Positions 1 through 64,000 of a stretch of 64,000 nucleotides of DNA are shown piece after piece. Both the position numbers and the translations under genes were made by a program. Source of the DNA: Bacteroidota bacterium. GTDB taxonomy: Bacteria > Bacteroidota > Bacteroidia > NS11-12g > UBA955. The stretch spans positions 28,459-92,458 of the forward strand of contig JAURFW010000008.1 in the NCBI GenBank assembly GCA_030834125.1. Direction: 5' to 3'. Below the pieces are notes generated by a model that worked only from the letters and a program-made list of their open reading frames with translations, did no database searches and had not been told where the DNA came from. The first letter of the stretch is position 1. Each line of letters opens with the position of its first letter.

Positions 1-98
1 TGACCCTGTCTTTCAGGATTACCAGCCTTAAGAGGATTGGATTGGAACCCAATACAAGTAAGCGCTAAAGCAAAAATCAATTTATAATTTACGTTCAT
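1..98 (-). CDS. Truncated exported protein, probably PorV/PorQ-family outer-membrane protein (C-terminus lies beyond the left edge)
   Basis: Reverse complement from ATG at 98 reads MNVNYKLIFALALTCIGFQSNPLKAGNPERQG..., a signal peptide followed by AGNPxRQG, which resembles the mature N-terminus of PorV/PorQ-like proteins. Starts 11 nt after the stop of the upstream T9SS-cargo gene. Confidence 0.55.
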   Translation of the reverse strand, partial: MNVNYKLIFALALTCIGFQSNPLKAGNPERQG

Positions 99-109
99 TT
101 TATTCTTTA

Positions 110-3100
110 TTAATATGTATCTAAATCAACGGCATGCATGATTCCATACCAACGAATTATTTTTTCTCCTAATCTTGGTGCTTTTACATGAATCAAGTAT
201 AAACCACTTGCAATTGGAACATTACTGCTGTTCTTTAAATCCCATTCATAATAGGTTAAATCATCAGCTTTATTAACCGTCCGAATAAGATTTCCGGCCA
301 TATCAAAAATACGAATCTTACACTCTGGAGGTAAGTTTGTGATTTTAACACGGGAGTCAATTGGGCTATTCTCATATTCACTGTATCCGCGATATGGATT
401 TGGAACTATATTTACTAAATCTAAGTTCTTAGTTCCTATTTCATCAGAAATAGAAGGTGCGATAGATGCACCATCAAATTCGTACATAGGACGATCATCA
501 TTTCTATCGTCACCAGTAGCAAAAGTTGTATATGCCTTTTGAACATGAACTTTAAATTTAACCTCTGTAGGAGGAATACCATTGTCCATATTGTACCCTG
601 GGGCTAAATACGTAGGAATCACCCACGTAACTGTAGAAAGTAATCTAATCTTATTTAAGTTAGTAAGTGCAGGTGATGTAAGTGCCGTTTTAAATCGGTC
701 GAAGTTCGCCTCATCAGGACCTAGATATCGCTCACCAGTTATGTTACGTGTTAAACCATGATTTCCAGTACCAAAAATATATAAGAAATGCTTACCACCA
801 ATTGCAGGATAGGATCCATTATCATTATAAACTGTTGACGTAGGATTCCAAATCATATCGCGTCCATTCTCTCCAGTTAAATAACTATCTTCTCCGAAAG
901 CGATTTGCATGCGTTCACCAGTTTCAAGGTTAATTACATAACCTGGGAACCAACTTAAACCTGTGCTTCCAGGTATGTCGTTAAAGTCGATATCCTTTGA
1001 AGCCGCATCGCGCATATTAAACTTCCAAATATCACCCTGATTGCCGTTCTTCACTTCATCGTCTGACATTTCAAGAACTGGACAACGGGTCCATTTAGTT
1101 TTATCTGGAGTAATTACCAATTCAAAGCTATGTAGTTCGGCTAAAGGATTTTGTAAATGCGTAGCATTCCCCGACCATGCAAATCCAAACGTATTTCTAC
1201 CGTTGGCTGCACTGTATTTTTCGCGCGCTGTCAAGCCATAAGGAGCTATACGACCGTTCCAGATTTTTTCATAAGCCTGTCCGGGGTCTAATGGACCTCC
1301 ATTAGTTCCCATAAAGTCATGTATATAACCATCGAAGGTAGCCCCACGACCATTGCTTCCAGAACGAATCCAGTTTAACCATACACTACCAGAAGTTGGA
1401 GTACTTTGAGCATCGTTATCAACTACAGCTGTTAACCATTGCCTTCCGTTATCTTCCCACTCAACAGTCCAGTCTAACAATCCGTTTTGCGGATCAGCTT
1501 CAGCATTTTCAGAAGGATTGTATACCTGATTAATTTCAATGCTTAATCCCCAATCTGCAAGGTTCTCCTTTGTAGAATTATATTCACTCGGAATACCTTG
1601 AACACTCTCAAAAGGCTGTCCTATAGTAGTATCTGAGAATATTGTATCATTACCATTTTTTCCTTTACGTACTAAAATCCAATCAGTATTCCGAGTCATA
1701 GAATCACGCAATCCTATTGAATTAGATGGAGTTCTTTCTCTAAAGATAAGTTCAAAATTATCAGTAGGTACTTTTAATGGATCTACAACTTTAACGTTTA
1801 CAGGTCCAAATCCACCCATGTAGGTAGGCTGGGTAACGAAATTGGTAGCCAAAATCTCTTTTACGGTCTCCTCTGTAAATTCAAGTGACATTCCACCATT
1901 TCCACGACCAGAAATTCTCTTTAATATTGGACCACTGCCATAAGTTGAATTCAACTCTGTACCAAAATTTTCAGATTCAGTTTTATGAGGAGTAGCACGG
2001 TAAACTTGAATATTTCGACGACCGGCTAAGAACTGATTAGGATCAATTTGTAAAGTATCATCTGATAGTACTGCATAACTCAAAATCATGTAGTAGTAGT
2101 TTTTGTAATCCACCAATGATGTATTTGCCGAAGTAGCGAATAAGTCATTTTTGATACTGAAGGTATGTTGAACACCTTTGTCTGCACCATCCACCTTTTC
2201 AACTGGTATCATCTGAGACAATTTAGGATCGAAAACTTTATTTACAATTTGACCACGATTATTTTGGACGTCACATTGAAATAACAATCGAGCCTTGTCA
2301 ATATTATCCAAATCAGAAGTATTTACAGTTGCATCTTTTAATTGATACACCAAGTATCCTTCAAACTTGTAGGTTAACTCTTCATTACTAGCATTTTTAT
2401 ACTTTTCAGTGTAGTTCTCTACCTTAGTCGAATTAGTATTTAAAAACTTCAATACTAATTCCTGTTCTAGTTCTTGCATCTCTACATCTGGAGCATCAGG
2501 TCCGTCCAATATTTTAAAGTTATTATTAAAAAGCGTTTGCGCCTTATCAGAAGCAAGTTTTAATAAATCTAAAGAACCTGTTGCACCACCACTTGTAGTT
2601 CTTGCCCAAACAACACCTACTGTAATTCTTTGAACCTGACCAGGACGCAAAAGGAAAGGACCAGTAGATTGCAAGAAACGACGGTCACCTGGACGATTTC
2701 CTGCCGACTTCTCATCCCAACAACGCCCTGCAAATTCAGGGTCAGTACAACCAGGGAACATGAAACTAGAAACTTCACTTCCACCGAAGCCGTTTCCTCC
2801 CCATGTTACGTTCTGCCCACCTTTCCATTTACCACGTAGATAGTTATAAAATGAGTTGGGATTACCTCTATCTGGGTTTCCATTAATAGGGTTTGCATCA
2901 TTGTTGTAATACATGAAGTGGCTCATTCCCATTTGGTTCCCCGCTGTATCAGTAGGTCCTTCAAAATAGTCAACACCAATTGTTGGTGGGTTTAATCCAT
3001 ATCCGAGTACACCCTCGTCATCATCGTCACCATTGTAACAAAAACCTAAACTTCTGCCTACATCACAACCCACATAGTCATCGGCATAATTACCTAAATC

Positions 3101-4000
3101 GGCATCTACCCATTGACCCATGTAACAATCATTAAGAGTTGTAAAACCGCGGTTAATGATTTTTGTTGAATAGAAAGTCATGTTGTTAACTTCATCATTT
3201 GTAGCAAATGCAAACGCAGTGGTTTGACACTCTACACCAATTGGCTGTCCAGAACTTTCGGAGTGAATATTTCCTTTATCGTTGTATACCCACCAAATGA
3301 ACATGTCTGGTTGACGATTTACACCGTTTTCAGCATTAGGACGACGCTCGTCTAATACGGGATGTTCTCCATCAAACGGATTATAAATTCCATCGGGAAC
3401 TATTTCTTTATATGGCGCTAGGTAGTTTGCCTCTGGTCCAAGTCCTACAGAACGATTACTTCCAGCAGGCCAATCTCTAATTCCAATACTTTGGGTTAAA
3501 AATTTAGATTCTTCAAACTCCTCTAATTCATCGCGTGTAACCTTCCACATACGGTCATAAGATTCACAACGCAACGGCTCCGTTGCAGCGGTTGTGGTAT
3601 CCAATGGACCAGGCCAAAAGTCAGAACCAAACTGACGATAAGTCATTGCTGCAAGCTTTAAGTTTCCACCATTATCTTTTCCTCCAATCCAAATCGCACC
3701 CGCAAAAAGAGAATGCTTTCTAACTGCGTTTGGATCATTGATTTTTGGGATTTCATATTTAGGATTATTTAGATCCCACCACATATCTCCTCCGTTCAAC
3801 AACTTTGTTCTTACATTGTTGATATCTAAGTCTACCGACTGTGAAGCAGGGTTACAAGTGCTTGCAAATGCACCGGCTCTTTTGTTCACGGTATTAGATT
3901 TCGAAGAACGTCCTTGCACATTAACTACAGGACGTGCTGCCGCCATAGAGACCAAGGCGATACCAGCAGCTAATATTCCGAATTTTCTCGTCATTTTCAT
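110..4000 (-). CDS. Large secreted protein with T9SS type A-like C-terminal sorting domain
   Basis: 1296 aa ORF with signal peptide. C-terminus VPNPYRGYSEYENS...KIRIFDMAGNLIRTV...WDLKNSSNVPIASGLYLIHV...GEKIIRWYGIMHAVDLDTY has the FlgD-Ig/T9SS CTD pattern. Confidence 0.85.
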   Translation of the reverse strand: MKMTRKFGILAAGIALVSMAAARPVVNVQGRSSKSNTVNKRAGAFASTCNPASQSVDLDINNVRTKLLNGGDMWWDLNNPKYEIPKINDPNAVRKHSLFAGAIWIGGKDNGGNLKLAAMTYRQFGSDFWPGPLDTTTAATEPLRCESYDRMWKVTRDELEEFEESKFLTQSIGIRDWPAGSNRSVGLGPEANYLAPYKEIVPDGIYNPFDGEHPVLDERRPNAENGVNRQPDMFIWWVYNDKGNIHSESSGQPIGVECQTTAFAFATNDEVNNMTFYSTKIINRGFTTLNDCYMGQWVDADLGNYADDYVGCDVGRSLGFCYNGDDDDEGVLGYGLNPPTIGVDYFEGPTDTAGNQMGMSHFMYYNNDANPINGNPDRGNPNSFYNYLRGKWKGGQNVTWGGNGFGGSEVSSFMFPGCTDPEFAGRCWDEKSAGNRPGDRRFLQSTGPFLLRPGQVQRITVGVVWARTTSGGATGSLDLLKLASDKAQTLFNNNFKILDGPDAPDVEMQELEQELVLKFLNTNSTKVENYTEKYKNASNEELTYKFEGYLVYQLKDATVNTSDLDNIDKARLLFQCDVQNNRGQIVNKVFDPKLSQMIPVEKVDGADKGVQHTFSIKNDLFATSANTSLVDYKNYYYMILSYAVLSDDTLQIDPNQFLAGRRNIQVYRATPHKTESENFGTELNSTYGSGPILKRISGRGNGGMSLEFTEETVKEILATNFVTQPTYMGGFGPVNVKVVDPLKVPTDNFELIFRERTPSNSIGLRDSMTRNTDWILVRKGKNGNDTIFSDTTIGQPFESVQGIPSEYNSTKENLADWGLSIEINQVYNPSENAEADPQNGLLDWTVEWEDNGRQWLTAVVDNDAQSTPTSGSVWLNWIRSGSNGRGATFDGYIHDFMGTNGGPLDPGQAYEKIWNGRIAPYGLTAREKYSAANGRNTFGFAWSGNATHLQNPLAELHSFELVITPDKTKWTRCPVLEMSDDEVKNGNQGDIWKFNMRDAASKDIDFNDIPGSTGLSWFPGYVINLETGERMQIAFGEDSYLTGENGRDMIWNPTSTVYNDNGSYPAIGGKHFLYIFGTGNHGLTRNITGERYLGPDEANFDRFKTALTSPALTNLNKIRLLSTVTWVIPTYLAPGYNMDNGIPPTEVKFKVHVQKAYTTFATGDDRNDDRPMYEFDGASIAPSISDEIGTKNLDLVNIVPNPYRGYSEYENSPIDSRVKITNLPPECKIRIFDMAGNLIRTVNKADDLTYYEWDLKNSSNVPIASGLYLIHVKAPRLGEKIIRWYGIMHAVDLDTY

Positions 4001-4011
4001 TAATTCAATTT

Positions 4012-7000
4012 TTAGTTTAGACTGAAACGAATTCCTAAACGAATAGTTCTAGGACTATTCCAGTTTCCAGTTTGTGAGTTTAACAATAAGCGATACAAGT
4101 CTGTATAGCTTTGAGCATCTACCTGATTTCTGATTAACAACTGACCTTGAGGAGACGTTAAGAAACCATCATCATTTGGTTGACCAGTGTAAGGGAACAC
4201 ACCAGTAACATTCCAAGTATTCAATAAATTATTAACCCACAGGAATGCCGCAAAACGCAAAGGGTTCTTTGAATCTCCACGATTTAGCTGGAAGGACTTT
4301 GTTAAGTTGAAATCAAAATTATACTGCCATGGTAAGCGCGCGCCAAAAGGAACACCCTTAATCTGTGCACGGTCAACAGCACCTATTTGTACGGGTCTTA
4401 CTGTAGGAGTATAAGGACCACCACTGTAGGTATTTGCAATAACGTTGATACTTGTATTTTTCAAAATCTCTTTTCCAAACAAAATTGGTCCAGTATATAG
4501 GTTTCTACGATTTCTATCGCGTCCACCTGCCCAAGCCCAAGTTGCAGACAACTTAATATTGTGGCGTATATCTAAATCACCCAAAGGAATTACAGTTCTT
4601 AAATTTGGTTGATTTGAAGCAATTAATGCGGCCTGAGAGTTGATATTAGATCCTGTACCATCAGCAAACTGCAACATATAACTTGCAGATAAAGTCATTG
4701 GTCCAATATCTCTCATAATAAAGTTACCGCGGAAACCAGTAATTGTAGCAAAATCAATGTTTCTATATGTAGAATAAGTTACAGGGTAACCTTGGTTGAT
4801 TTGATACAATCCAAAGTCGTTTCTTATTTCAGAGTAAGATGCAGCTAATTCTAAACCTTTATCATTTCTTCTACCGAAGATTTGTTTAAATCCTACTTCA
4901 TAGTCTGTTTTCAAACGTGAGTTCAACGAACCATTTGCTAAAGTAGATCCTTGTCTAAATTTCAAAAAGTATACATCATCAATTGAAACGAATGATGCTC
5001 CTGCATTTGGACGTTGTGCTAACACATCATAACTAACATAGAATGACTTTCTCTTATCTAATGGGAATGAAAACCACACACGAGGTAATAAATTCACTAT
5101 GGGAGTGTAGTCCATGAAGGTAGTTTCGGTTACCTCTTGAGTATCTGTTCTGTATAAATACGGTGCAATACGACCATTTACAGTTTTATTGGCTAAAAAT
5201 TCAGAGTTTCTTTGCTCTGATCCATCCGCATTAAACCATTTATCGCCCATTCTGTAACCCACAATTTGGGTTGGAGATTCCATATCATTCACATAAACTT
5301 TTGCGTCATCTGCAATATTTGATGGATGATTAATTGGTAATCCATTAATCTCACCAACTTCAGCAGCAGTTTTTATTGGGTAGAGTGAATAAGGGTCAGC
5401 AAGGACAATTTGGTTCGCATCGTAACGTTCCATACGAAGACCTAAACGGAAGATCAAATCTTTGAATTGGAACTGGTCTTGTAACCAAGCCGCAATGTAA
5501 ATAGGTTGGAAAGCACCAATTGTGCGCTTATCTGGGTCATTCAAGAACTCAGAAATAGAAGGCTTACCTCTTACTTTGTTACCTAAATGATCATAACCAA
5601 AGTAGTTTACGTAACCATTACCATTGTTTAATAACTCGTTTGCATTAAACATGTCTAAACTGAAATCACCTGGTTTATAGCTATTGATATCAACAAACGT
5701 TCTTTCATTGATGGTGTTACCATAAACATCTGTTGAACCTTGTGATATTAGTTTGTTTCTGAAGTTACGGTCAAATGTTGACTGCTCTTCGTAATTAACA
5801 AGTCTATTGTAACGAATTGTATCTGTGAATACACCATTTTCGTCATAAGATAAAATTGGATTCTCAATATCTAACTCGCCAATATGTTTATTCATTAACT
5901 GACGCATAAGGATCCATAATCCATTTGCATTTAAACCATATCCTCTATTAATATTTTGCTCATAATAGAAACCAGCCTGTAAATCATGAGGTGTACGTTG
6001 TCTTCCACCTTGTGTTTTGGGCTTAACTTGCATCTGACCTAAAGCAAATAATGAATACTTCTCTGTTTCATTTTTACTCCAACCACCAACGGTTGTACCC
6101 GGAGTTGACCATAAAGAATAAACATTCACAGGGTTATATCCATTTAATAGACCTTGGCTCGCTAAAACCGTAAGTGGATTTGTAATTCTGCCACCTCTTT
6201 CGGTGAAGTAATCATAGACATTTGAAGTGTAGCGTGCACGCACTGGATTTAAATCACTTGCCTGATAATCAAGCAACGTGTCCATATAACCTATATGTTC
6301 CCAATAGTTACTTAACTGAACATAGTTTCCAAATTGATCACGAACTACTCTAGGATCTTTATTAGGGTTTTGCTGTGCGTCTGTGTGCGAGTATGCAAAT
6401 ACCTCTGTAGGATATGCAGTAAATGAACCAACATAACCATAATTGAAGATATCATCTAAGTGATCTGCGTTTCTAGAGAATGACCAAGCATTTTGATATT
6501 CTGCACGGACAGTGTAAAAGGCAGATTTGATGTTACTTCTCTTGTCAACTTTAAAGTTTTGACGGAACTGCAAATATGATCTAAACGTATGATTATCTAT
6601 ACGCGCAGTATTTGCAAAGTTTAATATATTATTTGTAACACTTCTTCCACCACCGTAGAAATAAGAAGCAAAGGCAGTTAACGAAATGTACTTATTTGGG
6701 TTAAACTCTAACTTGCCAATGAAGTTTGAATTGTATTGTTGAGAATTTGGACGTGCTGCGATATTTTGGAAATCTGACTCCCTCAAGAAAGAAGCGCTAT
6801 GTACAAAACCATTTGGAGTAATAGTTAATGGATTTTGTTCAATCTCAGCCATTTTCTCATCGTTCAATACATAAACCCCTGTGCGAGTTGGTGATGGATC
6901 ATAATAATAACCCACGTTACCATTCAAGGTAAAACCTAATTTAACTAGTTTGTCAGTAGTTCCGTTGGCATTCTTTTTCTCTTGAATCCAAAGTGGCCCG

Positions 7001-7758
7001 GAGATGAAACCCTCTAGAGTACTGTACCCATAAGGATCTAAAAACTGCGAAGTTATTCCCTCAAAAATTGAAATGTATTTATCAGTTGCACTTTTGGAGG
7101 TGTAGGAGAATGCACCTCCTGTTAAATCACCATACATCGCAGGAATACCTCCAATATTTACTGATAACTGGTCAACCCCTAATGATGGAATTGCTCCTCC
7201 ACCAATTACACGCATACCATCAACGAAAGTACCATTACCATCAGAACGAGTTCCGCGAACGGAAATACCTTGACGGGATTCAATAATTGCAGAGTTGGTA
7301 GATGTCAATGCTCCCATTCCACGTCTACCACTGTTAATCATTTGCTTACCATCAATGGAAGCCTCATTTTGCTCCATTTGAATAACCTTCTTCGATGCCT
7401 TGGTAGAAATAACCACCGCAGTCATTGAAGTTGTCATATTTAGAGATTTAGGTTCATTCAAACCAGCACGAAGTGTTAAATCTGTAATTTTCTGAGTTGA
7501 AAATCCATCTTTAGAAGCTTCCATGTCATAGGTGCCTGGATTTAATGTTTGGAAAATTACATTACCATCCATGTCAGTGGTATCATAGGCTTTTTTGATA
7601 CCATTCAAATACATGGCAACCATTACTCCACTCATACGTTTACCATCACCATCTAGGGCGGTCACACGAAAATCCGCGAAGTTGGTTTGTGCGAATGACA
7701 CTGCAGATACTATTCCTGCAATTGCCAACAGCGACCATTTAAGTAGTTTATCTCTCAT
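4012..7758 (-). CDS. TonB-dependent receptor with N-terminal carboxypeptidase-regulatory-like domain
   Basis: Signal peptide, beta-sandwich repeat (DFRVTALDGDGKRMSGVMVAMYLNG...TYDMEASKDGFSTQ), plug region (GISVRGTRSDGNGTFVDGMRV), long barrel ending ...TIRLGIRFSLN. Confidence 0.9.
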   Translation of the reverse strand: MRDKLLKWSLLAIAGIVSAVSFAQTNFADFRVTALDGDGKRMSGVMVAMYLNGIKKAYDTTDMDGNVIFQTLNPGTYDMEASKDGFSTQKITDLTLRAGLNEPKSLNMTTSMTAVVISTKASKKVIQMEQNEASIDGKQMINSGRRGMGALTSTNSAIIESRQGISVRGTRSDGNGTFVDGMRVIGGGAIPSLGVDQLSVNIGGIPAMYGDLTGGAFSYTSKSATDKYISIFEGITSQFLDPYGYSTLEGFISGPLWIQEKKNANGTTDKLVKLGFTLNGNVGYYYDPSPTRTGVYVLNDEKMAEIEQNPLTITPNGFVHSASFLRESDFQNIAARPNSQQYNSNFIGKLEFNPNKYISLTAFASYFYGGGRSVTNNILNFANTARIDNHTFRSYLQFRQNFKVDKRSNIKSAFYTVRAEYQNAWSFSRNADHLDDIFNYGYVGSFTAYPTEVFAYSHTDAQQNPNKDPRVVRDQFGNYVQLSNYWEHIGYMDTLLDYQASDLNPVRARYTSNVYDYFTERGGRITNPLTVLASQGLLNGYNPVNVYSLWSTPGTTVGGWSKNETEKYSLFALGQMQVKPKTQGGRQRTPHDLQAGFYYEQNINRGYGLNANGLWILMRQLMNKHIGELDIENPILSYDENGVFTDTIRYNRLVNYEEQSTFDRNFRNKLISQGSTDVYGNTINERTFVDINSYKPGDFSLDMFNANELLNNGNGYVNYFGYDHLGNKVRGKPSISEFLNDPDKRTIGAFQPIYIAAWLQDQFQFKDLIFRLGLRMERYDANQIVLADPYSLYPIKTAAEVGEINGLPINHPSNIADDAKVYVNDMESPTQIVGYRMGDKWFNADGSEQRNSEFLANKTVNGRIAPYLYRTDTQEVTETTFMDYTPIVNLLPRVWFSFPLDKRKSFYVSYDVLAQRPNAGASFVSIDDVYFLKFRQGSTLANGSLNSRLKTDYEVGFKQIFGRRNDKGLELAASYSEIRNDFGLYQINQGYPVTYSTYRNIDFATITGFRGNFIMRDIGPMTLSASYMLQFADGTGSNINSQAALIASNQPNLRTVIPLGDLDIRHNIKLSATWAWAGGRDRNRRNLYTGPILFGKEILKNTSINVIANTYSGGPYTPTVRPVQIGAVDRAQIKGVPFGARLPWQYNFDFNLTKSFQLNRGDSKNPLRFAAFLWVNNLLNTWNVTGVFPYTGQPNDDGFLTSPQGQLLIRNQVDAQSYTDLYRLLLNSQTGNWNSPRTIRLGIRFSLN

Positions 7759-7916
7759 ATTTTTCTATCCAAATGAACTTTATTTATGTGGATTCAACAT
7801 TCCACGCTTCAAAGGGCAAGTTTATCGAAAAATCAAGGATTTAGCAAGTTTATTTTTGCCTTTTATTTAGCAATTTTATCGGGTTGACTAGTGTCATTTA
7901 TAAACCTGTTATGTAA

Positions 7917-8855
7917 TTACCCTTTATTATTCAGTATTTTAGACAAGAGAATGTCTGAAATATTCTTGTAACTTTCTTTTGACCAACCAGCAACATGTGG
8001 CGAAAACATTACATTTGATTTAGCTCTTAAATTTTCCCAAAGTTCCTTTTTTTCATTGGGAATTTTTGAAATTGGTTCAAAAGGAAAAACGTCCAATAAT
8101 GCTCCACTGATGTATTTATTATTTAAAGCGACTACTAAATCATCAAAAACCATTGTTGCTCCCCTACTTGCATTTATGAAGATGGGTGAATTCTTCATGG
8201 TTAAAAACACCTTTTCCGAAAACCACCCTCTGGTTTCATCTGTTAAGGGGACATGTATTGAAATTATGTCAGCACGCTCACATAAAATTGAAAATTCCAC
8301 AGCCTCAAGTTGTGAAGTATTTTCAATCTTTTTATACTTATCGTATACTAGAAGATTAGCTCCTAAGGCTACTAATTTACTTCCCAAAGCTGAACCCGTA
8401 TGACCGTAACCAATGATGCCAACATTCTTCCCTTTTAACTCAACTCCACGATGTTTTTCGCGATTCCAATTACCGCGCTTAACATCGTTATCACCACTTG
8501 GAATTTTATGTAAAAAAGCGAGTAACATCCCCAACATATGTTCAGCCACCGAATTGGCATTCGCCCCAGAAGCATCAATTACTGAAATATTATTTGCCTT
8601 CAAATAATGTTGGTCAACATTATCTAAACCAGCACCTGCTCGTGCAACCCATTTTACAGATTTTACCTTATCTAATAAGGCAGCCGTAATTTGAATCTTA
8701 GAACGAACAACCAACCCCTCTGGTTTAACCTTATAAATCTTTTCAGAAATATCAGTTTTAACAATTTCTGGTAAATAGATTACGTCGTATCCATTTTCTT
8801 CTAATCCATGAATCAATGATTCATAAACATCATCAATGATTAAGACTTTGGGCAT
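7917..8855 (-). CDS. D-2-hydroxyacid dehydrogenase (phosphoglycerate dehydrogenase-like)
   Basis: NAD-binding GKNVGIIGYGHTGSALGSKL; RAGAGLDNVD; INASRGATMVFDDLV; FSPHVAGWS. Confidence 0.88.
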   Translation of the reverse strand: MPKVLIIDDVYESLIHGLEENGYDVIYLPEIVKTDISEKIYKVKPEGLVVRSKIQITAALLDKVKSVKWVARAGAGLDNVDQHYLKANNISVIDASGANANSVAEHMLGMLLAFLHKIPSGDNDVKRGNWNREKHRGVELKGKNVGIIGYGHTGSALGSKLVALGANLLVYDKYKKIENTSQLEAVEFSILCERADIISIHVPLTDETRGWFSEKVFLTMKNSPIFINASRGATMVFDDLVVALNNKYISGALLDVFPFEPISKIPNEKKELWENLRAKSNVMFSPHVAGWSKESYKNISDILLSKILNNKG

Positions 8856-8859
8856 CTAT

Positions 8860-10359
8860 CTAATATATTTTACGTTGGGCTTTCCAACTATTATTTCCCG
8901 AGTTATTTTGATGTGATTTTATTTGATTGTTCTGATCACCTTGTTCCCAAATATAAACTGCCGCAGTTAATAGTGCATCTTCACTATTAGTAGTTTCCCT
9001 GCTGCTATTTGACTCTTCCAAATTATAATGTTGTGCAATAAAATGAGTACTAAAATCTCCTTCAATAAACTTTGGATGATTCATTACAAATGTTCCAAAC
9101 GGAAGTGTAGTTTGAATGCCCGTAATAACATATTCCTCAATAGCCCTTTTCATTCTTGCAATAGCCTCACTTCTATCTTTTCCGTAGGTTATTAATTTTG
9201 AAAGCATGTTATCGTAAAAAATTGGAATTTCCATGTTTGGTTCCATGCAATCGTCTACTCTAACACCCGGTCCCATCGGTGGCAAATAAGTTTTAACCGT
9301 TCCTATATTTGGAAGAAAATCTTGAAATGGATCTTCAGCACAAACCCTCAATTCAATTGCATGACCTTCCATTTTTAAATCTTCTTGAGAAAATGGCAAA
9401 GGTTCACCGGCTGCCACTTGAATTTGAAGTTTTACTAAGTCAAGTCCCGTGATCATTTCAGTAACGGGATGTTCTACCTGCAAACGAGTATTCATCTCTA
9501 AAAAATAAAATTCTTCGTTATCACCTAACAGAAATTCTACGGTTCCTGCACCTGAGTAATTACATGCTTTTGCTACGTTAACAGCAGCATCGCCCATTTT
9601 ATTCCTTAATGATTCTGAAAGTATAGCACTAGGAGCTTCTTCAACTAATTTTTGATGTCTTCTTTGAATAGAACATTCTCTTTCAAAAAGGTGACAAACA
9701 TTACCATTATTATCTGCAATTAATTGAAATTCTATATGACGCGGATTACCCACATATTTTTCAATAAAAACACTATCATCTCCAAATGCATTTCTCGCCT
9801 CATTTTGTGCTGCGGTTAATGATGAAATAAATTCTTTTTCCTCGTATACCACACGCATTCCCTTACCTCCACCACCTGCAGAAGCTTTTAAAAGTACTGG
9901 AAAACCAATATCTCTTGCAACTTGCATTGCAGCATCCACATCGACTATTGCTTCATTGATACCTGGAACTAATGGAACTCCATATTTTTCAACGGCTTGT
10001 TTACTAGCAATTTTAGAACCCATAATCTCCATTGCCTCTGGAGTAGGTCCAATTAATGTTATTCCTTGAGCATGAAGTTTTCGAGCAAATTCTGCATTTT
10101 CAGATAAAAACCCATAACCTGGATGGACTGCTTCTGCACCCGTTTTTTTGCATAAATCAATAATCGTATCCATGCGAAGGTAACTTTCACTACTTGGTCC
10201 TTCTCCAATACAATAAGCCTCGTCCGCGTATCTAACGTGCCTCGCTAATCTATCAGCAATACTATATACCGCTACTGTAGAAATTCCCATATCTTTACAA
10301 GTCCGCATTACGCGAATTGCAATTTCACCTCTATTTGCTATTAAGATTTTTGAAAACAT
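8860..10359 (-). CDS. accC: Biotin carboxylase (acetyl/propionyl-CoA carboxylase alpha subunit type)
   Basis: MFSKILIANRGEIAIRVMRTCKDMGI..., KASAGGGGKGMRVV, FLEMNTRLQVEHPVTEMITGLDLV. ORF track starts at 10422, but the conserved N-terminus begins at ATG 10359. Confidence 0.9.
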   Translation of the reverse strand: MFSKILIANRGEIAIRVMRTCKDMGISTVAVYSIADRLARHVRYADEAYCIGEGPSSESYLRMDTIIDLCKKTGAEAVHPGYGFLSENAEFARKLHAQGITLIGPTPEAMEIMGSKIASKQAVEKYGVPLVPGINEAIVDVDAAMQVARDIGFPVLLKASAGGGGKGMRVVYEEKEFISSLTAAQNEARNAFGDDSVFIEKYVGNPRHIEFQLIADNNGNVCHLFERECSIQRRHQKLVEEAPSAILSESLRNKMGDAAVNVAKACNYSGAGTVEFLLGDNEEFYFLEMNTRLQVEHPVTEMITGLDLVKLQIQVAAGEPLPFSQEDLKMEGHAIELRVCAEDPFQDFLPNIGTVKTYLPPMGPGVRVDDCMEPNMEIPIFYDNMLSKLITYGKDRSEAIARMKRAIEEYVITGIQTTLPFGTFVMNHPKFIEGDFSTHFIAQHYNLEESNSSRETTNSEDALLTAAVYIWEQGDQNNQIKSHQNNSGNNSWKAQRKIY

Positions 10360-10423
10360 AATTAATGCAGATCTCTGTGTTTTATGGAACAAAGATAAGT
10401 TATACCTTCGTGATGCAAACAAT

Positions 10424-11083
10424 ATGATCCGTTTTCAAAAGGTTCAACGATTGGTGCAAATGGAAATCGCACTTGATTATCGTAAACCAAGTATTATTGG
10501 TTCGGTAATTCTTCAGCTTGGTATTACTGCCATGTTAAGCATGTTGTCACAACCTAAAATCACCGGAAGCATTTGGAATACGCTATTCTGGATTACACTA
10601 ATTTTAGGCACTATTACAGCAATTTCAAGGAATTTTACCTTGGTATCAAAATCAAGATGGCTCTATTGGAATCAGTTATCATCACCCGCAGAGATGCTTG
10701 CTTCCAAAATGATTTATGGTTGGATTAGTATGATAGTTATGTGTATCATCAATCTAATATTTTTTACTTGGTTTATGGGGATCCCAATAATACACCTAGG
10801 CAAATATTATACTTTATTGATTCTAACTACAGGTGGAATTGCAACAATCTACACATTTATTGGGGCAATTGCTTCAAAAACGGGTAACTCAGGATTTCTC
10901 GCACCCGTTTTAAGTTTACCGTTAATTATGCCCTTGATATTAATTGGTATAAAAGCATCTCAAAAAACATTAAATCCAGTATTGGTAAGTTCACTCAATA
11001 AGGATTTAATGCTTTTAGGTGCCCTAGATCTGATGATAATTATTTTATCCAGCGTTTTATTTCAAGCACTTTGGAAAGATTAA
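10424..11083 (+). CDS. ccmB: Heme exporter protein B-like (CcmB family)
   Basis: 219 aa polytopic protein; N-terminus LVQMEIALDYRKPSIIGSVILQ and GLY/ALA-rich TM pattern match CcmB. Confidence 0.75.
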   Translation: MIRFQKVQRLVQMEIALDYRKPSIIGSVILQLGITAMLSMLSQPKITGSIWNTLFWITLILGTITAISRNFTLVSKSRWLYWNQLSSPAEMLASKMIYGWISMIVMCIINLIFFTWFMGIPIIHLGKYYTLLILTTGGIATIYTFIGAIASKTGNSGFLAPVLSLPLIMPLILIGIKASQKTLNPVLVSSLNKDLMLLGALDLMIIILSSVLFQALWKD

Positions 11084-13167
11084 TCGTTCCAGCACTTTAA
11101 TACTTCAAGAGCCACATCAAGTCCTGCATCTTTCGAATAACTCTTCATCCAAACTTTACGTTGCTCTGTTTTGATACTATCCCCTTGTACTTCGTTCAAA
11201 TCTATGGACAATGGGTATAAAGTGTCTGTTCTGCTTATATATTTATAATCCTTAAACTCTTTATCTTTTTCATTAATCTCTATCTTGAATTTTTTAAATT
11301 CTTCAAGAGAAAGCGGATATGTCATACCTTTACGGAGGTCTGCAATTTGTTTTGATCTCTTTGAAACCAATTTATAGTAATCGGATTTTGAAACTATTTT
11401 ATTACCTTGATTAATTGCTTGTTTGTATGATTTATTCTCAATTTCTGTGTATTTCGCTTTGGGAATTTCATCAAATTCTAGATGATAGTCCATCTCTTTT
11501 TCTCCCCTATCAATTTCATCATATACATCTGGCAAAATAACATCGGGCTCTACACCAACTAATTGTGTAGTTCCCCCATTAATTCGGTAAAACTTCTGAA
11601 TTGTTACCTTGATATCACCAAAGCCTCTAGGGAATACGGCAGTAGAACCACCTCTCAATGGGATCATTGTTTGAACAGTTCCTTTACCAAAAGTGCTTTT
11701 TGAACCAACAATTACAGCTCTTTTGTAGTCTTGCAATGCAGCGGCCAAAATCTCAGAAGCAGATGCACTGTAGGTATTTGTCATAACTACCAAAGGACCG
11801 TCATATTGAGTTCTTGTATCTTGGTCGCTTGCTTGTTGAATTCTTCCACTCGGGTCTTTAACCTGAACTACAGGTCCTGAAGAAATAAACAATCCACTCA
11901 TGTCTATAGCATCTGCAAGACTTCCTCCTCCATTATTTCTTAAATCTAAAATAATTCCTTTTACCTTTTCATCCTTAAGTTTTGAAATCTCTTTTGCAAC
12001 ATCCCCTGAAGAATGCCTTCCTCTTCCCTCTGCAGAAAAATCAGCATAAAAGCTCGGCAATTGAACAACTCCATATTTATCTCCTTCAAACTCCACTAAA
12101 GCACTTCTTGCATAAGACTCCTCAATTACAACAACATCTCTAACAATGGGTACTACTTGAATAACACCATCAGGCTTTTTAACTGTTAAGCGTACCTCAG
12201 TGCCTTTTTTACCTCTGATTAATTGAATGGCATCATCCAATTTCATATCAACAACATCTACAGGCTCTTCGTCTGCTTGACCTACTTTTAGAATAAGGTC
12301 TCCTGCCTTCAAATCTCCTTGTTTATAACTAGCACTACCTGGTACAATTCTTTCAACTTTTATATAGCCATCTCTCTCGGAAAGTGTAGCTCCAATACCC
12401 TCCAACTTTCCAGTCATTGATATATCGAAATTATCTCTATCTGCAGGAGGAAAATAATTAGTATGTGGATCGTAAACCTCTGCAATGGTATTGGCAAAAA
12501 AGGCAATTTGGTCTTGTCGGTCCATTTTTCTCCAGCGTTTGAACCAATTTGAAACTAAATCTTTGGTTTCCGCTCTTGCTTTTAACTCCAAAGTGTCAAA
12601 AGGTTTAATATTCTTTAGTGAATCTGGACCTTTCAAGTTTTTCTGTCCTTCTAACTTGTTATAAAGTTTATCTACAGTTTGGTATCTGGTCCATAAATTC
12701 CATAATTGGATTATCTCCTCTAAGTTTTTAGGATAGTTTTTTTGATCTTCACCTTGGAAATATTCCAATTCTTCCGAATAATTGTAAGGCTTTTCAAGCT
12801 GTGCTATTACTAATGGTTCAATGTAATCCAAACGTGCTTGCATTACCTTCCATACGGTATCAAAGAAATCAAATCTTCCTGCATTTACTTGATCATCGAT
12901 TGAATATTTATAAGTGCTGAATTTTACAATATCTTCTTGAGTAAAAAACTGCTTATTGCCATCCATATTTTCCAATGTATTTTGAAAAACTTTTACGGAA
13001 AAAGAGTCATTTAATTCGAGAGGCGCATAATGCTGGCGGTTTAGCGTATAGATAATCCTTTTGAGGACTGGCTCTTCATCGGAAAACGGCTTATTACTAC
13101 AAAATGAAAGCACCAGTAGCACAGCGGCTACAGAGCTTAAGGAAATCCACTTCTTATACCCTATCAT
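11080..13167 (-). CDS. prc: Carboxy-terminal processing protease (S41 family, Prc/Tsp), lipoprotein
   Basis: Lipobox-like LSFC; PDZ (GKLEGIGATLSERDGYIKVERIVPGSASYKQGDLKAGDLILKVG); S41 core (GIILDLRNNGGGSL, TYSASASEILAAALQDYKRAVIVGSKSTFGKGTVQ). Confidence 0.92.
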   Translation of the reverse strand: MIGYKKWISLSSVAAVLLVLSFCSNKPFSDEEPVLKRIIYTLNRQHYAPLELNDSFSVKVFQNTLENMDGNKQFFTQEDIVKFSTYKYSIDDQVNAGRFDFFDTVWKVMQARLDYIEPLVIAQLEKPYNYSEELEYFQGEDQKNYPKNLEEIIQLWNLWTRYQTVDKLYNKLEGQKNLKGPDSLKNIKPFDTLELKARAETKDLVSNWFKRWRKMDRQDQIAFFANTIAEVYDPHTNYFPPADRDNFDISMTGKLEGIGATLSERDGYIKVERIVPGSASYKQGDLKAGDLILKVGQADEEPVDVVDMKLDDAIQLIRGKKGTEVRLTVKKPDGVIQVVPIVRDVVVIEESYARSALVEFEGDKYGVVQLPSFYADFSAEGRGRHSSGDVAKEISKLKDEKVKGIILDLRNNGGGSLADAIDMSGLFISSGPVVQVKDPSGRIQQASDQDTRTQYDGPLVVMTNTYSASASEILAAALQDYKRAVIVGSKSTFGKGTVQTMIPLRGGSTAVFPRGFGDIKVTIQKFYRINGGTTQLVGVEPDVILPDVYDEIDRGEKEMDYHLEFDEIPKAKYTEIENKSYKQAINQGNKIVSKSDYYKLVSKRSKQIADLRKGMTYPLSLEEFKKFKIEINEKDKEFKDYKYISRTDTLYPLSIDLNEVQGDSIKTEQRKVWMKSYSKDAGLDVALEVLKCWND

Positions 13168-13170
13168 CTA

Positions 13171-15054
13171 TTATTTTCTTTCTCCTTTTGAATCCGCCGC
13201 CTCTTCAGCATATTTTTCTAATCCTAATGTACGAATACCTTGATCAAAAACAATATCAACTGGAATATTTGCAGCGTTTAAACCGTCTATTTGGGTTTTA
13301 AGACTATCGCCAATTTTTCCTCTCCCACTTAGCATGGTATTAACTCCATCCACATTACCATCTCCCTGGAGAATTAATAATTCAGCCGCTAACGATTCGA
13401 TTGCGGATCTCATTTTTGCAACATCTACTTTCATTCCTTTATTGGTAGATTCTAAACAACCGCTGTTCATGAGTGTGTTGAATGTTATCATATTTGCTTT
13501 TCCATGTGCACTTGAAGCACCGAAACGTACAGATCTGTACACAGAAGCAACAAATGTTACATAGAAATCTTCTAAGTCACCATCAAGTTCTTTCATATCA
13601 ATCAACTTAGTTACCATGTAAAGGCCTAGTACATCTGCTTTACATTCTTCAATGGCCGAATAGGTTGCTCCAAGAGCTTCACGAACTGTCTGATCTTGAT
13701 TATCGATAAGATTTTTAATACCTAAACCATGCGCCACCTCATGAAACATTACATTCGAAAAGAATGCATTGAAGTTGATTTTTTTGCGTTGTGAAGGGTG
13801 AATTACTTTCTCCGAAATAGGAACTACTATTTCATCAAATTTTGCCTTCATGGTATTCTTCAATTGAGAACGTCGCGTTCCAAAATATTCTTGGATTACT
13901 TCATGGTTTGGCAAGTTAACCGCGATGGTTTTACTTCCCGAATTACAATCTCCAGCGTAATAAATCGCATCAAAAACGGCCAATTGGCTCATAGGCTTTT
14001 CTGGTCTTTCAACAGGTGGAAACCCTTCTATCTCGATAATTTCTGAAATTTCGCCTACTGCTTCCTCAATAACATTCCCATTTTCATCTATTGTCGGCTC
14101 TACAGTTTCTGTTTCACTAACATTTGGACCTAATGAGGGTTTATATTTTTCTTCAACCGGTAAACCAGCTTGAAGTTCAGGTAGGAGAGCAACATACTTT
14201 TCTAGTTTTGCACCCCACTCACGATCACGTACCAGCACGTAAGCTTCAAATGAAGTTTTTGAACCTGTAAGTTTATCCTCGTAATTTTCAATTGGCCCAA
14301 TAATTATATCTAAGTGGGAATTTAAATTCAACCAAGAGATATCAGAAATTATATAATCGTTAGTAAACAGAGCATCAATTCTTTGGATCAAATATTCTGC
14401 AAATTTTGGATCTTCTTCTTGAATAGCTTCGGATGCGGCTCTTAATGCTTCTGTCAAAGGAATCAACTCCTTTTGATACACCATTGAATAACTCTCTATC
14501 TCTATCTCTTTTCCATTTAAAGTAGGAAATCTTTCACGGGGAGGTGGCATTTGCCCCATTTTTTGATACTTTTCTGCATCCTTAGGATCGAAATAATAGA
14601 CCACAGTATAGGGATCAAAAACCCTAAACTTCATATCTTCCATTACTTGACTTGGGTCAAAACCGTCAGGATAAAAATTCACCCCTTTTGTTTTTGCTCC
14701 AACGCTTGCTACAAAAGGTTCATCATTATTCAAGCGATCCCACGGACCGTAATTTATTTTTATAAATTGCTTAAGGTCAGGATCTTTAATTCCTTTCAAG
14801 GCTTCATCTTTACTCATATAAGACTGCATCCAGAAAATATTATCTGCGTGCTCCGCTGCCTTAATGAGATGGACAATACATTTTCTCTCTGCATCTGACA
14901 ATTCACTTGTATCCGTAGTTAGTGTTATTTGTTTGTAACTATTTAGTCTATCTTTTAACGGATAACCCTTTTTCACTTTTTGAGCATTCAAGCTAGACGC
15001 TATAATTAAACCTGTGGTTAAAATTATTGCGCGTTCTAATTTTCGTATGGCCAT
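13171..15054 (-). CDS. Dipeptidyl-peptidase III-like zinc peptidase (M49-like) with HEXXH motif
   Basis: Signal peptide; zinc motif MFHEVAHGLGIKN and downstream EECKADVLGLYM matching the M49 EECRAE/D element. Confidence 0.75.
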   Translation of the reverse strand: MAIRKLERAIILTTGLIIASSLNAQKVKKGYPLKDRLNSYKQITLTTDTSELSDAERKCIVHLIKAAEHADNIFWMQSYMSKDEALKGIKDPDLKQFIKINYGPWDRLNNDEPFVASVGAKTKGVNFYPDGFDPSQVMEDMKFRVFDPYTVVYYFDPKDAEKYQKMGQMPPPRERFPTLNGKEIEIESYSMVYQKELIPLTEALRAASEAIQEEDPKFAEYLIQRIDALFTNDYIISDISWLNLNSHLDIIIGPIENYEDKLTGSKTSFEAYVLVRDREWGAKLEKYVALLPELQAGLPVEEKYKPSLGPNVSETETVEPTIDENGNVIEEAVGEISEIIEIEGFPPVERPEKPMSQLAVFDAIYYAGDCNSGSKTIAVNLPNHEVIQEYFGTRRSQLKNTMKAKFDEIVVPISEKVIHPSQRKKINFNAFFSNVMFHEVAHGLGIKNLIDNQDQTVREALGATYSAIEECKADVLGLYMVTKLIDMKELDGDLEDFYVTFVASVYRSVRFGASSAHGKANMITFNTLMNSGCLESTNKGMKVDVAKMRSAIESLAAELLILQGDGNVDGVNTMLSGRGKIGDSLKTQIDGLNAANIPVDIVFDQGIRTLGLEKYAEEAADSKGERK

Positions 15055-15058
15055 CTTA

Positions 15059-15066
15059 CAAAAATA
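15059..15066 (-). promoter_or_regulatory. -7 box TATTTTTG, 4 nt upstream of the M49-like ATG
   Basis: Exact TAnnTTTG on the minus strand; start codon at 15054. Confidence 0.7.
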
Positions 15067-15187
15067 AGAGGAACATCAACTATTCAAAAAACATCGATTA
15101 AAATGATGGAAATAAACGATAAAAATCTTAACCATAACGATTGCATAAAAAAAAGTGGCAAATTAATACCGACTTTTGAATTATTCG

Positions 15188-16198
15188 ATGGACAAGGAAC
15201 CACAAAATAAGTTTATTACAGATATTCTTTCTATTGATCTTTCTGCTAAAATATTTGAGGCTTTCCCTAATAAATCAGAATCAATTAAAATTGGCACCAA
15301 TTCATATCCTACTTCAATTGTAGAATTAAATAGACCTACAGGAAAATATATTCACAGAATATTAATTGGTTTATTTAACCTCTTTAGCAGAAAAGGGATG
15401 ATTAGAACCTTGGGTAACACCTGTGCACCTGGATTATTATTTCCCAAATTAAATTCAGGTGAAGGCATCAAACAATTTCAAATCAACAATAAAATTTGGG
15501 GTATAGTCTCCGCAAATATCCTTGGTTACAGCAAATATCCGGATTCAGTTACAGTTGAAGCAAAGCCTTTTATGGTTTTAAATCTACATCCTAAATGGAA
15601 AAGCTTCGAGGATTATTTAGCTGCCTTTACATCTAAATACAGAGTAAGGGCCAAAAAAGTACTCAAAGAAAGTGGTGAAATTGAAAAACGCAGAATTGAT
15701 CAGTTACCTTCAAATGAATGGATAGCTGTTTGCGGTAAATTATTAGCCGAATCTCTTCAAAATAAAACAATCGCTCTTGGTAAAAACCTACCTCAATTAT
15801 TGCATTGCTATCACAAGTCACTTGGAGCTAACTTTCATGTTTATGGGTATTACTCTGGAGGAAAATTGATTGGCTTTATCTCTTGTATATTGGATGGGCC
15901 TAATCTTTTTGCCATGCACTTAGGAATGCATGAGAAAATTGCCTCTCATACAAAACTATATCAAAGAATGCTTATGGATTTAATAGATGTTTCCCTATCC
16001 AATTCAATAAAGAGTATTCATTTTGGAAGAACTGGTACTGAAATAAAGAGTACTCTTGGAGCTATTCCTGTTACTAATTCATTTGTAGTTTTTACCAAAT
16101 CCAAATTTCTTCTATTTCTATTCCGATTGTACGCCAAATACTTTCAAAAACAAGAAAAATACAAATTACGAAGACCTTTTAAAGAAGAATTTTATTGA
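15188..16198 (+). CDS. GNAT/FemAB-like acyltransferase, uncharacterised
   Basis: Fold-like pattern SKYRVRAKKVLKESGEIEKRR...FHVYGYYSGGKLIGFISCILDGPNLFAMHLGM...LYQRMLMDLIDVSLSNSIKSIHFGRT. ORF track uses TTG 15176; ATG at 15188 is in frame. Confidence 0.55.
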   Translation: MDKEPQNKFITDILSIDLSAKIFEAFPNKSESIKIGTNSYPTSIVELNRPTGKYIHRILIGLFNLFSRKGMIRTLGNTCAPGLLFPKLNSGEGIKQFQINNKIWGIVSANILGYSKYPDSVTVEAKPFMVLNLHPKWKSFEDYLAAFTSKYRVRAKKVLKESGEIEKRRIDQLPSNEWIAVCGKLLAESLQNKTIALGKNLPQLLHCYHKSLGANFHVYGYYSGGKLIGFISCILDGPNLFAMHLGMHEKIASHTKLYQRMLMDLIDVSLSNSIKSIHFGRTGTEIKSTLGAIPVTNSFVVFTKSKFLLFLFRLYAKYFQKQEKYKLRRPFKEEFY

Positions 16199-16207
16199 TG
16201 TATTTCC

Positions 16208-16215
16208 TATATTTG
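16208..16215 (+). promoter_or_regulatory. -7 box TATATTTG, 4 nt upstream of GTG start of C1 peptidase
   Basis: Exact TAnnTTTG. Confidence 0.7.
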
Positions 16216-16219
16216 GAAA

Positions 16220-17404
16220 GTGAGAAAGTTAGTTTTAACCCTGATTTGTGCGGGAGTTTCTTCCGTGAGCATAGCACAAACTACAAATAAAGAAGGCAGC
16301 AATTACAAATTTGAAAAGATACATGCTGTAGATAAAACAAACATTAAAGATCAGTGCAGAACTGGAACCTGTTGGAGTTACAGCACTCTTTCCATGCTTG
16401 AGTCTGAACTAATTAGAAATGGAAAAGGCGATGTGGATTTAAGTGAAATGTTTATTGCTAGAATGGCATATGTAGATAAAGCAATAACTTACGTTCGAAT
16501 GAATGGTAGACATCAATTCGACCAAGGTGGGGAAGGACATGACATACCTTATATAATTGCTAAATACGGCATAGTTCCTGAGTCTGTTTACACTGGACTA
16601 GTGAATGGTCAAAAACGCCATAACCATAGCGAATTAATGTCTGTATTGAAACCTGTAGTTGATGCAATAGCTGCGAAAAAACCGGGAACAATTGGAATGG
16701 AGTGGATAGATGCGGTAAATGGTATTTTGGATGCATACTTAGGCAAAGTACCAGAATCATTTGAGTATAAAGGTAAAACTTACACCCCCCAATCTTTTGC
16801 CAAATCGTTGGATTTAAACATGAGTGATTACGTTGTATTAACTTCATTTACACATCATCCATATTACAGTTCATTCGCATTAGAAATTCCAGACAATTGG
16901 TCTATGCAAACTGCAATTAATGTCCCCTTGGATGAATTAACATCTACTGTAAATAATTCTCTAAATAAAGGAATTTCGGTTGCTTGGGCTACAGATGTAT
17001 CCGAAAAGGGATTCGCCTATAGAGACGGACTAGCAATCTGGGTTGCAGATTCATTAATCACTAAAAAAGGTGAGGATGACAGGCATTTCAATAATGCAGG
17101 AGCTGAAAAACATGGTTCTGTTTTTTACAACCCAACCGAAGAAATGGAGGTAACTGTTTCTGAAAGACAAGCTCAATTTAATTCTCAAAGAACAACTGAT
17201 GATCACGGAATGCATATAGTAGGATTGTACAAAGAAGCAAATGGTACTCCATTCTATCAGGTTAAAAATTCATGGGGAGATTCTAATGAAATGGGAGGTT
17301 ACCTTTTCGCAAGTGAAAACTATTTCAAAATGAAAACCATTAGCATCATGCTCCACAAGGATGGTCTAAGCAAAGACTTGAGGAAAAAACTCAATTTAGA
17401 TTAA
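16220..17404 (+). CDS. C1-family cysteine aminopeptidase (bleomycin hydrolase/PepC-like), exported
   Basis: Signal peptide; QCRTGTCWSYSTLSMLESE (Cys), DDHGMHIVGLYKE (His), VKNSWGDSNEMGGY (Asn). GTG start. Confidence 0.88.
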   Translation: MRKLVLTLICAGVSSVSIAQTTNKEGSNYKFEKIHAVDKTNIKDQCRTGTCWSYSTLSMLESELIRNGKGDVDLSEMFIARMAYVDKAITYVRMNGRHQFDQGGEGHDIPYIIAKYGIVPESVYTGLVNGQKRHNHSELMSVLKPVVDAIAAKKPGTIGMEWIDAVNGILDAYLGKVPESFEYKGKTYTPQSFAKSLDLNMSDYVVLTSFTHHPYYSSFALEIPDNWSMQTAINVPLDELTSTVNNSLNKGISVAWATDVSEKGFAYRDGLAIWVADSLITKKGEDDRHFNNAGAEKHGSVFYNPTEEMEVTVSERQAQFNSQRTTDDHGMHIVGLYKEANGTPFYQVKNSWGDSNEMGGYLFASENYFKMKTISIMLHKDGLSKDLRKKLNLD

Positions 17405-17552
17405 TCATTAGTTAATGCATCATTAATATATTAACGATGCCATAACTACAACATAGCAATTTGCTTTTTCTGAAGGATTTAATAAAATATGCGATGGATT
17501 GGATAACCAAATCCCTTATTCGTTAAATAGCCTAAAATAGTCTCGAGGTTAT

Positions 17553-17560
17553 TATATTTG
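17553..17560 (+). promoter_or_regulatory. -7 box TATATTTG upstream of ald
   Basis: Exact TAnnTTTG, 17 nt before ATG 17578. Confidence 0.6.
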
Positions 17561-17577
17561 CGAAAAATTTATTCGAA

Positions 17578-18690
17578 ATGATCATCGGGGTACCCAAAGA
17601 AATTAAAAACAACGAGAATCGCGTGGCCGTTACACCCGCAGGAGTTGCAGAGTTCGTTAAACACGGTCATACCGTATATGTGCAAGAAACAGCTGGTGCT
17701 GGTAGTGGATTCTCAAATGAGGAATACACCGAAGTAGGGGCAAAACTTCTTCCAACAATAGAAGAAGTATATGCAATTGCTGAAATGATTGTTAAGGTAA
17801 AAGAGCCTATTGAAGCTGAGTATAAATTAATTAAAAAGGATCAATTATTGTTTACTTACTTTCACTTTGCAAGTTACGAACCATTAACACATGCGATGAT
17901 TGAAAATGGTTCAGTATGTTTAGCATACGAAACTGTTGAAGTAAATCGCACATTACCATTATTGGTTCCAATGAGTGAGGTTGCTGGAAGAATGAGCGTT
18001 CAAGAAGGTGCTAAATATCTCGAAAAGCCTATGGGTGGAAGAGGTATCCTTTTAGGAGGTGTACCCGGTGTTAAACCTGCAAATGTTGTTGTATTAGGTG
18101 GTGGTATTGTGGGAACACAAGCAGCAAAAATGGCGGCTGGTCTTGGTGCAAACGTAACCATTATGGATATTAGCTTAAATCGTTTGAGACAATTAGACGA
18201 TATAATGCCTGCTAATGTTACTACACAATATTCCAACGAGTACAATATTCGTGAAGCAGTTAAAACCGCAGATTTAGTAATTGGAGGTGTACTTATACCA
18301 GGAGCAAAGGCACCTAAGTTAATTACTCGAGATATGTTACCTACTATGAGAGAAGGTACAGTAATTGTTGACGTTGCAATTGACCAGGGAGGATGTTTTG
18401 AAACATCAAAACCAACAACTCATGCAGATCCTACATACGTAATTGATGGAGTAGTTCATTATTGCGTAGCGAATATGCCTGGAGCTGTTCCTTACACATC
18501 CACATTAGCACTAACTAATGCAACACTTCCATATGCTATTCATTTAGCCAATAAAGGCTGGAAAAAAGCTTGCAATGATGATGCTAACCTAAAGTTAGGA
18601 TTAAACGTTGTAAACGGTAAAGTAGTATATGAAGGTGTAAGTACTGCATTTAATTTACCTTACACTCCGGTTGAGGAGGTATTGAATTAA
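17578..18690 (+). CDS. ald: Alanine dehydrogenase
   Basis: MIIGVPKEIKNNENRVAVTPAGV; VVVLGGGIVGTQAAKMAAGLGANVTIMD; YVIDGVVHYCVANMPGAVPYTST. Confidence 0.95.
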   Translation: MIIGVPKEIKNNENRVAVTPAGVAEFVKHGHTVYVQETAGAGSGFSNEEYTEVGAKLLPTIEEVYAIAEMIVKVKEPIEAEYKLIKKDQLLFTYFHFASYEPLTHAMIENGSVCLAYETVEVNRTLPLLVPMSEVAGRMSVQEGAKYLEKPMGGRGILLGGVPGVKPANVVVLGGGIVGTQAAKMAAGLGANVTIMDISLNRLRQLDDIMPANVTTQYSNEYNIREAVKTADLVIGGVLIPGAKAPKLITRDMLPTMREGTVIVDVAIDQGGCFETSKPTTHADPTYVIDGVVHYCVANMPGAVPYTSTLALTNATLPYAIHLANKGWKKACNDDANLKLGLNVVNGKVVYEGVSTAFNLPYTPVEEVLN

Positions 18691-19463
18691 TGAGTTCAAT
18701 TGTAAACCATAAGGTTTACGGAGAAGACAATTCAAAAGCCATTTACATACTACATGGTGTATTTGGTATGTTGGATAATTGGCACTATACGGCCAAACAT
18801 CTTTCAGAAAAATATAGAGTAATCACTTTTGACGCTCGGAATCATGGAAAATCTTTCCATGATTCTGATTGCTCATATAATGCCATGGCCGGGGACCTAA
18901 AAGCCCTAATGGATTATCATAAAGATGAAAGCGCCATTGTATTGGGCCATTCTATGGGCGGAAAAACTTCATTAATATTTTCTGATCTTTATCCCAATTC
19001 CCTTAATCAATTAATAGTAATTGATATTGCACCTAAAGCTTACCCGGCTGGACACCTTGAATTTATTAAAGCATTCCAAAGTATTGACTTTACAAAGATA
19101 AATAACCGGAAAGAGGCTGATGAGGCCTTCACTCCGTTTGCACCAATAGCACCTATCAGACAATTTCTATTAAAGAATATTGAGTCAAGGTCAGAAGGTG
19201 GGTATCAACTGAAAATCAACATTAATGCCTTAGCTAAACAATATCCAGCAATAATTGGAGGGATCAATTTAACAGGTAAATATCATGGCAGAATTGACTT
19301 TATTAAAGGTGAAAAAAGTGGATATATTAAAGAGGAGGATCAAGTAAAATTATCACAACTATTTAAAGAGGTTCACTTCCATAATGTACCAAAGGCAGGC
19401 CATTGGGTTCATGCCGACAACCCAGAGTATTTCCTAAATCTATTATCAAGCATACTACCTTAA
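18690..19463 (+). CDS. Alpha/beta hydrolase (YbfF-like esterase)
   Basis: ILHGVFGMLDNWHYTAKHL; nucleophile elbow VLGHSMGGKT; C-terminal AGHWVHADNPEYF. Confidence 0.85.
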   Translation: MSSIVNHKVYGEDNSKAIYILHGVFGMLDNWHYTAKHLSEKYRVITFDARNHGKSFHDSDCSYNAMAGDLKALMDYHKDESAIVLGHSMGGKTSLIFSDLYPNSLNQLIVIDIAPKAYPAGHLEFIKAFQSIDFTKINNRKEADEAFTPFAPIAPIRQFLLKNIESRSEGGYQLKININALAKQYPAIIGGINLTGKYHGRIDFIKGEKSGYIKEEDQVKLSQLFKEVHFHNVPKAGHWVHADNPEYFLNLLSSILP

Positions 19464-19475
19464 ATAAAGTTTCTC

Positions 19476-19483
19476 TATTTTTG
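19476..19483 (+). promoter_or_regulatory. -7 box TATTTTTG, 4 nt before ATG 19488
   Basis: Exact TAnnTTTG. Confidence 0.65.
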
Positions 19484-19487
19484 ACCT

Positions 19488-20285
19488 ATGCCGAGTAGGA
19501 AAATCTTTATGGTTGTGTTTGTCTTTTCTCTATTTTTAATTCAAAAATCAGTAGCGCAAATTTCAAACTCCGACAATGGCATTATATCTCCAATTATACC
19601 TGAAAATAGTTGGATTCTGTTGAAAGCGAAGGGGACATTTCAATGGAATTATGGTGATTGGAAAAATCGCTATCCTTATTTCACAAGTATCCCAATTGAG
19701 GTTGAATACTCTCATCAAAACAAGTGGGCAATAGGTGCTAATTATGCATTTACCCTAGGATCACAAGTAGTTACAGATCCCCTGTTTAAAGGCATGACAA
19801 ACATGGATGGTTATTTGTTAGATTTAAATGGTTATCCAGCAGTAATTAGGACATACATGCGTGGTTTCCAATCTCAACTTTATTTTCTAAAAACTCATAT
19901 TATTCGAAGTAATCGAAGCGCAAGATGGTTATTGCAATACGGTGCAGGCGCTGGCTATTACTTAAACTACACCAAATACGTTTTTGACCTTGATATGGTT
20001 CCTCTTTTAGAGAGAAACAACCTCGGTTTATTTGATCAAAGAGCTGGCGGTTATTCAACTATTCAAAAGGCACAATTAAGTTATTTAGATAATAACTCTG
20101 TTTCTTTTTATTTCGGTATGGAAGTTTTTCAAGGTTATGGGAAATCATTACGTCCCTATACAATGGGTATCGGAAGTAATCAAGGGACAAAAACCGATGG
20201 ATCCTTCGGGTTATTTGGTGGAATAATAATCCCAATAAACGTGAGTAAGCAAAGAGTAGAAACCACCGATTATTTTGTAGACTAG
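19488..20285 (+). CDS. Hypothetical exported outer-membrane beta-barrel-like protein
   Basis: Signal peptide and alternating aromatic/polar strands (WAIGANYAFTLGSQV; WLLQYGAGAGYYLNYTK). Confidence 0.5.
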   Translation: MPSRKIFMVVFVFSLFLIQKSVAQISNSDNGIISPIIPENSWILLKAKGTFQWNYGDWKNRYPYFTSIPIEVEYSHQNKWAIGANYAFTLGSQVVTDPLFKGMTNMDGYLLDLNGYPAVIRTYMRGFQSQLYFLKTHIIRSNRSARWLLQYGAGAGYYLNYTKYVFDLDMVPLLERNNLGLFDQRAGGYSTIQKAQLSYLDNNSVSFYFGMEVFQGYGKSLRPYTMGIGSNQGTKTDGSFGLFGGIIIPINVSKQRVETTDYFVD

Positions 20286-20292
20286 TATTATT

Positions 20293-21537
20293 TTGATTCG
20301 CGTAATTTACCAATTTGCCATACTAATCACTTCCCCATTATGGGATGTCGCTGCATTTTTTTCTCCAAAAATCAAAGCAATTGTAAATGGTCGAAAAGAA
20401 ACAAATTCAGGTTTAAGAAATTTAAAACCCAGCTTAAAAAAGCGTATTTGGATTCATTCTGCATCTCTTGGAGAATTTGAAATGGCTTTGCCTTTAGTAG
20501 AGGTTCTAAACGATGGATCATGTGAATTTCACTTTTCATTTTATTCTCCATCGGGATATGAAAATGCAAAACTAACTAATACCAATTCATTCAAATGGTA
20601 TTTGTTGAATGACTCAATGAGCGATGCTAAAAATTGGATTAAACACTTAAGTCCGCAACTAGCCATTTTTGTTAAGTATGAATTTTGGCTAAATCACTTG
20701 ATAGCCACTAATAAAAACAATATACCGTTTATCTATTGGAATGTGCTTCTCCGAAAAGATCACTTTCTTAATAATTGGTATGCCAAATCATGGTGGAAAG
20801 AGTTAAAAAAAGCGAAAAAAGTATTTGTTCAAAATGAATTTACAAAAGAAGTTTTTCATCAAAAACAAATTCCGGCTGAAACCATAGGTGATATTCGCTT
20901 CTTAAGAAGCTCTCAATCATTGAATAGACCATCAGATTTATCTAAGGAATGGCAACTTGAATTGAAAAAATTCCAGAATATCATATTTGGAAGTTCTTGG
21001 GATATTGAGGAACAAGCAGCATTTGAGTACCTAAAGAACTCTTCAAATAACAACTTTAAAGTAGTATTGGTTCCCCACGATGTAAGTAAGAATAATATAA
21101 ATAGATTAATTAATCAATTTAAACAATTTGGTATTTTTCTATACTCAAATGGCACTCCAAATAAATTAAACTCAAATCGAGTATTGTTAATAGATACTAT
21201 TGGCCTACTTCAATCAGTATACCGAGTTGGATCATTTGCAGTAGTTGGAGGTGGATTTAAAAATGCTTTACATAATATAATTGAGCCTTTATCCTGTAGT
21301 TTACCAGTAATCTGCGGAGATCAGACCGAAAAATTCCCAGAGGCAAAATTTGCTTTAAATAATAAAGCACTTATTCAGTGTACAACACCAATCGATATCG
21401 CTAATACGATTGTGCAACTAGTCGATTGTCCTGAATTAATGGTAGAACATCGAGAATATGCATTTCACTTTTTTAATGAAAACTTGCCGGATTTGGACAA
21501 TGCTTTTTATTATTGCCGCTCCTTGATGACAAATTGA
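20293..21537 (+). CDS. waaA: 3-deoxy-D-manno-octulosonic acid (Kdo) transferase
   Basis: IWIHSASLGEFEMALPLVEVL; FVKYEFWLNHL; VGGGFKNALHNIIEPLSCSLPVICGDQTEKFPEA. Confidence 0.9.
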   Translation: MIRVIYQFAILITSPLWDVAAFFSPKIKAIVNGRKETNSGLRNLKPSLKKRIWIHSASLGEFEMALPLVEVLNDGSCEFHFSFYSPSGYENAKLTNTNSFKWYLLNDSMSDAKNWIKHLSPQLAIFVKYEFWLNHLIATNKNNIPFIYWNVLLRKDHFLNNWYAKSWWKELKKAKKVFVQNEFTKEVFHQKQIPAETIGDIRFLRSSQSLNRPSDLSKEWQLELKKFQNIIFGSSWDIEEQAAFEYLKNSSNNNFKVVLVPHDVSKNNINRLINQFKQFGIFLYSNGTPNKLNSNRVLLIDTIGLLQSVYRVGSFAVVGGGFKNALHNIIEPLSCSLPVICGDQTEKFPEAKFALNNKALIQCTTPIDIANTIVQLVDCPELMVEHREYAFHFFNENLPDLDNAFYYCRSLMTN

Positions 21538-21658
21538 CACGCACCGCGTACATTTTGACATTTTTTTTTTTTCATTTTACACATTTAGAGGAAAAAATAC
21601 AGTTGGCATAGAATTCGTTAATGCAGTGATGTACAAATAATTAATTAAACGCAATTTT

Positions 21659-21934
21659 ATGTCAGTAAACATCAAACCATTAGCTGACCGTGTTCTGATA
21701 GAACCGGTAGCTGCAGAACAAACAACAGCATCGGGTATTATTATACCAGATACTGCTAAAGAAAAACCTCAAAAAGGAAAAGTAGTAGCGGTTGGTTCTG
21801 GGAAACCAGATGAACCTATGACAGTTAAAGAAGGTGATGTAGTACTTTACGGAAAGTATGCTGGAACCGAAATCAATGTTGACGGTAACGACTACCTAAT
21901 CATGAAAGAAAGCGACATTTTGGCAATTGTTTAA
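21659..21934 (+). CDS. groES: Co-chaperonin GroES
   Basis: [44 protein letters not shown]. Confidence 0.97.
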
Positions 21935-23599
<1,665 letters not shown>

Positions 23600-23622
23600 A
23601 ATCCAAAAATAGTTTAGTGTTT

Positions 23623-23650
23623 AAAAGAGACCTCCACGGAGGTCTCTTTT
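23623..23650 (+). terminator. Rho-independent terminator after groEL
   Basis: AAAAGAGACCTCC-ac-GGAGGTCTCTTTT, near-perfect stem with T-run, followed by gtttt. Confidence 0.9.
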
Positions 23651-23682
23651 GTTTTATTAGAATCAACAAAGACTGAAATCTG

Positions 23683-23690
23683 TATCTTTG
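23683..23690 (+). promoter_or_regulatory. -7 box TATCTTTG, 4 nt before ruvX ATG
   Basis: Exact TAnnTTTG. Confidence 0.75.
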
Positions 23691-23694
23691 TGGT

Positions 23695-24108
23695 ATGGGT
23701 AGAATAATGGGTATAGATTTTGGCATTAAGCGCATTGGTATTGCGATTTCCGACCCAATGAATTCCTTTGCCCAACCTCTTGACACTATCCTAACCCAGG
23801 ATTTTCCTACTTGGATTAAGAACTACACTATTAATCATGAAATTGATTCATTTGTGGTAGGTCTGCCAAGAAATCTAAATGGTGAAGAAACCCATGCAAC
23901 ACGACCTACAATGCAGTTTATTGAATGGTTAAACAACCAATATTCAAATATTCCTGTAAACACCATCGACGAGAGATTAAGTAGCAGAGAAGCTCAAAAT
24001 GAAATCCTTAAAATGGGGGTGCCAAAAAGTAAAAGAAAAGAAAAAGGACGAATTGACAATGTCGCCGCTACCTTAATATTACAAACCTTTTTAGATACCA
24101 AGAATTAA
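23695..24108 (+). CDS. ruvX: Putative pre-16S rRNA nuclease/Holliday junction resolvase (YqgF)
   Basis: MGIDFGIKRIGIAISDP; VVGLPRNLNGEET; IDERLSSREAQ; DNVAATLILQTFL. Confidence 0.93.
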   Translation: MGRIMGIDFGIKRIGIAISDPMNSFAQPLDTILTQDFPTWIKNYTINHEIDSFVVGLPRNLNGEETHATRPTMQFIEWLNNQYSNIPVNTIDERLSSREAQNEILKMGVPKSKRKEKGRIDNVAATLILQTFLDTKN

Positions 24109-24110
24109 AA

Positions 24111-24662
24111 ATGATACTTCCTATTTATGCATTCGGACAACCCGTATTGAGAAAACCAACAGAAGAAATAGAGGACAACTCAGACGAATTGCAACAACTC
24201 ATAGATGATATGTTTGAAACTATGTATGAAAGCAATGGAATAGGCTTGGCGGCACCTCAGATTGGTAAAGCTTTACGCTTATTTATTTTAGATGGCTCTG
24301 AAATTGAAAACATAAAACCGGAAGGATTTAAGGAAGTATTTATAAACCCGCAAATTGAAGATGAATTTGGTATCAAATGGGAATTTGAAGAAGGCTGTTT
24401 AAGTATTCCTGATATTAGAGCAAATGTTATACGACACGCCGAATTGAAAATTAATTATTTAGACAGAGATTTTAAGGAACATACAAAAACATTCGACGGG
24501 ATGGCAGCACGTATCATCCAGCATGAATATGATCATATTGAAGGTATTCTTTTTACAGATCGCATAGCGCCTCTCAAACGAAGTATGCTAAAAAGGAGGC
24601 TTGAAAGTATTTCTAAAGGAAGAGTTAATGTTGGATATAAAATGAAATTCCCTAACCGTTGA
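24111..24662 (+). CDS. def: Peptide deformylase
   Basis: GIGLAAPQIG; EEGCLSIP; QHEYDHIEGILF. Confidence 0.96.
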   Translation: MILPIYAFGQPVLRKPTEEIEDNSDELQQLIDDMFETMYESNGIGLAAPQIGKALRLFILDGSEIENIKPEGFKEVFINPQIEDEFGIKWEFEEGCLSIPDIRANVIRHAELKINYLDRDFKEHTKTFDGMAARIIQHEYDHIEGILFTDRIAPLKRSMLKRRLESISKGRVNVGYKMKFPNR

Positions 24663-25519
24663 TTAGGTATTATTTAAATATTATACGTCCAATAAATTTA
24701 TTCCTTACTGCACTAACGCAGTTACTTTTTTACATTTCTGCTTCACGAATTAATTCTGGATTTTCTGTAATAAACTTCCAAAACATCAGACTCCCGGAAG
24801 CAATTACCTCGATGCTAGCTTGCTTATTCGTTGCCGGAGGTGGATATGTTATCAATGATCTTTTTGATATTAAATCCGACAAAATCAATAAACCCAAGCG
24901 CTTGATAGCGGGTATTCACATCTCTCATAAAAATCTAAAGATTTATTATTCAATATTAACAACACTTGGAATTATACTTGGATTTATAACTGGCTTAGGA
25001 ATGGGAATATTATGTGTGGCAATTGCCGTGCTATTGTATTTCTATTCATCAGATTTTAAAGGAGAGTATTTAGTAGGAAATCTATTAGTAAGCCTATTAG
25101 CCGGAATGGTTGTTTATATAGCCTCTCGGGGTGTATTTTTAGTTGAAAAGGCTTTTTTTGCCGAATATGCAATGATTGCCTTTTCTGTTACCTACGCAAG
25201 AGAATTAGTTAAGGATTGGGAAGATCAAGAAGGAGATGCTTCCGTTGGGCACAAAACTTTTGCTGTTACGAGAGGGTTAAGACCGACTAAACTATTTACT
25301 TGGGTTCATTTAGGAATTACGGTTATTTTTTTATTAATGATTGGGATTCACTCAGGACAAATTGAATTTTGGTTATTTTCAGGATTGATAATCATTCCTT
25401 ACAATATTTGGATTGCTTGGAAGATAATCCATTCAAATGCCAAAGTAGAATTTACGAATGTTTCCAAGCATTTAAAATATCTAATGTTTATTGGATTACT
25501 CTCCTCTATTCTTTGCTAG
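24659..25519 (+). CDS. UbiA-family prenyltransferase
   Basis: YVINDLFDIKSDKINKPKRLIAG (NDxxDxxxD) and multiple TM helices. TTG start overlaps the def stop. Confidence 0.85.
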   Translation: MIRYYLNIIRPINLFLTALTQLLFYISASRINSGFSVINFQNIRLPEAITSMLACLFVAGGGYVINDLFDIKSDKINKPKRLIAGIHISHKNLKIYYSILTTLGIILGFITGLGMGILCVAIAVLLYFYSSDFKGEYLVGNLLVSLLAGMVVYIASRGVFLVEKAFFAEYAMIAFSVTYARELVKDWEDQEGDASVGHKTFAVTRGLRPTKLFTWVHLGITVIFLLMIGIHSGQIEFWLFSGLIIIPYNIWIAWKIIHSNAKVEFTNVSKHLKYLMFIGLLSSILC

Positions 25520-26097
25520 TTTGAATTTTGAGCTCCCCAATCTTCAGCAACCTTTTCAAACTCATCATACCATTCTTTTCCCATTTTTCGTATAAGTGGT
25601 TCTTTTAAAAATTGATATACAGGTACATTCATTAGATTTCCTGCATCACATGCCGCACCGCAAATATCCCAATCATGATAATTCAAAGCAGTATACTTCC
25701 CATATCGTTTAGCTCTTATTGGATAAAGATGACAGCTCATTGGCTTTTTAAAATCAATTTTCCCTTCCTCATAGGCCTTTTCAATAGAACACTTTGCAGT
25801 ACCATCACTCTCAATCCTCACAAAAACACAAGCCCCATTAGAACTACAAGAAGTAACTAAATCCTTATCAATATCTCGAGTATAAAAACCTTCTTCTGCT
25901 AGCAACTTTAATCCTTCATCACTCATGAAAGGCCTCACTTTTTCTATTAATCCTTCAATTATTGAAAGTTCATCATGTAATAATGGTGCTCCCGCATCTC
26001 CTTGTATACAACATTCACCTTTACACTTATCTAATTGACAAATAAACTTTCTTTCAATTACGTCTTCAGATACTAATGCGTCACCGACAATAATCAT
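25516..26097 (-). CDS. DUF3109 family cysteine-rich protein
   Basis: KFICQLDKCKGECCIQGDAGAPL cysteine cluster and FKKPMSCHLYPIR...CGAACDAG. Confidence 0.8.
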   Translation of the reverse strand: MIIVGDALVSEDVIERKFICQLDKCKGECCIQGDAGAPLLHDELSIIEGLIEKVRPFMSDEGLKLLAEEGFYTRDIDKDLVTSCSSNGACVFVRIESDGTAKCSIEKAYEEGKIDFKKPMSCHLYPIRAKRYGKYTALNYHDWDICGAACDAGNLMNVPVYQFLKEPLIRKMGKEWYDEFEKVAEDWGAQNSN

Positions 26098-26099
26098 AG

Positions 26100-26606
26100 T
26101 TATTTTAAATATTCAGAAGGGCCTATATCCTCCAATTTCTTCGCTTTCTCCAATACGGCATCCTCCATATTTTTCTTATATTCGGCAACCTTGTTTCTGA
26201 CCTCTACATCATAAACACCTAAAATTTGCGCAGCAAGAATGCCGGCATTTTTTGCTCCATTTATGGCAACTGTAGCAACTGGGACACCTGGGGGCATCTG
26301 AACTATAGAATATAAACTATCTAGACCACTCATCGATTTGGATTTAACAGGAACACCAATTACCGGCAAGGGCGTTATTGCTGCAATCATTCCAGGTAAA
26401 TGAGCTGCACCGCCGGCACCAGCTATAATTACCTCTAACCCTCTATCCACCGCACTTTCCGCATAGTTAAATAGTCGCTCAGGTGTTCTGTGAGCAGAAA
26501 CTATGGTAATCTCAGCTTCTAGGCCAAATTCCTGCAGAACATCAAAAGCTTCATTCATTACTGGTAGGTCGCTATCACTACCCATTATTATTCCTATTTT
26601 TTTCAT
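26100..26606 (-). CDS. purE: 5-(carboxyamino)imidazole ribonucleotide mutase
   Basis: [41 protein letters not shown]. Confidence 0.96.
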
Positions 26607-27328
26607 GATGATTGTGGAGTATTTTTTAAAGTTATTAATGAAATTAATATGTAACTAAAATAAAACAATATTATTCCATAGGACTCAAATAATCCTATTG
26701 TAAAAAAGACCATCAAACCGATTAACACAAATCGCTTTAAATTATGCCCATCGGTTTTATTAAATTTCATTGACAGCATAGGATGATCGGAAATCATGAA
26801 ATATGCTGCTAAAATTGGCATATACAAGTAAACATAAAAATTATGAAAAATACCTATACCAGTGATAGACCATGAAGGAACCCAATTAGACTCATTCACC
26901 CAAGCCCATGAAGCTAATGCTAAACCCGTTATTGGTGTAGGTATTCCTTTAAAAGTAGTAGTTTGGTCTGAACTTAGATTAAAAACTGCTAACCTATATG
27001 CTGCGGCCAAGGGAATTGCGAGCCAAACATATTGATTAATACAAAAGCCAGTTGAAGGACAAAATCCGTATAACAACATGTAATGTCGCCAAATTAAACC
27101 GGGAACAATTCCAAATGAAACCAAATCTGCTAAGCTATCTAACTGCTTACCCAAATCACCTACAACTCCTAATAATCTAGCGACAAAACCATCAAAGAAA
27201 TCAAGAACACCGGCAATCAACATTAAAAAAAATGCCAACAATGGATTACCCTTAAAAACCTCGACAATTGCCAATAATCCACAAGTAAGATTACCAAGGG
27301 TTATCAAATTTGGCAAAGACTTAAACAT
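26603..27328 (-). CDS. pssA: CDP-alcohol phosphatidyltransferase (phosphatidylserine synthase-like)
   Basis: [51 protein letters not shown] (CDP-OH-P transferase motif). Confidence 0.88.
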
Positions 27329-27343
27329 TACACAAAATTAGTT

Positions 27344-29281
27344 TTAATTATTGAAAAAGAAGGAAAGATGCGCCCCAACACTCCAGTAACTCAATCCGGA
27401 CTTATCATTAACACCTTCGTATTTGATTGTAGTATTACTGTAATACCAATCATTAGTACCTAATGATTCTCTAAATCTAAACTGTAAACCAAATCCTATA
27501 TGCTTATCAGGCAAATAGTCTAAAACAAAATCTCCACCCAATAACCACTGTGGTTGATACACTTCTTGCTGAATAACTGCCGGGGGATTCACAATATTGA
27601 CATTCATAGCCTCATAGGTAAGTCGTTGGACAAAATAAGAAGCAGCACCTAATATATGTACATTTATCTTCCTTGAATAATAATTCCCCCCAAAAATAAA
27701 ATCAAAAGAATAAGCCGATAATAAATATCGACGTGTTTCATCTTGAAATATGCTCACTTTGGCTGGATACTCCTTTGAAGTTGTGTTACTTTGAATAAGT
27801 GAGTATCCAACACCCGTAGTTATTAAACCACGATTCCACTTAACATTACCATATATCTCCGCTAAAACCGGTGATCGATAGGGCAAACCTAAATCATTTA
27901 TAAAATGGTATTCCAACGAATTGCTTAATATTTGGGGGTACGCATATCCAAACGGCGTTAAACTAACTGTCTTCTTTCGTTTACTTTTGTATTTAATCTT
28001 TTCATCAACACCCGATTTACGTAATTCAACATCGGAATAACAAATAATTGCCCATTTAAATTTTCGCGATAATTGGTATAATTCTTTTCCCTTCTCATAT
28101 AAATTAAACAATGCCAAACCTTCAAGATTTAATGCTTTAAGTTTATCCAATTCACTATGTAAATCAGAAGTGCTTTCTATATTCTCCGCTGTAATAGCAT
28201 TAGAGCGATCTGAATAAAAAATACCAATATTTAAAATTGAATCTTTTCCGCCAAAATATTTGCTTGATAACTGATTCAATACACTTTTGTAATTGTACCA
28301 CCCACAGTCAACATCTGACTGGGTCAATGATATATGACAGCGACCGAATTGGCCAAAGAACCCTTCGTCCGGATTTTCTCTCAAAGCTTTTGAAAACCTC
28401 TCAAATAGGACATGTTCTCTCCATATATATTGCTGATTTGAATTATCTAAAGCATTCCAAACATTATATTCTTTTACACCCTTGAAGGCTTCAATAAATT
28501 CAATTGAATCTGTAGCTAACCAATTTGTAATTTCTGACCAATGCTCGATAATTGATTTCTCGATATGAATACTGTTACTCTGAAAATCACTTCTTATTTC
28601 TTCCAACTGGGTTTTCCACTTATCTAGTTTTTCAGTTCGAGCTCTTAATGAGTCAATATTTTGAGATTCAGAAATATCAAAATCTATAAGTCTATTCGAA
28701 TATCCAAAAGTTGATTCATACATTACCAATTTAATTGTGCTGAGAATTCCAATAGGAATTTCTACTTTATTCGAGCGATTTCTTAAAATTTCCGCGACAC
28801 GTTCTATTGCTAAATCATCAAACCTTTCAATGTCCGCGCCGTGAATGTGTATCCTATCGTTCAAAGGTAATTTTTGATTCCAATCGTGAAGTTTTTTAAA
28901 GAATTTAAAATACTCAACTGAAGAAATACCTTTAATTAATTTCTCTGCATAATCATCACTTTCAACTACATATCGTTCTAGATAATATGCTCTAGCTGGA
29001 CTAAGTTCTAATATGTAATGGCGATATCCTGCCCTTTCATACAATAAGCGCATTAAAGAATATTCTAAAACAGAATTAAAACCTATTTCTAAATGATTCT
29101 CACCAGATAAAACAACACGACAATTAATTGCCGAATCTACCAACTCTAATAAACCTGGATTTTGGTCATATTTTTCTGGGTTAAAATTCAATCCTTTTGC
29201 CGTGGGTATACTCTGAGCACAAGCAGTGTTCACAATTCCTGCAGTTAATAGATAAAAAACAAACAACCTAATGATTTTCAT
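27344..29281 (-). CDS. Exported erythromycin-esterase/ChaN-like domain protein with C-terminal beta-barrel-like region
   Basis: Signal peptide (NTACAQ); VVLSGENHLEIGFNSVLEYSLMRLLYERAGYRHYILELSP; IHIHGADIERFD; GQFGRCHISLT; strand-rich C-terminus ...SVGAHLSFFFNN. Confidence 0.5.
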   Translation of the reverse strand: MKIIRLFVFYLLTAGIVNTACAQSIPTAKGLNFNPEKYDQNPGLLELVDSAINCRVVLSGENHLEIGFNSVLEYSLMRLLYERAGYRHYILELSPARAYYLERYVVESDDYAEKLIKGISSVEYFKFFKKLHDWNQKLPLNDRIHIHGADIERFDDLAIERVAEILRNRSNKVEIPIGILSTIKLVMYESTFGYSNRLIDFDISESQNIDSLRARTEKLDKWKTQLEEIRSDFQSNSIHIEKSIIEHWSEITNWLATDSIEFIEAFKGVKEYNVWNALDNSNQQYIWREHVLFERFSKALRENPDEGFFGQFGRCHISLTQSDVDCGWYNYKSVLNQLSSKYFGGKDSILNIGIFYSDRSNAITAENIESTSDLHSELDKLKALNLEGLALFNLYEKGKELYQLSRKFKWAIICYSDVELRKSGVDEKIKYKSKRKKTVSLTPFGYAYPQILSNSLEYHFINDLGLPYRSPVLAEIYGNVKWNRGLITTGVGYSLIQSNTTSKEYPAKVSIFQDETRRYLLSAYSFDFIFGGNYYSRKINVHILGAASYFVQRLTYEAMNVNIVNPPAVIQQEVYQPQWLLGGDFVLDYLPDKHIGFGLQFRFRESLGTNDWYYSNTTIKYEGVNDKSGLSYWSVGAHLSFFFNN

Positions 29282-29283
29282 CC

Positions 29284-30984
29284 CTAAAATAACTTATAAC
29301 TAATCACAGATTGAACAAAAAATCCTGAATGTGAATATGAACTTTCAGAATTAATAAATTGATCTTTATTCTCCCACCGATTATCGGTTAAATCAAATTG
29401 GTATTGAGCAAGGAATTCTATCGATAAGTCACCAAATTTCAGACCAATGTCTGCCCCAATACCAAGGCTAAAACCATCATTAAATATGCTTTTTAAAGGT
29501 TCAGGGTTAGAAAGATTTAAAGGAATATTATCAAACCAGGATAATGTAGAATTAGAAAATACAAAAGACTCATTAATGCCAAAGGAGATAGTTTGATTTC
29601 CTAATATTCTGGTTGATCCCAATAATTGAAATTGTTGAATATCATAATTTGAACCATTCTCATCTAATGCAACACTCTTCCTTCCATAGCTAATAATAGC
29701 CTTATTCCCTTCACCAAAATGGAAACCAAAGGCAATTCCGGTTTGAACAATAGCATTTATCGAATTTAATTGTCTACTATTTAGAGACTCATTTAGAGTT
29801 TCTGTATTAGTAAGAATTAAACTAAGCAATGGGCCGAAATAAATACCCTTTTTATCAATCCTCTTATAGTTAAACTCTTCTGTAATCTCTTCTTCAGCAT
29901 AATCTATATCATATAATTCGGGAATATAAATAATTCCCCAGGGCACATTATTTATTCCGTGAATTTCTACATCTGCTGGTAATAATCTCTTCTGTGAAGG
30001 GTCAATATTTCCAAAAAAATCTCTTTGGGACTTTAAGTTAGGAAAATAAGTTAGTGCTTGTCTAATGCTTAAAAGATCTACCCCAAGAGTTTTCTCTGTG
30101 AAAGTATCTGAGAATTCATAATCATCAACAAAAAACCAAAAATGTTTATTAAAATTATTTAAGGCTTCTTTTTTTTCCGATGTTTTTTGGCACCAATCAA
30201 CAATGCTCTTGTAATGCTCAATTAATGTATGAACGTGATATCCCGGGTTTGTTTTATACTCTGTAAATAATGGTATCAAATCACCCCATAACTCCGAACC
30301 ACCTAAGCTCTGAACGATATTATCAAGCGATTTTAAAGAGTCAAGCGCAAAATTAAAGGTTGCATAAAAATCGTTATCAATGGGTTTGTCTTGATCATCT
30401 TCAGTACTTAGCTCTTTATAACGCTGGTAAGATTTAATTGATTCGGTATTTATATCGAAAGATTCATAATCCCAGAAAACATCATTTAATAAGCTCATGA
30501 TAAGATCTTTCTCTTCAAATATCATTGAGTGAGACGAAGTATAAAATGATTCCCATTTCACTTGAACTAATCTCATTTTTACTCGCTTTGAAGAATCCAA
30601 GATATCAAACCAATCTCTAAACGGTCTAAATTGATCCAGTTGCATGTACTTAAATCGCTCACTGGTATCACGTCTTGTTTCGGCTAGTTCAGCCTCTGAT
30701 AAATGAATAATGCGATTAATAATTGGCGCATACAGCGGCTTGATTCTTGTGTAAATTACTTGAGTGTCGGAAAATTCTTCCTTACTCAAATATTCAAGCA
30801 TCCAAAATATTTCCTTAAACTCTTGCTGAAATCTTTCAAAAGGAGAAAACTTTTGTTTATCTGAAAATTTACAATTGGTAGTATGGACTACCCACTGAGA
30901 GCTATCGTTGGATTTACTCAATAATGACTTATTATTTAGAATACATAGAAAAAAAACAACTAAATATGGGATAACCCTAGGCAT
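29284..30984 (-). CDS. Hypothetical exported protein with helical N-terminal half and beta-barrel-like C-terminus
   Basis: 566 aa ORF with N-terminal hydrophobic segment; C-terminal strands (ISFGINESFVFSN...LSIEFLAQYQFDL...SGFFVQSVISYKLF, terminal Phe). No family recognised. Confidence 0.45.
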   Translation of the reverse strand: MPRVIPYLVVFFLCILNNKSLLSKSNDSSQWVVHTTNCKFSDKQKFSPFERFQQEFKEIFWMLEYLSKEEFSDTQVIYTRIKPLYAPIINRIIHLSEAELAETRRDTSERFKYMQLDQFRPFRDWFDILDSSKRVKMRLVQVKWESFYTSSHSMIFEEKDLIMSLLNDVFWDYESFDINTESIKSYQRYKELSTEDDQDKPIDNDFYATFNFALDSLKSLDNIVQSLGGSELWGDLIPLFTEYKTNPGYHVHTLIEHYKSIVDWCQKTSEKKEALNNFNKHFWFFVDDYEFSDTFTEKTLGVDLLSIRQALTYFPNLKSQRDFFGNIDPSQKRLLPADVEIHGINNVPWGIIYIPELYDIDYAEEEITEEFNYKRIDKKGIYFGPLLSLILTNTETLNESLNSRQLNSINAIVQTGIAFGFHFGEGNKAIISYGRKSVALDENGSNYDIQQFQLLGSTRILGNQTISFGINESFVFSNSTLSWFDNIPLNLSNPEPLKSIFNDGFSLGIGADIGLKFGDLSIEFLAQYQFDLTDNRWENKDQFINSESSYSHSGFFVQSVISYKLF

Positions 30985-30992
30985 ATTATACT

Positions 30993-31880
30993 TTAAACGA
31001 TATTTAAAACTTGTTCTTTTATGTGTTCCAAGGTTTCCTTCATCTTGACAACGCCTTGTTGCATTAAGAAATAGTTGCTTTTCACCCCGAGAGTATTAAT
31101 TTCTCTACCCATTTCCTGAGCTATAAATTGCAGTTTCCTTCCTGTTGGTTCCTGTTGAAGCGTGTCTATGAAATATTTTATGTGCTGATTTAATCTTTGC
31201 TTTTCTTCGGAGATATCCCATTTATCTAAATAAATTAATAATTCCTGTTCCAACCTGTTCTCATCAACGTTATTCTCTCCAACATGCTCAAGAACATTTC
31301 CATAAACTCTCTCTCTCAGCGCTTCTCTCCTATCACCTTCTAAATTTTCAATTAGTATGAGCTCGTTGGAGATTTGGTGTATATACTCTTTTAATTGTTT
31401 ACCTGTTGCTGCTCCTTCTTCAATGCGATAATCATTAATTTTTTCAGAAGCGATTTGAGTGGCTTCAATAATTGCATCTTTTAATTCACTGCTTACTTCT
31501 TTCTCACCTAAGCCCAACACATCGGGAACTTTAAGTACCTCTCGCATTGGATCATTTAAAACAGTACCTAAATCAAATTCTAAATTACGAATGGCTTCCA
31601 AATACTGCTTCGCAAGTGGAAGGTTTATTCTGATTTCTTGATTTAAACCATTCTCTGATTCAACTTTAATATGATAGGAAACCGTTAGTGTACCTCGTGT
31701 TAATTTATCTGATAAAAATTTTCGAACTAGAGGATCAAGCTCAGCAAGGTATTTAGGTAGTCGAATTTCGGCATCGAAATATTTTCCGTTTAGCGCTTTT
31801 ATCTCACAAATAATTTTAGTTTGATCGCGTTCCACAATTCCTCTTCCAAAACCGGTCATGCTTTTTATTACATTGTGCAT
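30993..31880 (-). CDS. yicC: YicC family endoribonuclease-like protein
   Basis: IKSMTGFGRG...CEIKALNGKYFDAEIRLPKYL; C-terminal GRKLQFIAQEMGREINTLGVKSN. Confidence 0.93.
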   Translation of the reverse strand: MHNVIKSMTGFGRGIVERDQTKIICEIKALNGKYFDAEIRLPKYLAELDPLVRKFLSDKLTRGTLTVSYHIKVESENGLNQEIRINLPLAKQYLEAIRNLEFDLGTVLNDPMREVLKVPDVLGLGEKEVSSELKDAIIEATQIASEKINDYRIEEGAATGKQLKEYIHQISNELILIENLEGDRREALRERVYGNVLEHVGENNVDENRLEQELLIYLDKWDISEEKQRLNQHIKYFIDTLQQEPTGRKLQFIAQEMGREINTLGVKSNYFLMQQGVVKMKETLEHIKEQVLNIV

Positions 31881-31966
31881 TAGGCGAATTTAGTCAATTT
31901 TGCGAGACTCTAACAATCAAATAAGCCCTATAATCGTTTAGAATAAGAGTAATATTAAATATAAAC

Positions 31967-31974
31967 TACCTTTG
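31967..31974 (+). promoter_or_regulatory. -7 box TACCTTTG upstream of M28 lipoprotein gene
   Basis: Exact TAnnTTTG, 33 nt before ATG 32008. Confidence 0.6.
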
Positions 31975-32007
31975 TAATTACAGAATAATAAACAGAGAAA
32001 AACCTGT

Positions 32008-33033
32008 ATGATATCAAATAAACTGAACAGCATTCTTAACAAAACGAATGGCCTTTTTGTTGGTCTTGTGTTTAGCGTTGCTATTTATTCTTGCGGTGAT
32101 AGTCCCAAGACACCAACTAGCACAGATAAAACGAATAATAAATTAAAGGTCATTAAGGAACCTAGGAATGATTTTAATGCAGATTCTGCTTATCAGAATA
32201 TTGAAAAACAATTATTATTTGGATACAGAATACCAGGTACTATAGAACATAAAAAATGTTCAGAATGGTTATTCAAATCGTTAAGCAGTTCTTGTGACAC
32301 CGCTTATCTTCAGTCTACATCAACAGAAACATTTGATGGTGCTAAAATCCCCATTTACAATATTATAGGCAGCTTTAATCCAAAAGCTAAGAAACGTCTA
32401 TTGTTGGCATCACATTGGGACTCTAGACCATATGCTGATGAAGATGCCAACGATCCTAATAAGCCTGTTCCCGGAGCTAATGATGGAGGAAGCGGTACAG
32501 GAATATTATTGGAATTAGCCAGAGTTTTAAAAAACGCCGAGGATAAACCAGAGTTTGGTGTTGATATTTTATTTTTCGATGCGGAGGACTTGGGAAAATC
32601 ACAATACCCTAATTCCTTTTGTTTAGGCAGTCAAATCTGGGCAAAATCACCACATTTACCGAATTACAATGCAAATGAGGCTATTTTGTTGGATATGGTA
32701 GGCGGAGCAAATGCAGAGTTTTACTGGGAGGGTAATTCTTCGCAGTGGGGATATAACACCCTCGCTCATGTATGGACTATAGGACAAGAGTTAGGACATG
32801 GCAATTATTTTATTACTAAAAGTACCTCACCTGTCATTGACGACCACTTTTATGTTCAAAAATTCAGTGGTATTCCGATGATAGATATTATAGACTATAA
32901 TTCACAAGATGGATTCGCCGATCATTGGCATACTGTAAACGATAATATACAGACTATCGATAAAAACACATTACATGCTGTTGGTTCCACACTAGAGCAT
33001 TTTATTTTTAATCCAAGTACAATTTTAAAGTGA
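32008..33033 (+). CDS. M28-family peptidase/glutaminyl-peptide cyclotransferase-like lipoprotein
   Basis: Lipobox-like AIYSC; LLASHWDSRPYADEDAND...PGANDGGSGTGILLELAR; DILFFDAEDLG; PVIDDHFYVQKFSGIPMIDIIDY. Confidence 0.85.
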   Translation: MISNKLNSILNKTNGLFVGLVFSVAIYSCGDSPKTPTSTDKTNNKLKVIKEPRNDFNADSAYQNIEKQLLFGYRIPGTIEHKKCSEWLFKSLSSSCDTAYLQSTSTETFDGAKIPIYNIIGSFNPKAKKRLLLASHWDSRPYADEDANDPNKPVPGANDGGSGTGILLELARVLKNAEDKPEFGVDILFFDAEDLGKSQYPNSFCLGSQIWAKSPHLPNYNANEAILLDMVGGANAEFYWEGNSSQWGYNTLAHVWTIGQELGHGNYFITKSTSPVIDDHFYVQKFSGIPMIDIIDYNSQDGFADHWHTVNDNIQTIDKNTLHAVGSTLEHFIFNPSTILK

Positions 33034-33758
33034 TGGAAAAAATTATTGATATTCTAGCATTTGGAGCGCATCCTGACGATGTAGAACTTTCTTGTTCAGG
33101 AACTTTATTAAAACAAAAAACACTAGGAAATAGTATTGGAATTATAGACTTGACAAGAGGCGAATTAGGCAGCAGAGGCACACCAGAAAAACGTAATGAG
33201 GAGGCAAAACGAAGTTCATTAATATTGGGTCTTAATATTAGAGAAAACCTTGGATTAGCCGACGGATTTTTCGAAGAAAATGAAGAAACACTTAATAAAA
33301 TAATTACAGTAATTAGAAAATACAAACCAAGTATTGTTCTTGCAAATGCTCCATCTGACAGACATCCTGACCACGGAAGAGCTTCACAAATAATGCGCAG
33401 AGCTTGTTTTCTTTCTGGCTTAATAAAAATAAAAACTAAAATTGACGGAAAGGAACAACTTCCACATAGACCCAAAAATATCTATTTTTATATTCAGGAT
33501 AGGAATATAGGTCCCGACTTTGTAGTAGATATTTCTGGTTTTTTTGATAAAAAAATGGAAAGTATATTAGCTTTCGACAGTCAATTTTTTTCAGAAAATT
33601 CCCAAGAACCAAAAACCCCAATAAGTGGTCAAGAATTTCTAAAGTTTATTGAATCTCGATCTAGAGAATTTGGACGTATGATTAACACAGAGTTTGGTGA
33701 AGGTTTTATCTCTGAAAAAGGCTGTTTAGGTATAAATGATTTGAATCAACTAAGGTAA
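33033..33758 (+). CDS. bshB1: Bacillithiol biosynthesis deacetylase BshB1
   Basis: DILAFGAHPDDVELSCSGTL; DLTRGELGSRGTPEKRNEEA; PDHGRASQIMRRACFLSGL. Confidence 0.92.
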   Translation: MEKIIDILAFGAHPDDVELSCSGTLLKQKTLGNSIGIIDLTRGELGSRGTPEKRNEEAKRSSLILGLNIRENLGLADGFFEENEETLNKIITVIRKYKPSIVLANAPSDRHPDHGRASQIMRRACFLSGLIKIKTKIDGKEQLPHRPKNIYFYIQDRNIGPDFVVDISGFFDKKMESILAFDSQFFSENSQEPKTPISGQEFLKFIESRSREFGRMINTEFGEGFISEKGCLGINDLNQLR

Positions 33759-35135
33759 TTGAAACTTAAAGTACTCATATCAATAGGATTATTAATATTT
33801 CTTCTGTTAGGAAGTCCGTTAGATATTTACGCCCAACACCCGATGATTGAGAAGTTATCGAACCTTAAAGCAATTTCCATTAAAAGGCATCCCATAAGCA
33901 ATGATTCAAATACCATTTATTTACCAATGCATTTCAATACAGCAGATGTTATTGAAAAATACGATTTCAATGAATTGCCTAAGGGAAAAGATGTAATACG
34001 TATTCATTTAGCTTACACAAGATATAAGGAAGTTGATACTTTCAATCAGAAAAATTTAAATAGGAATAGATTTATTAAGCTTTATGAAAAATTTCCTGAG
34101 CTTTTTGATTTAAAAGAGATCGAGTGGCGTGTATATGAGCAAGTAAAAGCGACAAAACACGAAGTTGCTGAAAAAGAACTACATGGTTTTGTTATATTTT
34201 TGAGAGAACCTCGTAATTGGAGTGAATTAACTAAAGAACGCAGTCTTATTGATAGGTTGCTTTTAGATTTTTACGATAGTACTGTCGTTGTTCCAGATAA
34301 AAAAGTATATCGAGTTAGGAGAAAACGAATTCCAACTGGTAAATTTATTCCCGTTCGCTGGGATAAACAAGAAAAGGGAATTCGTTACAATTCTTCATCC
34401 ATCTGGGGCCGAGAGCCCGAATATAAACTGATATATGATACATTAGGTTCTAAAACAATTAAAGGTAGCAGCAGAAAAATTGGAATCTTCAACGGTAATA
34501 TCCTAAAAAATTCCTATGAATACGAATCCTTAGTCAATAGAAAATTCGAGGGGAAATGGGCAATTGTATCCGACGTTACAGCAAGTATGTCGCCCTACAG
34601 CGCTCAAGTATTAGCATTTCTAAAAACCAATGTTCAATTTCGCAAAAACAGCAATCTTGTATTCTTCAATGATGGTGATGGGAAACCAGAATCTTTGAAA
34701 CGATTGGGTTACAGTGGAGGTATTTATTATGTAGGAGGACAAGAAATTGATTCTGTTTACTTCACAATGCTTACGGCAATGAAAAATGGAGATGGTGGTG
34801 ATTATCCAGAGAATAGTATAGAAGCCATTGTAAGGGCAATAAATAAATGGCCGAAAACAGATTCTGTGTTGTTAATCGCAGATTCAAAAGCAATGGTAAA
34901 AGATATTAAGCTTTTGAAATATATAAAAAAGCCTGTATGTATTTTACTTTGTGGCAACGTAAATGGAGATATTCCTGAAGATTATTTGGAAATTGCTCAT
35001 AGAACCAAGGGATGTATTATACAAACCGATGGGGATTTGCGAATCACCCATAAGCTAAAAAATGGCGAAACGATTGAGTTAAACGGACGTGAATATAGGT
35101 ACAGCAAAAATTCTTTATTGTTGAACGATGACTAG
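33759..35135 (+). CDS. Exported protein with von Willebrand factor A-like domain
   Basis: Signal peptide (LGSPLDIYAQ); WAIVSDVTASMSPYSAQVLAFLKTN (DxTxS MIDAS-like) and KNGDGGDYPENSIEAIVRAI. TTG start directly abuts the bshB1 stop. Confidence 0.6.
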   Translation: MKLKVLISIGLLIFLLLGSPLDIYAQHPMIEKLSNLKAISIKRHPISNDSNTIYLPMHFNTADVIEKYDFNELPKGKDVIRIHLAYTRYKEVDTFNQKNLNRNRFIKLYEKFPELFDLKEIEWRVYEQVKATKHEVAEKELHGFVIFLREPRNWSELTKERSLIDRLLLDFYDSTVVVPDKKVYRVRRKRIPTGKFIPVRWDKQEKGIRYNSSSIWGREPEYKLIYDTLGSKTIKGSSRKIGIFNGNILKNSYEYESLVNRKFEGKWAIVSDVTASMSPYSAQVLAFLKTNVQFRKNSNLVFFNDGDGKPESLKRLGYSGGIYYVGGQEIDSVYFTMLTAMKNGDGGDYPENSIEAIVRAINKWPKTDSVLLIADSKAMVKDIKLLKYIKKPVCILLCGNVNGDIPEDYLEIAHRTKGCIIQTDGDLRITHKLKNGETIELNGREYRYSKNSLLLNDD

Positions 35136-35196
35136 TATTTATTAATATTCATCAACCATGTGATACAAATCATATGTATTCATTAATTCCACATAG

Positions 35197-35204
35197 TACC
35201 TTTG
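35197..35204 (+). promoter_or_regulatory. -7 box TACCTTTG, 7 nt before ATG 35212
   Basis: Exact TAnnTTTG. Confidence 0.7.
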
Positions 35205-35211
35205 TGTTGAC

Positions 35212-36216
35212 ATGATTGAAACAGACATTATAATTATTGGGGCCGGACCAGTTGGATTATTTACCGTTTTTGAAGCCGGTTTATTAAAATTACGCTGTCA
35301 TATTATTGATGTTCTTCCTCAACCAGGTGGTCAATTAACAGAAATCTATCCTAAAAAACCTATATATGATATTCCAGGTTTCCCCGAAGTATTAGCAGGA
35401 GAATTAATAGATAATTTAATGGATCAAATTGCACCTTTCAAACCGGGATTTACATTAGGTGAAAAAGCGGTTTCTATCAATAAACAGGGGGATAATTTTA
35501 TAGTTATTACTGAAAGTGGCACCATACATAAAGCACCTAATATTGCAATAGCTGGAGGATTAGGGGTATTTGAACCTAGAAAACCACCTATTACCAACTT
35601 ATCTAATTTTGAAGGTAAAGGGATTGATTATATAATCAAAGACCCCGAAAAATATCGAAATAAAAAAGTGGTAATTGCAGGAGGTGGTGACAGTGCTTTG
35701 GATTGGACAATATTTTTAAAAGATATTGCAGAATCTGTAACTCTTGTGCATCGAAGCGGGAGTTTTAGGGGGCACTTAGATTCTGTTCAGAAAGTAATGT
35801 ATGCGAGCGAAAAGGGGGAATTGAGATTAATGACTTACACTGAAATTGCGAACTTGAGTGGTGGTGCAAAGCTCGAAAAAGTCGAAGTAAAAATTAAGGA
35901 TCAAGAACCTGAATGGATAGAGACAGATTATTACCTTCCGTTATTTGGATTATCTCCAAAATTGGGGCCTATCGCCGATTGGGGGTTAAATATTGATAAA
36001 AATGCAATAGTAGTTAACACTGAGGATTATTCTACCAATATTCCCGGCATATACGCAATAGGCGACATCAACACATATAAAGGGAAATTGAAACTCATTT
36101 TATGCGGATTTCACGAAGCAACATTAATGGTACAAAGTGCATTTAAACGAATTTATCCAAATAAAAATTTAGTATTAAAGTATACAACTGTTAATGGTAT
36201 TAATGGATTTGATTAG
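35212..36216 (+). CDS. Ferredoxin/flavodoxin-NADP reductase, thioredoxin reductase-like
   Basis: DIIIIGAGPVGLFTVFEAG; VVIAGGGDSALDWTIFLKDIA; IPGIYAIGDINTYKGKLKLILCGFHEA. No CxxC redox motif seen in the expected region. Confidence 0.88.
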   Translation: MIETDIIIIGAGPVGLFTVFEAGLLKLRCHIIDVLPQPGGQLTEIYPKKPIYDIPGFPEVLAGELIDNLMDQIAPFKPGFTLGEKAVSINKQGDNFIVITESGTIHKAPNIAIAGGLGVFEPRKPPITNLSNFEGKGIDYIIKDPEKYRNKKVVIAGGGDSALDWTIFLKDIAESVTLVHRSGSFRGHLDSVQKVMYASEKGELRLMTYTEIANLSGGAKLEKVEVKIKDQEPEWIETDYYLPLFGLSPKLGPIADWGLNIDKNAIVVNTEDYSTNIPGIYAIGDINTYKGKLKLILCGFHEATLMVQSAFKRIYPNKNLVLKYTTVNGINGFD

Positions 36217-36237
36217 CCCCAATGTATATTTACAAAA

Positions 36238-36888
36238 ATGATTAAGCGTATTTTCAAAATTCTGCTTTTAGTTTTTGTATTTTCATTACTGCCAGTTATT
36301 GTATATAAATGGATAAATCCACCATTTACATTTATTCAATCTTCACAGAGTGAACTTCGTGGTAATAAAGGCGAATGGATATCTTATGAAGAAATCCCAA
36401 AAGATGTTATCATATCAATAATTGCGAGTGAAGATCAGAAGTTTTTTGAACATTCTGGATTTGATTTTGAAGCAATTGAAAATGCGTTAGAGTATAATAA
36501 ATCGCATAAATATAAGCGAGGTGCGAGCACTATTTCGCAACAGACGGCTAAAAATACATTTTGCTGGGAAAGCAGAAGTTGGCTTAGAAAAGCATTAGAA
36601 ACATACTATACAGTGTTGATTGAATGGATTTGGGGGAAAAAGCGAATCATAGAAGTATATGTTAACATTGTTGAAATGGGACGCGGTGCATTTGGAATAG
36701 ATGAGGCCGCTAATTACTATTTTAAAACAACGGGAAAACAACTGAACCATAATCAATGTGTAGCAATAATTTCCATGCTACCATGCCCCAGAACCTGCGG
36801 CATGAATCATCCACTATCTAGAGCAAGACAAAGATTAATTGAAAAAGCATTCATAGGGAATTGGGTTATTATCCCTGATTCTATTTGA
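36238..36888 (+). CDS. mtgA: Monofunctional peptidoglycan glycosyltransferase
   Basis: IIASEDQKFFEHSGFDFEAI; KRGASTISQQTAKN; VYVNIVEMGRGAFGIDEAANYYF. Confidence 0.95.
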   Translation: MIKRIFKILLLVFVFSLLPVIVYKWINPPFTFIQSSQSELRGNKGEWISYEEIPKDVIISIIASEDQKFFEHSGFDFEAIENALEYNKSHKYKRGASTISQQTAKNTFCWESRSWLRKALETYYTVLIEWIWGKKRIIEVYVNIVEMGRGAFGIDEAANYYFKTTGKQLNHNQCVAIISMLPCPRTCGMNHPLSRARQRLIEKAFIGNWVIIPDSI

Positions 36889-37018
36889 TTAAAATAACCA
36901 ATTAAGATCATTCTAAGGGTTATCTTTGCTTACTTAAATTCATGTTCGTTTTAAAGAACCCATATCGTTTATTAGTCGATGAGGTATCTTTTATACTTTA
37001 AAAATAAATTAAGTTAAT

Positions 37019-37026
37019 TATTTTTG
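37019..37026 (+). promoter_or_regulatory. -7 box TATTTTTG, 5 nt before efp ATG
   Basis: Exact TAnnTTTG. Confidence 0.7.
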
Positions 37027-37031
37027 CAGTC

Positions 37032-37595
37032 ATGGCTACAACTCAAGATATATCTGTTGGAAACTTCATTCGTTATAATGGCGAGCTAGTTCAAATAATT
37101 GAATGGCAGCATAGAACACCTGGAAACTTAAGAGCATTTTATCAAGCAAAAATGCGTAGAGTTAAAGACGGAAAGCTTGCAGAAAACCGTTTCAGAAGTG
37201 GTGAAAGCGTTGAAATAATGCGCGTAGAAACTAATGAGTTACAGTATTTGTATGAAGAAGGTGATGCTTTCATTTGTATGAATAATGAAACGTATGATCA
37301 AATTCCAATTCAGAAGCATTTATTCGGAGATGGAGCAAAATTCATGAAAGAAGGTGACACAGTTCAAATTGCATTTGAAGGTGAGAATCCAGTATCTGCC
37401 GAGCCCCCACAACATGCAATTTTAGAAATCACCTATACCGAGCCAGGTGTTAAAGGAGATACCGCAACAAACACTTTAAAACCAGCTACTGTTGAAACGG
37501 GAGCTCAGGTTATGGTACCTTTATTTGTTGATACAGGAGAGAAAATCAAAATTGATACAAAATCCGGTTCTTACGTAGAAAGAGTTAAAAACTAA
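37032..37595 (+). CDS. efp: Elongation factor P (loop-tip Asn variant)
   Basis: Full-length EF-P: RTPGNLRAFYQAKMRRVKDGKLAENRFRSGE; FICMNNETYDQ; PGVKGDTATNTLKPATVETGAQVMVPLFVDTGEKIKIDTKSGSYVERV. Confidence 0.96.
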   Translation: MATTQDISVGNFIRYNGELVQIIEWQHRTPGNLRAFYQAKMRRVKDGKLAENRFRSGESVEIMRVETNELQYLYEEGDAFICMNNETYDQIPIQKHLFGDGAKFMKEGDTVQIAFEGENPVSAEPPQHAILEITYTEPGVKGDTATNTLKPATVETGAQVMVPLFVDTGEKIKIDTKSGSYVERVKN

Positions 37596-37599
37596 TTTC

Positions 37600-38496
37600 A
37601 TGAAAACTCTTTCTTCCGAAAGAACCTTTTTAGCACCTCCCGAAGAGGAACTTGCTGATTTAAGCCACTCAAAAGTAGCCATTCAACTTATTCCTTACGA
37701 ACATACTTCTAGCTATTTAAGTGGTTCAGATAAAGGACCAGAAGCGATTATTGCAGCAAGCCATTTTGTAGAATTTTATGACGAGGAAATTGATGCAGAG
37801 ACCTACAAATCTACAGGTGTAGCAACATTAGAACCCATAAATTTTGAAGGCATTTACGATGCAGAAGCAGTTGAAGCCATTTACAATCAAACTGCTCAAC
37901 TCTTAGATCTCGGTAAGTTTGTAATTACCCTCGGTGCTGAACATACTATAACCCAAGGAGTAGTGAAGGCATTTCACCAGAAATTTAAAAACTTCTCGGT
38001 ACTTCAAATAGATGCGCATTCAGATTTGCGTTTAGCCTATCAGGGAAATCCATATTCGCACGCAAGTGTAATGGCTAGAATACATGACATGAAAATCCCT
38101 ATGGTTCAAGTTGGAATAAGAGCACAGTGTATTGAAGAAGCTGAATTAATTAAAACTTCACCCCTAATTGACACTTGGTACGCTCATCAACTAGATTCGG
38201 GAGAAAAGTGGATAGATGATTGTATTGATGCTTGTGGCGAAAATGTATATGTTACAATTGATGCAGACGGTTTTGACCCATCGGTTGCTCCTGCTGTAGG
38301 AACTGCAGAACCAGGAGGATTGACTTGGAAAATGGGAACTAATTTATTGAAAAAATTATCGGAAAAAAGAAATATAATTGGCTTTGATATTGTTGAAATT
38401 GCTCCCAGAGAAGGAGAAATTCTAACAGAATTCACCATGGCCAAGTTATGTTATAAATTTTTAGGTTATATCAATCATAATCAACCCCTAAAATAG
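37600..38496 (+). CDS. speB: Agmatinase/arginase-family ureohydrolase
   Basis: TLGAEHTITQG; LQIDAHSDLRLAYQGNPYSHASVM; VTIDADGFDPSVAPAVGTAEPGGLTW. Confidence 0.85.
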   Translation: MKTLSSERTFLAPPEEELADLSHSKVAIQLIPYEHTSSYLSGSDKGPEAIIAASHFVEFYDEEIDAETYKSTGVATLEPINFEGIYDAEAVEAIYNQTAQLLDLGKFVITLGAEHTITQGVVKAFHQKFKNFSVLQIDAHSDLRLAYQGNPYSHASVMARIHDMKIPMVQVGIRAQCIEEAELIKTSPLIDTWYAHQLDSGEKWIDDCIDACGENVYVTIDADGFDPSVAPAVGTAEPGGLTWKMGTNLLKKLSEKRNIIGFDIVEIAPREGEILTEFTMAKLCYKFLGYINHNQPLK

Positions 38497-38497
38497 A

Positions 38498-39631
38498 ATG
38501 ACGGAAAATAGAATTTACCTTGACAACGCGGCAACGACTCCTTTAGACAATAACGTTATTGAAACAATGTACGCAGTGATGAAAGATCACTTCGGAAATC
38601 CAAGTTCTACACATGCCCATGGCAGAAAAGTTAAGAGTATCATTGAAGAGTGTAGAGGTAATATTTCTAAAATATTAAATTGTAAGCCCTCTGAAATTTT
38701 CTTTACATCAAGTGGCACTGAAGCAGATAATTTAGCATTGCGAGGTTCCGTTAATCAGTTAGGGATAAAAACAATTATAACTTCACCCATTGAACACCAT
38801 GCTGTTTTACATACTGCAGAAGAATTGCATAAAAACGGTTTGGTTGAATTAAAACTAGTGAACATAACTCCTCAAGGATATGTTGATACCAATCACCTCA
38901 ATGAATTACTCTCAGAGTCTGAAAATTGTTTAGTTAGTCTTATGCACGCCAATAATGAAATTGGTAATATGATTGATATTGATGAGATTGGCAGCATCTG
39001 CAGGAAATATAACGCTTATTTTCATTGCGACACGGTTCAAACCATGGGGAATTTTCATTTCGACTTGAGTAAAAACTTAGTTGACTTCATTTGTGGTGCT
39101 GCGCATAAATTTAATGGTCCAAAGGGCGTTGGATTTATATATATAAACAAGGAAGCTAAAATTAGTCCATTAATTACGGGTGGGGCACAAGAAAGAGAAA
39201 TGCGTGGTGGTACTGAAAATGTATACGGAATTGCCGGAATGACCAAAGCTCTGGAATTATCGTATTCAACACTCGAAGTAAAAACGAAAAATTTTAAATC
39301 GTTAAAAACAAAAATGATGGATCGACTAAAGAATGAATTCACTGATATTCAATTTAACGGAGATCCGGAGGGGAATAGTCTGTACACCGTATTAAGCGTA
39401 TCATTCCCACAATCTGAAATGGGAAGCTTATTGTTGTTCAATTTAGATTTAAAAGGAATTTCTGCATCAGGAGGCAGTGCATGCTCCTCAGGAGCCGTTG
39501 GAGGTAGCCATGTAATACAACAAATTGCCCCAAATACAAATAGAACTACTGTTAGATTTAGTTTTGGAAAGTATAATACTGAAGCAGATATTGACAGAAC
39601 AGTAGAAACTTTAAAAGAATGGTACTCATAA
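38498..39631 (+). CDS. Cysteine desulfurase
   Basis: YLDNAATTPLD; FGNPSSTHAHGRK; FTSSGTEADNLALRG; HKFNGPKGVGFIYI; ASGGSACSSGA. Confidence 0.92.
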   Translation: MTENRIYLDNAATTPLDNNVIETMYAVMKDHFGNPSSTHAHGRKVKSIIEECRGNISKILNCKPSEIFFTSSGTEADNLALRGSVNQLGIKTIITSPIEHHAVLHTAEELHKNGLVELKLVNITPQGYVDTNHLNELLSESENCLVSLMHANNEIGNMIDIDEIGSICRKYNAYFHCDTVQTMGNFHFDLSKNLVDFICGAAHKFNGPKGVGFIYINKEAKISPLITGGAQEREMRGGTENVYGIAGMTKALELSYSTLEVKTKNFKSLKTKMMDRLKNEFTDIQFNGDPEGNSLYTVLSVSFPQSEMGSLLLFNLDLKGISASGGSACSSGAVGGSHVIQQIAPNTNRTTVRFSFGKYNTEADIDRTVETLKEWYS

Positions 39632-39640
39632 TTTCCTGAT

Positions 39641-40063
39641 ATGGCATTATTGTATATTACTCGCAAGGAGCACTTTAATGCAGCCCATCAACTTTGGGAT
39701 TCCAACTTAACAGAAGAAGAGAACTTTGAGATGTTTGGTAAATGTGCTAATCCAAACTTCCACGGACATAATTTTGATTTATTTGTTTGTGTTAAAGGCG
39801 AACCCGATAAAAATACGGGCTTGGTAATGGATTTAAAAATATTGAAAAAAATCATTAGGGAACAAGTTACGGATGAGCTGGATCATCAAAATATGAATCT
39901 AGATGTATCTTGGCTCAAAGGCCAGATGCCATCTATTGAAAATATATCCATAGCCATATGGAAAAGGATTGCACCTTACCTACCTGTGGGAGTAAAATTA
40001 CACAAAATTACCCTTTGGGAAACTCAGAATAACTTTGTGGAATTCTTTGGAGAAGGATTATAA
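39641..40063 (+). CDS. queD: 6-carboxytetrahydropterin synthase/6-pyruvoyl-tetrahydropterin synthase family
   Basis: HFNAAHQL...CANPNFHGHNFDLFV; GLVMDLKILKKI; LDHQNMN; WETQNNFVEFF. Confidence 0.9.
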   Translation: MALLYITRKEHFNAAHQLWDSNLTEEENFEMFGKCANPNFHGHNFDLFVCVKGEPDKNTGLVMDLKILKKIIREQVTDELDHQNMNLDVSWLKGQMPSIENISIAIWKRIAPYLPVGVKLHKITLWETQNNFVEFFGEGL

Positions 40064-40540
40064 TTTTTTAATCCCTTTTTTACGAATTGAGTTGATAAAC
40101 CCAAGTAATGCAAACAGCAATACACAAATTAGCCAAATTAGGTTTATATTGATCAAATAATTATTTACTGAATCACCTAAACTAGATTTTACATTCAATA
40201 GATCAACCACCCAAAAAATAATTGAGGTCACTATTAATAAGAACGTTAGAAGAATAAAGAAATCTTGATTTTTTAAATTTCTTGCATACAATATAGCAAC
40301 AATCGAACTTATTGCAGCGGCTATAAATAAACTCAAATGATAAAAATTTACTACATCTAACGGAGGGTTTTGATTAACCGAAAAGGAAGAGATTTTTCTC
40401 CAATATTGCAATTCCAGATGACCAATGGAATTTGGAGATACCTGAATTTCAAATTCTGCGACTATTGGATTATGGAAAATCAATAAAAACAATGTTGCAA
40501 AAGTCAAAAACATGTATAAAATCTGAGATCTACTAATCAT
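40058..40540 (-). CDS. Four-TM membrane protein, possibly DUF4293 family
   Basis: 160 aa with about four hydrophobic segments; MISRSQILYMFLTFATLFLLIF N-terminus resembles DUF4293. Confidence 0.5.
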   Translation of the reverse strand: MISRSQILYMFLTFATLFLLIFHNPIVAEFEIQVSPNSIGHLELQYWRKISSFSVNQNPPLDVVNFYHLSLFIAAAISSIVAILYARNLKNQDFFILLTFLLIVTSIIFWVVDLLNVKSSLGDSVNNYLININLIWLICVLLFALLGFINSIRKKGIKKL

Positions 40541-41714
40541 AATGATGGCTTTGATTTAGTATTATCCTGATAGTTGTTCTTAGATTTGGTCTACTTTCCT
40601 TCACAAAAATTTGGCCTTTATGATAATCTTCTATAATCCTTTTTGCCAAAGACAAACCCAAACCCCACCCCCGCTTTTTTGAAGTAAAGCCAGGCTTAAA
40701 AATATCTTTCATTTGATTACGAGGGATTCCCTTACCCGTATCACTTATATCAATATAAATTTTACCTGGAATAGTATGCATTTTACACTGGATTGACCCT
40801 TCTCCATCCATAGCATCTACGCTATTTTTCACAAGGTTTTCTATCACCCAATTTAGCAGATTCTCATTTACAAATGCAAAAATTTCTTTATTTGGTAAAT
40901 CCCAACTAAGATCTATTCTTGAACTTATTCTATTCTTCATATATTGGAGCGAGCGCTCCACAATTTCAGACATTGCTGATGATTCAAATATAGGTTCAGA
41001 CCCAATCTTTGAAAATCTCTCCGTAATAATCTTCAATCGATCTAAATCTTTACGCATTTCTTCACCAGCATTTTCAGGAATAATATTATTGTCAATACAT
41101 TCAACCCAACCCATCAAACTTGAAATTGGAGTACCCAGCTGATGTGCTGTTTCCTTCGCAAGCCCCACCCAAACCTGGTTCTGTTCACTTCTAGTTGAGT
41201 ATGAAAATGCGAAATAACTAACTAGTACAAAAAGTGCCACAATGGATAATACAACCAATGGATAATACTCTAATTGCTTCAATACTGAACTTTTTCCGAA
41301 ATACACCTTGTAAGTTGTTGTTTCATCAATAGGAATATCAATTGGCTTATTTTCAAGACTAAATTCTTCGATGTATTCAAGAAGATCTTCTCTACTCGGT
41401 TTTTTTGTTTCTTCACCTAAGTTTACATATTGTATAATTCTTCCTCTTTCAGAAACAAGAATTGCCGGAATTGTCTCATTGGCTTGAACTATAGAAAGAT
41501 GAAAACCTAGGTCACCTTCCGAGTTGGGGTCCGATAAAATCCTTTCTGCATCAGCCCAAATGCTCATTTTCTTGGATTCTTCAGCAGCTATTTTATTTAC
41601 TAATCTTTGGGATAATAAAAGAGTGATAATACTTATGAGAATTGCAAAAAGGAACAAAATAATTTTTATAAATTTTCGCAATTCATATGCGTTTATTTTG
41701 TTACTCTGATTCAT
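40533..41714 (-). CDS. Membrane sensor histidine kinase
   Basis: Two TM segments; H-box AKETAHQLGTPISSLMGW; N-box NWVIENLVKNSVDAM; G-boxes DISDTGKGIPRNQMKDIFKPGFTSKKRGWGLGLSLAKRI. Confidence 0.9.
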   Translation of the reverse strand: MNQSNKINAYELRKFIKIILFLFAILISIITLLLSQRLVNKIAAEESKKMSIWADAERILSDPNSEGDLGFHLSIVQANETIPAILVSERGRIIQYVNLGEETKKPSREDLLEYIEEFSLENKPIDIPIDETTTYKVYFGKSSVLKQLEYYPLVVLSIVALFVLVSYFAFSYSTRSEQNQVWVGLAKETAHQLGTPISSLMGWVECIDNNIIPENAGEEMRKDLDRLKIITERFSKIGSEPIFESSAMSEIVERSLQYMKNRISSRIDLSWDLPNKEIFAFVNENLLNWVIENLVKNSVDAMDGEGSIQCKMHTIPGKIYIDISDTGKGIPRNQMKDIFKPGFTSKKRGWGLGLSLAKRIIEDYHKGQIFVKESRPNLRTTIRIILNQSHHYD

Positions 41715-43663
41715 TACTTACCCTTGATATATTGGTACAATATATAAATATCTTTATTTACCTCAAATTCTCTTGCGTAAAGAAAGTTTACATCCCCTTC
41801 AAATAAAGTATCGGTCCAATTAGCACTGGGTGTAATTATACCTGATTTCATTTTTGGTAGATGTTCAGACGATTTCAATCCATGATAGCTGATCCATGTT
41901 TTTCCACCTAAAAATACCAAAATACTGTTACTCAATAGATGACGCATTCTTGTATTTATCAGAGAAATAATTAGTGTAAGAGGCAAAAGCATCCACAACA
42001 TCAAACAAAAAATAATATCAAATACTCTTTTTCTTCTTTGATTATATTTTTCTGCAATATTGTATTGTACATCCATCGTAAACAACTCACCAGGCTGATT
42101 TTTTGAATCCGAACCAATAATGAATTCACTAGTTGAAGGAGCAATTTTAACTTGAACCGGCATTTCGGAAAATTCAGACATCTTTTTCATTATAAGAGAT
42201 GCCGGAACATCCCGAGAACTGAAAATTACTAGGTTGGCCGAATATATTTCCACGAGCTCCATAAGTTGATGCAATCCACCAATACAACCATCTCCCTTCT
42301 CATCTGCTGGGTAAACTTTTCCCAATAATGTGTGTTTAATGCCAGTACTTATTAGTAAATTATTTATTCTATCGCATTCTCCATCTGACCCAACCAAAAG
42401 AACCCTCCTTTTAGTTAACGAATTAAATGAAAAGCGAGAATATCCGATTTTACCTATAAAATATCGAAATAAAAGTGTTCCTCCTATGGCCCAGGCCGAA
42501 CCTAATGCCAAAATCGCTCGGGAAAATTGCCAATCCTTGGGAAAGAATGCAAAAGCAGCAAATAATATGACTGTGCCTACTAACGCGCCTCTAAAGAGTC
42601 TAAATGGCAAGAATGGCTTATCATAAGCACCAGAAAGAAATGAAGAAATTATTACTAAAGCCGTATAGAATGGTATATGGAAATAGTAATAATCCGGGGG
42701 ATAGAAATGTGGTACAAACTTGTGATATAATTCCCAATATCTAGCAATTCCAAAATAACCTACATAAATCAAGATGAAATCTAACAGTGGTTCCCAAAAT
42801 CTCGATGCACCCCTAAAAGCAATTGCCAAACCTGCTCTTAAGTATATGGCTATTCGAATCAAAAAAGTAAACCATCCTGCCATACGACTTGAATAATGTT
42901 TTTGAGCAAACAGAATCATGGCATTATAGAAAACCTTTACATAGTTTACTGATTTCTTTTTTGTACTCTCTCCTTTATAATGAATTATCGTTGTTTCTGG
43001 AAAATAAACATTTTTATAACCTGCCTTAATTATACGGTAAGACAAATCAATATCTTCTCCGTACATAAAAAATGCCTCATCAAGTAATCCAACCTCTTTC
43101 AATACAGAACTTCGCATCATCATAAAAGCACCTGCCAGAACCTCAATCTCATGCGTTTCATTTTCAGAAAGGTACTTCATGTGATAACGGCCAAATTTTC
43201 TTGAATTCGAAAATATGCTTGCCAACCCCGTCATCTTAAAAAATGCAACAGCCGGAGTAGGTAATCCCCTCTTACTTTCAGGTAAAAAATTACCTTTTCC
43301 GTCTATCATCCTAACACCTAAACCACCAACATCGGAATGCTGATCCAAATAATACAAGCACTTTTCCAACGAATCATCTTGTAAAACTGTATCTGGATTT
43401 AGCAACAGAATATATTCAGAATTACTTTTTACAATTGCCTGATTATTTGCACGTGAAAAACCTACATTTTCTTTATTTTCGATAGTCTGAACCCATGGGA
43501 ATTTATTTTTTACCATTTCCATGCTACCATCTACCGAATTATTATCAACTACCCAAACCTCGACATCTAAGTTTTTAATTGCAAGATCTACCGAGTTCAG
43601 CACTTGTTCCAGAAAGTGACGTACATTATAGTTTACGATAACAATGGATAGTTTATGCATCAA
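41714..43663 (-). CDS. GT2 glycosyltransferase fused to polytopic CoA-binding/sugar-transferase-like module
   Basis: N-terminus LSIVIVNYNVRHFLEQVLNSV...WVVDNNSVDGS...LLNPDTVLQ; C-terminal TM segments, VLLVGSDGECDRINNLLISTG and KRVFDIIFCLMLWMLLPLTLIISLI. Confidence 0.8.
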   Translation of the reverse strand: MMHKLSIVIVNYNVRHFLEQVLNSVDLAIKNLDVEVWVVDNNSVDGSMEMVKNKFPWVQTIENKENVGFSRANNQAIVKSNSEYILLLNPDTVLQDDSLEKCLYYLDQHSDVGGLGVRMIDGKGNFLPESKRGLPTPAVAFFKMTGLASIFSNSRKFGRYHMKYLSENETHEIEVLAGAFMMMRSSVLKEVGLLDEAFFMYGEDIDLSYRIIKAGYKNVYFPETTIIHYKGESTKKKSVNYVKVFYNAMILFAQKHYSSRMAGWFTFLIRIAIYLRAGLAIAFRGASRFWEPLLDFILIYVGYFGIARYWELYHKFVPHFYPPDYYYFHIPFYTALVIISSFLSGAYDKPFLPFRLFRGALVGTVILFAAFAFFPKDWQFSRAILALGSAWAIGGTLLFRYFIGKIGYSRFSFNSLTKRRVLLVGSDGECDRINNLLISTGIKHTLLGKVYPADEKGDGCIGGLHQLMELVEIYSANLVIFSSRDVPASLIMKKMSEFSEMPVQVKIAPSTSEFIIGSDSKNQPGELFTMDVQYNIAEKYNQRRKRVFDIIFCLMLWMLLPLTLIISLINTRMRHLLSNSILVFLGGKTWISYHGLKSSEHLPKMKSGIITPSANWTDTLFEGDVNFLYAREFEVNKDIYILYQYIKGK

Positions 43664-44268
43664 GAGGTAGTATAAGTGGTTCTTTGTAGCAAACTTCTGC
43701 CCAAGGTAATTTCATCTATATACTCCAATTCGCCTCCTATGGAAATACCCCGAGCAATACAACTTATTTTAACGTTTAATGGTTCGAGTTTCTTGCCTAA
43801 ATAATACATTGTGGTATCACCTTCTACCGTAGCACTTAGAGCAAAAATTACTTCTTCAGGCTTTTCTTCTGAAACTCTTTGTACTAATGATTCAATGTTT
43901 AAATCGTTAGGACCAACACCATCCATTGGAGAGATCAAACCTCCCAGCACATGGTAGAGCCCCTTATATTGGCCTGTACCTTCAAGTGCCATAAGGTCGC
44001 TAAAATCTTCAATCACACAAATCTGTTTTTCCGTCCTGTTCGGACTGCTACAGATTCCACAAATTTTATTATCACTAACCGTTCCACATTTATTACAAAA
44101 TTGAAGCTCCGTTTTTAGTTTTATCAAGGATTCTGCCATTGATCCCACCTCTGATTCTGGCCTTTTCATTAAATACATCACTAATCTCAAAGCAGTCCTC
44201 CTTCCTATGCCAGGAAAGCCCGAAAGTGCATCTACTGCTTTTTCAACAATTTGAGATGTAAATTGCAT
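43660..44268 (-). CDS. recR: Recombination protein RecR
   Basis: LSGFPGIGRRTALRL; zinc finger CNKCGTVSDNKICGIC; Toprim CVIEDFSDLMALEGTGQYKGLYHVLGGLISPMDGVGP. Confidence 0.96.
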   Translation of the reverse strand: MQFTSQIVEKAVDALSGFPGIGRRTALRLVMYLMKRPESEVGSMAESLIKLKTELQFCNKCGTVSDNKICGICSSPNRTEKQICVIEDFSDLMALEGTGQYKGLYHVLGGLISPMDGVGPNDLNIESLVQRVSEEKPEEVIFALSATVEGDTTMYYLGKKLEPLNVKISCIARGISIGGELEYIDEITLGRSLLQRTTYTTS

Positions 44269-44325
44269 AGTTGCGAAAATAAGGTAAACAAAAGGGATTT
44301 AACGGAATTTTCCGCAAATTCCGAG

Positions 44326-44333
44326 TAACTTTG
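44326..44333 (+). promoter_or_regulatory. -7 box TAACTTTG, 6 nt before panD ATG
   Basis: Exact TAnnTTTG. Confidence 0.75.
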
Positions 44334-44339
44334 TACTGT

Positions 44340-44687
44340 ATGTTGATTGAAGTACTTCAAGCAAAAATCCACAATGTTCGAATAACTCAAACCGAACTGA
44401 ACTACACCGGCAGTATTACTATGGATATGGACCTGGTAGATGAAGCGGGTATGATTCCAAACCAAAAAGTATTAATAGTTAATAATAATAACGGTGAGCG
44501 ATTTGAAACTTACATTATTGAAGGCGAACGTGGAACCGGTATTATAGGCTTAAATGGAGCCGCGGCAAGAAAAGGTCAAGTAGGTGATGAATTAATAATT
44601 ATGTCTTTTGCACAATTAGAGAACGAAAGAGCAAAAGCCTACAAACCAAAGAATATCTTCCCTGATAGAAATAATAAAATTATTTAA
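44340..44687 (+). CDS. panD: Aspartate 1-decarboxylase
   Basis: MLIEVLQAKIHNVRITQTELNYTGSITMD (ESTIT-like GSITMD cleavage region); GTGIIGLNGAAARKGQVGDELIIMSF. ORF-track TTG start at 44331 lies inside the promoter box; ATG 44340 preferred. Confidence 0.93.
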   Translation: MLIEVLQAKIHNVRITQTELNYTGSITMDMDLVDEAGMIPNQKVLIVNNNNGERFETYIIEGERGTGIIGLNGAAARKGQVGDELIIMSFAQLENERAKAYKPKNIFPDRNNKII

Positions 44688-44690
44688 TTC

Positions 44691-45695
44691 ATGTCGAAAA
44701 GCCTCTCGCTCAAATCTATTCTCAAATCAAAAGTGATAATGGTTATTTTAGCTGTTATTGTTTTTGGTTATATCGTAATAAGTACAGATTGGACTAAGAC
44801 TTGGACGGCTGTAAAACATGCAAATTATACATTCATACTCTTTGGATCTTTGATAATGGCTGGAAGCCATTATCTCCGGGGATGGCGTTGGACAATGCTC
44901 ACAGATGCTGCAGGTTATAAAGTTAATCCCAGAAGAGCTTTTTATTCGGTAATGACAGGCTATCTAGTTAATGTAGCCACATCACGCGGCGGTGAAGTAG
45001 TGCGGTGTGCAGTAACCTCAAAAAGTGATAAGGTCCCAACAGAAACTCTATTAGGAACTGTTATTACTGAGCGAATTATTGATTTAATTGTGATGGTCTT
45101 AATGGCTTTTCTCTGTATGGTAGTTCAGTTTGATTATTTATGGGATTTTGCCTTAGAATATATTTTTTTACCCATTTCAAAAAATTGGTTTTTTATTGTT
45201 TCAGGCTTGTTAGGGGTATTCGCCCTTTTCTATTTCTGGCGGAAATTCAGTAAAAAATCTGAGGGTAAACCAGGATTACTACAAAGAATTAATGAAGGTC
45301 TATCGAGTGTTTTCAAAATACATAATAAAAGTAAGTTTATTACGCTTTCAATTTGTATTTGGTTTGGATATTGGTTCAGCATGTACTTTCAATTACAAGC
45401 ACTTGACTTAACCAGTCACTTTAATTTAGGAAATGCTTTAGCGATCTTACTTTTTTCATCTTTAGGAATAATAATTCCCGTTCCTACAGGAGCAGGAGTA
45501 TGGTATTCAATCGCTTATGGAATGACCTTGGTTTTTGGTTTCCCTGAATCAGATTCACAAACCTTTGGATTCTTCACTTGGTCATTTTCTAATTTATTTC
45601 ATGTTACATTAGGGGCAATTTTCTACGGATTGCTTTTATTTGAAATGCCCAAAAAAAATGAGAACCCATCAGATTCAGAAGAAAATTTGGGATAG
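44691..45695 (+). CDS. Lysylphosphatidylglycerol synthase TM region/flippase-like membrane protein
   Basis: SHYLRGWRWTMLTDAAGYKVNPRRAFYSVMTGYLVNVATSRGGEVVRC...LGTVITERIIDLIVM. Confidence 0.83.
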   Translation: MSKSLSLKSILKSKVIMVILAVIVFGYIVISTDWTKTWTAVKHANYTFILFGSLIMAGSHYLRGWRWTMLTDAAGYKVNPRRAFYSVMTGYLVNVATSRGGEVVRCAVTSKSDKVPTETLLGTVITERIIDLIVMVLMAFLCMVVQFDYLWDFALEYIFLPISKNWFFIVSGLLGVFALFYFWRKFSKKSEGKPGLLQRINEGLSSVFKIHNKSKFITLSICIWFGYWFSMYFQLQALDLTSHFNLGNALAILLFSSLGIIIPVPTGAGVWYSIAYGMTLVFGFPESDSQTFGFFTWSFSNLFHVTLGAIFYGLLLFEMPKKNENPSDSEENLG

Positions 45696-46152
45696 AAATG
45701 AACTATCACAAAAAGTTCAAACTATTCCAACAAATCAACAAATTGTATTTACAAATGGATGCTTTGACATCATACACGCAGGTCACATTGACTACCTTGA
45801 GAAAGCAGCGCAACTAGGAGACTTCTTTATTGTTGCAATTAATAGCGATGATTCTGTAAGAAGATTAGAGAAATCACCTGCAAGGCCATTACAATCTGAA
45901 TATTCAAGAACTCGAGTAATGGCAAGTTTTTCCTTTGTGGATGCAGTGGTGATATTTGATGAAGATACTCCAAAACAGATAATCGAAACTATAACTCCAG
46001 ATATTTTGGTAAAAGGAGGTGATTACAAAATTCAAGATATTGTAGGGTATGAATGGGTAACCAAAAATGGTGGAACAGTTACAACTATTCCTTTTATAGA
46101 GGGTTATTCAACAACTGCTATTGAAAAGAAGATTCTCAATAGTAATAAATAA
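45658..46152 (+). CDS. rfaE2: D-glycero-beta-D-manno-heptose 1-phosphate adenylyltransferase
   Basis: IVFTNGCFDIIHAGHIDYLEKAAQLGDFFIVAINSDDSVRRLEK; EGYSTTAIEKKI. ATG 45658 (inside the upstream gene) gives the expected N-terminal length. Confidence 0.9.
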   Translation: MRTHQIQKKIWDRNELSQKVQTIPTNQQIVFTNGCFDIIHAGHIDYLEKAAQLGDFFIVAINSDDSVRRLEKSPARPLQSEYSRTRVMASFSFVDAVVIFDEDTPKQIIETITPDILVKGGDYKIQDIVGYEWVTKNGGTVTTIPFIEGYSTTAIEKKILNSNK

Positions 46153-47294
46153 TGATTTTAACTCCAACCGAAATAGCGGTACTTTCTATTGCAGTAATAC
46201 TCATTTTTTTTTACCATATTTATTGGCAAAAAGTTAATTCTCATTTTTTTACGGATAATTCTATTTTAAATAATGAAAACAATCTAAAGCTGACCTTTTT
46301 ATGCGCCTTCAGAAATGAAGAGAAACATTTAATAAACTTCCTTAAATGCATAAAATATACCAAAACCAGGCAAAATTGGAACTGGATTTTAATTAATGAT
46401 CACAGCTCTGATAATTCAATAAGGATAATTGAAGATTTCATCGATTCTAACTCAGATATAAATATTTCCGTAATTAGTCTTTCACCAAATATTTTTGGAA
46501 AAAAATCAGCCATTGACTTAGGAGTTAGAAAGGCTAATACAGATTGGATTTATTGCTTGGATGCCGATGTCTTGTTTACCGAATCTAATATTAATCAATT
46601 AATCAATGAAACTATAAAATCGAATGCTAAACTCGCATTTGGGTCAATTAAATATGAAGGAGGAACCTCTTTTATTGAAAATTATCAAATTATAGAAAAC
46701 ACAGCTTTAATAGCTTTGGGTCGATATCATTATTTCCATAATAACCCAACCGTGGGAAACGCAGCTAATATGTTGTTTCAAAAGAAATACTATTTAGAAT
46801 TAGAACCTTACAAAAATAATTTAAAGGTAATGGGAGGTGATGATATCTTCTTTATTGAAAAATCTTGGCAAAAAAAAGATCACAGTCTATATCTCAGCAA
46901 TAATTCAAATACCGCTTTTACCACTTATGTTTTAAAAAATTGGGGTGAACTAATATCTCAAAGAATCCGTTGGGCTCAAAAAACTAAATTTCAGTCAACC
47001 AAAAAAACGCAATTTTCGCAAATATATTTAGCGTTATTCTTTTTAATTTTTTGGGGGTTAATTATTCATTTTTGGGTCAATGGTGTATATGCCGTTTCCT
47101 TACTATTATTATCTTTTCAAGTTATTTCAAACCAAATATTTTTACAAGGTTTTCTTAAAAAATATAATCAAAAAGTATCTCCATTTCGCATTATTCAAGC
47201 CTCATTATTTCAACCATTTTTTATACTATTTATTGGATTTGCTCAGTTCTTTACCAAAGGAACTTGGAAAGATCGCTCTAATCCTAGCAATTAA
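46152..47294 (+). CDS. Glycosyltransferase family 2, membrane-anchored
   Basis: LTFLCAFRNEEKHLINFLKCI; ILINDHSSDNSIRIIEDFI; WIYCLDADVLF; SQRIRWAQKTKF; C-terminal TM helices. Confidence 0.87.
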   Translation: MILTPTEIAVLSIAVILIFFYHIYWQKVNSHFFTDNSILNNENNLKLTFLCAFRNEEKHLINFLKCIKYTKTRQNWNWILINDHSSDNSIRIIEDFIDSNSDINISVISLSPNIFGKKSAIDLGVRKANTDWIYCLDADVLFTESNINQLINETIKSNAKLAFGSIKYEGGTSFIENYQIIENTALIALGRYHYFHNNPTVGNAANMLFQKKYYLELEPYKNNLKVMGGDDIFFIEKSWQKKDHSLYLSNNSNTAFTTYVLKNWGELISQRIRWAQKTKFQSTKKTQFSQIYLALFFLIFWGLIIHFWVNGVYAVSLLLLSFQVISNQIFLQGFLKKYNQKVSPFRIIQASLFQPFFILFIGFAQFFTKGTWKDRSNPSN

Positions 47295-49683
47295 TACAAT
47301 ATTCCCAATCCATATTTCTGCACAACAGATTATTGATTTTCCTAATAGTTTTACTGACAAGGAGAAATTCGATGGCGATACAAGTTCATTCCTATTCACT
47401 ACAGATGGAATATTAAGCAACTCTCAAATTACGAACAGCCATATTTATGGCCTTATTTTACCAGTAATTCCCCAAACCAATACCTTATATATTGAATTTG
47501 CCATTGAGTTGAATTTTAACCCTTCCTCGGCAAATTACCTTAATTTAATTATTGAAGGTGATAGTGGCAGTCATAAATTACAAATTGGTAATAAAAATGA
47601 TGGTTTAACCTACAGTTTAAATGAAAAAGTTATTGACGAAAAGTACAATTTACTGAATGGAACAAAGACAAAATCTGTTTTAAGCTTGAGGATTGATTCA
47701 ACAATTACAATTCTATTTCAAGACATTAATAACTTTAATAATCGAAGCAGCATATCTCACACTTCAACCGTTAATACACTGAAGGAGATTAGACTAGAAA
47801 TCGTACAATCTGGCAATGGTGCAATAGGTGGCCATAAACTTGATTATTTAAAAATTGGTCGTAAAAAATGGGACCAAGAAAAACCTCAGCTCATTAATTA
47901 TAAACAACTTGATAATCACCATCTAGAACTCACATACAATGAACTCATTTCAAATTTAATCCCCCCTAATTTTACTTTAGACAATTCAATTCTTACACAT
48001 ATTTGGAATAAACCAAACCAAATAATATTAACTATACCTCAGATTAATTCAAGAGTAATAAATAAAAAAATCGAATTCCAATGTCTTGATATATGGAATA
48101 ATATACTAAGTGATTCACTTAATATTTCACTTTATTATTTAGACACCCCTAAATTTGGAGAATTATTAATTACTGAGATCTTATTTGATCCGAGCCCGGA
48201 ATACGGTCATTTACCAGAATTTGAGTTTATTGAATTAAAAAACACAAGCAATAAATCTCTAGATTTAAGTAGCTTATATTGGAAGCATAATGATCAAATT
48301 TACAGCTTCGATACCGGTATAATTCTTAGCAATCAAGTATTAGTGTTTGGTAAGGGTGACTGGGGAAAATCATGGTTCAGAAAACAGAATTCCTTCCCTA
48401 ATTTATACGCTAATGGAGGTAATATCCAATTATTCAACTCCGAGAATAATCTAATTACTCAAATAAAATATTCACCAGAATATTTCAGAAAAGAATTCAA
48501 TGATGGTGGAGTGAGTATTGAAAGAATCTCACATTCACAAAAGGATGAATTAAACTTAGATTCTAGAAACGGAGTTAGGGGATCACCGGGACAAGCAGAA
48601 TTGATTATTTCCGAACTTAAAGACACCAAATTAATTGATTATTACATCCAACATGACTCATTAATATTAAATTGGAATCGTACTCTATACTCGCCCCAAA
48701 TAATTATCTTGTGTAACGGTGAAGATTCAGTAGAGTTTAAATTTTCTTCAAACCGAAATCGTCTAAGTATTCCTTTAGCTGAAATAGGAGCATTGATTGA
48801 CTCTTTGGAGGTTGTTTTTCTAGATAGTGATTTTATTAAAATACATGAAGTAATTAAGCCAAAAAAAATTGACTATTCACGAATAGATTTTAATGAAATT
48901 CATTTTGAAGTTGATCAGTATGGAGACTTTATTGAACTTGTAAACCTGGGTAAATTTCCAGTTATCCTTGAAGATTTAGATATACTATTCTACAATAACC
49001 AGAATAGATTAATTCAGGTTATACCCTTAATTAACCCCGTAAAATTGACCATAATGCCTGAGGAAATCATTGCATTTTGTAAAAGTCCCTATAAACTTCA
49101 ACAACATAATTATTATTGGAATCAAATTGCACTACCTCGATTTAAAAATTTATCAAAAGATGGATGCTTAATAAAAATACAACATCATATTTGGGGTACT
49201 TTAGATGAGTTTGATTATAATATTAACCAATATACTCATCTTGATAAAGACACACATTCATTGGAAAAGCTTGAAATCAGTCTTTACAGTAATCACCCCC
49301 AAAACTGGAGAAGTTCAATTGCTAAACCTACACCAGGATTTATAAACTCCGTAAACAATTGTGATTTTAAAAGGGGGAGAAATATTATTAAGTGCGACAG
49401 AAGTAAAATCATTTTGCCTAATGATAACAACATAAAAATCAACTATAATCAAAATAGAGAAATAGCTTTTGTTTCCATTGAAATTTACAATATTAATGGT
49501 AAATTTTTATTTCAAGTATGGAATCTAAAAAGCATAAATAAATCAGGATTTTTTTTAGTACCGTTAAATTCAAAATTTAAAAACCTCCCGACAGGAAATT
49601 ATATACTTAAATTTGAAATTCTTTATCCCAACAACCAATCAGAAATATCTAAACAAAGAATAAGTATTTTCAATGAATTCTAA
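47239..49683 (+). CDS. Exported lamin-tail-domain protein
   Basis: Signal peptide (GKIALILAINTIFPIHISAQQ), LTD-like FGELLITEILFDPSPEYGHLPEFEFIELKNTSNKSLDLSSLYW. ORF track starts at 47080 inside the GT2 gene; in-frame TTG at 47233/47239 is a better candidate. Confidence 0.65.
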   Translation: MLSSLPKELGKIALILAINTIFPIHISAQQIIDFPNSFTDKEKFDGDTSSFLFTTDGILSNSQITNSHIYGLILPVIPQTNTLYIEFAIELNFNPSSANYLNLIIEGDSGSHKLQIGNKNDGLTYSLNEKVIDEKYNLLNGTKTKSVLSLRIDSTITILFQDINNFNNRSSISHTSTVNTLKEIRLEIVQSGNGAIGGHKLDYLKIGRKKWDQEKPQLINYKQLDNHHLELTYNELISNLIPPNFTLDNSILTHIWNKPNQIILTIPQINSRVINKKIEFQCLDIWNNILSDSLNISLYYLDTPKFGELLITEILFDPSPEYGHLPEFEFIELKNTSNKSLDLSSLYWKHNDQIYSFDTGIILSNQVLVFGKGDWGKSWFRKQNSFPNLYANGGNIQLFNSENNLITQIKYSPEYFRKEFNDGGVSIERISHSQKDELNLDSRNGVRGSPGQAELIISELKDTKLIDYYIQHDSLILNWNRTLYSPQIIILCNGEDSVEFKFSSNRNRLSIPLAEIGALIDSLEVVFLDSDFIKIHEVIKPKKIDYSRIDFNEIHFEVDQYGDFIELVNLGKFPVILEDLDILFYNNQNRLIQVIPLINPVKLTIMPEEIIAFCKSPYKLQQHNYYWNQIALPRFKNLSKDGCLIKIQHHIWGTLDEFDYNINQYTHLDKDTHSLEKLEISLYSNHPQNWRSSIAKPTPGFINSVNNCDFKRGRNIIKCDRSKIILPNDNNIKINYNQNREIAFVSIEIYNINGKFLFQVWNLKSINKSGFFLVPLNSKFKNLPTGNYILKFEILYPNNQSEISKQRISIFNEF

Positions 49684-50458
49684 AACTCACCCACAAATTG
49701 ACTGGATACTTATTGAGAATCAAATAGGATTAAATGAAGTTAGAATTGCTCGTGATTTTATTAAATGGGCAGAAGAAATTAATTGTATTCCTCCAAATGA
49801 TTTTACTCAACGATTTATTAATGGCGAACCTATTCAATACATTTTGGGTATCGGTTTTTTTCATAAATATTATTTTAAATTAAATACAGCAACCTTAATC
49901 CCCCGACCAGAAACTGAAGAATTGGTAGAATTGATTTCCAGTGAAAATAAAAATTTAAATGATTTAAAAGTATTGGATATTGGAACGGGAAGCGGATGTA
50001 TCCCAATTACTTTACTATTAGAAAATCCTAGTTGGACCGCTGTAGGCGTTGATATCCAGCAAGGTGCTGTTCGTTGTGCATATGATAATTCCGTTGAGCA
50101 CAATATTGAAATAAAAGTAAAATTTGAAGTATTAGATATTCTAAAGGAAATACCTATGTACGATGCTAATATATGGGTCTCAAATCCACCCTATATTCCG
50201 AATACAGAATTTTCAATTATTGACGATAAGGTTAAAAATTTCGAACCCAAAATTGCCTTGTTTGTAGAGGATGCCTTAATTTTTTATAAACGAATAATTA
50301 AACTCTTCCTCAATAACTCCCACGCAAAACAACTTTGGTTCGAATGCCATCAAAATTTCGTGGAAGAAACTGCAAAAATAGCTTTGGAGCTAAATTTAGA
50401 TACAAAAAAAATCGGAGACTGTAGTGGCAATCTCCGATTTCTATTAATAAAAAAATAA
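49673..50458 (+). CDS. prmC: Peptide chain release factor N5-glutamine methyltransferase
   Basis: FTQRFINGEPIQYILG; LIPRPETEELVELI; VLDIGTGSGCIPITL; WVSNPPYIP. Confidence 0.93.
   Translation: MNSKTHPQIDWILIENQIGLNEVRIARDFIKWAEEINCIPPNDFTQRFINGEPIQYILGIGFFHKYYFKLNTATLIPRPETEELVELISSENKNLNDLKVLDIGTGSGCIPITLLLENPSWTAVGVDIQQGAVRCAYDNSVEHNIEIKVKFEVLDILKEIPMYDANIWVSNPPYIPNTEFSIIDDKVKNFEPKIALFVEDALIFYKRIIKLFLNNSHAKQLWFECHQNFVEETAKIALELNLDTKKIGDCSGNLRFLLIKK
50409..50440. terminator. Hairpin embedded in prmC 3' coding end, between convergent genes
   Basis: AAATCGGAGA (50409-50418), 12-nt loop, TCTCCGATTT (50431-50440), 10-bp perfect stem with A/T flanks. Confidence 0.65.
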
Positions 50459-50463
50459 TTTGT

Positions 50464-51084
50464 TTACGGCAAACGGATTAATCCATCGCTGTTCACTAAT
50501 TCACCTCTTTTATAAATTTGGGTTAAGGTGGTGTAAATCCCTTGTGAGAATTTCTTTAAATCTTTTTCACCACTTATTTCGAACAATCCTTCTATAAGAC
50601 CTTTTGAACTAATTGGTTTTTTGTTATCGATTATAAAATTGATAATTAAGTCTCTCTTGGTCATTTCACCAGCTTTTCTTCGTCCCCCTCCCTTTCTCAG
50701 AGTTGCAGTTGATTTCACCACTTTTTTTGGTGTAACTAATGCTTTAACTGCCACAGATGCTGGCCTTCCCACTTTTTTTCTTTTAGTTCCTGAATTTGTT
50801 AATTTAGCTCGATATTCTTTAGAACGATTTTTCCATATTTTTATAGAAAGTTCCATTTTATCCTTTTGTCTTTCAAGGTTTTTTTGATGTCTTGCTTTAA
50901 TTTTTTCAATTTCTTTTTCGTAGACTTCCTGTGCTTTGGCAATAGATTCGGCTAATGCAACTACCTCTTTCTGCAGTTTTGCGTAAACAACCTCATGTAT
51001 ATTACTACTGCTCATTCTTTTAACCTTATTTTTTGAACCAGGTTTCCTTCCTCTTTTCTTTGGTGTTTTAAAGACTTCTGACAT
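50464..51084 (-). CDS. AT-hook DNA-binding protein with C-terminal winged-helix-like domain
   Basis: KKRGRKPGSKNK AT-hook-like N-terminus, charged coiled-coil, KRKKVGRPAS second hook, C-terminal TKRDLIINFIIDNKKPISSKGLIEGLF...GIYTTLTQIYKRGELVNSDGLIRLP. Confidence 0.65.
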   Translation of the reverse strand: MSEVFKTPKKRGRKPGSKNKVKRMSSSNIHEVVYAKLQKEVVALAESIAKAQEVYEKEIEKIKARHQKNLERQKDKMELSIKIWKNRSKEYRAKLTNSGTKRKKVGRPASVAVKALVTPKKVVKSTATLRKGGGRRKAGEMTKRDLIINFIIDNKKPISSKGLIEGLFEISGEKDLKKFSQGIYTTLTQIYKRGELVNSDGLIRLP

Positions 51085-51201
51085 AATTTTGATTTAGATT
51101 AATTAAGATATTATAAAGTATCGCTAAGTTAATTTTTTATTCAAGGCTGATATAAATACTTGGATAAAGTACAATTATTATCGATTAAGATTGAAAAAAT
51201 T

Positions 51202-51221
51202 TAATTAGAAAAAACTAATTA
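51202..51221. repeat. Inverted repeat TAATTAG-aaaaaa-CTAATTA
   Basis: 7-bp perfect arms, 6-nt spacer, in the intergenic region between the AT-hook gene and dxs; followed by TTTTTT on the + strand. Confidence 0.6.
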
Positions 51222-51312
51222 TTTTTTAAGTAATTTTTATGTAAATTCAATATTACAAAACTTAGAATTTACGAGTTGAAACAACCTAATTTTTCTACCC
51301 AAAAATACTACC

Positions 51313-51320
51313 TAATTTTG
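51313..51320 (+). promoter_or_regulatory. -7 box TAATTTTG, 4 nt before dxs GTG
   Basis: Exact TAnnTTTG. Confidence 0.7.
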
Positions 51321-51324
51321 CAGA

Positions 51325-53037
51325 GTGAATTCAGAAGTCGATTTCCCACTTTTCCCATTACCCAAAAACATCGAGATAATGGAATTGGAAGAGTTAATAA
51401 TACTCTCAGAAAATCTTCGCACATTCCTTATTAAAACAATCCTAGAAAATGGAGGTCACTTTGCTGCCAACCTCGGTGTAGTTGAACTAACAGTATCCCT
51501 TCTAAAAATATTTAACCCTTTAAAAAGCCCAATTATTTGGGATGTGGGTCATCAATCATATCCGTATAAAGCATTAACAGGTCGTGCATCTCAAATAAAA
51601 AACATCAGAAAAACTCATGGGATATCTGGATTTCCGAAGTTAGAAGAAAGCGAATACGATGCTTTTGGCACTGGACATTCAAGTACAGCAATTTCATCGG
51701 CTATGGGAATTGCCATAGCCAACAAAATAGAACAAGATGCAAATACTGTTATTGCTGTTGTTGGTGACGGAGCATTTACTGGTGGAATGACTTTTGAAGC
51801 TCTCAACAACTTGAAAGATTCAGGATTAAATGTGTTGATAATTTTAAACGACAACCAAATCGGAATCGATCCAAATACAGGAGCATTAAACCACAACTTA
51901 AAAATTAATAATATTAAAGGTTGGATTCAATGGTTCGGAATTGATTATACTGGCCCCATTGATGGTCACAATATTGAGGAATTAACAGGTGTATTAAGTA
52001 CTTTAAAGTCTCAAAAAGAACCGCGTTTATTACATATAAAAACTACCAAGGGCAAAGGACATTTAGAAGCTGAAAAAGCACAAACTTATTGGCATAGCGC
52101 ACCTCAATTTGTTAAGATTCCTAATACAGTTGCCGAAAGTAGTTGGAGTTCAATTTTTGGGAGCCAAGTATTTAAACTTGCCAATACAAATTCAGATCTG
52201 TTTGGAATAACTCCAGCAATGCCCTCTGGCTCTGGCTTAGTAAAAACAATAGCCCAATTCCCTAATCGATTTATTGATGTTGGCATTTCTGAACAACATG
52301 CTGTTACCTTTAGTGCGGGTATTGCCGCAAAGGGTAAACCAGTAATAATCTCTATTTATTCGACCTTTTTGCAACGCGGATATGATCAATTTATACATGA
52401 TGTTGCAATTCAGAAATTACCAGTTGTTTTGGCAATTGATAGAGCGGGTTTGGTTGGAGAAGATGGACCTACGCACCATGGTGTTTTCGATATTGCATAC
52501 CTACTACCGATTCCAAATATTACAATATTTGCCCCTTTAGATGCCCAAGAGCTTTGGAATTGCTTAAATCTATCAATAAAGTCATCAAATATCTCAGCAA
52601 TTAGATATCCACGAGGAAAATGCCAAAACGCAAAATGGATAGAAAGCAGAACTAACTTTAAACCTATTACTAAACTTAAATCAAGTTCTTCTGAAACATT
52701 AATAATCACGACAGGTAAAGCAACAGAAATTGCTTTATCAATGAGAAAATATGATGATTTAGAATTCAACCATATTCACATACTTCAGATTAAACCTGTT
52801 CCTGAAGAACTAAATTTATTTCAATACAAAAAGATAATTACCGTGGAAGATGGAAGTATAATTGGAGGTATGGGACATTATTTGAAAAGCCAATATGAAG
52901 ATAAAACCTCTGCCAAATGGATTCACTTAGGGATACCGGATAGATTTATCCCACATGGTTCCAATGCTGACTTGTATTTAGACTGCGGTTTTGATTCTGA
53001 TTCTATAGAAAAACTATTGATTACTATCTCTGATTGA
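51325..53037 (+). CDS. dxs: 1-deoxy-D-xylulose-5-phosphate synthase
   Basis: GGHFAANLGVVELTVSLL; WDVGHQSYPYKALTGR; VVGDGAFTGGMTFEALNN; DVGISEQHAVTFSAGIA; LAIDRAGLVGEDGPTHHGVFD. Confidence 0.95.
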   Translation: MNSEVDFPLFPLPKNIEIMELEELIILSENLRTFLIKTILENGGHFAANLGVVELTVSLLKIFNPLKSPIIWDVGHQSYPYKALTGRASQIKNIRKTHGISGFPKLEESEYDAFGTGHSSTAISSAMGIAIANKIEQDANTVIAVVGDGAFTGGMTFEALNNLKDSGLNVLIILNDNQIGIDPNTGALNHNLKINNIKGWIQWFGIDYTGPIDGHNIEELTGVLSTLKSQKEPRLLHIKTTKGKGHLEAEKAQTYWHSAPQFVKIPNTVAESSWSSIFGSQVFKLANTNSDLFGITPAMPSGSGLVKTIAQFPNRFIDVGISEQHAVTFSAGIAAKGKPVIISIYSTFLQRGYDQFIHDVAIQKLPVVLAIDRAGLVGEDGPTHHGVFDIAYLLPIPNITIFAPLDAQELWNCLNLSIKSSNISAIRYPRGKCQNAKWIESRTNFKPITKLKSSSSETLIITTGKATEIALSMRKYDDLEFNHIHILQIKPVPEELNLFQYKKIITVEDGSIIGGMGHYLKSQYEDKTSAKWIHLGIPDRFIPHGSNADLYLDCGFDSDSIEKLLITISD

Positions 53038-53595
53038 TTTTAACCAATTATTTAGCATTTGCTTTCCATCTGGAGTATTGACACTTTCAGGGTGAAATTG
53101 TACAGAATAAATTGGGAGCGTTTTATGCTCCAAAGACATTATTTGACCTTCATCATCCGTGGCGGTAACTAACAATTCATCGGAAGTTCCTTTAACAATT
53201 AGCGAATGATATCGGCCAACTATAACAGGAGGTTTCAAGTTATTATATATTTGACTTGGATAATTAATATTTATTGATGTTGATATCCCATGCATGGGGC
53301 GATTGGATTTAACTAGTTCCAACCCAAAATACTCGCCAATTCCCTGATGCCCAAGACAAACTCCCAAAATACTTTTTTGGGAGTTTACCCACAGGTCTAA
53401 TATTTCCATTAATCTTCCAGACTCCTTTGGTGTATTTGGGCCTGGTCCAATTAAAAGTCCATCAAAATTTGTTGGATTAAAAAAATCGATAGATTTATCG
53501 TGATTACAAACAGAAACTTTAGCACCTAGTTCTTCTAAATAGTGAACAAGGTTAAAAGTAAAACTATCTCGATTATCTAAAAAAACTATTCTCAA
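53014..53595 (-). CDS. Glutamine amidotransferase, anthranilate/aminodeoxychorismate synthase component II
   Basis: FLDNRDSFTFNLVHYLEELGAKV; LLIGPGPNTPKESG; ILGVCLGHQGIGEYFG; VQFHPESVNTPDG. Confidence 0.9.
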   Translation of the reverse strand: MRIVFLDNRDSFTFNLVHYLEELGAKVSVCNHDKSIDFFNPTNFDGLLIGPGPNTPKESGRLMEILDLWVNSQKSILGVCLGHQGIGEYFGLELVKSNRPMHGISTSININYPSQIYNNLKPPVIVGRYHSLIVKGTSDELLVTATDDEGQIMSLEHKTLPIYSVQFHPESVNTPDGKQMLNNWLKSIRDSNQ

Positions 53596-54263
53596 ACGGA
53601 AAACTTCTTACTAATTCCTGGAACAAAATCCTTGGCATATTTAGGCTCGAAATATGCAACATCTTCAAAATCCCTATTTTGGTACTTGGACCATGCAATA
53701 TCTATCATAAATTTAGCATGCAAGGTTGTATCAAAACGCTCACATATACCTAATTCTGAAATAAGTTCAACCGCCTTTGTGTTTGAATTCCCAACAATGA
53801 TAGAATTTGGATGAATTTCAAATTCATTTTCCCCTAAAATCAAGGATTTCACATTTGAATCAGCATCATTCAAATTTACTTCAGAGAAATAAACCTCATT
53901 GCGTCTAGCATCTAACATAGAATAAGCTTTATTTAAATGGAGATTATTTTTCAATGCCCAATTACCTTGCGCAGTTAAACCTGAAACTGCAATTAATGGT
54001 ATACCGGAACCATAACAAATTCCTTTTACTATGCTACTTCCTATACGTAAACCAGTGTAACTACCAGGCCCTTGATTAATTACGACGGCTTGAATCTCTT
54101 CGTTATTTTCCTTTACAAATTCAAATGCTTCATTAATAAAAACCGGAATACATTCTGCATGCGATTGCTTTTCGAAACTCTCACGAGTCCAGTCTTGTTT
54201 GCCTTTCCCGGAACTTAATACAACTGAAGGAAATTCTGCTGAGGTTTCAATTAACAAAAGCAT
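53592..54263 (-). CDS. tsaB: tRNA threonylcarbamoyladenosine biosynthesis protein TsaB
   Basis: LLLIETSAEFPSVVLS; VVINQGPGSYTGLRIGSSIVKGICYGSGIPLIAVSGL; MLDARRNEVYF. Confidence 0.93.
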   Translation of the reverse strand: MLLLIETSAEFPSVVLSSGKGKQDWTRESFEKQSHAECIPVFINEAFEFVKENNEEIQAVVINQGPGSYTGLRIGSSIVKGICYGSGIPLIAVSGLTAQGNWALKNNLHLNKAYSMLDARRNEVYFSEVNLNDADSNVKSLILGENEFEIHPNSIIVGNSNTKAVELISELGICERFDTTLHAKFMIDIAWSKYQNRDFEDVAYFEPKYAKDFVPGISKKFSV

Positions 54264-54267
54264 ATAA

Positions 54268-54275
54268 CAAAGGTA
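54268..54275 (-). promoter_or_regulatory. -7 box TACCTTTG, 4 nt before tsaB ATG
   Basis: Exact TAnnTTTG on the minus strand. Confidence 0.72.
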
Positions 54276-54309
54276 GTAAAAGTAAAAAGGTGATTTTATA
54301 ATGAATGCC

Positions 54310-54317
54310 TAACTTTG
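54310..54317 (+). promoter_or_regulatory. -7 box TAACTTTG upstream of thiolase
   Basis: Exact TAnnTTTG, 15 nt before ATG 54333. Confidence 0.65.
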
Positions 54318-54332
54318 TAAAAAAAGTAGACT

Positions 54333-55511
54333 ATGAGTAAGGAAGTATTTATTGTTGGTGCGAAGAGAACTCCAATGGGAAGTTTTAATGGTAGCTTATC
54401 AACTGTTTCTGCGACACAATTGGGTGCGACAGCCATTAAAGCAGCATTAGAACAAGCTGGTCTTTCAGCAGATACTGTGCAGGAGGTTATCATGGGTAAC
54501 GTTTTACAAGCCGGTGTTGGGCAAGCTCCAGCACGACAAGCATCGAAATTTGCGGGAATACCAGATAACGTTCCAGCAACAACAATAAATAAAGTATGTG
54601 CTTCTGGAATGAAAGCTATTGCTCTGGGAATGCAAAGTATACAATTGGGATATGCAGATATTGTAGTTGCCGGTGGAATGGAAAATATGTCCTTGGCTCC
54701 TCATATTCTACCTAAATCTCGTGGTGGATTTAAATTTGGCCATGTCAATGCACTCGACGTAATTATAAATGATGGGTTGACTGATGTATATTCACAAAAC
54801 TTGATGGGAGTTTGTGCTGAAACTTGTGCCGCAGAATACAAATACACTAGAGAACAACAAGATGAGTTTGCTATCAACAGTTACAAAAGATCTGCGAAAG
54901 CCTGGGAAGAAGGAAAATTTAATAATGAGATTGCCCCTGTTATTATTTCAGGTCGCAAAGGTGATATTGTTGTAGACCACGATGAAGAATATACAAATGT
55001 AAAATTTGACAAAATTGCTGGTTTACGCCCCGTATTTAAAAAAGATGGAACTGTAACAGCAGCTAATGCCTCTACTATTAATGATGGCGCTGCTGCTGTA
55101 ATATTAGTAAGTGGTGAAAAATTAAAAGAATTAGGTCTTATTCCATTAGCAAAAATAACAGGGGTGGCAGATGCAGAACAAGACCCAGAATGGTTTACAA
55201 CAACACCATCAAAAGCTCTGCCAGTTGCTGCCGAAAGAGCGGGTGTTATAGTAGAAGAATTAGATTTTGTTGAACTTAATGAAGCATTTTCAGTTGTGGG
55301 CTTGGTGAACATGGATTTGTTAAAACTAAACCCAGAAAAAGTAAATGTAAATGGAGGCGCAGTATCTCTTGGTCATCCATTAGGTGCTTCCGGTGCACGA
55401 ATTATTGTTACTTTGATTAACGTATTAAAACAAAATAACGGTAAAATTGGTGGAGCTGGAATTTGCAACGGTGGAGGTGGTGCTTCTGCCATGGTTATAG
55501 AAAATTGCTAG
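54333..55511 (+). CDS. Acetyl-CoA C-acetyltransferase (thiolase)
   Basis: VGAKRTPMGSFNGSLS; TINKVCASGMKAIALG; VNGGAVSLGHPLGASGARI; GGAGICNGGGGASAMVIE. Confidence 0.95.
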   Translation: MSKEVFIVGAKRTPMGSFNGSLSTVSATQLGATAIKAALEQAGLSADTVQEVIMGNVLQAGVGQAPARQASKFAGIPDNVPATTINKVCASGMKAIALGMQSIQLGYADIVVAGGMENMSLAPHILPKSRGGFKFGHVNALDVIINDGLTDVYSQNLMGVCAETCAAEYKYTREQQDEFAINSYKRSAKAWEEGKFNNEIAPVIISGRKGDIVVDHDEEYTNVKFDKIAGLRPVFKKDGTVTAANASTINDGAAAVILVSGEKLKELGLIPLAKITGVADAEQDPEWFTTTPSKALPVAAERAGVIVEELDFVELNEAFSVVGLVNMDLLKLNPEKVNVNGGAVSLGHPLGASGARIIVTLINVLKQNNGKIGGAGICNGGGGASAMVIENC

Positions 55512-55544
55512 AATAAGTTTTTGTTTGAAGCGTTACTTTATTGA

Positions 55545-56420
55545 ATGATTCGAATAGGACTACCTTTTTTGCTAATTTTATTTCAATTTAATTATGCATT
55601 TGCCCAAGAGTATTTAACGCCTGTTGAATTAGAGAAAAAAATCCTTACTGTCAATTTTCTAGCTGTTTCGGATACAACAGATGAGGTAAAAATTAACACT
55701 TGCGATTCAATACAAACTTGGCTTCTTCAGAATCTACAAAATCCCGAATCCTGGGATTACCCATTTGATTCCCTTCACCTTACAACAATACCTGTTGCCA
55801 AACATCCTAAATCAAAGGTTAGAATATTTTCGTATAATGCTGTTTTAAAGGGCGGAATATTCAGACATTATGCGATAATTCAACACCGTCAAAAAAAATA
55901 TATTCAGACTTATGCATTATTAGATACATTGCAGGAATTGCACAAAGATGCATTCATGGAGGGATTAAATGCCAATGAATGGATTGGGGCTTTGTATTAT
56001 CAAATAATCCCTTTTAAACATAGTCGAAAACAAGTGTATATTCTAATGGGCTTTGATGGATATAACACAAAGGGAAATCGATCAATATTGGACGTACTCT
56101 ATTTTGAAGATGAACTTCCAATGTTTGGATATGAATTATTCCGAAGCAGTGAATATGATCCAACGCCTGAACCTAGAGAAATATTTCAATACGACGAGTC
56201 TGTAGTTATGTCACTGCGATATGAACAGCAAGGTAATACAATCGTAATGGAAGATTTAGTACCTAAGAGACCCGAATTAGAGGGAGATCCTTGGTCTTTA
56301 ATTCCATCAGGTTATTACAGTGCATATGTTAGAGATGGTAAAACCTGGGTTAAAAAAAGCTTAACCGACAAATTACCATTTGCAGAACCTAAACAACTTG
56401 AAAATCAGATTAATCGTTAG
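55545..56420 (+). CDS. Exported hypothetical protein
   Basis: Signal peptide (FNYAFAQEYLT); no recognised domain. Confidence 0.6.
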   Translation: MIRIGLPFLLILFQFNYAFAQEYLTPVELEKKILTVNFLAVSDTTDEVKINTCDSIQTWLLQNLQNPESWDYPFDSLHLTTIPVAKHPKSKVRIFSYNAVLKGGIFRHYAIIQHRQKKYIQTYALLDTLQELHKDAFMEGLNANEWIGALYYQIIPFKHSRKQVYILMGFDGYNTKGNRSILDVLYFEDELPMFGYELFRSSEYDPTPEPREIFQYDESVVMSLRYEQQGNTIVMEDLVPKRPELEGDPWSLIPSGYYSAYVRDGKTWVKKSLTDKLPFAEPKQLENQINR

Positions 56421-57408
56421 TTAAAACACGCTTTACAACTTCCATTTTATTACCGGTTTCATCCCATTCGCGTTGTGCATTACTACCGGAATTTATACCA
56501 CAACCAGCAAATAAATTAAACTTTGATTGAAAGATTTGTGCTACCCGAAGATTAACCTGCAAATGCCATTCGAAATTATCAATGAGTCCCCAAAATCCAG
56601 AATAAAGTCGTCGATCTTGGGATTCTAATCTATCAATTTCTTGAATTCCATTTTTCACTGGGTATCCAGCAATTGCTGGTGTTGGAACCAATTTTTTTAA
56701 AATCTTATCTAATAGAATATCATTGGCAGAAGCAGTAAACCATTGTCTTAAATGTCTTAAATCTCCTTGTTTCTCCTCATGCACATCACTGACTTCATAT
56801 TTAATGCCATTTAATACTTCGTGTATATGTTTTGTAGTTATAGATTGCTCATCTCTTTCCTTATTTGACCATTTTTCGGAATCATCAAATAAAGTTCCTG
56901 CAAGTGACATGATTTTAAACTTATTATCTGCTTTAGATATTAAAACTTCAGGAGAAGCTCCTATCCAAGTTCCAAATTCTGCAGATAGCAATAAAACAAC
57001 CATAGAATTAGGGTATAATTTACATAGTTGGGTAAATTTTTCTTTCAAATCAAGTCCATCATGTGCACATTCAACTACTCTTGAGATTACTACTTTTTCG
57101 TAATCTTGATTTTTTATTCCGGATTTAATTTGATTCACATTGTTCTCAAATTCCTTATAGCTTGTAGTATTTTGGACATCAGACAAACCATCTATAATTA
57201 CTGCAGATGATAATTCTTTCAAATTGATTTTTTGATGATTATCCTTAATTATTTTTAAATCATCAAATTCACCCCACTGAGATACTACAAATGCGGGATG
57301 TGTAATCATTTTTAAATCATTTATATTCGATTTTATTACTTCACCCTTCCATAAATGAACAGTATCCCCTCCATTTTCTAATCGGCACCATACAGTCGTA
57401 ACTTCCAT
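56410..57408 (-). CDS. menF: Chorismate-binding enzyme, isochorismate synthase-like
   Basis: EKVVISRVVEC; LLLSAEFGTWIGASPEVLISK; KIMSLAGTLF; PTPAIAGYPVKNGIQEI; AGCGINSGSNAQREWDETGNKM. Confidence 0.82.
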   Translation of the reverse strand: MEVTTVWCRLENGGDTVHLWKGEVIKSNINDLKMITHPAFVVSQWGEFDDLKIIKDNHQKINLKELSSAVIIDGLSDVQNTTSYKEFENNVNQIKSGIKNQDYEKVVISRVVECAHDGLDLKEKFTQLCKLYPNSMVVLLLSAEFGTWIGASPEVLISKADNKFKIMSLAGTLFDDSEKWSNKERDEQSITTKHIHEVLNGIKYEVSDVHEEKQGDLRHLRQWFTASANDILLDKILKKLVPTPAIAGYPVKNGIQEIDRLESQDRRLYSGFWGLIDNFEWHLQVNLRVAQIFQSKFNLFAGCGINSGSNAQREWDETGNKMEVVKRVLTND

Positions 57409-57413
57409 CAGTT

Positions 57414-57857
57414 TTAATTTTCTCGCAAGATAACGGCCATTGTAATACTTCCTTTACAAATCAATTTTTCTTTTTGATTGAATAGTTCTACTTCCCAAAC
57501 ATGAGATTTCTTACCAATATGTAATGGTTTACCAATTATAGTAACTTTTTCGCCCATCATTGCTGGTCGAAAATGACTACCCTGAATATTTTGACCCACA
57601 GCAACAAATTTTTCTCTATTAATAACCAAATTAGCAGCCATACTACCTACAATTTCAACTGCAGCCATTGAAGCACCACCATTTAGATGTCCAAGTGGTT
57701 GACAATTATTTTTCCCAACCACCATTGATGCATGAATTTCATTTGGGTGAATATAGGTAAATTCAAGACCAATAGATTGATTCATTGTATTGGAACAATG
57801 TCGGTTCAATTCATCAGCACTTATATTTGCAGTATCAAAAGTTTGATTATATATCAT
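57414..57857 (-). CDS. PaaI-like hotdog-fold thioesterase
   Basis: GLEFTYIHPNEIHASMVVGKNNCQPLGHLNGGASMAAVEIVGSMAA; HFRPAMMGEKVTIIG. Confidence 0.85.
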   Translation of the reverse strand: MIYNQTFDTANISADELNRHCSNTMNQSIGLEFTYIHPNEIHASMVVGKNNCQPLGHLNGGASMAAVEIVGSMAANLVINREKFVAVGQNIQGSHFRPAMMGEKVTIIGKPLHIGKKSHVWEVELFNQKEKLICKGSITMAVILREN

Positions 57858-57880
57858 CACAGCAAATTTCTACTCCTCCG

Positions 57881-58489
57881 ATGAAAAAAACAATTTACTT
57901 GGTAAGACACGGCCAAACTAATTTTAACTTAAAAGGGATTGTTCAAGGGTCTGGAATAGATTCAGAACTAAATGAAACAGGACATCAACAGGCGCAAAAA
58001 TTCTATAACTATTTTAAGGAAGTATCTTTTGATGTAGCTTTTGTTTCCGAATTAAAGCGAACACACCAAAGCATTGAACCTTTCACCTTAAATGGTTTAA
58101 ACCAAATAATGATGCCTGAGTTAAATGAAATTAACTGGGGTGTTTTAGAAGGTCAAGATCCTACACCTGAAGGTTACCAGCATTTCTTATCTATTTCAAA
58201 AAGATGGAAAAGAGGTGATTTACATGCATCAGTTGACGGGGGTGAGTCCGCACATTCAATGGTTGAAAGACAAAGAAAAGGATGGGAAAAAATAAAAGCG
58301 TCGAGCTTCAAGAATATTTTAATTTGCATGCATGGAAGGGCTATTAGATCCTTTTTATGCGTATTAACGGGCAAAGACCCATCTCAAATGGACGACTTTG
58401 AACATACTAACTTAGGGTTATACAAATTAATAGAAAATGAACCCCATTATGAGATTGAGTTATTTAATTTCACAGAACATTTAAAGTAA
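57881..58489 (+). CDS. Histidine phosphatase family protein
   Basis: MKKTIYLVRHGQTNFNLKGIVQG; FVSELKRTHQS; ILICMHGRAIRSFLC. ORF-track start 57785 is upstream of the conserved start at ATG 57881. Confidence 0.9.
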   Translation: MKKTIYLVRHGQTNFNLKGIVQGSGIDSELNETGHQQAQKFYNYFKEVSFDVAFVSELKRTHQSIEPFTLNGLNQIMMPELNEINWGVLEGQDPTPEGYQHFLSISKRWKRGDLHASVDGGESAHSMVERQRKGWEKIKASSFKNILICMHGRAIRSFLCVLTGKDPSQMDDFEHTNLGLYKLIENEPHYEIELFNFTEHLK

Positions 58490-58498
58490 TAAAAAGAG

Positions 58499-58825
58499 GT
58501 GGAGAACACAATAAATATAATAATCATTGACAGAGAAGGAAGGTCTGAAACTTACGAGGCCCCTACGGATTTAAATATGAATTTAATGGAATTTTGTAAA
58601 GCGGTGGAGCTCCCTGTTAAAGGAGAATGTGGAGGAATGGCAATGTGCGCAACTTGTCAGGTTTACATAGAAAGCAAGCATGTATTACCGGAACAGTCTA
58701 ATGAAGAATTAGACATGTTAGATCAAGCATTTTTTGTAGAAGAAAATAGCCGTTTGGGTTGTCAATTGCACTTGAACGAATCATTAAATGGATTAATTGT
58801 AAGATTGGCACCTGAATCAGAATAA
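58499..58825 (+). CDS. 2Fe-2S ferredoxin (adrenodoxin type)
   Basis: GECGGMAMCATCQVYI...RLGCQL: C-x5-C-x2-C ... C. GTG start. Confidence 0.88.
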   Translation: MENTINIIIIDREGRSETYEAPTDLNMNLMEFCKAVELPVKGECGGMAMCATCQVYIESKHVLPEQSNEELDMLDQAFFVEENSRLGCQLHLNESLNGLIVRLAPESE

Positions 58826-58864
58826 TTTATTCCATAAAGTGTTGATAAATTAATAGAGAGAGTG

Positions 58865-58872
58865 TATCTTTG
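58865..58872 (+). promoter_or_regulatory. -7 box TATCTTTG upstream of rpsT
   Basis: Exact TAnnTTTG, 18 nt before ATG 58891. Confidence 0.7.
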
Positions 58873-58890
58873 CACTCCTTAAAAGATAAA

Positions 58891-59145
58891 ATGGCTAATC
58901 ATAAATCAGCAATAAAGAGAATCCGTGCTAATAGCAAGAAACGTGATTTGAATCGCTATCAGCATAAAACTGCACGTACAATCATTAAAAACGTACGCAA
59001 CACGCAAAACAAATCTGAAGCAGAAACTTTATTGAAGTCTGCTTTTGCGGGACTAGACAAATTGGCAAAGAAAAATATTATCCATAAAAATAAAGCGGGT
59101 AATTTGAAATCTAGCCTACAAAAACATGTTAATGCACTGGGCTAA
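58891..59145 (+). CDS. rpsT: 30S ribosomal protein S20
   Basis: MANHKSAIKRIRANSKKRDLNRYQHKTARTIIKNVR. ORF track extends 7 aa upstream into the promoter. Confidence 0.95.
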   Translation: MANHKSAIKRIRANSKKRDLNRYQHKTARTIIKNVRNTQNKSEAETLLKSAFAGLDKLAKKNIIHKNKAGNLKSSLQKHVNALG

Positions 59146-59168
59146 AATTTAACCAGAAAATAATATAG

Positions 59169-59194
59169 AAAAAGGAGGTTATGACCTCCTTTTT
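59169..59194. terminator. Terminator after rpsT, bidirectional-capable
   Basis: AAAAAGGAGGT-tatg-ACCTCCTTTTT, perfect 11-bp stem. Confidence 0.9.
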
Positions 59195-59439
59195 TATTGC
59201 CTATATTTTTTACCTAATTGAAATAATTTTTCAATTGCGATATCACCAATTTCGTGCAATATAGAGACATAGTTCTTACCTTTTTCTCTAACTCTTTCAA
59301 TGGTCCATAGTCTTTCCCTAACAAGGGCTCTCAATGCTGGTTTCGAAAGTTTTAAAACTAAAATATTTTCAGAAAAATTCACAAATTGATTTTCAATTAA
59401 AGTTTTCTTCTCAGGGTTTGATTTCAAATCACATCCCAT
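59194..59439 (-). CDS. Small hypothetical protein
   Basis: 81 aa ORF in the position after pyrH; no recognised family. Confidence 0.45.
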   Translation of the reverse strand: MGCDLKSNPEKKTLIENQFVNFSENILVLKLSKPALRALVRERLWTIERVREKGKNYVSILHEIGDIAIEKLFQLGKKYRQ

Positions 59440-59454
59440 AAAATAATTTAATAA

Positions 59455-60165
59455 CTAATCTTTTACAAGGGTTCCGATATTCTCACCTTGAATTAATTTC
59501 AACAAATTTCCTTTTGTGTTCATATCAAAAACAACGATAGACTTCTTATTCTCTTGGCATAGGGTAATAGCCGTCATATCCATAACGCTCAATCCCAAAT
59601 CATAAACTTGCCTATAACTTATTGTTTCAAATCGTTTCGCGTCCACATGTTTTTCTGGATCCTTATCATAAATTCCATCCACACGAGTACCTTTTATAAC
59701 TAGATCAGCTTCTATTTCAACAGCACGTAATGAGGCAGCAGTGTCTGTTGTGAAATATGGATTACCTGTACCTGCTCCGAATATAACAACTCTACCTTTC
59801 TCTAAATGTCTTATTGCTCTTCTCCGAATAAAGGGTTCAGAAATTTGCTCCATTTTAATAGCTGATAATAAACGTGTAACCATACCTTCTTTTTCGAAAG
59901 ATCCTTGAATAGCCATAGCGTTCATCATTGTTGCTAACATACCCATGTAATCTCCCGTTGCTCGATCCACAACTCCCCCTTGTGCTCCTTGCACACCACG
60001 GAAAATATTTCCTCCACCGATAACTATAGCCACTTCTATACCCAAATCTACTACAGCCTTGACTTCTTCTGCGTACTGTTTCAATATAACTGGATCAATA
60101 CCGTAATCCTGGCTACCAAGTAAACTTTCACCACTTAACTTTAATAATATACGTTTGTAACTCAT
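59455..60165 (-). CDS. pyrH: UMP kinase
   Basis: [69 protein letters not shown]. Confidence 0.97.
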
Positions 60166-60189
60166 TCTTAATTTATTTTTATAAATACC

Positions 60190-60222
60190 AAAAAAAATCC
60201 CCCGAATTTCGGAGGATTTTTT
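60190..60222. terminator. Terminator-like hairpin between tsf and pyrH
   Basis: Plus strand aaaaaaatcccccgaatttcggaggatttttt: long stem with one mismatch/GU, A/T flanks. Confidence 0.75.
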
Positions 60223-60237
60223 GAATTATCTAAATTT

Positions 60238-61068
60238 TTATCCTAATTGAACTCTTTTGAACTGTTTCACTGTTAAGCCTGATTCAACATCAGCGAGCAT
60301 TTTAGCGACTGACTTTGAACTATCTTTAACGAAGTCCTGATTCAATAACGTGTTTTCTTTGTAGAACTTCTGAAGTTTACCTTCAGCAATCTTATCAATA
60401 ATAGCTTCTGGCTTACCTTCAGCAATTGCTTGCTCACGACCAATTTGCATTTCGCGTTCTACTATTGAAGTATTTACTTGATCTTTATCAACGGCAACTG
60501 GATTCATAGCTGCAATTTGCATTGCAACGTCTTTTCCAGCTTCAACGTTAGAATCACTTGGGGAATTACTTAATTCAACAAGTACACCCATTCTGTTTGC
60601 ACCGTGGATATAAGCAACCACGTTAGCCCCTTCCACCAATTCATATTTAACGACGTCAATTTTTTCTCCGATTTTAGCTACTTCTTCAAGAAGTTTTGAT
60701 TCAAGAGAAACACCATTCATATCAAGGGCTTTCAAAGCATTGATATCTCCAGGCTTGTTAGTCAAAGCGAGAGTTGCAATTTCGCGAGCAAAAGAAACAA
60801 AACCTTCGTTTTTAGCAACAAAGTCAGTTTCGGCACTCAAAACAATAATAACACCTGTTGTTTTATCGTCGTTGGTTATAGCTATAACTGCTCCTTCAGT
60901 TGCTTCACGATCGGCACGTTTTGCTGCAATTTTAGCACCTTTCTTTCTCAAGAAATCGATTGCTGCTTCGAAATCACCACCAGTTTCCTGTAGTGCATTT
61001 TTACAATCCATTAAACCGGCCCCGGTTTGTTGGCGTAACTTATTTACTTCTGATGCGGTAATAGACAT
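60238..61068 (-). CDS. tsf: Elongation factor Ts
   Basis: ITASEVNKLRQQTGAGLMDCKNALQETGGDFEAAIDFLRKKG; ETDFVAKNEGF. Confidence 0.97.
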   Translation of the reverse strand: MSITASEVNKLRQQTGAGLMDCKNALQETGGDFEAAIDFLRKKGAKIAAKRADREATEGAVIAITNDDKTTGVIIVLSAETDFVAKNEGFVSFAREIATLALTNKPGDINALKALDMNGVSLESKLLEEVAKIGEKIDVVKYELVEGANVVAYIHGANRMGVLVELSNSPSDSNVEAGKDVAMQIAAMNPVAVDKDQVNTSIVEREMQIGREQAIAEGKPEAIIDKIAEGKLQKFYKENTLLNQDFVKDSSKSVAKMLADVESGLTVKQFKRVQLG

Positions 61069-61076
61069 GATTTTGA

Positions 61077-61826
61077 TTATGCTTCTAATCCTTCTTCTTT
61101 TTCTTCTTTATTCTTACGCTCTTCGTCGTTTTGCTTTTCACGGCGACGCTCATTCGTACCTTCCAAAATTGCATCTGCTAATTCAGAAGCAATCAAATGG
61201 ATACTTTTAGAGGCATCATCATTACCAGGTATAGCAAAATCAACTACAGTAGGATCGGAATTAGTATCTACTAAGCCAAAAGTAGGAATTCCTAGGCGTA
61301 ATGCTTCAGAAACAGCAAGATGTTCTCTTTTGATATCGATGATGAACAATGCACCAGGAAGTTTAGTCATATCCTCGATTCCACCAAGAACACGAGACAA
61401 CTTCACTTTCTCACGGTCTAACATCAAACGCTCTTTTTTATTGATTCGTTCAAATGTTCCATCATTTGCCATCCTATCAATTACCTGCATTCTTTTGATG
61501 CTGCGACGTACAGTTTGGAAGTTTGTTAACATACCCCCTAACCAACGCTCGGTAACGAAAGGCATTCCTGCACGCTGTGCTTCGGTTGCAACGATTTCTT
61601 TTGCTTGTTTCTTTGTAGCCACAAATAATACGCGTCTACCAGACTTAGCAATATTTCTTGCCGCTGCTTTTGCTTCTTCTAATTTTGATTCTGTTTTCTT
61701 TAAATCAATAATGTGAATGCCATTTTGCTCCATAAAAATGTAAGGAGCCATTCTTGGATTCCACTTGCGTGTCAAGTGTCCGAAGTGTACACCTGCATCG
61801 AGCAAATCTTGTTGAGTATAAGCCAT
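61077..61826 (-). CDS. rpsB: 30S ribosomal protein S2
   Basis: [78 protein letters not shown]. Confidence 0.97.
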
Positions 61827-61835
61827 CGATAATTT

Positions 61836-62216
61836 TTAACGTTTTGAGAATTGGAAACGCTTTCGCGCTTTCTTTTGACCACTTTTCTTTCTTTCAACTA
61901 CACGTGAATCGCGCGTCATAAATCCAGCCTTACGTAAGGCTGATTTATACTCCTCGTTGATTTCAACCAACGCTTTTGAGATTCCAAGACGAATTGCCTC
62001 GGCTTGTCCAGAAACGCCACCACCGCGAACGTTAACTAATACGTCGTAGTTTTTAAGATTTTCTGTCATCTCCAATGGAGCTGTTACGGCAGTTTGGTGC
62101 CAAGCGATTGGAAAATAATCTGCCAATGCTTTTTTGTTAACTGTGATTTGCCCTTTACCTTCCTTGAGGTAAACGCGAGCAATTGCTTCTTTTCTTCTTC
62201 CTGAGTTATTAATCAT
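61836..62216 (-). CDS. rpsI: 30S ribosomal protein S9
   Basis: SGRRKEAIARVYLKEGKGQITVN; VNVRGGGVSGQAEAIRLGISKAL; KKARKRFQFSKR. Confidence 0.97.
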   Translation of the reverse strand: MINNSGRRKEAIARVYLKEGKGQITVNKKALADYFPIAWHQTAVTAPLEMTENLKNYDVLVNVRGGGVSGQAEAIRLGISKALVEINEEYKSALRKAGFMTRDSRVVERKKSGQKKARKRFQFSKR

Positions 62217-62224
62217 ATTCTTTC

Positions 62225-62668
62225 TCAGATGTCAAATTTCAATTCTTTTGGTTTTTGGGCAGCATGTGGATGCTCACTTCCCGCAAAAACAGATAGGTTA
62301 TGAAATAATTTTCTACCTAATCTATTTTTTGGCAACATACCTCTAACTGCACTTTCAATAATTCTTTCAGCTTTCATTGCCTTCGCCAAAGTAGTTCTTT
62401 GCCCACCTGGATAGCCAGTGTGACGAACATAAGTCTTTTGCTCACTCTTCATTCCTGTCAATTTTACTTGATCTGCATTGATTACAATTACATGATCTCC
62501 ACAATCAACATGTGGAGTAAAATATGGCTTGTGCTTTCCACGCACAATCATTGCAATGTGAGACGCCAAACGACCTAATGGAAGGTCAGTTGCATCCACA
62601 ACAAACCAATTTTTCTCTACGGTTGCTTGGTTCGCTGAAGCTGTTTTATAGGTTTTTAATGGATTCAC
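62225..62668 (-). CDS. rplM: 50S ribosomal protein L13
   Basis: [68 protein letters not shown] start. Confidence 0.97.
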
Positions 62669-62696
62669 GTTCCTTTAAATTTACTTTTTGGGGTTG

Positions 62697-62704
62697 CAAA
62701 AATA
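62697..62704 (-). promoter_or_regulatory. -7 box TATTTTTG upstream of rplM
   Basis: Exact TAnnTTTG on the minus strand, 28 nt before GTG 62668. Confidence 0.65.
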
Positions 62705-62782
62705 GGATGATTTTTGATTGAAAACAAGATATCCACAAACTTTTTTCAAAACGAATATTGTAGACATTCAAAAGAAACGGTT

Positions 62783-63547
62783 TTACCAATCATCTTCATC
62801 GGGCTGATATGGCTCTTTCATTGACTTTATTAAGCCATTAATTAGGTCTTGTACATCTACATCTAAAGACTTTAAATATAAATCAGCCATGTGAACACCC
62901 TTTTTAGTAGTAATAAAATGTTCCATATAGGTATTCACATAATCCTTACCTAGTCCTTTTGGAGCTGCCACCAGAATAAATGATCCGGCTTGTACTTTAT
63001 ATCTTGCTTCCTTAATCCGCACAACTAAATCAAATTCAATATCTCCAGGAATATTGGTGGCATTATCACTAAGCTTGACCAAAAAAGGCTTCTTAACGTG
63101 TAATTCAATAATACCGTTTGCCTTTTTATTCAATGTAAACCTTTTGTAGTCTTTCTTTCCGTAGGTCTCATCGAAATACCTATCTGCCCGATTGAATAAA
63201 CTATCTTCACTACAAAATTCACAATCCCAATCTTCTACAATCGTATCATAGAAAATCATTTTACGCATTGAATCATAGGGAACTTTATGCCTAATAAAAG
63301 GTTTAGGAGGATTCTTTTTTACTTTTTTCTCTTCGCCATCACCCCCGAATGAAGAAAAATTGTCTCCTTCATCGAATGATTCTGAATCATTATTAAATTC
63401 TGAAGAGTCCTCTTCACTAAAACTATCGTCTTCAGTTTCCCACTGCGCATAGCTGTATCCTGAAATATTCAGAAATAAAAATAACAATATCGAAGGAAAA
63501 CCAATTTTGCCTGTAATTATCTTAATTCTGTTTCGTATCAATTTCAC
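62783..63547 (-). CDS. Exported hypothetical protein with acidic Ser/Glu/Asp-rich N-terminal segment
   Basis: Signal peptide (NISGYSYAQ) then WETEDDSFSEEDSSEFNNDSESFDEGDNFSSFGGDGEE; no recognised family. Confidence 0.6.
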   Translation of the reverse strand: MKLIRNRIKIITGKIGFPSILLFLFLNISGYSYAQWETEDDSFSEEDSSEFNNDSESFDEGDNFSSFGGDGEEKKVKKNPPKPFIRHKVPYDSMRKMIFYDTIVEDWDCEFCSEDSLFNRADRYFDETYGKKDYKRFTLNKKANGIIELHVKKPFLVKLSDNATNIPGDIEFDLVVRIKEARYKVQAGSFILVAAPKGLGKDYVNTYMEHFITTKKGVHMADLYLKSLDVDVQDLINGLIKSMKEPYQPDEDDW

Positions 63548-63648
63548 TAATTCTTAAATGAGTTGCGAATATAATTTATTTGAAATAACCATGCTAACCA
63601 ACTTTTTTGGAGTAGGAAAGTAATTGATGTAACGTATTAATTGTTTTT

Positions 63649-64000
63649 TTATTGCCCGAGCGCTTTAGGAAATCGACCTTTTGAGAAAATTCTTCCAGCA
63701 GGCCTTCCCTTTCTCAATAATTTTTGCTCCTCTTCAGGCAGTTTTATTATATCTGCACAATGTTCACTACAACAATTATTATACTCTTGAGCACAATCTT
63801 CACACTGAATAAATAGTAAATGACATGCTGTATTTGCACAATTAATATGAGTATCGCCAGGTTTACCGCATTGATGACATTCAGAAAGTATATCATCAGA
63901 AACTCTCTCATGCAAACGTTGATCAAAAACAAAATTTACTCCCTTGAACTTATTTTCAAGTTCTTGTTCTTTCACTTGCCTTACATAATTAATTATTCCA
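63649..64000 (-). CDS. trhO: tRNA uridine(34) hydroxylase TrhO (rhodanese-like), C-terminal part; 5' end beyond right edge
   Basis: Reading through the GTG at 63975 to the edge gives GIINYVRQVKEQELENKFKGVNFVFDQRLHERVSDDILSECHQCGKPGDTHINCANTACHLLFIQCEDC, typical of the Cys-rich C-terminus of TrhO/YceA. Confidence 0.85.
   Translation of the reverse strand, partial: GIINYVRQVKEQELENKFKGVNFVFDQRLHERVSDDILSECHQCGKPGDTHINCANTACHLLFIQCEDCAQEYNNCCSEHCADIIKLPEEEQKLLRKGRPAGRIFSKGRFPKALGQ

Follow-up and report, generated by a model that had tools for sequence, protein, structure and literature searches.

Genes at the locus

The window analysed here is a stretch of 64,000 nucleotides (G000:C69:28459-92458) from a Bacteroidota genome of 2.3 Mb, the close relatives of which are mostly MAGs of uncultured aquatic Bacteroidota. 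On the minus strand at its left edge the sequence reads, in transcription order, as a TonB-dependent receptor (7758..4012), a large secreted protein that we refer to as the cargo (4000..110) and a third open reading frame starting at 98. An 11-nt gap separates the genes at both junctions, just as the first-pass annotation had described. The third frame is cut by the window edge, and we completed it from the flanking contig (L002:10098..8986, equivalent to window 98..-1014); its product begins with a signal peptide, followed by AGNPERQG. The features are as follows.

4012..7758, minus strand: TonB-dependent receptor gene, 1248 aa, with signal peptide, carboxypeptidase-regulatory-like N-terminal domain, plug and barrel (open reading frame; PF13620 above cut-off plus a weak Plug match; 14-member alignment)
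110..4000, minus strand: cargo gene, encoding a large T9SS-type surface protein of 1296 aa (open reading frame; match in related genomes; AlphaFold models)
1898..3868, minus strand: N-terminal half of the cargo, residues 45-701, a conserved beta-rich module with a supersandwich fold match to GH94/GH116/GH15/GH65 proteins (Foldseek)
113..430, minus strand: cargo CTD, approximately residues 1191-1296, PorZ-like with a conserved extra tail ending LDLD-S/T-F/Y (Foldseek; sequence match to the PorZ C-terminus; alignment)
1..98, minus strand: 5' end of the PorV/PorQ-family barrel gene, the remaining 1014 nt lying past the window edge (L002:8986-10098, 370 aa; open reading frame, NF033709, profile match to PorV of 6h3i)

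The receptor gene lies 158 nt from its upstream neighbour. At the other end an intrinsic terminator with an 11-bp stem and a T8 tail (L002:8959-8934) sits 27 nt past the stop of the barrel gene and ahead of greA, so the three-gene transcription unit plausibly closes after the barrel gene. The neighbours of this copy of the trio are housekeeping genes with no adjoining CAZymes, and the same genome has SusD (5 matches).

The receptor matches CarboxypepD_reg at 37.7 bits (cut-off 32.3) and Plug weakly, at 14.8 bits against a cut-off of 23.9; the plug region is conserved across the 14 orthologues aligned. No NCBIfam family was matched at E values up to 10, the SusC/RagA-type model included, which places the receptor outside the SusC model. 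Against the PDB, the receptor profile matches essentially through its N-terminal domain only.

From its truncated start the third frame had been taken for a PorV/PorQ-like protein, and extending it leftwards for an HMM search bore this out. The full 370 residues scored 114.5 bits against NF033709, the PorV/PorQ family (cut-off 90), over model positions 3-324 of 326, making the barrel a member of the family and not an unrelated protein. Scores against the equivalog models fell below their cut-offs, at 53.3 bits for PorV (NF033710, cut-off 250) and at 30.0 and 28.6 bits for PorQ and PorV2 (cut-offs 220 and 325). A profile of barrel orthologues found PorV in the SprA translocon structure 6h3i (E 1e-10); the profile was required, as a single-sequence phmmer search of the PDB gave no match. 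All 33 of the trio barrels scanned match the PorV/PorQ family and two of the 33 also match BamG weakly, while no PorP/SprF family appears among the matches of the barrel at E values up to 10.

Within its own genome the Pfam PorV model, PF19572, misses the barrel paralogue and picks up canonical PorV alone, which is encoded separately at C67:241072-242166 and adjoins PorU. A third PorV-family member of this genome is found on C73 with a cytidylate-kinase-like gene next door, a neighbourhood like that of PorQ in other genomes, and is probably PorQ. The barrel is thus neither a displaced canonical PorV nor a displaced PorQ, since both are located elsewhere. With canonical PorV on C67 and a PorQ-like member on C73, it is best regarded as a separate, dedicated paralogue.

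AlphaFold models of the two halves of the cargo had mean pLDDT values of 84.5 and 86.8. Foldseek returned 35 matches to the N-terminal half at E values up to 1e-3 (best E 4.7e-6, probability 1.00, with a low overall TM of 0.2-0.3), nearly all of them beta-supersandwich glycoside hydrolases or phosphorylases (GH116, GH15, GH94 and others). A binding role for this half can only be suggested, because the alignments to these enzymes are partial and their helical catalytic domain is not apparent in the cargo. For the CTD the closest structure was PorZ from Porphyromonas gingivalis (5m11, E 2.4e-6, 25% identity), followed by PorU (3e-3), the NucA CTD (4e-3) and the RgpB CTD (0.03), and the predicted model contains the Ig-like beta-sandwich CTD fold of PorZ, PorU and RgpB. 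At the sequence level as well, the cargo matches the PorZ C-terminus better than any other family (E 2e-8). The predicted fold therefore agrees with the T9SS-type CTD originally assigned to the cargo, with sequence scores that lie under the curated type A cut-offs (TIGR04183, 18.2 against 23 bits; PF18962, 13.9 against 27 bits). A type B CTD was ruled out, neither TIGR04131 nor CHU_C giving a match at E values up to 10. No SusD family was present among the Pfam and NCBIfam matches of the cargo at E values up to 10, and the cargo profile found no match in the PDB.

Distribution and co-inheritance of the trio

A survey of the triplet found the receptor-cargo-PorV order kept far beyond this genome, in other families and classes. 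Of 57 related genomes, 56 contain a match to the cargo, mostly as a single full-length copy, and its sequence is strongly conserved. At all 34 of the order-level main-cargo loci examined, the window counted, the receptor lies upstream and a PorV-like gene downstream, which rules out a genus-specific trio. Across 393 genomes from the whole phylum the cargo profile matched in 126, belonging to several classes, and was absent from most families of the window's own class. Complete trios, in the same order and on the same strand, were present at 47 of the 53 loci read from other families and classes. The remaining six comprise four that are cut by contig or stretch ends (L194, L201, L202 and L204), L196, in which a fragment at the end of the contig is all that is present of the receptor, and L207, which like L052 is a cargo paralogue with no partners nearby. 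The 102 complete trios that we collected, too many for a chance arrangement, have median intergenic gaps of 29 and 24 nt. The trio is an operon of ancient origin, found in many classes of Bacteroidota. SprA is present in 126 of the 126 genomes with a cargo match versus 320 of 393 overall, counts that are uncorrected for genome relatedness.

Some genomes contain many proteins that match the cargo profile in their last 120 residues only. When loci were chosen by this CTD alone, 20 out of 20 were trios, one of them with two in tandem. Over most of their length the expanded cargos (742-1282 aa) are homologous to the core cargo but diverged from it (profile-profile probability 100%, E 3e-58), and 21 of them gave no Pfam match except FlgD_ig. 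In six genomes a PorV-family gene lies directly downstream, on the same strand, of 40 of the 45 cargo-type CTD matches (positions compared by eye); for ordinary TIGR04183 matches in three of these six genomes the figure was 0 of roughly 150 best listed. Three genomes carry 21-28 PorV-family genes each, compared with 3-5 in that of the window and the other Bacteroidia genomes checked. The window's order keeps a single core copy of a module that has multiplied in other Bacteroidota classes.

When paralogous trios of the same genome are compared, the pairwise distances for the receptor, the cargo body, the CTD and the barrel are correlated (r 0.76-0.93), and at most 1 in 2000 within-genome permutations reached the observed r. 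The trio genes are co-inherited, and this co-divergence lends support to the original suggestion of a dedicated unit, so that the Bacteroidota trio is now well supported as a dedicated functional unit. The cargos have two types of tail, a long one with a conserved LDxF-like motif at its end in the core copies and a short one ending GKFAIIK in the expanded copies, and several genomes contain both. In a tree of the barrels, those of long-tail cargos make up one side of a branch with an SH-aLRT of 99, and the tail label needs one change. This match between tail type and barrel clade fits a co-inherited specificity, but it is not independent proof of recognition, since linkage inside an old duplication would look identical.

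In the flanks of ten expanded trios about 13 of 60 genes are of CAZyme or sulfatase type (GH2, 3, 5, 9, 13, 16, 94 and others) versus 4 of 60 control genes, a modest enrichment (one-sided p 0.017, or 0.048 if 11 are counted) that assumes one family per gene and a partly inspected control. Some genomes account for the effect, and the four G399 flanks, which do not show it, are without glycoside hydrolases. LacI and RpiR regulators are found in the flanks of expanded trios as well. PF07980, the one SusD model searched, had no match in the three genomes with 21-28 PorV-family genes, nor in 71 of the 118 genomes of other classes that have a cargo match (tally by eye). These observations suggest that the trio may do SusCD-like work in SusD-poor genomes.

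A proposed uptake complex and its alternatives

The three genes probably build one surface uptake complex. In the whole model, to which we assign a probability of about 0.5, the T9SS would export the cargo, the PorV-like barrel would hold its uncleaved CTD and the cargo would act as a SusD-like capture partner of the receptor. The type IX (SprA) translocon would deliver the cargo to the surface, and the PorV/PorQ-family barrel encoded downstream would serve as its dedicated partner and collect it at the translocon. By binding the uncleaved CTD, as in PorQ-PorZ and PorV-PorU, the barrel would then retain the cargo on the surface. The anchored cargo would join the TonB-dependent receptor, capturing ligand and presenting it for TonB-driven import, and in this way would do for the receptor what the lipoprotein SusD does for SusC.

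A translocation route for the cargo probably exists already, given its T9SS CTD, its PorV-family partner and the presence of SprA in every genome with a match. Among T9SS surface proteins, PorZ and PorU retain the CTD and remain bound to PorQ and PorV, respectively (PMC10202324), and it is mainly because the CTD of the cargo is nearest to that of PorZ that we infer a cargo likewise held by its barrel through an uncleaved CTD and not cleaved. Retention by the CTD, a physical complex, ligand uptake and a glycan as the ligand are all inferred, the capture and import of an oligosaccharide by analogy with SusC/SusD in gene order, fold and neighbourhood. It is possible that the trio represents a TonB-linked uptake complex of a third type, in which the capture protein is delivered by the T9SS and tethered by a PorV-type barrel instead of a lipid anchor. 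Such complexes would be the main nutrient-capture system of SusD-poor classes in place of SusCD, with a cargo-barrel specificity code in the CTD of each copy. We put this broader proposal forward tentatively and would lean slightly against it.

The role of the barrel could instead end with export. It would then be a private shuttle from SprA to PorU, the CTD would be cleaved, the cargo would be attached to LPS or released, and the receptor would just be co-regulated. Type A CTDs are known to use the PorV shuttle and then PorU (PMC12618676, PMC10202324), and this genome has PorU adjoining canonical PorV. We nevertheless consider this unlikely, as it leaves unexplained the co-divergence of the receptor, which is as tight as that between cargo and barrel, and as the cargo CTD is nearer to the retained CTD of PorZ than to the CTDs of cleaved cargos.

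The conservation of the core copy raises the question of whether the trio serves a surface structure or envelope maintenance, such as an adhesin, a sheath or outer membrane biogenesis, and not uptake. The copy of the window's order would then be a housekeeping gene set, consistent with its occurrence in nearly all relatives, mostly singly and strongly conserved, and with its housekeeping neighbours. FadL-like barrels hold large surface partners in the BAM complex of Bacteroidota (BamG/BamH, PMC12578637), and BamG is the protein weakly matched by two of the trio barrels. Against an envelope role, the receptor still has a recognisable plug region and the expanded copies lie partly in sugar-use neighbourhoods with LacI/RpiR regulators, and we judge it to be rather improbable.

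If the genes shared a promoter or regulation alone, with no specific partnership, the operon structure by itself would appear identical; the conservation of all three genes across classes, their duplication as a unit and the agreement of tail type with barrel clade in genomes with both tail types leave this explanation little room. Least probable of all is a part for the receptor in exporting or releasing the cargo. A precedent exists in Myxococcus, where secretion of the protease PopC requires Oar, a long TBDT extended at its N terminus (PMC6434023), and the trio likewise couples one secreted protein to a long TBDT, here with a carboxypeptidase-like N-terminal domain. However, M. xanthus is not known to have a T9SS, whereas the cargo bears a T9SS CTD and is accompanied by a PorV-family barrel, and SprA is found in every genome with a cargo match, so that a route is probably at hand.

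Relation to known systems

Under the uptake model, the trio may be a so far unrecognised equivalent of the SusC/SusD pair for glycan uptake. Both comprise a TonB-dependent receptor with a carboxypeptidase-like N-terminal domain that is co-transcribed with a large surface partner, and both occur as many duplicates per genome, some beside CAZymes and sugar regulators. In contrast to SusD, the partner in the trio is a T9SS CTD protein of 740-1390 aa with no SusD domain match in the families scanned; a PorV-family barrel would replace the lipid anchor, and the receptor lies outside the SusC model.

Barrels of the PorP/SprF type dedicated to type B CTDs are established in Flavobacterium johnsoniae (PMC12618676; for PorP-like proteins see PMC9143113), and type A CTDs are stated to all use PorV itself (PMC12618676). 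Like these shuttles, which carry their substrate and help to retain it on the surface, the trio has a FadL-like barrel encoded directly downstream of a T9SS substrate. It differs in that the barrel is of the PorV/PorQ family, the CTD has the type A/PorZ fold and the unit includes a TonB receptor. The PorQ-PorZ and PorV-PorU pairs are similar in that the cargo CTD is nearest to that of PorZ, and porU and porV are neighbours in the window genome as well. Unlike in those pairs, the cargo is neither PorU nor PorZ, no sortase or A-LPS role is suggested, and a receptor is added.

The trio is far wider than a first reading of the sequence could tell, with an expanded family, a PorZ-like CTD and a possible SusCD-like role now added to it. 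If the model is correct, it would provide a function for a large number of surface proteins that now lack annotation and explain why some lineages have multiplied their PorV-family genes to 21-28 per genome. The assumption that all type A-like CTDs share one PorV would need qualifying, and there would be a testable explanation of how large substrates are imported by SusD-poor Bacteroidota. The many natural cargo-barrel pairs make the rules of cargo-shuttle pairing testable.

We found no prior description of a receptor-cargo-PorV trio in the open-access literature. A published instance may be the xylan locus of Rhodothermus marinus, where Rmar_1070-1072 are a TonB-dependent receptor, a hypothetical protein with a por-secretion sorting domain and a further hypothetical protein, with the xylanase Xyn10A, a GH43 and a LacI regulator as neighbours (PMC6987092). 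These three genes are possibly an unrecognised trio, with Rmar_1072 as the candidate barrel by gene order; unlike in the trio itself, a separate SusCD pair is also found at that locus.

Conservation of the trio and its flanks

The gene order around the receptor, cargo and PorV-like genes in another genus of the same family (L045:1866-12781) matches that in L002, the stretch of the window's own contig that reaches past its left edge. In both, greA and a HIT gene lie downstream and a phosphoglycerate-dehydrogenase-like gene upstream. The published xylan locus of Rhodothermus marinus contains a receptor, a hypothetical protein with a CTD and a further hypothetical protein (Rmar_1070-1072; PMC6987092), which look like a so far unrecognised trio in a culturable thermophile.

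Cargo copies and relatives of the N-terminal domain

Second copies of the cargo, with the same CTD type, were found at two loci:
L052:5926-9789, second cargo copy, 1287 aa
L207:7285-10557, second cargo copy, 1090 aa

Neither a receptor nor a PorV-like gene was found near the copy at either locus, and these orphans may rely on a partner that also serves another trio.

Stand-alone relatives of the cargo N-terminal domain (L071-L076; ~490-885 aa) carry other kinds of C-terminus, which in some of these proteins are similar to ordinary T9SS tails. Another genome, G311, carries tandem clusters of about twenty paralogues of this domain, each of 550-600 aa (contigs C96, C200 and C232).

Genes left of the window

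L002:5187-6825, ECF sigma factor and overlapping gene for a 368-aa protein, ~3.2-4.8 kb beyond the left edge of the window

In the 368-aa protein, which has a single apparent transmembrane segment, a type B (CHU_C) CTD stands where an obvious anti-sigma domain would be; this protein and the sigma factor are possibly a T9SS-linked signalling pair. Directly downstream lies the gene for a giant PKD-like surface protein (L002:2-5176; >1725 aa, the gene being cut by the end of L002).
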